64,000 bases of DNA, taken from contig OU744447.1 in the NCBI GenBank assembly GCA_916610825.1, forward strand, positions 35,333,024-35,397,023, given 5' to 3'. This stretch comes from Haliclystus octoradiatus (taxonomy: Eukaryota > Cnidaria > Staurozoa > Stauromedusae > Haliclystidae). Both the position numbers and the translations under genes were made by a program. Positions 1-64,000 of this stretch are shown here, one piece after another. How positions within the stretch are numbered: position 1 is the stretch's first letter; each line of letters begins with the position of its first letter. Under the pieces are notes generated by a model. The model made no database searches and was not told where the DNA came from. It saw nothing but the letters and a program-made list of their open reading frames with translations.

Positions 1-904
1 GCTAAACACGATGTAAGCGCCAACAAAAATACTTTGACATTAAATTGATTTATTTAGACATTTGCTAATTATTAATTTTTTATAGTACAGTAACCAGAAT
101 TAAATTAATAAAATTAATTTTAGCATCACTCTCATAAATAGTTCCCATATACTATACTCTATATATTATTATCCAAACTTGTTGATAGGAAATGTATCAT
201 ATTTGCCTAATTGATAAGAGAATATTTTGAAATCGATAATTCCAAATTTCTATTTTCAACATCATTAAAATTTCATGTCTAAAACATAATGTTGAATATC
301 TGGAGCACATTTAAATAGTATTTAATTCTTATTTACTGTGCCAAAACATTATAATCAGCTTTCATAGAAAATCTTTAACCACTTTCCGATATTCAGAAGT
401 ATCAGAAGAGAGGTTTAAAGAGTTTAAAAATGACCAGCGCCCTCTGTAATGTTTTTTGTTATTGTGAAAAAAAACGAGGCACCAAAAATAAAAAAGGCTA
501 CTCATTAGTTCATGAAATCGAGTCTGAAAATCTGGCCCCTAGCGAGCCTTGTTATGTTCGAATATAGGAATGTCAACAAATCAATTATTTCAAACACATA
601 AGAATTTTATAGTCCAGCATGGATAAAACAAAAACCTTTATTAAATTCTGAATAAAAATGAATAATTCAAATTAAAAGTTATGCAATTCTATATACTGAA
701 ATATACAACAGCTGCTAACGATTATTTCTATATTATTATGTTGTTTGAGAAGAAAAAACAAGTTCTAGCTGCACCTCTGATCAAAATCCAGTAAAAATTT
801 GACTAAGCTTGTGAGGTGTGAAGAAAATCTCTTAATTAAAAAAAAAAAATCAAGGATCATTTGGCTTAAAATATTGTTAAAAATGATATAGTCATATATA
901 TAAC
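1..904. other. AT-rich non-coding stretch
   Basis: No open frame, RNA gene or recognisable element is visible here. The sequence is AT-rich with short homopolymer runs. Confidence 0.6.
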
Positions 905-1054
905 ATTGAGACAAAGATGAGGCAAAGCCTTTCCGTAACTCCAAGTTTCACGTGTTTATTTCACCATCATCTGAAGGTATACTGTCTGATGATCGTGAAA
1001 TAAACGCGTGAAACTTGGAGTTACGGAAAGGATTTGCCTCATCTTTGTCTCAAT
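905..1054. repeat. long imperfect hairpin palindrome (copy A)
   Basis: Arms of about 65 bases, starting attgagacaaagatgaggc and ending in its reverse complement, flank a short centre containing TCTGATGATCG. The arms differ at a few positions (for example cacgtg against cgcgtg, and aaagcc against aaatcc). The same family recurs at 1967-2100, 11701-12625 and 14763-14935. No coding content. It is probably a fold-back or MITE-type repeat of unknown class. Confidence 0.85.
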
Positions 1055-1407
1055 TTTATATTATACTCTGTTTTAACTAACATTGAGCACTTTCACATAT
1101 ATGTGTTTTACGTTATATTACATTATTATATAGTCATATATATATATATATTTTTTTTTTTATACAATCTTTAAACGTCTGCGTATTACCACAATACATA
1201 TAAATCGATTGCGCTTATATAATTTGTGCAAACCGAACTCTGTTAGTATGCAAGCTGTCGACTTCCAAATGCTTATTTCTTGTTCTGACCTGTGTAGATG
1301 TTGATAAATATAATATTTTATGCCGCATCATCCAAAGCCAACTATAGTAAAAAGTTCCTAGTTTCTCTCTCATATTACATATATTCGAATGCGCTCTATG
1401 TTTCTTT

Positions 1408-1527
1408 ACTCTTTCGCTTAAATTCTCTATGGCGTTTTTCGCCATTGCGTTCGAATTATCAAAATGGAACATCATTTGTCGATGATAACGGACCAACTGA
1501 GAATAAAAATCGCCAAACAAGACTTTA
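1408..1527. repeat. dispersed repeat of about 120 bp, pair of 22754-22885
   Basis: This segment shares most of its sequence with 22754-22885, including the hairpin-forming core ATGGCGTTTTTCGCCAT and the trailing GAATAAAAATCGCC. Two overlapping small frames here are not credible genes, because the similarity to the other copy is at DNA level and the frames are not preserved. Class unknown. Confidence 0.7.
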
Positions 1528-1966
1528 AAATTATATACAAAGATATGTAATGAAAATTTCTATAAAGTTTGAACATATAAACATCTGGCACATAGGAACG
1601 TCACATTTTTTGCACGATAGACCAGGTTTAGGTCATTACTAACACCATCTAATCACTGCTTATTAGTACTTCGGTAGTTTTAAGTAAGCATGGTCTCGTA
1701 TTAATTAATACATGACGCATATGGCATCTGTTTCTTTATCTGATAAATTTTCTCACAACTTATCCAAAAAGTTTAGAAACAGGTGTAGCCTAAAGATACC
1801 ACTATCAGTTACAAGATATATGTTATGTTCATTTTGTTGGTAGACGAAATAAAACGAAATGCTTTCAAATTGAATTTTATTTAAAAGAAGATTTACCAAT
1901 GATTTTGATTTTATGAATTATGAAATTCTGAATATTGTTGAAGATCTATATAGTATGAACAGTTAA

Positions 1967-2100
1967 AATTGAGACAAAGATGAGTTCCGTAACTCCAAGT
2001 TTCACGTGTTTATTTCACGATCATCAGACAGTACACCGTCTGATGATCGTGAAATAAACACGTGAAACTTGGAGTTACGGAACTCATCTTTGTCTCAATT
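1967..2100. repeat. perfect 63-bp-arm palindrome (copy B)
   Basis: Bases 1967-2029 and 2038-2100 are exact reverse complements, separated by 8 bases (agtacacc). It belongs to the 905-1054 family, but both arms lack the same segment around GGCAAAGCC that copy A retains. The identical change in both arms implies that the palindrome arose after the deletion or is kept homogeneous by conversion. The flanking text (tttatactatgctctgtttt) also matches copy A. Confidence 0.95.
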
Positions 2101-5100
2101 TTATACTATGCTCTGTTTTAAACATTAAGCACTTTCGAATACATGTGTTTTTACCGCATATTACATTATTATAGTATAAACATTTAGAATTGAGTTGAAA
2201 CAAATTTTTATTTGTATATAAACGCAGACGCTCATTTCTTGTAAAAATTACAAGAACACTCCAAATAAAACTTCAAGGCACACATTTTCAGCATCGATCT
2301 GCGTATTTGAAACAGCATTAAGCTGGTCCGGGTAGCCAGTTCATGCAGTAGTAAAGTTAGATTAAATATTGTTAAACTATATGGCATACACATGAACAAT
2401 ACAGTGTGATTAAATGTTATACGGCAACGTAAAATAATTTTCAAATTCTAAAAATCCAAGTATCAAATTGTTTCGAAATATCATATAATAATATTTCAAG
2501 ATACGCCAAATCATCTGGCCTGTTATGAACTTAGAAGATAACTAAATTTGTAATATTTATTTAAATTTGACGTGAATTTTACTAGAAGAAAGCATTTTAT
2601 AATGAACAGTTCGTGTGGTCTTTGACAAAATGTTTAAATTGATTATGTTAATGAGGCAAAAAATGAAAAGGATCAATTAAATGATATTGTTATTGTCTAT
2701 ACTAGAATATCAGACTAAAAGAAATATTGTTAAATAAAGGTATTGAAATTCTGTAAAACTCTGGTTAAACTTGCCGTCTGCACAAATTTTCCCAGCTATT
2801 AATATCTTATTCCTTTTAAAAACAATTAACGGTACTTAACCTTTGTTTGTATAAATCAATACACAGGAAAACGAGGACACAGGCTATCACCATGGTTACC
2901 GCACAATAAAATTTTACGTTTGAATAAACATGAATCTTTTGTCAACATTTTTGATGACTGTTTTCAAGCAAAAACGTCATGCAATTTTGTCAGAAATAAA
3001 ATGTAAAGGAATGATTAGTTATGCATTTCTATATTTTATTTTTATATCTTTGGATTGTTATACTCATATTAAAAAAGCGCGTATTATTATTTTTAGCTGA
3101 AATTATTTGTTATTCCGAACAGATTATTGGTAGCATTTCAAAATAAATTTAGTAGATATCTAGCAATATAAGTAATAAATAGTTTGCGTGATTGAACTAC
3201 TCTGAGGTCAAATTTCTGAGCTTATACGGAATGAATGCAAAATAACATCATTATATGATATTAAAAATAATAATAATAATAATAATAATATAAAATACAG
3301 TAGAGAAAGCAACGCAATTAAATAGTACAGTAAAATTGCAAAAAATACCAAACATTCTAACCTTCAATTATCCGTGTAAAGAAATTTCCAACTTCAAATA
3401 TGCATACAGCTCTAGTATTTATCATGAATTTCAAAGTGTGACTAAATTTGATAATGAAGATTTAGCTTTTTAAAGTCAAATGTGACCTAACCACGTGATT
3501 CAACATTAACCAGTCACCGCCGCTGACTAATATTTGAAAAAGAATGTATGGCGTCATCAAACAGGAGGCGTTTGAAAAGTTTGAATACCACGTGAAGATA
3601 ATTTTTTTTAAATGCCGGGAAACAGGTGCGAAAAATATTACTTTTCATAATGTTTTTTGCATTTTATGTTTTGTTTCTGTACACGAACACAGACTATAGC
3701 ATCTGTTGAAGTTTGTTGGTGCTCTTATCGTCCAAAAGAAACAAACTTAAGGCATAAGGTGATGGTTACTATACGAAATAAAACATTTTGAGGTGAAGTG
3801 TGACGTCATCAGTTTGATACTCGATGAATGGGGATTTGTAAATAAAAAGTTAAAAAATATATATGCAAAATATATCTATTAGGTTAAACAGGTTAAAATA
3901 TCAATTTATTATATATATTATTTTTGTAAATGCAGAGAAGAGTAAAAATGAGTTGATAAGCCCTTAAGTGTGTCTAATGTATTTATACGGTAAAATACAT
4001 AAGAAAACTTTGTGAATATCGAACAATTGCTCGACATTGTATACTATAGTCAACAATTGGCATTGAGCACTATTATCTGCTACTAAATAGCTAATACTTA
4101 TATTATTTATTACGATATCTGTATAGGTATATATAATAGTATATTAGGACTTGGATTAAAAAATATATATATTACATATATTAAAGAGGGAAATGACATT
4201 TTGTCAAATCTTAGTCAAAGTACAATTTAACTTTATAAAAATCCCATATATGAAACAATCTCTCATATCCGTGTGTAAAGCTGCTCAATGTAAAATAATC
4301 TATGTTTTAGATTTTGAATAAAATCAAATAAAGGTTTTATAAAAATAAAATTTATAAATATGAAATATTTGAATTATTGGCAAAAACAGATATAGCAAAG
4401 AGAAGAAATGATTCATTATCTGTATTTAAAGTGATAAGATCATATGAAGTATCCAAGACAACTGTTGCTATAGATACAATTATTATCTAGTCAATGTCAC
4501 ATTTACAGTTTAAGACTATTGTCTCAGGAAATTTAATGTAGACGGTTGGAAAGGGTGGGATGACTCGATTGCAATTATCAAAAATAATATTTTTAAATGT
4601 TTGTGAGGATATAATTTGATTTGATTTGATATGCTTTGCCAAATGTCTTCATATTGGCAAGCAAATTAAAGAGATATTACATTTCACTAACTTAACGCCT
4701 TTAGGTAAAATTAAGATAGATGTATATATATTTATATATATGTATATGTGTGATTTCAAGACTCATATAATTTGAATCTGCCTAAAAACTTTGCAAAAAG
4801 GTGTTAAGTCTAAACGTTTTAAGCCATATTTAAATTAAGTGATTTGAATGTGACGAAATCTCAGATAGACTGTTCTCCGCCAAGGCACTCTACACGGTTA
4901 CAAAATTAATGTTTTATAAAATGGATGCGTGGAATCTGCGGTATTGTGAGTGAATTTATATGAATTACCTTCAGGATAATTTAGATGTATACACAAAAGA
5001 TACATTTTAATACTGTAATTGTGCTCAAATTCAGAGCAGAAAAAACATATTGAAAAATTAAATTGGTTAAAAAAATATTATGGAAGATGGTTTTCATTCC

Positions 5101-8100
5101 AAAAAATTATATACAATGGGCCAAACAAAATACTTTCAATTCAAATCAAATACGTAATTGAACAATATTCAAATTAAATAAATTTATTAATAGTTTTGGC
5201 GCCTGTAAAACTTTATTCAAATAGAATATTAAACTAGAATGGAATATTTCTAAACACAATGTAATTTTTTATGTATAGAATAAATAATAGTCGAAGTTTG
5301 AAATATGTAATTTCTATAGTAGAAGAATCGTCAAAATTTTGAGGAAATAAAATTGCTTAACAAATAGTAAAAGAATGCAATTAAAATTCCTAGAATGAAC
5401 AAAATTTATTGACTTTAAAATTATGAAGAAATTTTCACCAACTGTTGATGAGAAAAATCTTTAATTGTATTTGTTTAATTTTTATTAGTAAAATACATCC
5501 CGATAGCCGCAAAAGACATCAAAATAAAGGATTACATCATCAATAAATAAAATATTTATAAAGTTGAACGAAGTTCTAAATAGAAAATGTAATGAGCTAG
5601 ATATCGACACACCTTAACATTAAATTTCAGAATGCTGACATAATTAGTCACGTCGTCTTTATTGAAATTATGCATATGGCTGTATGCATGGTAGATGCAT
5701 GCTACTGTATTATAATGGCCAATCACCGATATATATATATTTGTTTAGTAATTATTTAAAAAAAAAAATGCAATTACACCATGGCCGTTCGTCGCCATAA
5801 CAGTATTATGTATATAGGAAGTATTTTTGTTAACAGGTTTGGAACTACGTTACATATTCTACTGTAGTAGAAAGGAAAATGACATACACGTATTGAGACT
5901 TTCTTAAGAAAATCGTAATTCCAAACACCACATTTTTATAAGAAACTTAAAAATCCACCAGAGCATTGAAACTTTCTTAACGTTACGAAATTTCAGTAAC
6001 CAAGGCTTTCTTAACACATTCTTATATTATTCAAATACCAAATAAACCTAGCTATAGTTATTCAATTTTCGACGGTTTAATGTAATTGAAGCATCGAGTA
6101 TACTATAAAAATGTCATCCACATGATCCTTCTTATACTCAAATATCACGAAATCGTAATGAAGGCAATGCGTACATGATGTTTGCGTTCAACAAAACACA
6201 AACGAAGAAGACAATATTCATAAAAGTTGGCTAACGCAAATAATTGGCTTTCTTGAGCTGCTTTACAAATCCGAATATTGAAGTTTCTTACCAATTTGGG
6301 AAACTTATTTATAAAAAAGTGGATTGACTTGGGCTGGAAAGAATTTATAAAATATATTCGGTTTAGGCACCGCTCATTATTTATGACCGGGGTTGGGGCC
6401 GAAGAGTTCTAGTTTTTCCACTACATTTTCCATTTACCCAACCTTTAACATAAAGAACGTCAAAAATTTTTTTTCCCAATCGTAAGTAAAACGTCGAGGT
6501 GTTTTGTTTTTGATAGTCCTTGCACAAGGATATGGATAAATATTCAATTCGAAGTTACATTTTGAAAAGGAATATGATTAGAAGTATCAGATCAAATCAG
6601 TGATGATCCTCCAGAATCTGTCTATAGTCTTGCTTCGGCTTCAGTTGAACATTGTAAGCCTTATATATATATATACTATATTTTGCTAAATATCATAACA
6701 AAAAATAAAAAATAAGAATGGAGATAGATTGAGCATTTTATTTTCCGTAAATTGATCATGGAAAATTGAATAGATTTCGTAAAATGAAATGATGCTCTAA
6801 TGAACACTATCAACAGTGTCCAACTACTTTCGAGAGGTGTTTCGTTTAAAATAGGATGGATTTCAAATTAAAATGTTTGCTATATTTGAGCATAAAAATG
6901 TGCAAATACATTCGTATTATAGCGTGCGTGTAAATAATGCTTATAATTGATTTTTTTTGTATGAGATAAAATTGTAAAGAAAATGTTTAAAATGTTTGAA
7001 AAAAAGACAGCACAGGCATCTGGAAATCATATAAACAGCTGACAGGGGAAACAGCATGGTCGTTGAAGAAAAAACATGCAAAAAGTTGAGCTGAAGTTTG
7101 ACGTAACAGCAAAAATCATCAATATACGAACAGATGAACTTGCACATTGCTAAACATTATCTGTTTAGCATTCAAAACAAAATGCATTCGAATATTATTT
7201 TGCCCATATAAGGTGACAATATATTGCTTCTTATTATAAGGAGTACAAGAAATGATAATAATTTGGAAGACAATAAATTGTAATACAAACAGTAATCGAC
7301 AAAAGAAGCTATAAACTGCAAACCCTACGAGCAGACATTATTCTGCTTCAAATTCAATACTACAGTATTAACATCAAAACCATGGAAAAAGCGTGTAATT
7401 TCATAGCGTTTTCATTACGTTTTCACATTTTCACATGGTTTTCATTTTTTTTCATGGCATTTTTTTCACAAATTTTCTAATTTGTGGTTTTTACTTTTTA
7501 ACATTTTCATGGTGTTTTCAGGAAACTTTCATAGCATTTTATGATTTTGATGTTGGTAGTATATCAAAAGTCAACCAATGATATATATGTATGTATATAC
7601 GTTACCTTTGAGAAATATCGCGTGTTGCTTCTTTCAAATCGTATCTGTTTGATGTTGTATCTTTTCTTTATTCGAATCAAAAGTTTGCTGCAGCTTCCAA
7701 CATATAATTCAAACTATATCAACAAAAATTAAGCAAAGTTAATTTAAGACAATTAAAATTGCATTTTCCATTAAAGAATCAAACAATACAGTTGAATATG
7801 CTGTCAATAAACATGAATCAAATTCAACGAAACGTTATTGTTAATATAAATGAAGCTTCAATTGTTTTAGAGGAAGAATCAAGTATTCGTTAATTTTTTT
7901 TTCTTTCTAATTTTGTGTAAATTCACTGATCAGAATTCCCCCCTAAAGTGTTGGATCAACGATACAACCTCAAACCAGAATGTAATATCTTACCGTCTAT
8001 AATATCGTGTTCATTTTCATTAAATTCCAACAATATTGCATAAAATTCTGATTATAAAAAATCAATTAAAATTTCAGTTTATAATTTCTGTCTATCCAAG

Positions 8101-8272
8101 CAATAGATATAACGATATCTTTCAAATTTACAAACATTGCTTACAGCTTATACAATGCAGAAATGGAATGTTCGGGATCTTTAACACTTAAGTATATAAG
8201 TTGAGTAGATTGGAGATTGTCCAAGATAGGTGTAGAAATGTGAGTCTCAATATCAAACCTATATTTACTAAA
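2101..8272. other. AT-rich non-coding stretch
   Basis: No supported gene was found. It contains an (AAT)n microsatellite near 3268-3291, several short TA runs (about 5730-5745 and 6660-6675), and small random frames at 2232-2444, 6941-7147 and 7541-7732. Those frames have low-complexity translations and no family features. A stretch at 7410-7540 is rich in repeated TTTTCATGG-like words. Confidence 0.55.
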
Positions 8273-8500
8273 CACTGGTAGCTCAGTGGCAGCGTGTCCG
8301 CAGAGTGCGGGAGGCTGGGGTTCGATTCCTCGTAAGTGCACACATGTTAATTGTTTGTAGCATAATTTGTATGTAAATTATGTGTTAATGTTCCCCAATA
8401 AACAGGCACCAGTGCTTAAGAAGTGACTTTATAAAAAGGCACTTTTGCTTAAGGGGTGACTTTCAGTCATGAATTACTGTAAATGTAATTTTATTATAAA
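8273..8500 (+). repeat. tRNA-derived SINE
   Basis: A tRNA-like head at 8273-8345 carries an A-box-like word (TAGCTCAGTGGC) and a B-box (GGTTCGATTCC) with appropriate spacing. A non-tRNA body follows. The T-stem pairs only with wobbles and no proper acceptor stem is seen, so this is a SINE head and not a functional tRNA gene. The 3' boundary of the body is uncertain. Confidence 0.6.
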
Positions 8501-8529
8501 CATTCTATCTATGTTTTCGCCAAACCAAG

Positions 8530-8735
8530 TAGGCCTAAGCTATTAGCTTTATTCGCTCGCGTGGTTGGCTAATTTTTGTTAATTTTGTTAGCTAATGTTT
8601 TTCTTAGAAGCGTAGCTAGTTTAATGGCCGGATTCCCTTCCTGACAACCAGCCAAACCAATAGTGCTTTTGCCAGGGATTGAACCCAAGACCCTGCCGGG
8701 TAGACGCCCTAACCACTACACTAAAGCCTCTGCAA
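8530..8735 (-). repeat. tRNA-derived SINE, second family
   Basis: On the minus strand a tRNA-like head (about 8731-8669) shows the A-box word TAGTGTAGTGGTTAGGGCG and the B-box GGTTCAATCCC. The body includes GGAAGGGAATCCGGCCATTAA. A second copy with the same head and body lies at about 54150-54329, minus strand. This shared head-plus-body structure is what marks it as a SINE family. Confidence 0.75.
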
Positions 8736-9769
8736 TCATCACTACAGTACATACAAAATACCGATCAGATACGTGATTATACAATAACATTTAAGTTTGT
8801 ATAAAACAACACCTTAAAAATGGTTCGAGATTATAACCCACAATCTGATATCGTTAAGAGTTTATATGAAGATTATCTAAGTAGTACTTGATACATAATG
8901 ATTAAATACATAAATAAATAAATACATCAATGCACCTATATATATGAATATATTATAGGTGCATATAGATATAGATCGGTAAACGGGGCGACATTTTTTT
9001 AGCATAATTTTTATAAAGGCCTCAAATTCAAATAAATATTTTGTAGGTATAGAATAACTCTCAGGCAGAAATTAAGTAACACAGCAAAAATTGAAAATGG
9101 CATAACCATTAAGTCTTATTTCAGAGAAAAATTACTCCAAACAAGATCTGTTTTACCAGGTATTTCACACTTTGTGGGACCCGATCGTAATTATCTTAAA
9201 AAGAGATATAAAATCTCGCATACCTGTCTGAGCTCATTATGTCTTGTATTAAGATAATCTAGCTTGCAGCTCCTACTGCAGTTACATGATAGTAAAGCCT
9301 TGATGTACTGTACTACAATAAACAAGTGTATATTGGTCGGCGTCAGGAATGGAGACCCAAACTATAGAACCAACACTCGCATCGAAATATTAATCAATTA
9401 GTCTGCAACTTGGACCAAAAAGGCATCAAGCGTACGGTGTTTATTGATAAATCAGAATCGCTAATTTGCTAACCATAAAAATGAGATTAAACTTATAAAC
9501 CGATATTTTATCAATATAATCCCAGGCCGATGGACTTCTCACACATTAGCTATATGGAGACAAAGTTACAAAGTTACAAATTTTATTAGATTTTCCTGTA
9601 ATTCTAGGATAAAGATAGGAGAATGTATAGTTTCCATAGTCTTTTCTTTTGTTCTTTTCCCAATTATTGCCTTGGAACTCAAATGTGTACTATGCAGTAG
9701 TCTAGTAAATAATGTAAAGTTGTCCAAATTTGTGTAGGCTCAATGATAAATATCAGAGCTGTAATAGAT

Positions 9770-9977
9770 TAATAAATAAAATGAGTCAAAACAGAGACAT
9801 ACTGTTCTCGCTAATATTATAAACCCAATTATGTGTAACATTCTATAATGTAGTGCATCGATATGTCTTTTTGAAAATAATAAAATCTATACTTGCCTGA
9901 TGATCGCCGTATGGCGTTAATTTCGGAGTGGCGAGAACAGTATGTCTCTTTTTTGACTCATTTTATTTATTAATCCA
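9770..9977. repeat. inverted repeat around a GATGATCGCC centre
   Basis: About 40-base arms (AATAAAATGAGTCAAAAC near 9774 and its near reverse complement ending near 9973) flank a central part containing CCTGATGATCGCCGTATGGCG. The GATGATCG word resembles the centre of the 905-1054 palindromes, suggesting a related but diverged fold-back family. Confidence 0.65.
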
Positions 9978-10302
9978 TGTAGTAGTCTATATAGTATGAG
10001 ATGTAGGGGATGGAATTGTCAAAAAAATCCACGGATGGGGGTGGAATCGCCAAATTGATTTAGCGATATAGCAACAATTATTATTGCATAAAATTATGAA
10101 TATTAGATTGGAACATGATAAGAAGAAGGCTTGCGAGTAGGCTTACAATGCATAGTATACTCCTGTTCATAAAACTGTTTTTGTGAAGTGTTGAATTTTA
10201 TTAATACACAGGAAATTTCCAGAACACTTTCATTCACTGTAACACAAAAAACTTGTAATTTGTTGATTTGCCCGAAAAATTGCCCGAATTTTTTTCTCAG
10301 AT

Positions 10303-10345
10303 GCGTTTGGGGGGGCAAATGCCCCCCTGCCCCCCAGCTCCTACG
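10303..10345. repeat. G/C hairpin, likely decayed transposon end
   Basis: GGGGGGCA and TGCCCCCC pair as an 8-bp stem with a two-base loop, followed by a CCCCCC run and CTCCTACGCCTATGG. This is a sharp G+C spike in AT-rich DNA. The small frames overlapping it are not credible genes. Element class not identified. Confidence 0.5.
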
Positions 10346-11700
10346 CCTATGGTTCTGTCTATACCACTACACTATATGTGTGGTTTAAAGTACTATTTTA
10401 GTATACATCCAATATTTTGGATTTATTATCCAAACATTTTAATTAATTTTAACATCCGTCTTGTATAGTATCATTATTGTTATGTATCTTCCTTTTAATT
10501 ATTTTACAGATATTCTTGTACGATATGGATTGCTCGTTTGTTGTTAGAGAACGAGTGGGTCTAAATTCCGATAACCCACTCATAAGAGTGATTTAATCAT
10601 TTTAATAATCATGTAACATAACCTTTGTCTGGAACATCAATCATCTGTAATCAATTTCACCACAACAATGATTTGTTTTCTAATTCAATGGGTCATTGAT
10701 TTTTCATTAAATACAATTGGAATGAAATTCATTTCATTACGAATATCATTTCAAAATATGACGCGAAGATTTCAACATAATTGTTTTTCAAACATGTTTT
10801 CTATATTAAAAACATAGTTAGAACTGAATATAGTAAGTCCCAAGTTGTTACTGTTTTGAATTTCTCAATAGAATTTTCAATTACAGAGTATACATTTAAT
10901 TTGATTTTATGAAAAAATTTTCAATCTGTCGCAGCTCGTCGCCATTTTCAAAACAAATGTTCTCGCTTTTTGGTTAAAACCGTGCAGGAATAGGTCTATA
11001 ACCGCACACGTGCGGGTATAGACATATACCTGTACGCTTTTGGTGGTTAAAATGGAATCTCGTGGGTTGTCTTGATATAACCTAAACATGTGGTACAAAT
11101 CCACCGATTGCGACTCGAGTTTTTTTCAAGTGATTATTAATATAGTACATGTATACATTCTAATGAATATATATTTGGAGAACACGTATTCTTTTTTTAA
11201 TAAGAAACCTTTTTATAACTGAGAATGAAGTCTTCAAATATTTGAAGAGAAGTTAGCACTACTTCGAACTTTTTTATGAAACCAACTTTTTCTATTATAA
11301 GAAATTTTTTCTATAACGAAATCCATAATTATTTTACTGTATCTGTATAATATACACTATGTATATTTTGATGACTTTCGACAGTACTAATATAACAGAT
11401 ACCCATATATAAATATTGGATATTATCTAATAGCAAAACATAGTGCTCGATGTCATTTGACAGAGCTAAATATAATAAACGGAGTCAAAGCAATTACATA
11501 ATCATACGTGTTACTAAAAGCTTCATGCTTACGCAATCATCAGACAAATATACTAAAACACTCAATAATAATTATATACAAATCGACGTACTTGGAAGTT
11601 AATTAGTGATACATAATGAGGTTAATCCCTGAAGCAATCAATATTTGTTTATTTGGGATACCTGTATATTTATATAAATTAATGGAATATAATATAAAAT
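10346..11700. other. AT-rich non-coding stretch
   Basis: No gene or recognisable element was seen. A minus-strand frame at 10907-11104 has no family features. Confidence 0.5.
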
Positions 11701-12625
11701 TCCGTCTGATGATCGTGAAATAAACACGTGAAACTTAGGCCTGGATTATACAGCGCGCTTTCAAGCGTGCCGTGCTTTCGTTTACAGTAAATTGAAAGTT
11801 GGCTCGCTGCCGGCGCGCCCGTCTAACTTGACACGGCTCGCTGTCATTAGCACGGCGCGCTCCAAATCAAAAGCTCGCATAGGAAGAGCGTGCTTTCACT
11901 TGAGGGCGAACTTTCATTTCAACATTCCAGGGATTCCTCTTACCATAGTTGGTAAAAACCGGGGGTTGATGTCGAGAAAGAAATGTTTAGCCTCTTTTTC
12001 TCGGCCGTTGCCTAGATACAGTTCCGTTTTGCAAATAAACAGATGAATAAACATTGATTTTCTTTCGAATTATAATCGAAATCCACAAAATAATAATAGG
12101 GAAACTACTCAGAGCATCTGTACTTCTCAATTGAAGAGGAGAAAACTTTCAAATAGTATTAATTAGATAAGGTTATATATATATGCTCTGCAGATTAGAT
12201 ATAAGCCACTGTCTTGTATTTGTAGGACCATGGTAGGTTAAAAAACTATCATTGTACGATAATCACAACTATTTGATGGCGAATTGTGATAAAAATCACT
12301 TTTTGAAGCAATAAATTTATTTCACGAAAAGCGTATTATACTTGTCAATCAATTTTCTTACACGTCATCATGTAATACAAAGGAAGTTTTTACACAACTT
12401 TTGAGGACGGCTCGCTGTATAACTAGACATTTTCAAAAGCGCGCGCCTTCAAATGAAAGCGCGCTCGAAAGCACGGCACGCTCGAAAGCGCGCTGTATAA
12501 TCCAGGCCTTAGAGTTACGGAAAGGCATTGCCTCATCTTTGTCTCAATTTTATATTATGCTCTGTTTTTTAACAAACATTGAGCACTTTCATATATATGT
12601 GTTTTACCTCATATTACATTATTTA
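11701..12625 (+). repeat. single-arm copy of the palindrome family, split by a MITE
   Basis: Bases 11702-11737 match the right arm of the 905-1054 and 1967-2100 palindromes up to CGTGAAACTT. The match resumes at 12509 with GAGTTACGGAAAGG and runs through the same downstream tail (tctcaattttatattatgctctg). The 771 bases between are a later insertion. No left arm is present, so a non-palindromic form of this repeat exists. Confidence 0.85.
11738..12508. mobile_element. Harbinger/PIF-type MITE with TTA target duplication
   Basis: The 771-bp insertion starts GGCCTGGATTATACAGCGCG and ends in the reverse complement of that terminal inverted repeat. Similarity between the arms continues for about 45 bases with small gaps. 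TTA flanks both ends (11735-11737 and 12509-12511), the duplication typical of PIF/Harbinger elements, and the insertion interrupts a known repeat copy. The arms are G+C-rich relative to the surroundings. Small frames inside it (such as 11792-12046) read through the terminal repeat and are not considered genes. It is non-autonomous. Confidence 0.88.
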
Positions 12626-13265
12626 ATTAATGGAATATATAGATTTAGAGTATTTGAAATCGATATTAGATTCATATTGGCACATCGTTTAAAAGGGCAA
12701 AACGATCAATGCGCTCTACGCGCTTAGAGTCACGTGTTTTTAAAATGGCACCCTTCGCGAGAATATTTTAGGGAGCACGTACCCCTTCCCTGGAACAAAT
12801 GAGTCTAACTGGTTTATGTAGGTTTAAAAGACATCAACATGTTTGATGCAATATTATCTGACAATTATTTATTAATTTCTGAGATTACGTAGGGGGTTTA
12901 ATATTAACAATTAAACGATTTTACTAACAATAATTTTCGGTTAGATCAAAACTACATTAGTTTATGTTTGACATAGTTTCAACATTTTTCAGTGAGGATC
13001 GATTTAATATCGTCACAGTGGGGCTTGTAAATGATATGTCGTAAACAACAAACATGAATAATATTTATTTTTAACAAAAATATGTGATTATACTTATCAT
13101 GAACATTTAAAATAAAAATCATACATTGCGGTGTTTCAAAAATTGATGTTCAAGTTCTAAATATACACTTTTCTTTTATAAGAATCAGTAACTTTTGACT
13201 GAGACATAGCATTCCTCAATTTATTTTCACGGTTTGAGCTTCAAAATGTTCTTAACCTGTTCTTA
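12626..13265. other. non-coding stretch
   Basis: No recognisable feature. Moderately AT-rich. Confidence 0.5.
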
Positions 13266-13590
13266 ACTCACAACGCATTGAGCCAAGCCATCCACATTCA
13301 TTCAAACATGCTGGTGCACGAAAATGGAATGGTTGCCTCTGGGATGAAGGTGGTTAGTTGGTTACTAGTCACAGTACCATATTTAAGCGTCTCCTCAAGA
13401 ATCAAATGTATGTCAATAACACATTTAACAAAATTTTTACTAACTTATATATATTATTCTCTCTGTAAATAATTCTCGTCTACTATAACATATTATAACC
13501 TGTTATTATATTTCGCTTATTACGTACAGTCCCGTGAAAAAAAGCTCCAAGCTTATCGGATACTGAATAAATGATGATGATGATAACGTT
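13266..13590 (+). mobile_element. CR1-like LINE 3' end fragment
   Basis: The translated start reads HSFKHAGARKWN, like the C-terminal tail of CR1/jockey-type reverse transcriptases (pattern SF..AGA..WN). After the stop comes a 3' UTR ending in GAATAAATGATGATGATGAT, the microsatellite tail seen with other LINE tails in this window (46.4 and 54.5 kb, opposite strand). Only the extreme 3' end is present, so it is a 5'-truncated dead copy. Confidence 0.6.
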
Positions 13591-14693
13591 GTTTTCTTGA
13601 CATTCGATGCCTGATATGTACCTGTATTATGCACTGTACTTTAGTATACGTCCTTTTTCTCTTATAGATTTCTTATACTGTCAAACGTATGTAGTTGTAT
13701 ATAAGGGTAATACTGTGATATAGAAAAACAGTTTTTTTTCTTTTAAGTTTCGAGAATTGAAATCGTAAAAAACATCAGAACAATTATTTATGTAGTAAGA
13801 AATGTATTAGTGATAAAAATTGTAATAAAGATAATTAAATAATTGAAAGAATTATTGTAATTTTCTTACCTTAACGTTCTTGTATTAATTTTGATGATTT
13901 CTTTAAATCTGAAGAAATTTAAAATAAGTATTTGTGATGATTTTTAGTCCGCTTAAGACTAACAACATCACAACTATGAATTATAAATATTAAAACAAAT
14001 ACGAATTTATACATTTTTTTACCCTACTTAGTGGAAACAAAAGAAAGTTCCGGTTCTTTTTATTAGAACAATAAACAGATTTTTAAACTGAAATCTATAC
14101 TACAGTATATAAAGTTACATTTTTGTAAAGAAATTTCGAAATTCCTACATTTCTGAACATAAAATAAGATCAACATTTTGACTACTTCTACGTTTGATTT
14201 AAATTAAATTAATCAGTAAATTACAACAAATTATATTTTGAGACTATTACACTATATGAATTCAATATACACAAAATATCTCTATAAAACAAATCATGAA
14301 TTCGTTTTCTTTGCAAATTAATTAACTTATTTATTGGGTTGTAGTTTTGTTTAATTAATCATTACAATATCATTGTGATCTTTGTTATATTTTTCCTGTA
14401 TCATTTCCGCATTCGAAGCAATATTTGCTGGGATTTATATAGACAAATATTAATATTACTTTGAAATATTCATTGTATGAAAAGGTATTAATATTAAGAT
14501 GTTTCAAGTTTTAGAATTTGCGTGATTAATTTAATTGAGTCAATACTGTATATTAAATCTTTAAAGAATATTTAGCATACGGAACACTTCATGGGCACGA
14601 GGTGGAAACACGTATAAATTTTTTTTTTACGTTTCTTGAGAATGAACAGTATGTTTAACAATCATATATCGAATAGCACTATATTTACATTTA

Positions 14694-14699
<6 letters not shown>
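13591..14699. other. AT-rich non-coding stretch
   Basis: Nothing supported was found apart from homopolymer runs. Confidence 0.5.

Positions 14700-14732
<33 letters not shown>
14700..14732. repeat. (TA)n microsatellite
   Basis: An uninterrupted TA dinucleotide run, followed by AT-rich imperfect repeats. Confidence 0.9.
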
Positions 14733-14733
<1 letters not shown>

Positions 14734-14762
14734 ATAATTAATTAAAAAAATTAATTGTATTG

Positions 14763-14925
14763 AGTGTAAACTCTTATACACACATGTATATGAAAGTGCT
14801 CAATGTTTTTTAGGACAGAGACGAGGCAAATCAGAGACGAGGCAAAGCCTTTTCCGTAACTCGGAGTTTCACGCTTTTATTGCGATCTTCAGACGGTGGT
14901 ATCACCGTGGTATCTCTGTTTTATA

Positions 14926-14969
<44 letters not shown>

Positions 14970-14970
14970 C
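14763..14970 (-). repeat. diverged copy of the palindrome family plus (TA)n
   Basis: In reverse orientation this matches the tail and one arm of the 905-1054 family: gaaagtgctcaatg, GAGACGAGGCAAAGCC, CCGTAACTC.GAGTTTCACG and ATCTTCAGACGG. GAGACGAGGCAAA is duplicated locally (about 14819-14846). It ends in a second TA run (about 14930-14968). Confidence 0.7.
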
Positions 14971-17900
14971 AGCAGACAAGTACATGTTTCTGGCCATTAG
15001 CCTTCATCAGTACTGCTCAGTGAGCGAACAAGGAACTGACTTCAGTATATAACCTAAGTCAAGATGAGTTATAAATGTGGTGAAAAAATTCATCACATGA
15101 AAAAAACATCTGTGCCATACCAGAGATATATATATATCTGTATTACGCTTACCATCTGAATTGATAGAATATTTTTAACAATCCCATAACTATATTATAG
15201 TGTCTAACAGTCATTATATTTATCACTTTCAAAATGAATAAGTACTTTATATATTAATTAATTTAACGCAGTCTCTGTTGCATTGCTAAACTTCTGATGA
15301 TGACATCTTTTATGAAATTTAAATAGAAACAACAAAAATATCGAACAATAAAAGAAAATTAAATCAAATCGTGGTCTTTAAATTGAATAAAATGTTATAT
15401 TTTCATGATTTTTTGTAAATGTTCCCACATCGTAATTTAATGAATAGGTCTTGCCTAGTTTTGTGAGTATAATTTTGTAGATGCTGAGATCAACATATTT
15501 TATTTGTTACGAGTCTATCCCAGTGAGCTATTATACACTCCGTGACACGAATCACAAGTTACATGAGACTGAAAGCGTCCCACGACGTACTGAGGACAAT
15601 CGGGGGTCCCGAAAGTCATAATCAAGTCCCACATATGTCCTATATCAGTCTTTTCACGACGCCTTAAGGAAGATTTTTGCTGACAACAAATACGACCGAT
15701 TCAGGAAGTCGTCAAAGGTCATGCAGTACCTATATAGGACCGATCTACGACGTCGTGAAGACTTCCTGAAGACGTCTTTTGCTTCATGGGATTGACCTAC
15801 TATAGCTGCTGTGGTGAAGTCAGTCACTAGTTGGGCTATCCGAGCAGGAATAACGATGAAGGCGTTTATGGCCAGAGACACGTGTTTGATGTCTGTCTAT
15901 ACAGTTGTATTTCGCTGTGTTGCGATTGTGCATTTTCATACAGGAAATATGGAAGAATAATTTAGCCTTTTTAATCTCTACTTGATTTAATTTAAAGCAA
16001 AATTTATTGTACATGTCGCCTATTGAACGTTTTTCAAGTCTTGAAGTAAGTCCAAACACTTGTAAATTCAAGACTAATATTTTTAGTTATAAACAAAACA
16101 AAATTTTTTCTACCAAATTTCGACTGTATTTTGGTTTGGGTTGACCTATAGATCGGTGGAATTTTCTTTTATTTTGAATTTAATATATATATAATAATAT
16201 AGTCATACGAAGAGAAAAGGGTATTTTCGTGACCTGTGATCGCCGGGCTGTTTCTAGGCGTCGTTATTCATGAAATCGGTTATACCTCTCTCTACTTTGT
16301 CCACGATTTTGCAAATTTTGCCATCGTGGTTCGTGAAAGTTTTCTGTGATCTGTGCCGAGCACCCCCTTTCTCCCCTTCCTTTGAAGAATAGGATTCCAG
16401 GAGACTGGCTATCAGAATAATATGTTCATGAAGATGATTGCTAAATATAGCATCACCGTCATTTGATTCCCAAATATGGCAACTATTTAATGGTAATACC
16501 TTGGTTACTTCAAAATATTTACAATCTAGAGATTATTACTAAATCGCATTTATCCAAAGCCCTACTTAATCCGATCATTAGAAATTAAAATATATTTAGC
16601 GTGAATTCCACTTCTAAAAGTAAAACTGCATTTTAGATCCATTGTATATAAACAGTAATTGAAAATGATATTATACACAAGAAGAATGCAAGAATAATCT
16701 GCTCGATTGATCTTAAGGCAAGAAAATTTTACTTAAATCAAGTTTGTTTTTACTTGTTTCAAGCAAAACTTACAGTATTACATGTCCAACTACAGTATCA
16801 ATGCACATATCAACTATTTAAGTCCAGATCAATTGGAAATTGTACATGAACAATCATTATTTTCTCCTTAAAACCATAAATTTTGGCTCAGTTTTTTTCC
16901 AATGCACATGTATGCTTTACCAAAGGCACTGGTATACAATTCTATTCCCAGAGGAAAGTTGTTTCAGTTAAAAGCAGTGACAGTGAATGCTCATTGCTCA
17001 TTACTGAGATTAGACGCGACACTGTCGAACAATTTCAACAGATTCCAAAGCAGCATGTCCATGTAAGGAAAAGTGGGCGATTGGGTGGTCAATTTAACGC
17101 TATATATCAAACTATATATAGGAATGTTAGTTCTATTTAAAGAATTAATCTTCTTAATCGATTAATCTTCAAACTATGATAATCGGATTGAAGACAACAC
17201 AAACTCGATGTTAACAAATGTTATATAAGAAACAAAATGAGCGAAATTATGAGCATTATACACCCTTCAATTAGTGTGGACATGAATTACATGTTTTTCT
17301 TTTTTTGCAAAAATGCTGACTTTCCTGCTACATAAATCATTAATCAGAGCTTTCCTTTGTTTTACGTCTGTTTATGATGATGAATATTTTCCTCAGATAG
17401 CTTTCAGCGAAAGCAACACAATGAAAGCATGATGACTTTGAATTTTTGATGAGCTCTATTGTACACGCGCGTGCATCGTGACTCAGTGTTAGACATTGCT
17501 TCTTTTTCAATAGCCATATTTGGATCAAGTGACGCAAAACATGGAAAATTAAAAATTAAAATTATTTTGCAGAATGATAATTACAAAAATAAGATAGTTC
17601 AACAAATAAAATTGAAAAAAATTCGTCGCAATATTCCAAATTTCCCTATCGTTGAACATTCAGTTGACAATTAATACCTCACAACATTATTAATTTTATT
17701 AATTATTAATTAATTATTATTACACTTTATTAATTAAGAAACAGTCTGACAGCAGCTTAGAACAGCAGTAAATATCTCCCATGTATAAAGATCTTCCACT
17801 TTAAATGAATATAAACGTATAGACACACAATACGTAGTTTTTTATAAAGCAAGAAAAGGTTGTACAAAAAGTTATGAAATTAAGGGTACCAAACTTTTCT

Positions 17901-19180
17901 CAGAATATTCAAAGCTGTAAAATAGGCATAAATATGACTATTTTATGGGGCTAAACTAAAGTCGTACAGCACGTATGGTGTAATTATCTCTAGTCTCTAT
18001 TGCCAATTAATTCGGTCCAAACGAAGTTCAACTCATCTTCTTGGGAAGCAAAAAAAAAAACAATCTCTAGTCCCAACGATACAAAAACATTTCCAATTAA
18101 ATAAAATGAAAGTTGTACAGTAATTAATTAAAAAAAAAAAAAAAACGGTTTCTTGAATCAATTTATGTACTTAAGTTTCTTAAACGTTTCTAATATTAAG
18201 AGTACATGTTTTTTTTATAAGAATCAAAGCAAAGACTATATATAGAACTAAAAGTTTTTTAAATTTTATATGAATTTAGTACCAAAAGTTTCTTAAAAGT
18301 TTCGTAATATACTAAGCTGTGGAAAAGCAGTAAAATAAAAAACATAAACATTGCCATTTCATAATAATAATAATAATATTAAATTTGAAACTTCTATTAT
18401 AAATCAGCTGAAATGGAATACAGTACGATAAAATACATATAAGAGGGTATTTCGTTTTAGAAAAAAAAGGTGATGTTTCTTGAATAATGTTGAAGATTTA
18501 CTATAGAGTTTCGTAAAACTTTTTAAGGCTAAGTAATAAGTTTCTAATATCAATAGGTATTTTTTAAATATAAAAACGTTTCCTATGTTTCTTAAATACA
18601 TCTAATATATCAAAATAAAGTATATATATACCTTTGCAATGAGATAAACGTCTTGTTAATCCAATTTTTCACATTTGACATTTCTATAATGAAGAATGAG
18701 ATTTTTAACAATTTTTTTCTATTTACAATATATAAACATTAAATCTAAAAGGTGCTTCAGTGGCATTGAATATTAGTAAATACAGCTGGTTATAACTTCA
18801 TATTCAAGTTTGCTAATCCAAACAAAGGTTGAAAGATAGAAATTGACGTCAATATTGATAATTAAAATAGTAAGATGTACATCAACAATAAGGTGTAGTA
18901 TATAATTAACCCCCAAATATATCTACTTAATTTTAATCTCCTTCTAGATAAGTTGAATGTGCATCGGCGGGAAAATAAATCAACTACAAAAAAAAAAAAA
19001 AACTGCATCTTCGATTATTGCATTGATGCAGTGTACGCCACTAACAAAGGTATTGACCATATCGTCTTGCGGGCTCATAGAAGTAGAAAAATGAATGCCA
19101 ATTCTCAAGCCACAGGTAGTGCATACATCAAGCACCATATACAAAGACTGAGTGCAAAGTTCGTTGATTGATTTTATGCC
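14971..19180. other. non-coding stretch, mixed composition
   Basis: No supported gene. A patch at about 15500-15890 is noticeably richer in G+C (words such as GACGTCGTGAAGACTTCCTGAAGACGTC) but has no open frame with family features, so it may be an old element. A plus-strand frame at 16883-17140 (85 codons) has no convincing domain. Poly-A runs occur at about 18047 and 18130. Confidence 0.5.
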
Positions 19181-19700
19181 TTTAAGGCAAACTCAAAACT
19201 GATTTCTGCTGTATTTATCCGAATTTCCATTTATGCGGAAATGTTGTCAGTCCTGTGAAAAAAGTGTCTTAATACTGTTATCAGTTTATGCTGACTTATC
19301 AGATCAGGTATTTCTGAATAAAAGATGATGTTGATGTTTAACGGAGAACTTAATTCCATAAAATATATAACTCTGTGTCAAAACCAGGTTGTGTCAAAAC
19401 CATGTTGCAGACAAGCAAGAACTTTACTTGCCTGGATTTTAATTAAGCCAGTCACACTGTATGTAGCCAGGGAAATTCTGTATAGGGTAGATGCTGACAT
19501 TTTCATGCTAGATACCTTTCATGGGTTACAACGTATTTTGTTTGCAGTGACAAAATCCCCCCAACTAAATACAAATAAATAATGGGGCATTAACAAATGG
19601 GTCATGAATAATATACAGCATATCCCAAATTTATGCCGTGTATTTTGATCAGTGCTCTTTAAAAAAAAAAAAAGTCAATGAGTATATTGGTCTATGCGAT

Positions 19701-20143
19701 GGATATTTTTGTAAATCAAACGCCCGATAGAATAAATGTCACTACTTACAACATGGATAGATTTGTAATTTGTTATCGGATCGACGGCTTCAAATTTCAT
19801 ACTTAATTGTGATTTTCATCAGAATCCACAATTCATTTGAAAACCATGTTTTTTTATAAGAAATTCCCCCAATGTTTTACAACAAAATCAATAAATTAGA
19901 ACGCTATCTTTCATGAACGAGCGAACGAATGAATGAATAAATGAATGAATGAATAACATTTTGATGTAAAACATTGGGGAATTTCTTATAAAAAACATGG
20001 TTTTCAAATGAATCGTGCATTCTGGTGAAAAGCACAATTAAGTACAAAATTTGAAGCCTTCGATCCGATAACAAATTACAAATCTATCCATGTTGTAAGT
20101 AGTGATCTTTATTCTATTTGGCGTTTGCTTTACAAAAATATCC
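19701..20143. repeat. fold-back element with about 185-bp arms
   Basis: Bases 19701-19885 and about 19957-20143 are near-perfect reverse complements, from GGATATTTTTGTAAA at the left end to its complement at the right. Matching internal stretches include AACATGGATAGATTTG and TTTCTTATAAAAAACATGG. The 70-base loop holds GAATGAATGAATAAATG repeats. No coding capacity. It is a MITE or fold-back insertion of unknown class; no clear target duplication was seen. Confidence 0.85.
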
Positions 20144-20156
20144 TTCGATTTACAAT

Positions 20157-20415
20157 ATTATTGAATAATGAATGAATAAATGAATATGAATAAATGAGTT
20201 CAATAATGAATGAATGAATGGATGAATGAATGAATGAATGAATGGATGGATGAATGAATGAATAAATGGATGAATGAATGAATGAATGACCGAATGAATG
20301 AATGAATGGATGAATGAATGAATAAATGGATGAATGAATGAATGAATGAATGAATGCAGGAATGAATGAATGAATGAATGAATGCAGGAATGAATGAATG
20401 AATGAATGAATGATA
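20157..20415. repeat. (AATG)n compound microsatellite
   Basis: About 260 bases of GAATGAATG with GGATG, AATAAATG and GCAGG variants. The long minus-strand frame here (His-Ser-Phe-Ile repeats) is a by-product of the repeat and not a gene. Confidence 0.95.
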
Positions 20416-20544
20416 GGATATATTTTATTTCCGTAAAATAACATGCATGTTGGTAAGCCTACAGAAAATGGCATTAAAGTTTGTAATTATATAAAATGAT
20501 TTCAGTCTTGGAATTTAAAATGATTTATAATTTATAATTGAGTT

Positions 20545-20745
20545 CAAGATATCGTGACTTGCAGGGTCCGACAAAAGGTTCAGCCTTCTGGAATCCTAGG
20601 GGCATTTCAAATTTTTCTTCTGAATTTTCTTGTTGAAGTTTGACCAGAAAGTCATTAAAAACATCAATTTCCTTCTGAATTTTGTCTAGCCTTCCGGGAT
20701 CTAGGATCCCAGGATCCCCACTTTTGTCGAACCCTGGTGACTTGT
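20545..20745. repeat. dispersed repeat related to 23885-23975
   Basis: It shares CTTCTGAATTTTG, CC.GGATCTAGGATCCC and ATCC....TTTTGTC.AACC with the segment at 23885-23975. Short minus-strand frames (20525-20809) are not conserved between the copies. Class unknown. Confidence 0.55.
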
Positions 20746-20861
20746 CTTCAGAATATAGTTTAATTTCAAAATTATATACAGATTTTTTACAACGGGTAGC
20801 TAGAGACAAAGAATTATTAGTAGTTATATATTATAATAATAATACAATACAATCACTTATA

Positions 20862-21070
20862 TATACATAATACTGTCTGTTTATATATCACAATATTTCT
20901 ATATTTCTATATTTCTATATTTCGATATTTCGATATTGTGTCTCATGTTCTCCTCCAGAGTTCATACTCCGTATTATACAGCGATAGTCAGCTTAGTCAA
21001 TTGTTTAATTATAAGTGATTTGAAAGTTTTATCATAGAAGGTCCATTATGGACTACACTCATTGCTAGTA
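20862..21070 (+). repeat. internally deleted copy of the 3.05-kb tandem unit
   Basis: The left part (TACTGTCTGTTTATATATCA and an ATTTC-rich run) matches the start of the 3-kb units. From TGTGTCTC at 20937 it matches their end, through the hairpin GTCCATTATGGAC to GCTAGTA. In a full unit, TGTGTCT occurs at both junctions (25860 and 28716 in unit 1), so this copy looks like a microhomology-mediated loss of 2856 bases. Confidence 0.85.
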
Positions 21071-21597
21071 ATATTAATAGTGGTATTGTTCCACACCAGT
21101 CTTGATATAGAGCTCAATGAAATTAATCAGAGCATTTATATAAATCGCCTGATGATCACCTTCTGGTGTGAAACTTGAAGTAGCGGACATTTAGAATGTT
21201 TCATTTTTGACTCTCATTTTATAATTATACATTATAAAGCAAAAGAGTATCGATACAAAGTATTTGTATTAGAAATTGCCATAATCAAGCGGCCAATGGG
21301 GTGTAAATTTAAATATCCGTTCATCATTAGGCTCAACGAAGTTATTAATGATTTAAAAAACAGAATCAAATAAAAGATAAGTTGTAAAGAATAGAATCAA
21401 CTCAAACATTATGATCACATAATTATGTAAAGAAATAAACTAAAATACATAATACGAAGAAAAGAAAAGAAATACATACCACGATCTAGATATGTCGATG
21501 CTTTGAAGATAAATTTTTATAATATACATTTGGAATAAAATCTAAGACAATAAAAAGTCAAAAATTATACTTCGTTTGGATTGAAAATACAAATATT

Positions 21598-22440
21598 GAT
21601 GTCAAAAGCAGCTAAAATCATACTCAAATAAAACCTAATTAGAACAATTTAGATATATATACAGTATACCAATATTTAATTAAATCCAACCTTATTATAT
21701 AGTACGCAAGTTGTCACCTGAGAGATGTTTATTTTCCGATGTTTATTTTCCGGGGGGGGGGGGTAACTTCAATACTTTGAGTATACGGGGACGTTCAAAA
21801 ATTAAAGGGTACCTTTTTCAAAATCCTGAACAAATTTTTAGGGTATGCCTTTATCAAAAAATGTTTTGACGTATCATTTTGACATTGATGTCAAAGGCAG
21901 CTAAATCATACTCAAATAAAACCTAATTAGAACAATTTAGATATATATATACAGTATACCAATATTTAATTAAATCCAACCTTATTATATAGCACGCAAG
22001 TTGTCACCTGAGAGATGTTTATTTTCCGGGGGGGGGGGTAACTTCAATACTTTGAGTATACGGGGACGTTCAAAAATTAAAGGGTACCTTTTTCAAAATC
22101 CTGAACAAATTTTTAGGGTATGCCTTTATCAAAAAATGTTTTGACGTATCATTTTGACATTGATGTCAAAGGCAGCTAAATCATACTCAAATAAAACCTA
22201 ATTAGAACAATTTAGATATATATATACAGTATACCAATATTTAATTAAATCCAACCTTATTATATAGTACGCAAGTTGTCACCTTAGAGATGTTTATTTT
22301 CCGGAGGGGGGGGGTAACTTCAATACTTTGAGTATACGGGGACGTTCAAAAATTAAAGGGTACCTTTTTCAAAATCCTGAACAAATTTTTAGGGTATGCT
22401 TTTATCAAAAAATGTTTTGACGCATCATTTATGACACTTT
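21598..22440 (+). repeat. three-copy tandem repeat of about 275-288 bp with a G-run
   Basis: Three successive copies begin near 21598, 21886 and 22160 (GATGTCAAA.GCAGCTAAA). Each has CTCAAATAAAACCTAATTAG, a poly-G run of 8-12 bases after ATTTTCC, and ACGGGGACGTTCAAAAATTA. The G-run differs in length or composition in every copy. A partial fourth match (GTATACGGGGACGTTCAAA) sits at about 23545-23600. Non-coding. Confidence 0.92.
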
Positions 22441-24478
22441 TTAATGTTTTATCTTACAAAACAAATTTTGCCTATGAATTTTTAGTTTTTGGTTGAATCT
22501 GTCATTCAATAAAATATCTTTGGGGTGTTTTCATCATGTGAAAAATTTGTATGGTCATTCTGCGAAAGTTCCCCGTTGAAGCGCAATGGGAGTTACCCCC
22601 CACCCGGGGTTTATTTCTCGCTTTGACTTCTGCAGATTCTTGATTAGCATAATATTTTATGTCTGTATTTTATGTAGTACTGTAAAACTATAGTACAAAC
22701 GTTCCTATATAGCTGCTCTCTCATTACAAGTCACCAAATATTTGTTCCTTATGTCTTTGCGTATTATATAAATTATCTATGGCGTTTTTCGCCATTGCCT
22801 TCGATTTTTCAATATGGAGAGCATCGTTATTGTCCATGACAACGGAGCATCTACGAATAAAAATCGCCCGCTAAGACTTTCAATTATTTTCTAAATAAAC
22901 GCAATGCAGATATTAATATTGTATTTGTATTCGTAAGGAATCTTCAAATTAAACAATAGCTATAGAACGTTAAATTTATATCTTGTAATTTGATAATGAC
23001 AACAGCATGTCGAAACGTCGGAACAAATTTACTCGTGAATTTTTGTCGCTATCTTTCATAATAAAATATATATGATAGGCTTTGATAAATGGATAGTGTT
23101 GAGTTTTGAAAAGAGTTCATGAAAAGGGTCAAATTCGCAAGACGAAGTCACGTGTCTAATATCAACACACAGCTGGAAGTCGTGGTGAAGCACCAAACAC
23201 TTCTAGTACAAACCTTTGCTAAATATAGCACATTCTAATCTCATTTTAGACTTCGTTGAAAGTCCAATTTGTATTTTGAGAATGGAATCGTGTTATTTAA
23301 AAATTCAGACATCATATATAGCAATTTTATAATCTATTTCCCGCTTCTATGATCATTTTATATGCATTTGAGCTAAGAAGGGCTTGACCGTAAAATTACT
23401 GTCCCTGAAAAAGGTGTCCTGCTGTGATTCTATTGCTTGATCGGTCCAACCCCTCCATTGCGCCTTGCGAATTCAGTAGCCTATCCACTAAGTTTTCAGT
23501 ATGTTTTTAGATTTTTTAAATTCGTGGTCTATGATGCCCGGGGGTAACTTCCATACTTAGGTATACGGGGACGTTCAAATATTATAGGGTACCTTATAGG
23601 GTACTCAACACGTCTGGCTTAAGAGCATTCTACACCAAAGACACAATTTCCATTTTCCACCCAGGATCTCTCGCCATGGACACAGTGAAAACGTGATAAT
23701 GACAAAGGGGGTCATACAAGCTCGAAGATTCATCAATGCTGTCAACATGGAGCAGGAGTCAATACAACGAGAATTCAAAAATGTGTTGATAAAACTTGTC
23801 AGTTGGTTGTTGGTAATGTTTGAGGAAGGCTCTGTAGGGACAGGGACAGTCATCTGAACTTTTTGTTGATGTTTGTTCCGTAGACTCTGTAGAAAAAAAA
23901 ATTCAAATTTCTTCTGAATTTTGATCCATCCAGGATGTAGGATCCCGGGATCCTATATTTTGTCAAACCATGGGGACACTGGGGGTTGCGATGTGGAATG
24001 AATCACTCTAGTTCTTGTATGAAAGATACATTTCTTTGTCCCGCGTATCTTCCGTTGCTAGGTGTTGATAAATATAGCATGTGCTTGAGATATGGATCAC
24101 ATGACCGTGCTTGGTTGATAAATTGTTGGCATTGCAGAAGCATTTTCTCCATGCAGAATATCAGACACATTAGGGGCCTACCGTTTGTCCTTGTATATTT
24201 TGGAAGCTCCTTCAATGTGGAATAAGGTATAATATCGAAGCCAAAATTTGGTATTCTGCTACAACCATTGAACTGCCGTCAAATGTGCGCTGTCGCGTTG
24301 GTCGTCAATTTATGCTACCTGTTCTTAGTGGTATCAATGTTGAGTTAATAATTGACCAAAATCCTGTTTTCCCTAATATAAAATGTAAAACCTTTCAAGT
24401 GACGTTCTTTGGAGGCACACTTGTCTCATCACTGATAAGTTATCAGCTGCCAAGAGAAAAAAGAAACAAAGCTACGAA
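22441..24478. other. non-coding or decayed repeat DNA
   Basis: It contains the 22754-22885 partner of the 1408-1527 repeat, the partial G-run repeat at 23545, and a diverged repeat at 23885-23975. Frames at 23605-23853 (minus) and 23986-24225 (plus) show no recognisable domain; they might be remnants of an unknown element. Confidence 0.45.
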
Positions 24479-24690
24479 GAGAGGATTGCCTCAGATGGCA
24501 GAGCAATCGATCTTCAGATATGATCATATCTTATAGACTGTGGTTCAAATCCCTTGAATGTAAACTCAGCCTTGGACTTTATCTATCTAAAACATCAAAT
24601 GAGTAGCATCTTCAGATGGCAGTTGGAATGGTTCGGAGGGAATTGCATTGTGACTAGCTGCGGCAATGCGGTGCATCGTTGTGCATTGAC
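24479..24690 (+). repeat. tRNA-derived SINE (third family), copy 1
   Basis: The head at 24479-24553 shows a decayed A-box (TTGCCTCAGATGGCAGAGC) and B-box (GGTTCAAATCCC). The body AACTCAGCCTTGGACTTTATCT... matches the better-preserved copy at 45277-45460. Confidence 0.7.
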
Positions 24691-25799
24691 AATCGAGGAC
24701 TATCCGCCGTGAAATCTGTTGAAATTGATCTGCAGTGTCGCGGCTGAGACTAATAAAGAGCAATTAATATCATTCCTCTTAGCGGAAAGAGCCACTTCTC
24801 TTGAAATAGAAAAGTGGTACGGGCACCTTCGTCCTTCAGTAGGGCGATACCGTATCAATTACTATTTTACCTCACATCCAGTGTGCTGATATACAACACA
24901 CTATTGAAGATGCATTCTCTCACTTTCCTATACTACAAAATGAACCTGATGAAGATGAAGTTATTGAACCGCAAATATTACACAATATCCCAACCATTAC
25001 TTGCATCACTTCACGAAAAGTGGCTGACGACAACCATTGAACACAATTATGTGAGTAAGCCAAGCTAGATCTCTTTTATAGAAAGCTTTATTCTGCTTTT
25101 CAGAGAGAAGAGGACTTTAGCCTTGTGAACGAATGCTTGATAGTTGTGGTGATCTTCTCACTCTCATTCGTCGTGATAGAAAATTTTTACAGTACTACAC
25201 TTAACTGTTTTTCAAGATTTCAAATTCTCACTTTTCAAAATTCTTATTTCTGAAAAAATACATATTTGTTTAGCAAAAAATTTGGGAAAGCAATCAAGTC
25301 ACTTAGTACAACAAGTTAAGGTAACATTTTTGATTTTCAATTTTTTACGAGTCAACCCTAATTGTGTAACTGAGCGTAATTGCAACCTTTCAAAATGTTT
25401 ATATGAATGTCCTGTTAATGCGTAAACTTATAATGAATGTTCATACTATACAACAATTATTGCTATTGCTCACCAACGTCAGATGTCTTTTTTAGGTCAC
25501 ATTGAAAGATCAAAGACGTATGCCCCTCAACCGCTGCATGACATCCTTTACTGGCAACTGAAGGAGATGTTTCGATGGGGCTATGGGAAAGTAGCATCTT
25601 TTCATAATGATTTGTATTGTGAATTGTCTTATTTACAAGTTTCTTTGTTAGCTATGTCTGACCGTAATTTGTGGCGTTCTTTGTGTAGCAAATATGTAAG
25701 GCGTAAGAGGGACGGCACATTCCTATAATGTGACTGTATCTATCTACTTATCTACTTATATTAATAATACTGTCTGTTTATATATCACAATCACTTATA
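24691..25799. other. unassigned region with small open frames
   Basis: Plus-strand frames at 24814-25068 and 25483-25728 (81 codons, ending RRKRDGTFL) lie here. Neither has a recognisable domain, and no splice-linked partner was found. They may be remnants of an unknown mobile element. The last 60 bases carry a partial duplication of the 3-kb unit start (TACTGTCTGTTTATATATCAC twice). Confidence 0.4.
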
Positions 25800-28700
25800 T
25801 ACATAATACTGTCTGTTTATATATCACAATATTTCTATATTTCTATATTTCGATATTTCTGTGTCTGTCCGCGACTTATGTACGTCTTACTGGCGATATA
25901 ATACGGATAATCCGTTGTCGGGAAATTATGCAAACATTTGTGTCGAGATAACCGTGTACAGTAACAAATTTGTTGTATGAAAAGTATGGGTCTATGGCGT
26001 TGTTTTAAAATAATATACTTCATCTGATATTTTATTTGATATCATTGCATTAAAAAATTCAGAGATTTTGAAAAATTTCATAGGTCGATAATCTAGCGGG
26101 CAGCCAAATCGACTTCAAATTGAAATCTCCAGAACAAAAATATTTTGCTTTAAATTTAAAAGCTGCGTGTAAATTGTTTGAACAAGTGAAACTTGAAACT
26201 GAATCAGTTTTATGATAATTAAAGCAATACGAAATACTGAATTACATTGAATTACCAGTATAACTAGGCCAGACAAAATATGTTTTGAAATCAAAGAAAC
26301 GTAGACATATTTCATGTAGTGTTGATATCAGCAATACATATAGCGCGGCACAAACGCTATGAAATTAAAGAGACTTGAGGTCTTAATTTAATTTATTAAT
26401 GAAACAAAATGCCGTTCATTACTTTTCTCAAAATCGAGATATAAAACATTTCACTTTTAAAAAGGCTATTTTGATACATAATTTGTGAGAACACTGAGCA
26501 AACAATCTGTTTTGAAATGAATAATCTATCGCGGGGCTTAAAAACAAATTAATTTGCAAGAATTTTCAAATTGGCGTTGGCGTTCGACTATTTCGAAAAA
26601 TATTCAAAGTTCGAAGAGATTATCTGTCTACAGTCTAAAATCATAGAGTTTAGAATTAATCAAGGCATTGCACAAAAGTATTTTTATAATTTATTATTTA
26701 ATATAAAAAAACGAATCATTTGGTTTTAAGCAGCAAGGCTTTTATTTTCAGATTTTGCTTCCATAATTAACGAAGGAATTATACTGGCATCGATTAATAT
26801 TAAAATTTCATTTTGTTGACTTGCTATACGAATAAGACACAGTATGTTACTACAGTTTCGAGAATAAAAATAGCGATGTCTTGTTATTATCTTTGATCAA
26901 CATTTAAAGTTAATTTCAGGTATATCAAATTTAACAAAGTTAAATTGAATTGAGCGTATGATTTGTGATAAATAATAATAATTATAATATTTTCAGCGTT
27001 CAAAAATTTTGCTTTGAATTTAAAAGCACAAAAACATAATTCAAAAACATTTTTAAATAGTTAATACAGTTTGGATGAGTGTAACAAACCTTGTGTTACA
27101 AAAATAAAAAGTGAAAAGGTTGCACGAAATAATCGATCATAGCAAACAATATTTATTAAAATAAAACTTACCATTTTCCAAATGAGATCCAAATAAAAAC
27201 TATACGAGCGGCATAATCTCCGAACAACATTTAAATACATAATAGCGGGTTCTCTGAGTTAATACACCAATCAATAGTAAGTTAACAACCATATTTTATC
27301 GAAGGAGAATGTACGCCCGATAAGAATAAAATAAAGATTGTCTTTTATTCGAAATAATTCTGACAAAAATGATCATTTCATATCGTAATCAAATGCATGG
27401 TAAAGTAGATTCATTTTCTACATAGTAAATTATCCTTTTCGTCAGACATCATAACATGAGCATTTAAATATTACCATCGGCTATGGTATTTTATATCTTT
27501 GAAGCTGCACTAAACATTTCCACTCTATAAACCATCGCGTCCGTTTCAATAAATTCTGAATAAATATGCATATCACGAATCTGGCAAAATGAGTTGTTTT
27601 CGTTTTTCTATCAAAATAATTAATTTATTCATAATCGTCTTTCCTTTCATTCGACATCTGTAATGTATTATAAATAGCGCGTAGAAATATTGACAACAAG
27701 ATGTAACATAATATCAATATCGAATTAGTATAGCGATTTATTATAGAATTTTATTTCCTTTTAAAAGAATGTTGATGCTATTAGTCTGGAAAATTTGATA
27801 ACAAGAAGCACTATGAGTTCAACATTTCACATCTTTTGTTTACTTTTAAAATTTTATTTTCAACGAACTCTTAGTATTTTGATAGACTGCCATGAAAATC
27901 ACAGGCCTACTTGCTGAGATTGCAAAGATCAAAAATATATAGGCTCATATACTATCATATCATAATATTATCAGATTATATATATAGTTTGAAATCAATA
28001 CACGCGCTGTCGCCTTGTTCAGTAATACGTTGTCGAAGCAATAGGTTTGTTGATTAGTACAGTCAAGGCGCGTACAACAGTATGTAAGGGGTTGGCTCAT
28101 TGGTTAATGCTCTGGTATTACAAAATCAGGGTCGTAAGTTCAAATCTGCCATTCGGCAGTTTTTATCAACGATTTTTCTGATTTTTTTTTTAATATGAAG
28201 CAGTAAATCATTGTTAATTAACAAAAGATATCGCTTGATCATGTTAATAACAGAAATTAGTGGACCATGTGTTTTGTCGAAGCTAAATTAATTTAATGCT
28301 GAATATATTGCATGCAATGCCACGAGTTTGACCGGCCACACCTTGACGGCGTTATTTTGTGAACACCACATTAGTGTTGTATATATTGCAATAAAGATTT
28401 ATGAATTCGAACCGAACGCGATCCGATCGTGTCGGGTCAGATTCGGGTTAATATTTTAGGTCTTCGGATCTGATCGGATTTGAAGTGATTTTTTATGGAT
28501 AGTTTCAGATTTCGAAATTTGACTGAGTATTTGTAATTTATAATAATTAATGTGTTCTGGCTTCCTTTCAACACATAAAATAAAGTTTTTCTATGTAGAC
28601 AAAGCTACGTTAAATTATACATTTCAATCGACTCAATTGATGTGAAATAAATTAAATTTTTATTAAAGGAATGATTAAGATGTATTGATTAATGCTACAT

Positions 28701-28849
28701 CGTTTCAATGCGTATTGTGTCTCATGTTCTCCTCCAGAGTTCATACTCCGTATTATACAGCGATAGAAAGCTTAGTCAATTGTTTAATTATAAGTGATCT
28801 GAAAGTTTTATCATAGAAGGTCCATTATGGACTACACTCATTGCTAGTA
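25800..28849 (+). repeat. 3.05-kb tandem unit, copy 1
   Basis: First of three head-to-tail copies, starting in an ATTTC/ATTTCG-rich run. Then come TGTGTCTGTCCGCGAC, about 2.9 kb of AT-rich sequence with no long frame, a tRNA-like relic (28085-28158), and the ending TCCATTATGGA hairpin, ACTCATTGCTAGT. A minus-strand frame of about 62-79 codons near the start appears in all copies only because the copies are similar. Repeat class uncertain: the 3' hairpin plus CTAGT recalls Helitron ends. Confidence 0.93.
28085..28158 (+). ncRNA. tRNA-like relic in unit 1
   Basis: TTGGCTCATTGGTTAATGC resembles a D-arm/A-box and AGTTCAAATCT a B-box. A 5-bp anticodon-like stem (CTGGT/ATCAG) has an oversized loop. 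The acceptor arms do not pair, so this is a tRNA-derived relic and not a functional tRNA. Confidence 0.45.
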
Positions 28850-31800
28850 TTTCTATATTTCTATATTTCTATATTTCGATATTTCGATATTTCGATATTT
28901 CTGTGTCTGTCCGCGACTTATGTACGTCTTACTGGCGATATAATACGGATAATCCGTTGTCGGGAAATTATGCAAACATTTGTGTCGAGATAACCGTGTA
29001 CAGTAACAAATTTGTTGTATGAAAAGTATGGGTCTATGACGTTGTTTTAAAATAATATACTTCATCTGATATTTTATTTGATATCGTTGCATTAAAAAAT
29101 TCAGAGATTTTGAAAAATTTCATAGGTCAATAATCTAGCGGGCAGCCAAATCGAATTCAAATTGAAATCCCCAGAACAAAAATATTTTGCTTTGAATTTA
29201 AAAGCTGCGTGTAAATTGTTTGAGCAAGTGAAACTTGAAAATGAATCAGTTTTATGATAATTAAAACAATACGAAATACTGAATTACATTGAATTACCAG
29301 TATAACTATGCCAAACAAAATATTTTTTTGAAATCAAAGAAACGTAGACCTATTTCATGTAGTGTTGATATCAGCAATACATATAGCGCGGCACAAACGC
29401 TATGAAAATTAAAGAGACTTTAGGTCTTAATTTAATTTATTAATGAAACAAAATGCCATTCATTACTTTTATCAAAATCGAGATATAAAACATTTCACTT
29501 TTAAAAAGGCTATTTTGATATATAATTTGTGAGAACACTGAGCAAACAATCTGTTTTGAAATGAACAATCTATCGCGGGGCATAAAAACAAATTAACTTG
29601 CAAGAATTTTCAAAATGACGTTGGCGTTCGACTAATTCGAAAAATATTCAAAGATCGAAGAGATTATCTGTCTACAGTCTAAAATTACAGAGTTTAGAAT
29701 CAATTAAGGCATTGCACAAAAGTATTTCTATAATTTATTATTTAATATAAAAACATGAATCATTTGGATTTGAGCAGGCAGGCTTTTATTTTCAGATTTT
29801 GCTTCCATAATTAATGAAGGAATTATAGGCATCGATTAAAATTAAAATTTCATTTTGTTGACTTGCTATACGAATAAGACACAGTATGTTACTACATTTT
29901 CGAGAATAAAAATAGCGGTGTCTTGTTATTATCGTTGATCAACATTTAATAAAGAAAAATTTAAGGTATATCAAATTTAACAAAGTTAAATTGAATTGAG
30001 CGTATGATTTGTGATAAATAATAATAATTATAATATTTTCAGCGTTCAAAAATTTTGCTTTGAATTTGAAAGCACAAAAACATAATTTAAAAACATTTTT
30101 AAATAGTTAATACAGTTTGGATGAGTGTAACAAACCTTGTGTTACAAAAATAAAAAGCGAAAAGGTTGCATGAAATAATCGATCATAGCAAACAATATTT
30201 ATTAAAATACAACTTACCATTTTCCAAATGAGATTCAAATAAAAACTATACGAGCGGCATAATCTCCGAACAACATTTAAATACATAATAGCGGGTTCTC
30301 TGAGTTAATACACCAATCAATAATAAGTTAACAACCATATTTTATCGAAGGAGAATGTACGCCCGATAAGAATAAAATAAAGATTGTCTTTTATTCGAAA
30401 TAATTCTGACAAATATGATCATTTCATACCGTGATCAAATGCATGGTAAAGTAGATTCATTTTCTACATAGTAAATTATCCTTTTCGTCAAACATCATAA
30501 CATGAGCATTTAAATATTACCATCGGCTGTGGTATTTTATATCTTTGAAGCTGCACTAAACATTTCAACTCTATAAACCATCGCGTCCGTTTCAATAAAT
30601 TCTGAATAAATATGCATATCACGAATCTGGCAAAATGAGTTGTTTTCGTTTTTCTATCAAAATAATTAATTTATTCATAATCATCTTTCCTTTCATTCGA
30701 CATCTGTAATGTATTATAAATAGCGCGTAGAAAATATTAACAACAAGATGTAACATAATATCAATATCGAATTAGTATAGCGATTTATTATAGAATTTTA
30801 TTTCCTTTTAAAAGAATGTTGATGCTATTATTCTGGAAAATTTGATAACAAGAAGCACTATGAGGTCAACTTTTTACATCTTTTGTTTACTTTTAAAATT
30901 TTATTTTCAACGAACTCTTTGTATTTTGATAGACTGCCATGAAAATCACAGGCCTACTTGCTGAGATTGCAAAGATCAAAAATATATAGGCTCATATACT
31001 ATCATATCATAATATTTTCAGATTATATATATAATTTGAAATTCAATACACGCGCGTGGATCGGCCTTGTTCAATAATACGTTCTCGAAGCAATAGGTTT
31101 GTTGATTCTGTCAGTTAAAGCGCCGATAACAGTAAGTAAGGTAGTGGGTAATTGGTTAATGCTCTGGTATAACAAATTCAGGGTCGTCAGTTCAATTCCG
31201 CCATTCGGCAACTTTTTATCAACGATTTTTCTTATTTTTTTTTAATATCATCATCATTTTTAATTAACAAAAGATATCGTTTGATCATGTTAATAACAGA
31301 AATTAGTGACCCATGTGTCTTGTCGAAGCTAAATTAATTTAATATTGAATATATTACATGCGATGCCACGAGTTTGACCGGCCTCACCTTGACAGCGTTA
31401 TTTTGTGAACACCACATTAGTGTTGTATGTATTGCAATGAAGATTTATCAACCCGAACCGAACGCGATTTGATCGTATCGGGTCAGATTCGGGTTAATAT
31501 TTTAGGTCTTCGGATCGGATCGGATTTGAAGTGATTTTTTATGGATAGTTTTATATTTCGAAATTTGACTGAATATTTGTAATTCATAATAATTAATGTG
31601 TTCTGGTTTCCTTTCAGCACATAAAATAAAGTTTTTCTATGTAGAGATAGCTACGTTAAATTATACATTTCAATCGACTCAATTGATGTGAAATAAATTA
31701 AATTTTTATTAAAGGAATGATTAAGATGTATTGATTAATGCTACATCGTTTCAATGCGTATTGTGTCTCATGTTCTTCTCCAGAGTTCATACTCCGTATT

Positions 31801-31897
31801 ATACAGCGATAGAAAGCTTAGTCAATTGTTTAATTATAAGTGATCTGAAAGTTTTTTCATAGAAGGTCCATAATGGACCACAACACTCATTGCTAGT
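28850..31897 (+). repeat. 3.05-kb tandem unit, copy 2
   Basis: Collinear with copy 1; the TGTGTCTG landmarks are 3042 bases apart. Point and small-indel differences are scattered at a few percent by eye. The copy 1/2 junction is GCTAGTATTTCTATATTTC. Unlike the copy 2/3 junction, it lacks TACTGTCTGTTTATATATCAC. The terminal hairpin reads GGTCCATAATGGACC, a longer stem than in copy 1. Confidence 0.93.
31136..31210 (+). ncRNA. tRNA-like relic in unit 2
   Basis: This corresponds in position to the relic of unit 1, with further substitutions (GTAATTGGTTAATGC for the A-box and AGTTCAATTCC for the B-box). It is not a functional tRNA. Confidence 0.4.
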
Positions 31898-34800
31898 ATA
31901 CATAATACTGTCTGTTTATATATCACAATATTTCTATATTTCGATATTTCGATATTTCTGTGTCTGTCCGCGACTTATGTACGTCTTACTGGCGATATAA
32001 TACGGGTAATCCGTTGTCGGGAAATTATGCAAACATTTGTGTCGAGATAACCGTGTACAGTAACAAATTTGTTGTATGAAAAGTATGGACCTATGACGTT
32101 GTTTTAAAATAATATACTTCATCTGATATTTTATTTGATATCGTTGCATTAAAAAATTTAGAGATTTTGAAAAATTTCATAGGTCGATAATCTAGCGGGC
32201 AGCCAAATCGAATTCAAATTGAAATCCCCAGAACAAAAATATTTTGCTTTGAATTTAAAAGCTGCGTGTAAATTGTTTGAACAAGTGAAACTTGACAATG
32301 AATCAGTTTTATGATAATTAAAACAATACGAAATACTGAATTACATTGAATTACCTGTATAACTAGGCCAAACAAAATATTTTTTTGAAATCAAAGAAAC
32401 GTAGACCTATTTCATGTAGTGTTGATATCAGTAATACATATAGCTCGGCACAAACGCTATGAAATTAAAGAGACTTTAGGTCTTAATTTAATTTATTAAT
32501 GAAACAAAATGCCGTTCATTACTTTTCTCAAAATCGAGATACAAAACATTTCACTTTTAAAAAGGCTATTTTGATATATAATTTGTGAGAACACTGAGCA
32601 AACAATCTGTTTTGAAATGAACAATCTTTCGCGGGGCATAAAAACAAATTAACTTGCAAGAATTTTCAAAATGACGTAGGCGTTCGACTAATTCGAAAAA
32701 ATATTCAAAGTTCGAACAGATTATCTGTCTACAGTCTAAAATTATAGAGTTTAGAATCAATCAAGGCATTGCACAAAAGTATTTCTATAATTTATTATAT
32801 AATATAAAAATATGAATCATTTGGTTTCGAGCAGGCAGGCTTTTATTTTCAGATTTTGCTTCCATAATTAACGATTAAAATTAAAGCATCGATTAAAATT
32901 AAAATTTCATTTTGTCTACTTGCTATAAGAATAAGACACAGTATGTTACTACAGTTTCGAGAATAAAAATAGCGGTGTCTTGTTATTATCGTTGATCAAC
33001 ATTTAATAAAGTTAATTTCAGGTATATCAAATTTAATAAAGTTAAATTGAATTGAGCGTATGATTTGTGATAAATAATAATAATTTTAATATTTTCAGCG
33101 TTCAAAAATTTTGCTTTGAATTTAAAAGCACAAAAACATAATTTAAAAACATTTTTAAATAGTTAATACAGTTTGGATGAGTGTAACAAACCTTGTGTTA
33201 CAAAAATAAAAAGCGAAAAGGTTGCATGAAATAATCGATCATAGCAAACAATATTTATTAAAATACATCTTACCATTTTCCAAATGAGATCCAAATAAAA
33301 ACTATACGAGCGGCATAATCTCCGAACAACATTTAAATACATAATAGCGGGTTGTCTGAGTTAATACACCAATCAATAATAAGTTAACAACCATAGTTTA
33401 TCGAAGGAGAATGTACGCCCGATAAGAATAAAATAAGTTTGTCTTTTATTCGAAATAATTCTGACAAAAATGATCATTTCATATCGTGATCAAATGCATC
33501 GAAAAGTAGATTCATTTTCTACATAATAAATTATCCTTTTCGTCAGACATCATAACATGAGCATTTAAATATTACCATCGGCTGTGGTATTATATATCTT
33601 TGAAGCTGCACTAAACATTTCAACTCTATAAACCATCGCGTACGTTTCAATAAATTCTGAATAAATATGCATATCACGAATCTGGCAAAATGAGTTGTTT
33701 TCGTTTTTCTATCAAAATAATTAATTTATTCATAATCATCTTTCCTTTCATTCGACATCTGTAATGTTATAAATAGCGCGTAGAAATATTGACGACAAGA
33801 TGTAACATAATATCAATATCGAATTAGTATAGCGATTTATTATAGAATTTTATTTCCTTTTAAAAGAATGTTGATGCTATTATTCTGGAAAATTTGATAA
33901 CAAGAACCTCTATCAGACCAATTTTTCAGATTTTTTTTTTACTTATAAAGTTATATTTTCAACGAACTCTTAGTATTTTGATAGACTGCCATGAAAATCA
34001 CAGGCATACTTGCTGAGATTGCAAAGATCAAAAATATATAGGCTCATATAGTATCATATCATAATATTTTCAGATTATATATATAATTTGAAATTCAATA
34101 CACGCGCGTGGATCGGCCTTGTTCAATAATACGTTGTCGAAGCAGTAGGTTTGTTGATAAGGTCAGTCAAATCGTTGATATCAATAAGTAAAGCAGTGGC
34201 TAATTGGTTAATTCTCTGGTGTAATAATTTCAGAGTCGTCAGTTCAAATCCGTCATTAGGCAACCTTTCACCATCGACTTTTTTTTTTTAATATGAAGCA
34301 GTAAATCATTTTTAATTAACAAAAGATATCGTTTGATCATGTTAATAACAGAAATCAGTGGACCATGTGTCTTGTTGAAGCTAAATTAATTTAATATTGA
34401 ATGTATCGCATGCAATGCCACGAGTTTTACTGGCCACACTTTGACGGCGTTATTTTGTGAACACCACATTAGTGTTGTATATATTGCAATAAAGATTTAT
34501 GAATCCGAACCGAACGCGATCCGATCGTATCGGGTCAGATTCAGGTTAATATTTTAGGTCTTTGGATCGGATCGGATTTGAAGTGATTTTTATGGATAGT
34601 TTCAGATTTCGAAATTTGACTGAGTATTTGTAATTTATAATAATTAATGTGTTCTGGCCTCCTTTCAGCACATAAAATAAAGTTTTTCTATGTAGATATA
34701 GCTACGTTAAATTATACATTTCAATCGACTCAATTGATGTGAAATAAAATAAATTTTTATTAAAGGAATGATTAAGATGTATCGATTAATGCTACATCGT

Positions 34801-34945
34801 TTCAATGCGTATTGTGTCTCATGTTCTCCTCCAGAGTTCAGACTCCGTATTATACAGCGATAGTCAGCTTAGTCAATTTTTATTTATAAGTGATCTGAAA
34901 GTTTTATCATAGAAGGTCCATAATGGACCAAACTCATTGCTAGTA
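31898..34945 (+). repeat. 3.05-kb tandem unit, copy 3
   Basis: The third collinear copy starts ATACATAATACTGTCTGTTT and ends GGTCCATAATGGACC, AAACTCATTGCTAGTA, after which homology stops and a CTA triplet run begins. The landmark spacing to copy 2 is 3057 bases at the start and 3047 at the end. Confidence 0.93.
34190..34262 (+). ncRNA. tRNA-like relic in unit 3
   Basis: The most diverged of the three relics (GGCTAATTGGTTAATTC, and AGTTCAAATCC as B-box). Confidence 0.4.
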
Positions 34946-37564
34946 TACTACTACTACTACCAATTATCGTTTGATTCTCATTGCTCTCACTAAAAAGGCT
35001 ATATATGATAGCTTGGCATGTAGGCCCATGCTTACTGTACCTCTGCATTAACAGCCTTAGTGAAGAGTCAGATAACTGATGTCCATGCTGTGCATTTTGA
35101 CGATGACAGCACCATGGCCTGAATCGGTCGATGTGTGTTTAACCTGGGATCACAAATGAAATTGTCACAGCTGAATGCAGATGCCCAGCTTAGTGCAGAA
35201 ATACTCTTTGTGAACAGAGCTGTTGGTGCAATGATTGTCTCCAAATCCTCTGACATTATTATCAACTCCTAATCCATTACTCTGGTATGTATTTCCTAGC
35301 CTTCACATTTAACCATTTTTGACTGCTGAACAATGGCTCACAATTTTGAATTCAACCCAAGTCAGACAATCAGACACAAATGTTTCTTTTTTTAATTATT
35401 CAAGTGTAAGCCTAGGAGAGGTTAGGTACTCTTCGGACGCCTTTCGGTTTTTTACATGTAATTGTTTTACTTATTGCTCAAACATGTATTCTTGATTTCT
35501 TTAATGCTTCAAAATAACTATCGAAAATCGTAGATTGAATTCAAGTGCTCACAGAAGCAATCCCAAACAAAATCAACACACAATCATAGATCAACAACAG
35601 TAAACCAAACTCTACAAAATATATAAATGAACACATGTATGTGTTTTTATTGCATTATTTTGTGCCGAAGGGTCATCCGCGCTATAAAATGTTTACACAC
35701 CATAAAAACAGCTGAAGTGTTTCAAACTTGAATGGAATGGGAAACGTGAAAGCCATATCGCATTACCATTGTTTCACAGCTTGACATCTTACTTTTGAAG
35801 CGCATGTGTAGCGCAAAAGTATTCTAAAAGTGATCCAAGCCATTCCGCATATCTTGAAAAACCCCAAATTGACATTTTTGACTTCCTACCGTTTCATAAA
35901 GGCTTGTGAGCAGATTTGTGATCGCTTATGAATTGAATCCCAATGTTTTGATTGGCGATATCGAACTGTGCAATCAACAATGAGACAATTTTTTGGGTTG
36001 ACTTGTTGAGTCTCACTTCTGTGTTATGCCGATCTTGATGGACTGGGAAGTGAGACTTGTGTCCTTTGAGAAATCTATGGTCTTGAAACACAGAGAGACC
36101 GCCTCAGTTCACAGGAAATGCTGCACGTAGCTGTTAGTGTTCCAGGGAGTCAATGTGGAACGTGAAATCATATGACACCTGAAAATTGCTAAGCTATTGA
36201 GTTTGTGTAGAGTTCTGAAAGATTAGGCTACATGTATTATTAAATGTTGATTCCCCATCAAAGGCTGAATTATAAAGAGAACGACTATGAATTACAGTGT
36301 AAATGTAGAGCAAGACGTGATACAAACAGAAGTAAGTGTAAATTGTTAATACGGTAAACACAAGATTCAATCATGAAAATGAGGCAGCAAAACAAAAGCG
36401 GGACTTGAGCCAGTCAATATTTCGGGATGTTTGTGGACACTGGTAGGTTGGTTTAATCAATTAAAGTGTTGAAATTTTCTTGGGATGGCAGGGACAATTG
36501 ATGAATCTCCAGAACAAAATAGGCTACTTATCTGGAAACTACTACTACTTTGTTTTGTTGCTAAAAGGTTAGTATTAATTCAGTCTGCAAATAAATTGGC
36601 AATCTTGACCAGATCTCGGGGGAGGAAGCGCCAAAAAAACTAGGGGTAGAGGTGGCAACTGATCAAATTTGACTTCAGGGGCGCCAAAATCATCATTTCA
36701 GCAAAAATTGTGAAGAGAAAATGACAAAAAATAATTTTTAACTGCCAATTTTCGATGAAAACTGCTGCATCAGGGGTGGCGATTGTGAGAAAAATTTCAT
36801 CTCAGGGTTGCGGCTGCCATGCTTTGCAGACCGGGTATTTATCACGCACATTTGAGAATGATTTAAATGTTATTGGCAAAGATAACCAATTTAAGATTGA
36901 GTCACTGCTTGAAAAAATTGGCTGAAAAAAGTCCCAGTAGTCAAATACGCACGCGCGAAAACATGATCATCAATACCGTATTTCTAATTTCCTAGTACAG
37001 TATAGCCTTACTTTCTTTTTTGTTGCCTAGTTCATCTTGGTCTTCCAAATGTTCATGTCGACGTTGAATTATCTATCACATGATGAGATGACACATCAAG
37101 ACAAGCTAACACTTATCATATTGTCAGACGTCTATGATTCCATCCTTAGTCTATTAAGTCATTTTAGTCAATGTATGTAATATGTAGATAAGTTAGATTC
37201 ATAGCAGTCTCCAAGTTGAATATGATATAAGTTGCCTCTACTATTTGATAGAAGGCTAAATGTTTTCAAGTTTACATGACCAAAGCCATGCGGTCCATTC
37301 CATGCGAAAGAGTAATCTTTTACAAGTAAATAACGGAGAAAGATAGGTACATATTACACCAAAGATTCAAGGTCCACACTAAGTTCGAGTAACATGTATT
37401 ACAGCCATTTTGAACTCTTTGATTGAGGGATGGCGGGAAGGATTTGATTTTTGTTTGAGTTGAGTGACAGTGATTGATATCTCCCTCATGACGTCACTTG
37501 CGCCCAAATCCTTTTTATCGCCAATAACATCAACAACAACATTTACTACGTGAACTGCCTCGTG
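34946..37564. other. non-coding stretch
   Basis: No supported gene. A CTA-triplet run starts at 34944. Small frames at 35068-35265 and 35894-36091 (minus) have no family features. A patch at 36600-36840 has several GGGG-rich words (GGGGGAGGAAGCGCC, CAGGGGCGCC) suggesting an old element end, not classifiable. Confidence 0.5.
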
Positions 37565-37877
37565 TAGGCCGTGGGCCGAACTAAGAATCGTTCGAAAAGG
37601 CTAGACACTTGTCGAGGACAAGGTTTGAGGTCAAGATATTCAATTATATACAGTTAGCAATGTTTTGTTAAATTTTCGCAAGTTTTCACTCACCAGTTCA
37701 GTATTTAATTTTGTTGTTAATATCGCCAATTTTATGCCAAATTTTGTAGCCATTATGTCAAGTTCAACTGAATGTTTTCGAAGGCGCAATTTATTTTGCC
37801 TCGCTTTCATGAGCACAATGCACCTGATTGGCTGTTGTCCGTTGACAACAGAATGCGTTGGTAGCAACATAATGGGG
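37565..37877. repeat. left terminal inverted repeat
   Basis: The outer 13-mer (37565-37577) is followed by 16 bases not shared with the right end. Then 284 bases (37594-37877) are almost exactly the reverse complement of 43979-44262; translation of the 231-base core differs at a single codon. It carries an outward-pointing 76-codon frame that is probably fortuitous. Confidence 0.93.
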
Positions 37878-37979
37878 CAGCGATCGTTAATATCCTAGAT
37901 TTCGCAATAAAGAACGTTTTCATTTTAGAATGGCAAGCGTTTAAATTAATTTTTCGAGTTAAAATGATAGTTACTGGTC

Positions 37980-40900
37980 ATGGAAACTGATAATAGTAGT
38001 AAAGAGCCTTTAAATTGTGTATGTTTGGTTCATTTTGAGAGTTTTACTGGAAAATTATGCTCTTTCACAGCCAAAAGATTTTCTACTTTTTTATCACGTC
38101 GGGACGAGTGGCTAAATTTTGCTAACATCCAAAGCTCCATTGCCAAAAATTCATTAGATTTTTGCAAAGGGACACCAGAGGATTTATTAAATTGTGAAAA
38201 ATATTTTTATCATGAAAGATGCTACCAGCGGTTTACTGATAAAACAGAATTAATCCGAGCAAATAAACGTCAAAATTCAACGAAAGTGTCACAGAGCAAT
38301 GAATCTCAATCAGAATTTTCAGAGAACTTTAGCAGCAAATCAGAATCTGTCCCTGCTAAGGTCACAAGGTCAGCTAGCTCATTTTCTCTTGTTGGAAAGG
38401 GAAGGAATCCACATGTGCTACCAAAAATCTGCATAATTTGCAAAAAAAAGTATTCTTATTATAATTGTAAGGTAAGATTTATCAACAAATCGTTATGAAA
38501 AACATCACTTTGTATAACGTCTTGTGAATACACCTATACTAAATTATTTCTCCTGGATCGTATATAGGTCAATTTTAAGACAACAATGGATCCTCTTCAT
38601 CAGGCAACTTCCAAAGAAGGGGGTACACTAAGGGAAGCAGCCGACATTAAGAAAGATGAAAGTATTCTGCATTACGTTATGGTTGGAGATTTTGTTTCCA
38701 ACGAAGTGCATTACCATCAACGATGTTACAACAACTACGTCCGTTTCTTGTACCCAGTAAAGTCTGCCAAAAATGAGCAATCCAAAGCGGACACGCCCAA
38801 GAACACAAGACTGTACGAAGCTTCATATAAAATTTTTGTAGATAATGTGATTAAAGTTAAAATTTTGAATTTGCATGAAACCTATACAATGAAAACGTTA
38901 TTCTCAATCTTCGTCGAAACCGTTGATCAAGTCGAGAACCTTGATGCGAAAAATTACAATAGGTCTCGGTTCAAACACAAGTTAGTTGTAGATTTTCCAG
39001 AGTTGAAATTCTTCACGCCGAACAATAAAAGTAAAAGTGAAATTGTTTACTATGAAGATATTGATCCAGGACCAATTTTAGAAAAAAAAATGGAAACTGA
39101 AAGACTGTTGGAAGAAGACATCGACATCTCTCTAGAGGATGAGGATCAGGTGATGGACGATGATACGCTACAACAAATGCAAAACGAAGAGGTGTCAATA
39201 CTTTACAAAGCAGCATTAATCATACGCGGCAGTTTAGAGTCAGTAGAGAACTTTGCTAATGTATGGCCACCAACCTCCGTTGATATAAATAATGATGTCG
39301 CCAAAACCATTATTCCACCAAAGCTATATAACTTCCTATATATGCTCCTGAATAAGTCAATGAACGATGAATTAAAAGAAAATGACGTAAGTCTTGAGAG
39401 AAAAATAATGGCAGTCGCCCAAGATATGATATTTATCTATCATCGTGGAAGAAAAATCACCCCCAAATCTGTTGCTTTGAGCATGGCTGTAAGGCAGATA
39501 GCTGGTTGCTCAAGTATAATTGATATTCTGAACGGCTTCGGTCACTGTATTTCCCATTCATCCACTTTAAGGTAACATCATGATCCTTTTTACTGCTGTA
39601 TAGAAATGTTTTTGAGACAAGTTTATGTTAAATATTCACTCCTGTGGTTTATCCGATAGGTATGAAACTGACCTGGCCAAGATAAGTATGTGCAATGGTG
39701 TCCCTAAGCAATTACACCCTGGTTGTCATACTATGCTCGTTTTTGATAACGATGATTTTGGCGAAGAAGTCAAGCAGGCAACTCATATTACTAATGGAAT
39801 TGCCATTCAACCTGTAACTTCAATTTCAATTGCTGCTGATTCTGTTAGTAGAGTGTCCATAAAAAAGTCTAGACGTAAAACTCTGCAATACCAAAAACCC
39901 CAGATATTGCCGTATTGCATTACCAAAAAAGCTTCACCAGATTTTTCCGGTAATAAATTAGTAGATGTAACGTTAAATAGTATTGATTTACAGCTGCCAA
40001 AACAAAAGTTGGATTTTGCATATTCCGTTATGAAAAAGATCAAAGGCAATGAATTACCAGATTGGACGGGCTTTAATACTCTTTTAGATTCTTCAGACAT
40101 CGCTGTACTTTCGAAAGTTACTTACCTTCCCGTTATTCCTGCCTCTCCTACAGAATATTCAACAGTTTATACCATACTAATAAAATGCCTAGAAATTCAG
40201 AAGTATCTAGGACTACCTTCTATTCCTGTTGTATTTGATGAGGCCATCTATGCCAAGGCGCAGCAAATTCGTTGGGAAAACAAGGAATTTCAAGAAAATT
40301 TAGTACTTCGTCTTGGTGAATTCCATACCGCAATGTCGTTTTGTGGTGCTATAGGAAAGCTATTCCGAGATGCAGGATTGCAGGTAATTGTTTTAGTATA
40401 GTCTAGCTCAATGCTCGTACCTAGATTAATAGTAAATATAATGACATTCTAAAGTTCTTTCAAATTGTGACTTTCAGGATATTCTAGTTGAAGCAGGCAT
40501 TGCGGGGCAGGAGTCAGTCAACGGTGTTTTAAGTGGAAAATTTTATAATGGAAGTGTCCGTTGCCATAAAGTGATGCACGAAGCACTTGAAAGATTACGA
40601 TTTGAAACATTCTTAGACCACTGTGAAGAGTCTGTTGTTTCAAAATTCAGCGAACAAATTAGTCAGCTATCATATGCATTTCCAAGTGATCAATTTTCCA
40701 AATGTTTAGAGAGCGAGGATTTTAGTTTCATTTGGGATCATTACATGAAATTCGTACAAAAAAGCAACGATGAATGTCCGACGTTTGCGCTATGGTCCTC
40801 TTATATTAAAGTTACTGGTAAGAATTGATTTTCGGAGCAATTATCAATTGTCTGTAATTTCACTGTTGTAATAACTATCGCATTCTTCGTTGAAATCAGG

Positions 40901-43770
40901 TCTGCTGATGACGTTTATCAGAGCAACTCGTCAAAATAACTGGGATTTACACGTATCGTCTTTACGATCTATGCTTCCGTGGCTCTTTGTGGCAGATAGA
41001 GTTCATTACTCTCGTTATTGCTCTGCGTATTATCTCGAAATGATTTCGTTGGAAAGCTCTCATCCAGGTATATACATTATCCAACATTTCAAAAAGTATT
41101 AAATAAAATAGTGTTCTCAAATATTTATATAAGTGTAAATATATACTGAATAAATCGTTATCAATTTTTTGATAGAGACATATTCAGCACTCAAAAAACA
41201 ATGGACTGTCCAGCGACAGGATAAATATGGCTTTTCTTCCGTTGCCTGTGACCAAACAATTGAACAAACAGCGAACAGAGATTCAAAAACTAAAGGTGGT
41301 GTAATTGGTTTTACTCTCAATAAAGGAGCTGTTCATCGTTGGCTTCTCGCACAACCTGAAAGATCCTCTATTATGAATCAATGTCAATTGATGGCTGGTA
41401 TCAATTTAGAGACAAGGTACCAGTCGCGTTCATTTTGTATAATAGTATAAAGTATATTATTGAGCTGAACTAATATTTTTGTTTTGGACTTAATAAGGAA
41501 ACGGAAGAACCTTGATAAACCGCAACGCCAGAGGCATGAAAAGGATGTACAAAGTGTTCTTTCCACCCTAAATTCAATGGTCAACCCATTTGATATTTCT
41601 GAAAAATCTGTTATTCAGCTTTCTAGTGGTATTGTTGGCCCAGAAGATGTGAAGAACGGTCTATTAAAAGCAGAAGAAACCGGAGAAAATCTATTTATGA
41701 AATTTGCTAAAGAAAACTTACTCGGTGATTCCCCAGATTTGTTTGCGACATTAAAGAAAGTGCAGCTTCATACCTTTACCACATGCGCGAAAACTTTCAA
41801 ATTGACAACTTCGAAAGGACAGGTGATATCCTTGAAATCTTCTAGGAATCTCTGCGCTCGACTGCTTCTGCTTGCCCGCTCGCAAGAAATTGATCTAAAA
41901 ATCGTTCTATCGTATTCCCTTGATATGTTCCCACTCAGTTTATCCACTATCGAAGGTTGTATGACGAAAACGAACAAGTCAAAGCTTCTACATATCTTAG
42001 AAGGTATTTTTAACCTTTCACAATTGAAACAAAAGTCAAACTCTTATTATACATCTTAACCATTATTTTCAATTTACATATTTAGGTCTATCATCTAATT
42101 GTCGTGTCACTACTGTACCAGAAAATTGTGCATTAATGGTTGACGCAATGGCTATATTACAGAAATTGAGCAACATTCCCAGTACATTTGGTGGTATTGC
42201 AGCCACTGTTATGTCAAAACTAAAATCCCAAGCATATTTGTATGGTGCCAAAAGAGTCGATTTTGTTGCCGATACTTATCCATTGATGAGCATAAAAGCA
42301 ACTGAAAGGGACCGTCGAGCTGCCAAAGGCGCAACCATTATAAAAATATACTCTTGTGAACAAAAAAGTCCTGTTCAGTGGGCAAAGTATTTACGCCATA
42401 GATATAATAAGGAAGCTTTAATAGACTTCATTTTTAATACTTGGAGTAAAATAGACCCCAAAGATTTACCATTCCATTTATACTGTACAGTTGGTACTGA
42501 ATGCATGAAAATCAACCCTCAACACTCTGAAACTGTTGTAACAACAGTCCCGGAACTATTTTCCGATCATGAAGAAGCCGATACCAGACTGTTACTACAT
42601 GCAAACCATGCATCTGAAGCAGGGTACGAAAACGTTATCATTGCCAGTCCTGATACAGATGTTCTCGTACTAATGACTGAGAAGCAATCAGAAATGAAGA
42701 CCAACCTGTATTTTTCTACTGGATCTCGAGACCAGGCTAGAATATTGAATGTTAAACACATCTCAGACTTTTTGAACAATCATATCCGTACGAGTTTGAT
42801 TGGTTTTCATTCATTCACAGGTATGTATTCTAATACATATATATTACTTCTAATGAAAAAACGATTGCAGGGCTACCAAGAAAGATGCTCAAATAGGCGA
42901 ACATTTTTTGAGAGGGCGTTTTCAAAAGGCTCACTCTTCTAAGCGTCCATAGTTGATTATATACCTCGTGAACATTAGCAGGCTGCCATAATTAATAGAT
43001 ATCGAATAATTCCACAAGGAAGAAACAGCAATAGAGTGAAGCAAGCATTAATGTTAAAATTGAAATGTCATATTCAGCTGTGTACGTCCTGAAATGCCTG
43101 TTTCAATGTCATTCCAGGTTGCGATTCTGTTAGTTCATTTTTTGGCAAAGGTAAAGAAACTTGCTGGAAATTGCTTAACACCTCAAAACGAACAGGAATA
43201 TTTCAAACACTTGGACGTGCTAACAAGCTAACTGAACAGCTTTTGAAAGATTTCGAGATATTTATTTGTTCCCTTTATGGCCAACATGGAACCATCAGTG
43301 TAAATTGTGCACGCTTTAATGCATTCAAAAGTGGAACATTTTCCAGTGAGTCCCTTCCCCCGAATGAAGATTGCCTCCGTAAACATTTGCTACGCGCCAA
43401 TTACCAAGCCTATATTTGGAAAAATTGTTTGAAACAGAAAATTAACGCTCCCAATCCAATCGGGAATGGTTGGCTAGATAAAAACGATACCTTAAAAATA
43501 GATTGGATGGACAAAAAACCTATACCTGATGAGCTTCTAGAAACAGTGAACTGCGGATGCAAAAGTGGCTGTACAACAAACAGATGTTCTTGCCAAAAAT
43601 CAGGCCAAAAATGTAATGAATTCTGTAAATGTAAAGGTTGCAAAAATTCTGAAATGAATTCTCTAGTTGATCCAGACGAACCCATAGAAAAAGAAAACGA
43701 TAATCAAAATACCTACTGCCCCGATGATTTGGAATCTAGTGACGACGATTACGAAGTTGATAATTTTTAA
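37980..43770 (+). CDS. transposon-encoded XPG/FEN1-like nuclease with CXC domain, 1,620 aa
   Basis: Nine exons: 37980-38471, 38568-39571, 39660-40383, 40478-40817, 40900-41067, 41176-41416, 41498-42003, 42086-42820, 43118-43770. All introns are GT-AG, every phase agrees, and the join has no internal stop. Seen in order: an N-terminal Cys/His-rich part with two similar modules (YHERCYQRF, then CIIC...YHQRCYNNY); an acidic linker near residue 350; a central block with VVFDEAIYAKA (D692) and DQTIEQT (D935, E939), then GGVIGF; and a nuclease-like block. The nuclease-like acidic series is D1178 (LMVDAMAIL), D1221 followed by a K/R-rich stretch, E1321/E1322/D1324 (EEADT), D1348/D1350 (PDTDVL) and D1406 (TGCD, then GKGK). 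Order and spacing follow the XPG/FEN1 active site. A CXC domain (about 1549-1580) and an acidic tail end the protein. Inference: it cuts and binds its own element's DNA. A domesticated gene is unlikely given the TIRs. Confidence 0.9.
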
Positions 43771-43978
43771 CACCGTTATGTTATATAAATCACGTTATAA
43801 ATTATGAATTATTATTTATTCCATTTTTGTAACCATTTGATTTGATAAATATTCATAGTTTAGTATATTTACTCAGTTTTCAACAATTCAATTATAATCA
43901 TATTAACTTTAATCGAATTAATATATGTTAACACATTAACACGTTAATTTGAAAATGTTTCGTTGTTGTTCATGTTGG

Positions 43979-44301
43979 CCCCATTATGTTGCTACCAACG
44001 CATTCTGTTGTCAACGGACAACAGCCAATCAGGTGCATTGTGCTCATGAAAGCGAGGCAAAATAAATTGCGCCTTCGAAAACATTCAGTTGAACTTGACA
44101 TAATGGCTACAAAAATTGGCATAAAATTGGCGATATTAACAACAAAATTAAATACTGAACTGGTGAGTGAAAACTTGCGAAAATTTAACAAAACATTGCT
44201 AACTGTATATAATTGAATATCTTGACCTCAAACCTTGTCCTCGACAAGTGTCTAGCCTTTTCACGCTTTCTGGCGTTTATTGCTTTTTGGCCCACGGCCT
44301 A
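43979..44301. repeat. right terminal inverted repeat
   Basis: Reverse complement of the left repeat: 43979-44262 pairs with 37594-37877. A 26-base stretch (44263-44288) does not match the 16-base left counterpart, and then comes the shared terminal 13-mer at 44289-44301. Confidence 0.93.
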
Positions 44302-45109
44302 GTGGTGATTTTCTTTCGTTTTCGAATTTTGTAAGCGTCATAATATTCATGCTGATTCATTTTACATAGATTATTTACAAAGAAAATGTTCTACACAACC
44401 ATTTGATATTTATTGGTGATATTAGGTATTCTTACTTTCTACATGTGATATGTTTTATTTATTTATTAATTCATTGTCATATCCCATTTCACTGTCTTCA
44501 TGCTTGAATGAACAATAGACCGGCCGGGCAACTTGCTTCCAAGGTTCAGTTCATGTCGAATATGTCCGAGAGATTTACATTATTATTATTGTTATACAAC
44601 TCGATATAAGTTTAAGTGTGACAAACATTTTGTTATTATTATGGCATGTTTGATGAAAATTTGAGTAGGCTAGGCCTACTTCATTGTGTTATATGAAGAA
44701 GTTTCCGGAGCAGTGTTTGTTTGTCTTGGACCTACAGGCTATACTTTGAGAATTCATTCTCATTAATAGGTTACAGTTAAATTAGACCTCCGGTTTAACC
44801 GGTGTTTATTCAAAATATATTCAATCTATATTTTCGAAGAAAAAACATTCATGATGTTGATCAAAGGGCATACAATTGTTTACCTCTGATATTTTTTGAT
44901 TGGCTAACCTTTGATACTTAATATCATTCCTGTGAAAAGCTTGTTTATCATTCCTGTGAGGTTTATTCCGAATAAATGATGACGATGATGATGAAGCGCG
45001 AAGCCAATTACACTGATGAACACTTTTCACCTTGTATAAGGGGTGGGGGAGTTCCTATAATAATTTGAAGCTGTTTCATAAATTATATTTGATTTGTTTT
45101 TACCTTCAG
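44302..45109. other. intergenic stretch upstream of the membrane-protein gene
   Basis: No element is fully defined. ATTTTTTGATTGGCTAACC and a GAATAAATGATGACGATGATG tail (about 44880-45000) resemble the LINE 3' tails elsewhere in the window. Any promoter or 5' UTR exon of the downstream gene should lie here or further left; none could be pinned down. Confidence 0.4.
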
Positions 45110-45125
45110 AGAAGCCGGTATTGTC

Positions 45126-48100
45126 ATGTCTAATATAACTGATGATGTTACATCCCTTGGCTGTTTCAAGACTTTTGATACGATATCTTGCGTCAGGTAA
45201 GTTGGTTAGTAGCTTCCTAGTTCTATTACATGAATCAGTCCTGTGAAAAAATTTATTGCAAAACTTATCAGGTTTTGGGAGGATTAGCTCAGATGGCAGC
45301 GCAACCGAACTTCAGATCTGATCATATCTGATCGACTGTGATTCGAATCTTCCAAATGTCAACTCAGCATTGACTTTATTTATATAAGACATCGAATCAA
45401 TAGGTCATCTAAGCATGACGGATTGGATGGTCCAGAGGGAATTACATTGTGAGTTACTGCGTCACAGGGGTTGTAAGGATTTTACGACGTCACTTCTAGC
45501 GTCACAAATCAAATGATATTTCTGATAAATTAAGTTACCTTATTCCCATAACGATCTAAATTTTCGTTGCTCAGTTATCAGAATATTAATTGACCAAATA
45601 GTCCCAAACACATATCACATTATAAGACAAAAGACGGTGTTTATGTTTAGCATTGATGTAAATGATTCAACACTTATTCACAAAGCAATGCAGCAATTAT
45701 TCAAAATCTGTACGAGTTAGATTAATGTACAAATTGAATCAATTTTAAATTATTTAACCGGGATTGTACATTCGATATGTCGGCCTACTTACCGTGCGAA
45801 AAACAATTTAGGAGTTTATGAACAGTTCATGAAAATTGGGGCCATTCAACGTTCATGGACTGTTCATGAAAATTGGGGCCATTCAACGTTCATGAACAGT
45901 TCATGAAAATTGGGGCCATTCAACGTTTATGAACAGTTCATGAAAATTGGGGCCATTCAACGTTCATGAACAGTTCATGAAAATTGGGGCCATTCAACGT
46001 TCATGAACAGTTCATGAAAATTGGGGCCATTCAACGTTCATGAACAGTTCATGAAAATTGGGGCCATTCAACGTTCATGAACAGTTCATGAAAATTGGGG
46101 CCATTCAACGTTCATGAACAGTTCATGAAAATTGGGGCCATTCAACGTTCATGAACAGTTCATGAAAATTGGGGCCATTCAACGTTCATGAACAGTTCAT
46201 GAAAATTGGGGCCATTCAACGTTCATGAACAGTTCATGAAAATTGGGGCCATTCGTTCATGAACTCCTGAACTGTTTTTGACAGTTGTCACTATCTATAT
46301 GTCATTGTCTATTTGTTAGCGGGACTTTATGCGAGATACCTAATGACCTAGGACATCAGAAGGGTCTTTGATGAGTCCCCTGGCATCATCATCATCATCA
46401 TCATCATTTATTCAGAAACCTTCAAATTATACATAACTTTTTTTAACATAACATAACTTTATACTTTTATCATAACTTTATACATTACATAAACATTTCA
46501 AAGACTGATACATGTTGCATACATTGTTAAGTTAACAGGCAAACAGACATTAAGTAATAAAAGGTTTAAATAACAGGAATGAGTGGTACTTGTATAAAGT
46601 ATCTTAAGAACGTAAGTGCTTCTCAAGGAGACATTTGAATGTAGGCCTGCTTTGGACTTCCTTCATTTCAAACAGTAGATTGTTCCACCTATGTGCTCCA
46701 GCATCTTGAAATTAAACTACTCAAATTATAAGATCAAAAGGGCATACTATTGTTTGCCTCGGATATTTTTTGATTGGAAACTTGTATAAAGTATCTTAAG
46801 AACGTAAGTGCTTCTCAAGGAGACATTTGAATGTAGGCCTGCTTTGGACTTCCTTCATTTCAAACAGTAGATTGTTCCACCTATGTGCTCCAGCATCTTG
46901 AAATTAAACTACTCAAATTATAAGATCAAAAGGGCATACTATTGTTTGCCTCGGATATTTTTTGATTGGAAGCCTTTCATGAACACTTGGCAGAAGGCAG
47001 AGACAAAACATATGTCAGACCAGCCTTGTCAATTTAATTAATTTACTCAATTAAAAATAATATATAAAAAATGTTTTTAATCTTAACATTGCTAGGTTCT
47101 GACTGTATACCTTAGAATATATATGTTTATTTTGAGAATTAATATCAATAATTCATGTTTTCTTTTGTAGAGATTCCATAACAGCATTCATTGCTACATT
47201 AACTGCGTTGCTATGTATTTACAAGGTAGGCTTAAAAGCTATTAACATTTATTTGCAATAGTTCAAACTGTGTATTTTTTAAAGTATGTTAAAGAATGTC
47301 ATCGGACATAGAAATGATGTACTGTACTGGCTTAAGGCTCAATTATTTGTAGTCCCATGTGTTGGCAAAGCCAATCCCTTAAATGATAGGCCTACTTGCG
47401 CTACTAGCCTTTAACCACATTGAAGAGTATTGCAGCACATCATCAAACATCAAAATTATATGCAGGTCTATTTAATCGAAAGTGTTGTGTTGAAATAAAT
47501 TATTATTTTTGTAGGAAAAGATATATCTGCCTAGTTGATTAGTAAAACATTGTAGAGCAATTATCAAGGCCGTAACTATGCCTACATGCTTCTAACAGGA
47601 AAGGACACAGGGAGAGGGGTCAATTTATTTTGCCCAACACAATTGCCATTTTTTCCTGGAAAAAGGTGTGTCATTTGCAGATGGTGAGTTTCAGTAGGCT
47701 ACTGTAATTCCTTCAAACTTGGCAAAAGATGAGTCAGAAATATTTATAAGAGGGATATCACCCTTTTACCCCCGATGATGTACGGTTGTGCAATTAATTT
47801 TCACCCAAACGTCGTACATTTCAACGTGCTACAATTACATTCATCGTTTAAAAAATTTGCAAATATTTACCTGATGGTTTGTATTATAGAGATGACACAG
47901 GATCTATAAAGCTCATGCCCTAAATGATCTAGACATGTTATCGCACACCATCATATGATTGTTGTCATGACAACACGAATCATGGATAGCAGTTTTCACG
48001 GCAACAAAAATTTATTCTTTTTAACATCACATATGCTTGTAAATCCCAATTCGATGGAAAAGAGCATGTCTCTTTATTCAAATAACTGTCCAGCAAGTTG

Positions 48101-51100
48101 AATTAGAATCATTATAATGATAGATTGAAGCGAGTCATTGAATAATAATTTCAAATTTTTGTCGGATTCATGATGAAAACTATGAGATCTGATCGGATTG
48201 ATTTTCAATTTGAAATTTTGTATCGGATTCCGATCACAGCTGATTCATTTGTACCCGCAGTCAATTTTTGTGAAATACTGTATGATGAAACACACTTTTT
48301 ATATGTTAATGTAGATGGTAGGGATGAGATGATAATGAAATTTACCGATGTTCGATGCCGATTAGTTAGCCGCCGATTAGTCATAACAATCGGTCGATTA
48401 ATCGTTTTTGCCAATTGTTTCCAAGACAACAAATCAAATTTCAAAACAAAGAGCAGGAGAAAACACATAGCCGTAGACGTAGATCATGAGTTTATAATAC
48501 AAAATTACATTATATATGCAAGTCTGCAATTAGCTGAATTAAAAAAATGAAATATCGTTATGTTTTTTAAATTTGATGATAGCAAAAGTTTGCCTGTCCA
48601 CACAACCAAGCGGGCAACGTTAAACGAAGGGACTTTTCCCCGTAAATAATTTGTATATCTTTCCAGTTTACTTCATCCAAAATAATAAAAATAAATTTCT
48701 GTACAAGCATTTTTTAAACATCAAACTACTTTAACTATTCTAAAACTGTTTGCTACAAAATAAAACCCGACGGCCGCTTTTTCATTCTCAATAAAATTAT
48801 TCATTTGACCATGCTCACGTGTTTTATTCATCAACGCTAATGTGTTGACCTTTTTCACATTATAACAATGGAAGGTGTCAAGTGGCATGACGAATCAATT
48901 AAACGTTTTGAATAGGTTTTGAATTACAAGACGAGGTAAACAAACCAGGGTGAGAACGTTCTGAGTTAAAAACGATGTAAACAAAACAGAGCGACTGCAC
49001 TGAGCGATATAAACTTTTAATTAAGTTCAAGATGACATCAAAACATTAAATTAAAAAATTTTCGAATAAAGAAATTTTTATATTGAATTTCATTGTCTGA
49101 AAACAATCGGTTCAGCGATTGACAAAGTGGTTGATTTGCCGATGCCAATTATTTTCCGATTAGTAAAAATAGGCGCCGATGATCGGCAAATCCGATTGTT
49201 TTCAGAACAATCGTCTCATCCTCAGTAGATGGTGTTTGAGGATTATTTGTAAATGAAGATTGGACATCCAAGTTATGCATGCTACAAAGTCTAGTTATTG
49301 TTATATTTTCTTTTAGATTATTAGACTGTATGTTGATAAACTTCGTATTTGGGATCAATATCTGATATTTACTGCTGCAACTGCTGAATGCATATTGTGG
49401 TAAGTTCCAGACTAAACACTTGTAATATAAATATGCCCCTGCAAAAAACAGTTTAGGAGTTCATGAAATAGTTCATGAAAGTTCATGGACTTATTCTGAA
49501 CAGTTAATGAACTGTTCATAAACTGGGGCCTTTTCACGTTCATGAACTGTTTTCACCGGATTGGTTCTGTGTTGAATATAGTGCTTGTTACCGTGTAGTA
49601 ACTTAGGTTACGAGGGCACACGGTTATTAGATAGGCCAATGGCCTACTTATTTTTACTCTAACGATTATCATCATCATCACCTGGTGAAAACTTGCTGTC
49701 GAAAATGAAAGACATAAAAAAGTAGATCTAAAATGGAAACAGTATAGTTTGTTTGTTATGGAAAACAGAGTCGAAATAATGAATATAAGCCTGTCAAAAA
49801 TACGACTTAAAACAATGATTTTGATGATATTTAACTGTAATATCATTGCATAAAAGGTGACTGAGAAAACAGTGTAAAACTGGACTTACAGGCATACAAA
49901 GGCTTGCATTATAGACATAATATTTGGTTGTTAAACAACTTACAGATCAACCGGTATAATGATCATCTATATAATGCAGCCATATTATGACAAGAATGAG
50001 AATCCTGAGATCCTAGATTAGGAAAGGCTGGAGCAAATTCAGAAAAAAACTGATAGTGTTATGATTAGGCTTTTAAGTTTTTGGGCCAGGCTAGACTTTT
50101 TGCCAGACCCTGACTGAATGCAGTCTTCAGTAGGCTATAAATGATCATCTGTAATATTTTATGGCATGTTTACAAATGAAATTAAAGTACAAGCAAACAA
50201 AAGCAGTCATCAGTAGGCTATAATTGATCATCATTAATATTCTATGGCATGTTTCCCAATGAAATTATAGAACAAGCAAACAAACCTTCAATATTATAGT
50301 TGATGAGATTATCCTTACGCTACTAATATTTATGTGATTATGTAATAATCTTGATTTGTTTGCTCATATTGTATAAACTTGATTTACGTTACATGCGCTT
50401 TGCAATTGTCTGTACTTGACGTCATTTCGAAGCAAGTGTGCCATTTTGAATATCCTGCAAATTTAACTCTACTGATTTTCTCTGCTTTTGTTTAGTGCTG
50501 TGAATTGGGTGTATACCAAAAATGCAATATGCGACTACATTGCAGAGTTGTTGAAACTTCTACAGGTAAAATTAATTTATATCACATTTAAACCGCCTAA
50601 GATGTTTGGTTGCATTCATGAACTATTTGTGAAGTTCAGTTCATTAACTTTGTGAAGTTCAGTTCATGAACTTTATGAAGTTCAGTTCATGAACTTTACA
50701 AACATTCCTGAAAAAAGTCCATGAACTAGTTCATGATTAATGAACGTTAACTGTCCTATTTTTCATGAGCTTTCATGAACTGTTATAATTGAGGTTAAAG
50801 CAAAATAATGAAATCTGCTAGAATTCCCACATTTTTCATCAAATCTGGAGCTGGGTCTATAACTTCCTTCACTTTTGTGATAAAATAATGATAACAATAC
50901 GCTGCCTGACAGCTTAAAAGGTTCACTGAGCCTCAACCCATTGAAGTTGGAAAATGAAGACGCGATCACATATATCGATGAGATAATTGGATAATTTGAT
51001 ACGGTCATCAGTTATTGCTTGTTACTACTCTAACCCTTTGATTTATATTGAACTCTGTTTTTTTTTTCAGTTTCTGGTTGTCTGTTGTTATTATTGTCAA

Positions 51101-54100
51101 ATCGCATGTCGTGTATCAAAGCGGGAATATTTATTCAAAACGTATGTTCTTACTTTGAAGTATTTTATTTTTTCTGTTAAGGCTATCTTATTTGTAGCCT
51201 ATCAACATGTAAGTTTCTATTTGTTAAGTGCATAATAGAAGTTATCGACTTAATCTAGGAATGATCGACTTAGGCTACATCAAAAGGTCAATTAAATCAA
51301 CGTCTATTTTAAAATTATCCCTAAATTTATGATCCTATTTCCTTGTGATATTACCATTTTACATTTCTCTTTTGTAAGTCAATAGGTAGACACCATGGCA
51401 ATAAATTGACTTTACTACACTAATGGCAGACAACATTGTATGCTTGCATTGACCTACCACAGATAGAGTAAAATACAAATGGGGTTTTTATTCTCACCCC
51501 ACCACATATGGGCTCACCTATTGTTAGAGATTTAAATACTAACTAAATTCTGTTTAGACTATCAAACAATCAAGACTACCGAAAGGGGGAGGGCTAACAG
51601 ATGTGATTGCCCCAAGCAAAGTGGAGCAAAGTATGGGGACTGCAATTGTGTTGGTGCATTTTGATTCAAATATGAGATTGCTTTTGAGATTGAGATCAGA
51701 AGTGTTGATTGGAGCGAGAAAAAATTTTATGGTGAATATTTTTATTGTCGGACCTGCTAATGATACGTACCAACTATATTAATTAGTTAATCAAATAGAA
51801 ATTGGGGAAAAGCTAATCATTGAATTTAATGATAAGTTATGCAACTTTGTTTGATTTTTTGTTTCTGACAAAAACTAAAACTATCTCTGATTTGCAAAAC
51901 AAAATTAGCATTAAGAAGAATATATTGATTATAATAAATGTCTCTTAATCAGTCATAATTTTCAACAGATTAACCATCATGCAAAACCCTAGGCAAACGA
52001 TGACAACTTTCAATCAATAAAACTGTTGTTTTTTCTAACATGTGTCTTTCGTGTTCTGAAGCAATCTTCTCAGGAGTGGTTAAACGTATAAGTCGCACTC
52101 AAGTATAAGTCGCAGGCCGATTTTTCAAGCAAAAAAGTTGGATCTGTTGGTTTTTCGTGTATAAGTCGCACCTTGATTTTTGAATCATTTGAACATGAAA
52201 TACAGAATTCATTGTAATTTGAAAATAAATTTCAGGTATTTCTAGTAAACTTATATGTGATTAGAAAATATACCACTGTTTTTGTGGAACAATTCACAGT
52301 CATAGCAACAAAAACAAATCAAAACAGATTAATCGTGAATTTTAAAACCATAAACACCAGAGAAGGAGTAAAATGTAAAGTAAATACGGTATACATAGTG
52401 TGGAACTTGTACATGTTGAGAGCATTATCCTAAAAGAATGATATTATGAAATCCTAGATTCCGAATGACGAGTGCGTAAAAGGATAGTTTTCACTGTTTC
52501 CGATATAAACATTAAATCTAATCCAGAAATCGGTAATTCTGCATGAAATAGACAAAGATGTTGAGTAGGCTATTCTTGTTGTCGGAGTAGTATTATTAGG
52601 TACTATTATCATTGACTTCATGTTTTTGTGGTTGTTTTCAGACGCATGCTACCAGCATTGGGAATCGTTTTTGTGCATTTTATTTGTATTGTTGCTGTCG
52701 GCATCATTAATGTAAAAGACGGTCTTCGAGAATGCACGGGTAAATTTTGATTTTTGATAAATCATAAATAATAAATTAATTAATAATAACTACAGTGAAA
52801 CCTGTATAAACAGCCTGCTGTGATAGATTGACCACTGTATACAGGTGGACCTTATATACAATGTTGATCATTAGAAAATACTATTTTAACGTATTACAAA
52901 GAATGACCACTATAGACAGGTGACCGCTTTATCGAAGGGACCGCTATAACAGGTTTGACTATATGTAACCCAATTAGACCTGTTATAATGACTAACTTGT
53001 ATAGTTACCACTGTGGAAAGTATTATTCTATTGTAAACTACTGTCTACAAATTGACTCCACTTGCTGAAGGAGGTGTAGTTAACTTATTAGAATGTTTTC
53101 TTTGCTTCAGAATTTGAATGGCTGGTATTATCTATATCAGAGATTGTTCTTGGTTTTATTTTCATAATTGCTGCTGTTTACATTACCAGGTAATTATTTG
53201 TCATAAATTATTAATTAAAGAACATATTTGGATTATACTTCATAGAAAGGAAACCTCTGCGTTATTGCCATTTTCTAATAACCTAACAAGCTGATGAGAT
53301 ATGTATTCGTTATTGCAATATGATCAGTATTGTAATAAATAAATACCGGTAAGCACTTGACATTTAGACAAATATATAATGATTAGTCAACATGACAGTA
53401 CGGTCCCCAAGCGCCAAGGAAATAGCGGAAATTAACACATCACACCAGTCCCTTCAACACAATGTAACAGCTAGATTAATTGAACCCAGAATTTTCTTGC
53501 CATCATGTTAACGTTATCCTGAAAGCGGTGAAAAGTGGGTCAGAAAAATAACATTTCCTAAATTTTGGGTAAAGTCAAAAAATACCTTTTTAAATAACGG
53601 ACGTGTATATTGTGGCAACAGGAAAATCACACTGCAGCGCATTCGTTCACTTTTTTGTATCACATTCAGTCCAAAAACTATGACCATAAAAAAGATATAG
53701 CATCTTGGTTATGAAATAGCAATTATTGATTTGCCTAATGCACTAATCAAAGGACAGAACGACCCCAAACCCTCAGGAAATAGGGGAAAATTAGCTCATC
53801 GTATAAGTCCCAGGCAATTCTATTAAAGGCTGGGTTTTTAACATGTAAGCCTCACCCGATACCGGGAAAATTCATCAATTTAAACACTTTCCAATTTTCA
53901 ACTTCCTGGATGTTTCCCGGGAATCGAGGGGCCGAGAGGTCAATTGACTAGTGCATAATGCTCCAAGAAGTCTTATTGTAACTTAAGGCTTGAAGTAGGA
54001 CGATGTAGATGACTGTATAAAAAAAACCAAAGTACACTTAGGGTTCAAGGAAACCACAAATTAATAAGCAAAATACTGTTACATATTTGTACATTTATAC

Positions 54101-54468
54101 CGTTTTGTTTTTCTATTTATTTTTTTAATTTATCATTTATCCATAAAGCAAGTAAGCTTGCAGCTTTTTTCACCGGGGTGGTTGGTTAATTTGTTAGTAT
54201 TTTGAAGCTTGGGTGCGTTTAATAGCCGGATTCCCTTCCTGATGCCAACATATAGTGCTCCGGACAGGGATTGAACCCGAGACCCTGCTGGCAGTGCTCC
54301 AACGCCCTAGCCACTACACTAAGGCCGCACGTATATCCTACATATGTTGGCGTTGTATCCTACATATATCATTTCCGTAATTTTTCATTTTCATGTTCTA
54401 TTTAGAAAGCTCAATGTTGTAGTAACTGAAATGAGCTACAAGAAACAACTTCGTATTGACATTTGGGG
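45126..54468 (+). CDS. multi-pass membrane protein, 8 exons, 3' end missing
   Basis: Exons 45126-45196, 47171-47225, 49317-49399, 50496-50565, 51071-51141, 52642-52739, 53111-53189 and 54406-54468 have GT-AG introns and consistent phases, giving 197 residues with no stop. The start was chosen as the ATG at 45126. It lies 16 bases after a possible acceptor, so an upstream exon is possible. The short N-terminus has an NIT glycosylation sequon and two cysteines. At least five hydrophobic segments follow (about residues 26-42, 52-74, 88-108, 121-139 and 152-175), joined by short basic loops (CRVSKRE, KKQLR). No signal peptide is needed. The arrangement vaguely recalls seven-helix THH1/TOM1 or GPR137-like proteins, but I do not recognise the gene. 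At least one more helix is expected 3', beyond the transposon cluster. The small exons and long TE-filled introns look like host gene structure. Confidence 0.72.
45277..45460 (+). repeat. tRNA-derived SINE (third family), copy 2, in intron 1
   Basis: The tRNA-like head at 45277-45350 has the A-box GATTAGCTCAGATGGCAGC and B-box GATTCGAATCT. The outer GGGAGGAT and ATCTTCC words could partly pair. The body matches 24554-24690 (AACTCAGC.TTGACTTTAT, GAGGGAATTACATTGTGA). The shared body makes it a SINE and not a tRNA gene. Confidence 0.75.
45461..45799. other. intron 1 sequence
   Basis: No feature recognised. Confidence 0.5.
45800..46283. repeat. 37-bp tandem array inside a short inverted-repeat element
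   Basis: About 11 head-to-tail copies of a 37-base unit containing ATTCAACGTTCATGAAC and TTCATGAAAATTGGGGCC. Most copies are identical and the first ones are diverged. The array is framed by AAACAATTTAGGAGTTTATG on the left and the near complement (CATGAACTCCTGAACTGTTT) on the right. A related short element without the expansion lies at 49445-49556. Each unit holds the palindrome GTTCATGAAC. Confidence 0.92.
46380..46980 (-). mobile_element. CR1-like LINE 3' tail with a 192-bp tandem duplication
   Basis: The (ATC)n run at about 46384-46410 is, on the minus strand, the ATG-repeat tail of a LINE. Minus-strand translation upstream of it reads FQDAGAHRWNN...FKCLLEKHLRS, the C-terminal tail of CR1-like reverse transcriptases. 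The segment 46589-46780 is repeated at 46781-46972 almost without change. It lies in intron 1 of the membrane-protein gene and is not functional. Confidence 0.7.
46981..48318. other. exon 2 and flanking introns
   Basis: Apart from exon 2 (47171-47225) no feature is recognised. Intron 2 from 47226 onwards is unremarkable until the hAT MITE. Confidence 0.5.
48319..49224. mobile_element. non-autonomous hAT element with 8-bp target duplication
   Basis: A 906-bp insertion flanked by GTAGATGG on both sides (48311-48318 and 49225-49232). The ends are TAGGGATGAGATGAT and the reverse complement of TGAGGATGAGACGAT. Subterminal regions on both sides are rich in CGATTA and CCGAT words. The 8-bp duplication and G-rich ends fit hAT. 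The long plus frame 48170-48550 crosses the boundary and is not a gene. It sits in intron 2. Confidence 0.9.
49445..49556. repeat. short GTTCATGAAC-rich inverted-repeat element
   Basis: It begins AAAAAACAGTTTAGGAGTTC, as the 45800-46283 element does, and ends GTTCATGAACTGTTTT. Inside are several TTCATGAA words and GGGGCC, like one diverged 37-base unit. It lies in intron 3. Confidence 0.7.
50610..50785. repeat. diverged TTCATGAAC repeat cluster in intron 4
   Basis: Three tandem units of about 24 bases (GTGAAGTTCAGTTCATGAAC and variants) are followed by further GAACTAGTTCATGA-type words. It is related in vocabulary to the 45.8 and 49.4 kb elements. Confidence 0.65.
51142..52641. other. intron 5
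   Basis: Mostly unremarkable. At 52086-52185 the word GTATAAGTCGCAC occurs three times in about 90 bases, suggesting a decayed inverted-repeat transposon fragment of unknown class. Confidence 0.45.
52793..52961. mobile_element. Tigger/pogo-type MITE in intron 6
   Basis: The left end CAGTGAAACCTGTATAA, after TA, and the right end, complementary to AGTCAAACCTGTTATAG, match the common Tigger terminal repeat pattern. Internal GACCACT.TA.ACAGGTG words are mirrored between halves. It is 169 bp with no coding capacity. Confidence 0.7.
53190..54149. other. intron 7, first part
   Basis: No feature recognised apart from short poly-A/T runs. Confidence 0.45.
54150..54329 (-). repeat. tRNA-derived SINE, second family, copy 2
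   Basis: The minus-strand head shows TTAGTGTAGTGGCTAGGGCG (A-box) and GGTTCAATCCC (B-box). The body GGAAGGGAATCCGGCTATTAA matches the copy at 8530-8735. It lies in intron 7. Confidence 0.78.
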
Positions 54469-54484
54469 GTGAGTAACCACATTT

Positions 54485-55150
54485 TCATGGTTATTATTCT
54501 ATTCATCATCATCATCATCATTATTTATTGAGAAACCTTTAAGTTATACATAACTTTTTCTCAAAGGACTGATACATGTTGCATACATAGCTAAGTTAAC
54601 AAGGAAACAGACATTAAGTAATAAAGGGTTTAATTAAGGGAAAGAGTGGTAAGCATAAAATATCTTAAGAACGTGAGTGCTTCTCAAGGAGACATTTGAA
54701 AGTAGACCTGCTTTGGACTTCCTTCATTGCAGACTGTAGATCGTTCCATTTATGCGCACCAGCATCTTGAAATGAATGGCGATGGCTCGACTTAATCTAA
54801 TTGTCATTGTGGGCGTGAGATCTTGTTCTGGTGGAATACGGCAGTTGGGAAAAGTTGTAAAGCAAATGAGGAGCTAGTTTGAATTTAATTTTATGAGTGA
54901 ACATTTGTTGATGCAATGTTATTCTGTCTCTAACACAAAGCCAACCTAGTTGACTTTTCTCTATTAAATCCAATTATGAAGCTACTTTTCTTCTGTCAAT
55001 TGCTACATGGCTACCATCCTTCACACATGAGCGTTCCCAGATATATAACAGATATCAGGTTATTTGCATCCTTTCGAACTCTGGCTATTGCATAATTGTA
55101 CTTCATTTGCCAAAGTGGCACATACATTAAGGAAAACATGCTTCCACTTT
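54485..55150 (-). pseudogene. CR1-like LINE 3' end
   Basis: The (ATC)n run at about 54503-54520 is the minus-strand ATG tail. Minus-strand translation at about 54890-54660 gives PYSTRTRSHAHNDN, then HSFQDAGAHKWNDLQSAMKE and STFKCLLEKH, the typical C-terminal end of CR1/jockey reverse transcriptases. Stops interrupt it and the catalytic FADD region is absent. The same family supplies the tail at 46.4 kb. Confidence 0.75.
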
Positions 55151-55369
55151 TAAACGACGCAATTTAAAGTATAAATACAAAGTACAGTTATATATCCTTT
55201 ATTTCTGATATGTGAAATTTGAACTCTCTTATTTGATTCTTACACATATACCAACCAATATAGTAACGGTGAAGAATAATGAAAATGATACTGTACATGG
55301 CTTATTAATGTATTAAATAGCGAGGAATTATTTTAACAATGATATTTATATTAATTTTGAATTATTATA

Positions 55370-56310
55370 GATCTAGAAACGGTTTCTACTTCAATTTCAA
55401 CAGCATTAAGTGTAACATAGAAAGAGTCATCAAACATATGTTTATCGTCAACATAGCTCCAAATTGCTTTAAACGCGGAGACTACTTCACTCAGAGAAGG
55501 TCAACTGGCTGGTAGCTCAGTAGCTTCAAGTTTACAATCAGATTCGTTTGATGACTTGTCCATTATAGATTGATCAGTAATATCATCAATTGTAACTGGG
55601 CCAGCTGTAACTACATTATCATCAATAGAAACATATTCATTAATGTCACATTGAAATTGTAAATGACATACGCCTGATGGTTCTTCCTCTGTAACTTCAG
55701 CATCACTTCCTTCAGCAATATCATATTTGACGAATGAAATGCACAATGCTTAAAGCAATTTGCTACTGTTTTATTACATATTCATTAATGTCACATTCAA
55801 ATTGTAAATGACATACGTCTGATGGTTCTTCCTCTGTAACTTCAGCATCACTTCCTTCAGCAATATCATATTTGACTTTTTTAAAATGCTTTTAAATTGA
55901 TTATCTTTCCATTCTTTTAAGGTTTCTAAATTAACTGAAGCACTTTTCTCTTCCCCACCACAGCTCTCGACTGAATTGCATGTTTCTTCCGCCAGCGCTG
56001 CACCCAACCATCACTGACAACAGCATCACCATAAAATATGTTGGCCAGCTCTTGTGCCTTTTCTTGTCACAGTTCTCCAGTCATGCATTCGCCTTTTGAT
56101 CTGGCGAAACGAAACCACTCAAGTAAAGCACTATCAACCTTTTCAAATTTGCTGTTACATACACGGTTTGATTTACAGATGAATGCCCACTTTCAAATTT
56201 CTCCATGATTTGCAACTTTCTACGAAGAATTCCACTAACTATAGATTGAGTTATTTCAAACTTTGAGCAGGAAATTGCAAAATACTTTTGAAAGATTTGT
56301 AGAGATAATC
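55370..56310 (-). pseudogene. Tigger/pogo transposase relic lacking the DDE core
   Basis: Read on the minus strand across several frames: a pogo-type HTH region (SKFEITQSIVSGILRRK), then a CENP-B-type second DNA-binding block (ALLEWFRFARSKG, FYGDAVVSDGWVQRWRKKH at about 56140-55960), then LKEWKDNQFKSILKK. It next jumps to an acidic C-terminal part (EVTEEEPSGVCHLQF) and SEVVSAFKAIWSYVDDKHMF near 55490-55430. The catalytic DDE domain between these blocks is missing and there are frameshifts and stops. A 95-base part of the C-terminal region is duplicated. It is dead, Tc1/mariner superfamily. Confidence 0.72.
55630..55880. repeat. near-tandem duplication inside the Tigger relic
   Basis: About 95 bases starting ATTCATTAATGTCACATT (near 55636) recur starting near 55785, with two visible differences, through ATATCATATTTGAC. 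The repeat explains why the same peptide words occur twice on the minus strand. Confidence 0.88.
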
Positions 56311-57700
56311 TCTAAAGCCCATACAGAGTTCATAACCCATACTATTTTCATTAACCCGAAGAAAATCAGCCCAATTACTCAAGAGATTCAACTCTTTCCT
56401 CGACTCTTTTCCTCTTTTTGACCTTGTAGCTGATTTTAAGCTGCATTCTAAAGAAATATCCCATATTTAAACAATGCCGTCATGAGTTCCAAAGAAAGTT
56501 TGAAGATAGGGTAAAGAAACATCTGAGTAATAATCAAGGAATATTTTCGAATTTTTTGGAGCAAGCATATTAACAAGAGCAGCACCATCGAAAATAATAG
56601 AAATTGATAAAGATTGAGATGATATGTTGTTTTGTCCCAGTTTATAACTCCTTCAAGGCAATCACAGATATCCGACTTTGTACAGCTTCTCATTCGACCA
56701 AGGTTAGCCAAAGATGATGGCCAAGATTGATTTTCATGTTTAAAAAAATTGTTTAAAATTACCATCACTCACCTGGCAAGCAATAAAGACGGGGTGAAAA
56801 CAGAGACTAATTATTTTTCAAAGCTCTAATCGCATGCTTTCCTTTATATTTTTTCTTACAAACAACAACGGTTGAAAATCGAGCAGGGTTGTTCCTTTTT
56901 ATAGGATCACTGATGTCTTTTTCATTGGATGTTAGACGTTCTTGCAAATGCAATACAAACTGCTCCTATTCAGTTTGTCAGTTTGTCGGTGTAAATATGA
57001 TTCATCAACAAAAGCACAAACTCATCAGCTATATTTCTAGTGGTAAGAACGAATAGATCTTTGCTCGATTCTTCAAATGGATCACCATGATCTCTGATTA
57101 CATTCGTGAGAGAAATAATATCTTGATGGAATTCAATTTGAATAGAAGGTAATTGCTCGTGGTGAATTAGATTTTTTGACTTCTAGAAATGTTTTCAACA
57201 GTAAGTATTAATTGCCAAGTATGCTAAATGCTAAGTATTAATTTGGCAATTTCAGGACCTGCAGCCATCTGTCGATGTAATGCTGTTGGGTTCTGGAGTA
57301 GACCTATAGCCTCTCCATCACCTTTGACGTATGCATTGTTATGCTCATGAACTTGATCTATTGGCATAGCATTGCCAGTTTTATTAACAACAAACTTTCC
57401 ACCATTAAACTCTTTGGAAATAGAAGGATGATTGATTTCAAGGTAAAACATTATCTCTTAGATAAATTGTCAACCAGCGGCCATAATTGTTTGTAATCAT
57501 TTGATGTAAAGTTGAAAATTGCATTTCTGCAAAGTGTTAAAAAATGAAAAATTCAAACACAACTACTCTAATTCAAGAACCATAAACCAAAATCTGAAGT
57601 GTGGGCTTTCAGCTGCTTTCTCTTGTGCCCATTCACTTATTGAAATGTTAGTGGTGGACAGGGCGGTAGAAGATATAAAAGTCGAAGAAGAACAATTGTG
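56311..57700 (-). pseudogene. decayed second copy of the FEN1-like transposon protein
   Basis: Minus-strand blocks in family order, spread over all frames. They are AQEKAAESPHFRFWFMVLELE (about 57655-57590); INHPSISKEF, then IDQVHEHNNAYVKGDGEAIG and ALHRQMAAGPE (57440-57240); and DIISLTNVIRDHGDPFEESS, LTTRNIADE (about 57130-57020). Next come WPSSLANLGRMRSCTKSD (about 56730-56670) and IIFDGAALVNMLAPKNSK (about 56610-56550). Last is SATRSKRGKESRK, NWADFLRVNEN (about 56430-56350). The intact protein at 38-43.8 kb has matching blocks (DQTIEQT...GGVIGF; MVNPFDISEKS; MVDAMAILQKL; SIKATERDRRAA). Frameshifts, stops and loss of the C-terminal nuclease motifs show that it is dead. Tigger sequence abuts it at about 56310. 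Confidence 0.78.
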
Positions 57701-58285
57701 AGCTTCATCAATAAAGTAAAAAGTGCATTAGCTGTAGCTTGATATGAACAACAAGTCTGCGTAACATGAGATAGATAAATATATAGATAGATATTTGTCA
57801 AAATTTAAGCTGATAGGAACAATTAGGCTAGAGACTACCACTTACAAAGTGCCATAAATACATAAAACAATTGAAAATAGGAAACTAATTTGATTTACAA
57901 GTTGTGTGTGTGTTACTCAATGATGGTGAAAGATGGAAAACGTTATTTTAATGATAAATTGCAATATTTTTCATTTTAAAGGAGCAAAAATGACCGGCAG
58001 GCGCTACGCACTTCGGATCACGTGCATGTTTATTGTTCATAACAAAATGTACATTGTTGACATGAATTTATAACAAATTAGGCCTGCGTAGAACAATAGT
58101 TTCAAAGCGAGACGGTTGAATTACGCTAAGCATAAATTCAACTTGTGCTCGCAGCGGTCGCTGGTCAATCTTGCCCCTTTAAGAACATATTCCAATTCAC
58201 TTGGTTTAGTTTACTTTGAGTTTAAATGAACATACATATTTGCTGATGACAGTGTCTTCATCAAGAGATTTCCACCACGGAATAA
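57701..58285. other. non-coding stretch
   Basis: Nothing recognised apart from a short GATA run (about 57770-57795). Confidence 0.5.
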
Positions 58286-58700
58286 CACAATTGAAAAATG
58301 AATGTCTCATTTTTATAGTATGAACCTGAAGGATAACTTTTTTAAGTGGCCACATGTGATTGACGTTGATGAAAACTGAATTGACTCATCAAGTATTAGA
58401 TCAACTATAATGTTAATCGTTTTATATAGCATGATTAAATTAAATTTTATTCTACGGATTTCAAGCAATTCAATGTGCAGCTTTCTGAGACGATTTTGGT
58501 AGGATGGATAAACTATATTTGTTCGTTTCCACAAAACTTTATTGAACTTCTATTGGACCCTTTAAATACTTGTAATATCTTTTATTAAATACGGATTCCA
58601 TACAGGTGTATTTGCCTCAACAATAGGTCGAACATAGACTTTATATGCCTTTAATGACCAGCTTGTTTAATGACCTCGAAAGAATGTCTTATCATTGCCG
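58286..58700 (-). pseudogene. LINE reverse-transcriptase C-terminal relic (CR1/L2-like)
   Basis: Minus-strand translation gives SLKAYKVYVRPIVEANTPVW and NPYLIKDITSI, then in-frame stops. FVYPSYQNRLRKLHIELLEI and RRIKFNLIMLYKTINIIVDL follow, the characteristic thumb and tail region of CR1-like reverse transcriptases. The polymerase active site is not present and stop codons interrupt it. It may belong with other minus-strand fragments at 58.7-59.5 kb, which I could not assign. Confidence 0.75.
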
Positions 58701-59690
58701 GTGACTTTGATGATTCTTCAAATAATGGAAATTAACAGCTAATATCCTTTGGTAGAAAATTTTCTTTACCAATTTTACTGGCATGATATGCTCCTCGTGT
58801 GATAAGCGGTAACTAGGCAATGTTTGAATACTTATAGACATGTCTGATCTATTCAAGATCAATGCTTTGATGAGACGACTCCAGTGCTTTTCCAACGATA
58901 AATTCAGTAAACGTGGCACAGAAGTTCAAGTTTTTGGAAAAGTAACATGTGCTATTGAAGTATATTTAGTGAAGAGCTTGTTTCTACATATTTTTGTCCA
59001 TTTGCCTCTGAATAATGGAACTTATTTGTTCTATCTAAACCTGGGGGTTTTCTTTATCAGAATGCTGAAAGATTGATATTCCTGTACCGTGAAATGAGTC
59101 TTTTACAAGTATGGAATATGGGTTGTGGTCAATATTATCTACAGCGGATGTTGGAAATAGATTGGTTTTCAATTCAAAAGACAAACTGCATTTAATGTAT
59201 TAAAGCCTATACAAACTTAACTACATAATTCTGTTCCAATTTTAAGACCTCTATCATACGAAGTAGACAGCCTCGATCTGTAAAGAGCATCAACTAACTT
59301 GAGTTTTCTAGTTGTAGGTAGCATGTATCATACAGAGCCATCTATTTACAAGAGTTGGGACACGCTTCCATGTGCCGCTATCGTCTTGTATTGGACAGAT
59401 GCCATGAGCTCTCAAGCAACATGCTGATGAGATCGATAACATAGTATACAGTGAAGTAGATTTCTTTGCTAATTTTGAGAGTCCAACAAATAAATATGGA
59501 GAAGGCAATTAATAAATGGTTATATTACTCTTGTTAAACGATCGCAAACCATTTCACACTGTTCCAAAATGACTGAAAAAAACCCATCTAAACCCCTAAA
59601 TATATACGTAGAGTTGTAAAATAGAACAGTGTTGACATAAGCCTTGAATCTAATTACCTCCGAATCTAATGATACTACTGTTTGAATTCT
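58701..59690. other. unassigned sequence between two element relics
   Basis: Minus-strand frames at 58692-58919 and 59308-59508 have no recognisable motif. They may be decayed parts of the flanking LINE or DIRS-like elements. Confidence 0.35.
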
Positions 59691-59694
59691 TTCA

Positions 59695-60460
59695 TTTTAC
59701 TTCCTCTAAATTGCTATTGGCCTCTGGACTGTTGATTGTATTGTTGCTGTGGTGGGTATGGTCTATTTTGATGGTACTGTCCTTGGGCATGGTTTGGGGG
59801 AGAGTGGAACGGTCTACCCCTGGATTCTAGAAAATTAATTCCTGAAAGTTCAGTCCTTTGATAAGAGTGTGACCTTGACACTGGGGCAAATGGTTTTGCC
59901 ATAGTTTTTCCTCTAATCGTGCACAGTTAATTGTTTGGATTAAATCCTCGCCGAAAAGATAAGAGGACAGTTCACATGGAGCCTGGGAAAGAGCGACTCT
60001 CAGTGGAGCATTGACAAAAGGGAGTATAGCAAGTCTTTGTTTTGCAGAAATCTCCTTTGTGACATGGCCCATCATAGCAATGCAATCCAATAGGCTTTTA
60101 TCGTGCCTTTGTGATCAATTGAGGAATTTGCTTTCTTGTCTTTAATGCTAACCTTCAATTGTGGTGGTGAGCCGTGAGAGCACCTGTTGAGTGCACAATG
60201 CAATCTTGCAGATTTGAAACTTTTGTATCCTGTTTCTGTTTTGGCTAGGGCAAGTTTCTCCAAATTGCCTTTTATGTTCTTGGAGTGCAAACATTATTGT
60301 AATTGGAAGGAATTGTATATTTTCCAATCATTTCTTTTTGCATATTCGAACTACAATTTATTGTGAACTTCGCATTCTCTGCACTTTCAAGTTGTGCTGG
60401 TGGTGTTCTTACGAATGAGGACTGTATGTATAATATATGAGTGTATTTAAACTCCAAAGG
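59695..60460 (-). pseudogene. gag-like relic of a DIRS-type retroelement
   Basis: Three overlapping minus-strand frames carry consecutive parts of one protein. The middle one reads IAMMGHVTKEISAKQRLAIL, then SSYLFGEDLIQTI, resembling the ORF1 (gag-like) proteins of animal DIRS/tyrosine-recombinase retroelements (pattern LLGH....N..RR..I.P, LFGDDL). The C-terminal part is Gln/Pro/Tyr-rich (PPQQQYNQQSRGQ). Frame changes show decay. Reverse transcriptase and tyrosine recombinase were not found downstream on this strand, so only the gag part remains. The family call rests on remembered motif patterns. Confidence 0.5.
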
Positions 60461-60907
60461 TCAAGCATTGGATGAACCACACAAATGAACACAACCAAAT
60501 GATATTTCTTACATTGCTTTCTTTCTATTGAGGAGTTAGCTCAACACTCCAATATAACTAACGCATAACTTGGCGTAACTTGGCATAACTGACTAACTAA
60601 TACAAAATCGAACTATTTATGCTACATTATTACGTCACTACAAAAGGTTAATTATTACAATATGACGCATCCTTACATAAAAGGAGGTTAACTTCTTACT
60701 AAACGAGGCTATTTGAAGTGTTGTAAATACTTACTTATAATAAGTGCGGTTTTCGCCTAAACATCCTCCCCCTCATCGACCATCTGTGTCTTCTTCCAAT
60801 TATATCATGGTCGATCCTTATAACCTCCTGTAACCTTATTTCTAATATACAATTTCGATAAGAAATTCAATAGCTATATGCTTCAACTTGAATTTGAAAA
60901 CTATGAT
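60461..60907. other. non-coding stretch
   Basis: AT-rich, with a short direct repeat ACTTGGC(G/A)TAACT near 60570. No other feature seen. Confidence 0.5.
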
Positions 60908-63900
60908 TAGGGGTGGGACAATAAACCGAATAACCGGTTAACCGTTTTTAAAGCCCACCACCGGTTTTTTGTTTTAGCAATCAATAAACCGCGGAAGTAA
61001 TGTTTTTTTTTTTAATTTACAGTTTCTCACAAAAATAATAATTTTTCACGTCTGGTGATAATATTTTGCAAATTTCATTGTGTTTTGTTGTTTTCAATAT
61101 TTCAATGATTCAATTACTGTGCGATTAGAATGCACTTGAGACCCATCACCAACCCCACATCACAAAGAGATAGACACAGCGGCGACAAAAATGTTTTGTT
61201 TACGTTTGCTTCGGGAAGTGAAAAGTAAACAGTTTATTTGTAATATTTGTTGCTCACGACTTCATTCAACAATTTAAAATCCGTACAGTAAATATTATTA
61301 CATTGTACAACGCCAATCGAAAGACTTTTTTAAAAAGAAACCGTCTGTTGTATTCATAATTTTGTTTTAGTTGAGTTCTACTTTCTGCAAGCCTATTGAT
61401 TGAATCAGTTAATTTAGTTATTGCATTAAAATTGAATAATTCTTAAACAACCATTAAACAACTCAACAAATTTTTCTGGCGTGTGCGAATGTAATCTAAC
61501 ATAAATATTATAAAAATATAATAATAATAGTCGGTGTGAATGTAAAACTAGTCGGTGTGAATGTAAAACTATCACATAGCAGTGAAACTTGTATATATTT
61601 AACAATAGTTGTGATCATGCTGTGATCAATTAACAGCTTGCTATTCAAAGTTTGAAACAAAAAGATTGAATACATTGACATGTTTATAATTTGGCGTCAC
61701 ATTCAACTCCAAATTTACAATGGATTCCCAAAAGAATTCCAAAAATAGACCCAGCAACTGAAATATATAAATAACATACAAGTTTGAATTTCATTAACTT
61801 AAGAGTTTGACCACAGCTATTCATCATCACAGCAGTTGATTACTAGTTATATTTTCAAGATGCCACGAAGTGACGTATGGAATCATTTTACTACAAGGGA
61901 TAACAAGATAACTGCGAAATGCAACATCTGTGGTAACAGTTACAAATGTTCTGGTGGCACATCAAATTTAAGAGAGCATTTGACCAGATCGCATTCAAAT
62001 ATTTACAATGAGCAGACAACCAAAGCGCCTTCAGTTAAAACATTTTTCAACAAACAGAAGCTAAGCGATTTAAAGTCGAAATCGATTACTAATCACATTG
62101 TTAATTTATGCATTAAAGACTTGCAACCGTTCAGAATTGTCGAACATGAGGGATTTCGAGAGCTATTGCAACAAGCTTGGCCAACGTATGTGATTCCATG
62201 CCGCAAAACTTTACGTGCAGCCGTCTTACATCGTCACACAGAAGCCATGGATTATTTGAGAACTGATCTTGCCTCTACAATTGGCGATGTTACAATCACA
62301 ACGGATGGATGGACCAGCATTTCACAAGACGGCTACAATACAATTACAGGTAAGAGTAAATTTGATTTTCTTTCGACTGTATTTAATGTTTCAGTGCAAT
62401 ACTTTTGCGTTAATTTTAATTCAAGTTGTTGCCAGGCTAGCTTTTATTTAGGCCCACTGCCAAAACTACTGAAATATTAATTTGAACAATTGTTGTTTCT
62501 TGAGTCTGCAAGTATTTACAGGCCTGATTAAATTTGTTTTAATTTATTATGCAATGTTTTCATGCGTGTTATGTGTTTGTATTCACAGTCCATTACCTCA
62601 AAGACTGGGAAATGCAATCACGTGTACTGTCGACCCGATCAACATTCCTTCGTCACACTGGCGAGAACTTGGCAGACGAAATAAACGCCGTATTGAGAGA
62701 ATTTGATATTCAACAAAGAGTATTTGCCTGCATCCACGACAACGCAGCAAACATAACACTTGCTGGCGACATGGTTCTTGGAACACTAGATAGACTTGGT
62801 CCCTTCAGCATTGGTTGTGCAGCTCACAATTTGAACCTTTGCATTAAAGATGCTATGTTATCCAATAATGCTATCAGCAAACTGATCGGTGGCGCCAGAA
62901 AATTAGTTGGACACTTCAATATGTCAACCGTTGCTACCAACGGGTTAAAATCGAAAACGAAAGACATGCTTGCAAGTGATCATAACGACAAAAAACTTGT
63001 GCAAGATGTACCTACAAGATGGAACTCGGTCTATGCCATGCTTGAAAGATTGTTGTTAATGAGATGGCCTGTTGTTGCTGTATTATCCGACAGGACGTTG
63101 ACAAAGCTCGCAGATGCTCAAAATTTGGACTTAGCGCCTGAGTCGTGGTTACTTGCAGAGGAGATCGTTCCTTCTTTACATCTGGTAGAATTGGCAACTG
63201 TATTATTCAGCTCTCAAAGCTACTCAACATCAGGAGTTGTTCTACCTACCATCACTGGGTTGTTACATCAACTAAAGGAAATGTCATTCACTGAGCTACG
63301 AAGCAATTCCAGACGAAGAACTGCCACTACCTGTCCTGGTCAATTATTCAGAGATGCCTTGGTCAAATCATTAAAAGAAAGATTTAATGTGGACCTCATC
63401 GAAGGAACAAGACTTGACCGCAACAAACAACCTATAATACCGTTGATGAATGAAGAAGACACCGACACAACAGATGAATTACCGTTTCACGTCCTAGCAT
63501 CTTTCGTCGATCCGCGATTCAGACATCTGTCATTCTTGGCTACTGCTCAACGAACCAAAACTATTGAATTGGCTTCAAGAATGATTGAGGGAATACCTGA
63601 ACGAGATGTGGTTGAGATTAATGGAAACAATGCTGCTCCGATTGAACCGCCGAAAAAGAAATCTAAAACTCAATTGGCATTCCAGATGCTTCTCCAGCCG
63701 TCTCAATCACAAGCGATGTCAGCCAATTTGAGTCATGTAAATGAAAGCGTAAAGGAAGAAGTGTTCAGGTATTCGCTAGAGCCACCCATTGACATTAATG
63801 AAAATCCATTGGAATGGTGGAAGGAGAATTGTAAAAAATATAATTGGTTACAGAGATTAGCTAAACGCCTTCTTGCAGCTCCACCAACTTCCGTACCGAG

Positions 63901-64000
63901 CGAACAGATATTTAGCAAGGCAGGACTTATTGTTAGGAAGCAACGAGCGTTGTTGATGGCCTTATATTTTTAAATAAAAATAAGATGTAACTAATTATTA
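60908..64000 (+). mobile_element. hAT element, right end outside the window
   Basis: The left end TAGGGGTGGGACAATAAACC is followed by GAATAACCGGTTAACCG, a G-rich hAT-like terminus with subterminal AACCGGTT palindromes. About 950 bases of 5' sequence, including a direct repeat of AGTCGGTGTGAATGTAAAAC near 61530-61572, precede the transposase gene. The right inverted repeat and target duplication cannot be seen. Confidence 0.75.
61860..63973 (+). CDS. hAT transposase with BED finger, C-terminus frameshifted
   Basis: Two exons (61860-62349 and 62589-63973, GT-AG, phase-consistent) encode 624 residues. The ATG at 61860 fits directly before the BED finger (C21, C24, H40, H45). The RNase H-like hAT core follows: D149 in TITTDGWTS, D214 in CIHDNAANI, the CAAHNLNLCIKD block, and W308 in DVPTRWNSVY. 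The C-terminal dimerisation region has NPLEWWKEN, then PTSVPSEQIFSKAG with E602. The protein ends prematurely in QRALLMALYF. One frame over, the DNA just before the stop reads VDGLIFLNKN, the usual end of hAT proteins. A small deletion has therefore removed a few residues and shifted the frame. It catalyses cut-and-paste transposition when intact; this copy may be impaired. The acidic DDE residues are all present. Confidence 0.88.

Follow-up and report, generated by a model that had tools for sequence, protein, structure and literature searches.

The locus and the question

A 64,000-nucleotide stretch of DNA from Haliclystus octoradiatus (contig OU744447.1; hereafter the window) carries, between inverted repeats, a spliced gene for a long protein with cysteine-rich modules and nuclease-like motifs. 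The locus raises the question of what kind of transposon this is, and which part of its protein moves it. An earlier note, made from the sequence alone, had described an intact, recently mobile element without a classical transposase, for which it knew of no superfamily name. In the present study, the element was compared with its copies and relatives in the same genome, and its features were set against published descriptions of known transposons. The COX1 gene of this genome, on contig C33, is open when TGA is translated as tryptophan, and arginine seems the best reading of its AGA/AGG codons, a code suggestive of a cnidarian or sponge.

Boundaries and terminal repeats

The element spans 6,737 bp and has the termini TAGGCC...GGCCTA; the boundaries previously proposed, 37565 and 44301, are correct. 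Its ends are composed of two blocks of inverted repeats, an outer one of 16 bp (94% matching, the first 13 bp identical) and an inner one with arms of 285 bp, of which 284 positions match and only that at 37741 does not. The earlier description of the termini as near-identical holds for each of these blocks and fails for the short stretches between them, which do not match. The features are as follows:

37562–37564, no strand: left copy of the 3-bp target duplication, GTG
37565–44301, + strand: whole element, very probably of AcademX type, 6,737 bp, aligned with four further genomic copies
37565–37580, + strand: outer terminal inverted repeat, left (TAGGCCGTGGGCC...)
37594–37878, + strand: inner 285-bp inverted-repeat arm, left, with one mismatch at 37741
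43978–44262, − strand: inner 285-bp inverted-repeat arm, right
44286–44301, − strand: outer terminal inverted repeat, right (...GGCCCACGGCCTA)
44302–44304, no strand: right copy of the 3-bp target duplication, GTG

The surroundings are also repetitive. About 1.5 kb to the right of the element is a 37-bp tandem array (45814–46254, 11.9 copies, 98% matches), followed by a perfect two-copy repeat of 192 bp (46588–46971), and a 275-bp repeat is found at 21738–22436. Pieces of a hAT transposase occupy two open frames at 61803–63973 (+ strand), with matches to a BED zinc finger (E 6e-11) and to the hAT C-terminal dimerisation region (E 3e-13).

Genomic copies and empty sites

The first 636 bp of the element, used as a query against the organism's own genome (261.9 Mb in 33 contigs), gave 15 matches, in which five copies are each represented by a left end and a right arm. 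Four other loci were compared with the window copy over the full element, making five near-full-length copies in all, and these share an identical left end (5/5) and, in four of the five, an identical right end. They differ from the window copy by 1, 10, 42 and 77 substitutions, the closest being a sister copy at C2:36.1 Mb with a single substitution in 6,737 bp. Four copies, that of the window included, have an open reading frame; in the fifth (L012), which has deletions, it is broken. All five are flanked by a 3-bp target duplication: GTG in the window, TGT in the sister copy, and TAA, TAT and TAC in the remaining three. The TAT copy (L011) has an intact frame and a right end without the last 4 bp, CCTA, and because these bases are missing its duplication is the least secure.

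Empty sites could be compared for some of these insertions. The TAA copy (L010) sits within a dispersed repeat, and all three uninterrupted copies of this repeat that were fetched match its joined flanks across the junction without a gap, each with a single TAA. Three fetched empty sites also align for L011, yet show a 2-bp difference where the flanks meet, in keeping with the damaged end of that copy. The flanks of the window insertion are unique, and no empty site for it was found in this assembly. The sister copy has a dispersed repeat as its left flank; most matches to this repeat end near the insertion, and among them there is no proven spanning empty site. The search for copies with the same ends and for empty sites, proposed in the earlier note, has thus yielded five copies and, for one of them (L010), empty sites. 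Near-identical copies, shared ends, 3-bp duplications and the empty sites of L010 bear out the suggestion of recent movement, and confirm a young, intact, recently mobile cut-and-paste transposon with terminal inverted repeats.

Gene structure

Nine predicted exons join in phase across eight GT-AG introns to encode 1,620 amino acids without an internal stop, followed by a stop codon, which confirms on sequence the frame first reported. The exons, all on the + strand, are:

37980–38471, + strand: exon 1, aa 1–164; Cys/His module and C154, invariant in 4/4 full-length families
38568–39571, + strand: exon 2, aa 165–498; second Cys/His module, H214 and C217 invariant in 4/4 full-length families
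39660–40383, + strand: exon 3, aa 499–740; D528-N-x-D531, D692, GxxH721
40478–40817, + strand: exon 4, aa 741–853
40900–41067, + strand: exon 5, aa 854–909
41176–41416, + strand: exon 6, aa 910–989; D935xxxE939xxxN943
41498–42003, + strand: exon 7, aa 990–1158
42086–42820, + strand: exon 8, aa 1159–1403; FEN1-like motifs D1178, D1221, E1322/D1324, D1348/D1350
43118–43770, + strand: exon 9, aa 1404–1620; GCD1406...GKGK, CXC cluster

The exon model gains support from L196, a copy from a related family, in which seven of the eight donor GT sites and seven of the eight acceptor AG sites align with those of the window element, identity is 61–76% in exons and 41–57% in introns, and the aligned coding sequences differ at 29.3, 19.5 and 55.1% of first, second and third codon positions, respectively. 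The reading frame looks to be under selection across families.

Related families in the same genome

The C-terminal 419 residues gave at least 124 matches in the genome (100 of 334 candidates scored), with identities of 30% to 79% when the five near-identical copies are excluded, and the longest open frame among the matches listed has 1,544 codons. In one alignment (A1), identity to a relative of family A (L047) was 25% for family D (L049), 24% for family E (L050) and 34% for the window protein. The alignment A1 pattern was also used beyond this genome, where 42 stretches in viral contigs and 25 in genome contigs were obtained and none was confirmed as a relative.

The ends of the relatives were placed by eye from the flanks, or at the point where two copies cease to match. 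Read in this way, related families terminate in TAG...CTA with duplications of 3 or 4 bp. Family D (L049) has the end TAGTAGGGG... and the duplication GTG, and family E the end TAGTGGGGG... with the duplications CTT in L050 and ATCA in L051. One end could be read in each of three further families: ...CTA in family B (L033, L034 and L035, not L036), TAG... in family I (L040, L041) and ...CTA in family K (L037, L038, L039). The ends of family A elements were sought in L047 and L048 and not found; in both copies the gene is followed by a tandem repeat with units of about 167 bp, variable in copy number. The family E copy in L050 (C2:18528700-18535900) seems to be nested in a hAT-like element with CAGGGCC/GGCTCTG ends (L050:464-7101), which by eye is flanked by the 8-bp direct repeat CTTTGGAT.

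A conserved D/D/E-like core

The central part of the protein was aligned in ten rows, four from full-length families and six from partial relatives, four of the latter containing stops. Residues D528, N529, D531 and H541 are invariant in the nine rows that have a residue there, and G718, H721, D935, E939 and N943 in all ten. D692 is kept in nine of ten, the exception being a G in L185, a row with a stop, and position 886 is D in all eight of the ten rows that have a residue there. Hydrophobic stretches lie ahead of both D528 and D692, a GxxH follows the second D, and the E comes about 220 residues further on. The series D528...D692...GxxH721...E939 resembles a DDE transposase with a large insertion, so that the earlier statement that the protein lacks any DDE-like signature is very probably wrong. 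Other triads are conceivable, since D886 and D935 are conserved too. The candidate residues are:

39745–39747, + strand: candidate catalytic D528 (predicted role), D in 9/9 rows with a residue
40237–40239, + strand: candidate catalytic D692 (predicted role), D in 9/10 rows
41262–41264, + strand: candidate catalytic E939 (predicted role), E in 10/10 rows

Profile searches of the PDB found no transposase or RNase-H protein, and returned a weak match to the CXC region of LIN54 (E 0.012 and 0.049) together with a few chance-like matches. When the core was compared with the window's own hAT transposase, the score (16.1) was that of the shuffled median (16.2). Family D overlaps the Pfam family DUF6589 (PF20231) at profile positions 276–402 of 410, with an E-value of 0.0017 that is under the cut-off, and family E gives a weak match (E 0.055); a Pfam scan of the window protein gave no match to DUF6589, and a literature search found no paper on it. 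In passages of PMC9587614, the motif between the second D and the E of DDD/E transposases is given as C/DxxH, and Academ is not among the superfamilies named there as bearing it.

A FEN1/XPG-like nuclease and cysteine-rich modules

Two further features lie in the C-terminal part of the protein:

42088–43360, + strand: FEN1/XPG-like nuclease domain, approximate limits, exons 8–9, the span including intron 8
43552–43641, + strand: C-terminal CXC-type cysteine cluster, C1549–C1578

A nuclease profile of 13 sequences (21 rows minus two duplicates and six with stops) was compared with 59 archaeal FEN1 proteins, drawn from 80 loci listed out of 119 stretches. The match scored 36.2 (P 7e-4; the hhalign probability is 26% on its own scale), while 200 column-shuffled FEN1 alignments reached at most 26.7, with a median of 15.8, reversal of the target and of the query led to scores of 16.9 and 17.7, and residues 1–1150 of four families scored 19.7 against the FEN1 profile. 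A full-length realignment placed VDAMAIL, VADTYP..SIK..ER, EEAD, PDTDV and GCD...GKGK roughly in register with the FEN1 motifs. The sequence contains what is typical of FEN1/XPG, namely ordered acidic motifs and a GxD...GKGK like that of the helix-two-turn-helix. Neither the Pfam and PDB sequence searches nor the PDB profile search reported a relation to FEN1 (or, for the sequence searches, XPG), and an AlphaFold model of exon 8 as a single sequence was unusable (pLDDT 33.4). The acidic motif series remarked upon earlier is present, its profile match lies above all 200 shuffled controls, and its homology to FEN1 is supported at the level of sequence profiles.

The cysteine-rich parts noticed at the outset were also recovered. 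A CXC-type cluster is present although below the Pfam cut-off (TCR, E 0.011), and matched LIN54 in the PDB sequence search with an E-value of 0.08; the Cys/His modules are encoded in exons 1 and 2, where the residues listed above are invariant in the four full-length families.

Placement among known transposons

Academ is counted among the superfamilies that encode a DDD/E transposase (PMC9587614, in part), and a DDE/D profile has been used for it in a study where curated bivalve Academ elements average 5,565 bp (PMC10294476, in part). According to PMC10045372, target duplications are 9 or 10 bp in AcademH and 3 or 4 bp in AcademX, a difference seemingly tied to the presence of a helicase or a nuclease, respectively. 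The present element has a nuclease, terminal inverted repeats and a 3-bp duplication in five of five copies, its relatives show 3, 3 and 4 bp (three copies), and Pfam scans of four families reported no helicase. Since the nuclease, the lack of a detected helicase and the 3- or 4-bp duplications match the published description, the element very probably belongs to Academ, and to its nuclease-bearing AcademX lineage, a placement made by comparison with published descriptions. It is very probably a new example of a named group rather than a new kind of transposon. The superfamily and the lineage are said to go back to Kapitonov & Jurka 2010 and Kojima 2020, and the AcademX nuclease is reportedly, in Kojima 2020, of the XPG type.

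Given the D-D-(GxxH)-E series and the AcademX traits (PMC10045372 and PMC9587614, both in part), the earlier view of a protein outside the classical transposases and the named superfamilies is very probably mistaken. The note itself had named assignment to a known superfamily that has a DDE triad as an outcome counting against it, and this is very probably what is seen here, with a predicted triad. As a whole, the reading of the element as an autonomous, recently mobile AcademX transposon, with a putative RNase-H-like D528/D692/E939 centre and a FEN1-like domain that would trim flaps, is held with considerable confidence.

Two other assignments were tried and rejected: AcademH, on the 3-bp duplications and the absence of a helicase in the Pfam scans, and hAT, on the 3-bp duplications and the absence of a hAT domain from the Pfam reports. 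The target duplication of hAT elements is 8 bp.

It could also be argued that the element belongs to another superfamily than Academ, one whose transposase is the FEN1/XPG-like domain and whose central D/D/E residues have a structural role. The nuclease homology is the sole one for a catalytic domain to have statistical support, and an RNase-H-like fold of the centre was supported neither by the PDB profile searches nor by the hAT comparison. Even so, this is improbable, because all or nearly all of the ten rows keep the central acidic residues and the GxxH, even though identity to family A is no more than 24–34% for families D and E and the window protein, and because FEN1-type enzymes cut flaps, while no joining of DNA ends is known for them; moreover, Academ elements with a nuclease and 3- or 4-bp duplications have already been described (PMC10045372, in part). 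Membership of KDZ (Kyakuja-Dileera-Zisupton) or another Cys-rich transposon group, to which the CXC-type cluster and the Cys/His modules might point, is very unlikely, and no such group was among the Pfam matches. The 3-bp duplications of all five copies also stand against the 8-bp target duplication of Zisupton. A host gene with fortuitous flanking inverted repeats, or an artefact of the gene model, is refuted by the presence of five copies, dispersed in the genome, that share their left end and have target duplications and, for one, empty sites, for all that the gene is multi-exon and its frame looks selected.

Literature searches found no paper linking Academ with XPG; flap endonuclease, transposase and TIR together led to one gene knock-in review only, and neither for XPG in Academ-like transposons, in a broader search, nor for a FEN1-like nuclease with a CXC domain in transposons was there anything relevant among the matches listed.

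Proposed mechanism

On the AcademX reading, a single spliced protein would bind the long inverted repeats through its N-terminal zinc modules, and possibly through the C-terminal CXC cluster. The central RNase-H-like centre, D528/D692/E939 with its GxxH, would cut and join DNA, a role suggested by the conservation of these residues and by the listing of Academ as a DDD/E superfamily. Insertion would be into staggered cuts of 3 nt (3 or 4 nt in related families), and repair of such cuts would give rise to the target duplications that are observed. The most likely task of the FEN1/XPG-like domain is to trim flaps or gaps where the element is excised or inserted.

It may be speculated, tentatively and with some doubt, that this is a two-nuclease transposase, in which the RNase-H-like centre joins DNA and the FEN1-like domain processes the junctions, allowing both 3- and 4-bp duplications in one family and now and then the trimming of ends, such as the 4 bp missing from L011. 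Family E has both lengths, 3 bp in L050 and 4 bp in L051, and this would suit a trimming step, two copies being too few to conclude. The literature listings, which leave most subscription papers outside their scope, included no biochemical work on AcademX. The window copy differs from its sister by one substitution, its spliced frame is open, its ends are exact and it is flanked by a target duplication, which makes it a good start for a first AcademX transposition assay, and such an assay on this lineage would settle the role of a flap-nuclease domain inside a transposase.

Comparison with known systems

The element is like AcademX in having terminal inverted repeats, a nuclease within the transposon protein, target duplications of 3 or 4 bp, no detected helicase and a D/D/E-like series, and this comparison, made by description, has shown no difference. 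AcademH, of the same superfamily, is described with a helicase and with duplications of 9 or 10 bp (PMC10045372, in part), neither of which is seen in the window element. Compared with the DDD/E superfamilies that bear C/DxxH in passages of PMC9587614, the window protein differs in having GxxH. Likeness to DUF6589 (PF20231) is confined to the C-terminal part of that profile, matched by family D, and lies below the curated cut-off. Finally, the order of the acidic motifs is shared with FEN1, XPG and EXO1, and the GCD...GKGK of the element aligns with the archaeal FEN1 GTDY...GxGPK; the likeness is at profile level only, and the nuclease differs from these enzymes in being embedded in a transposon protein of 1,620 amino acids.
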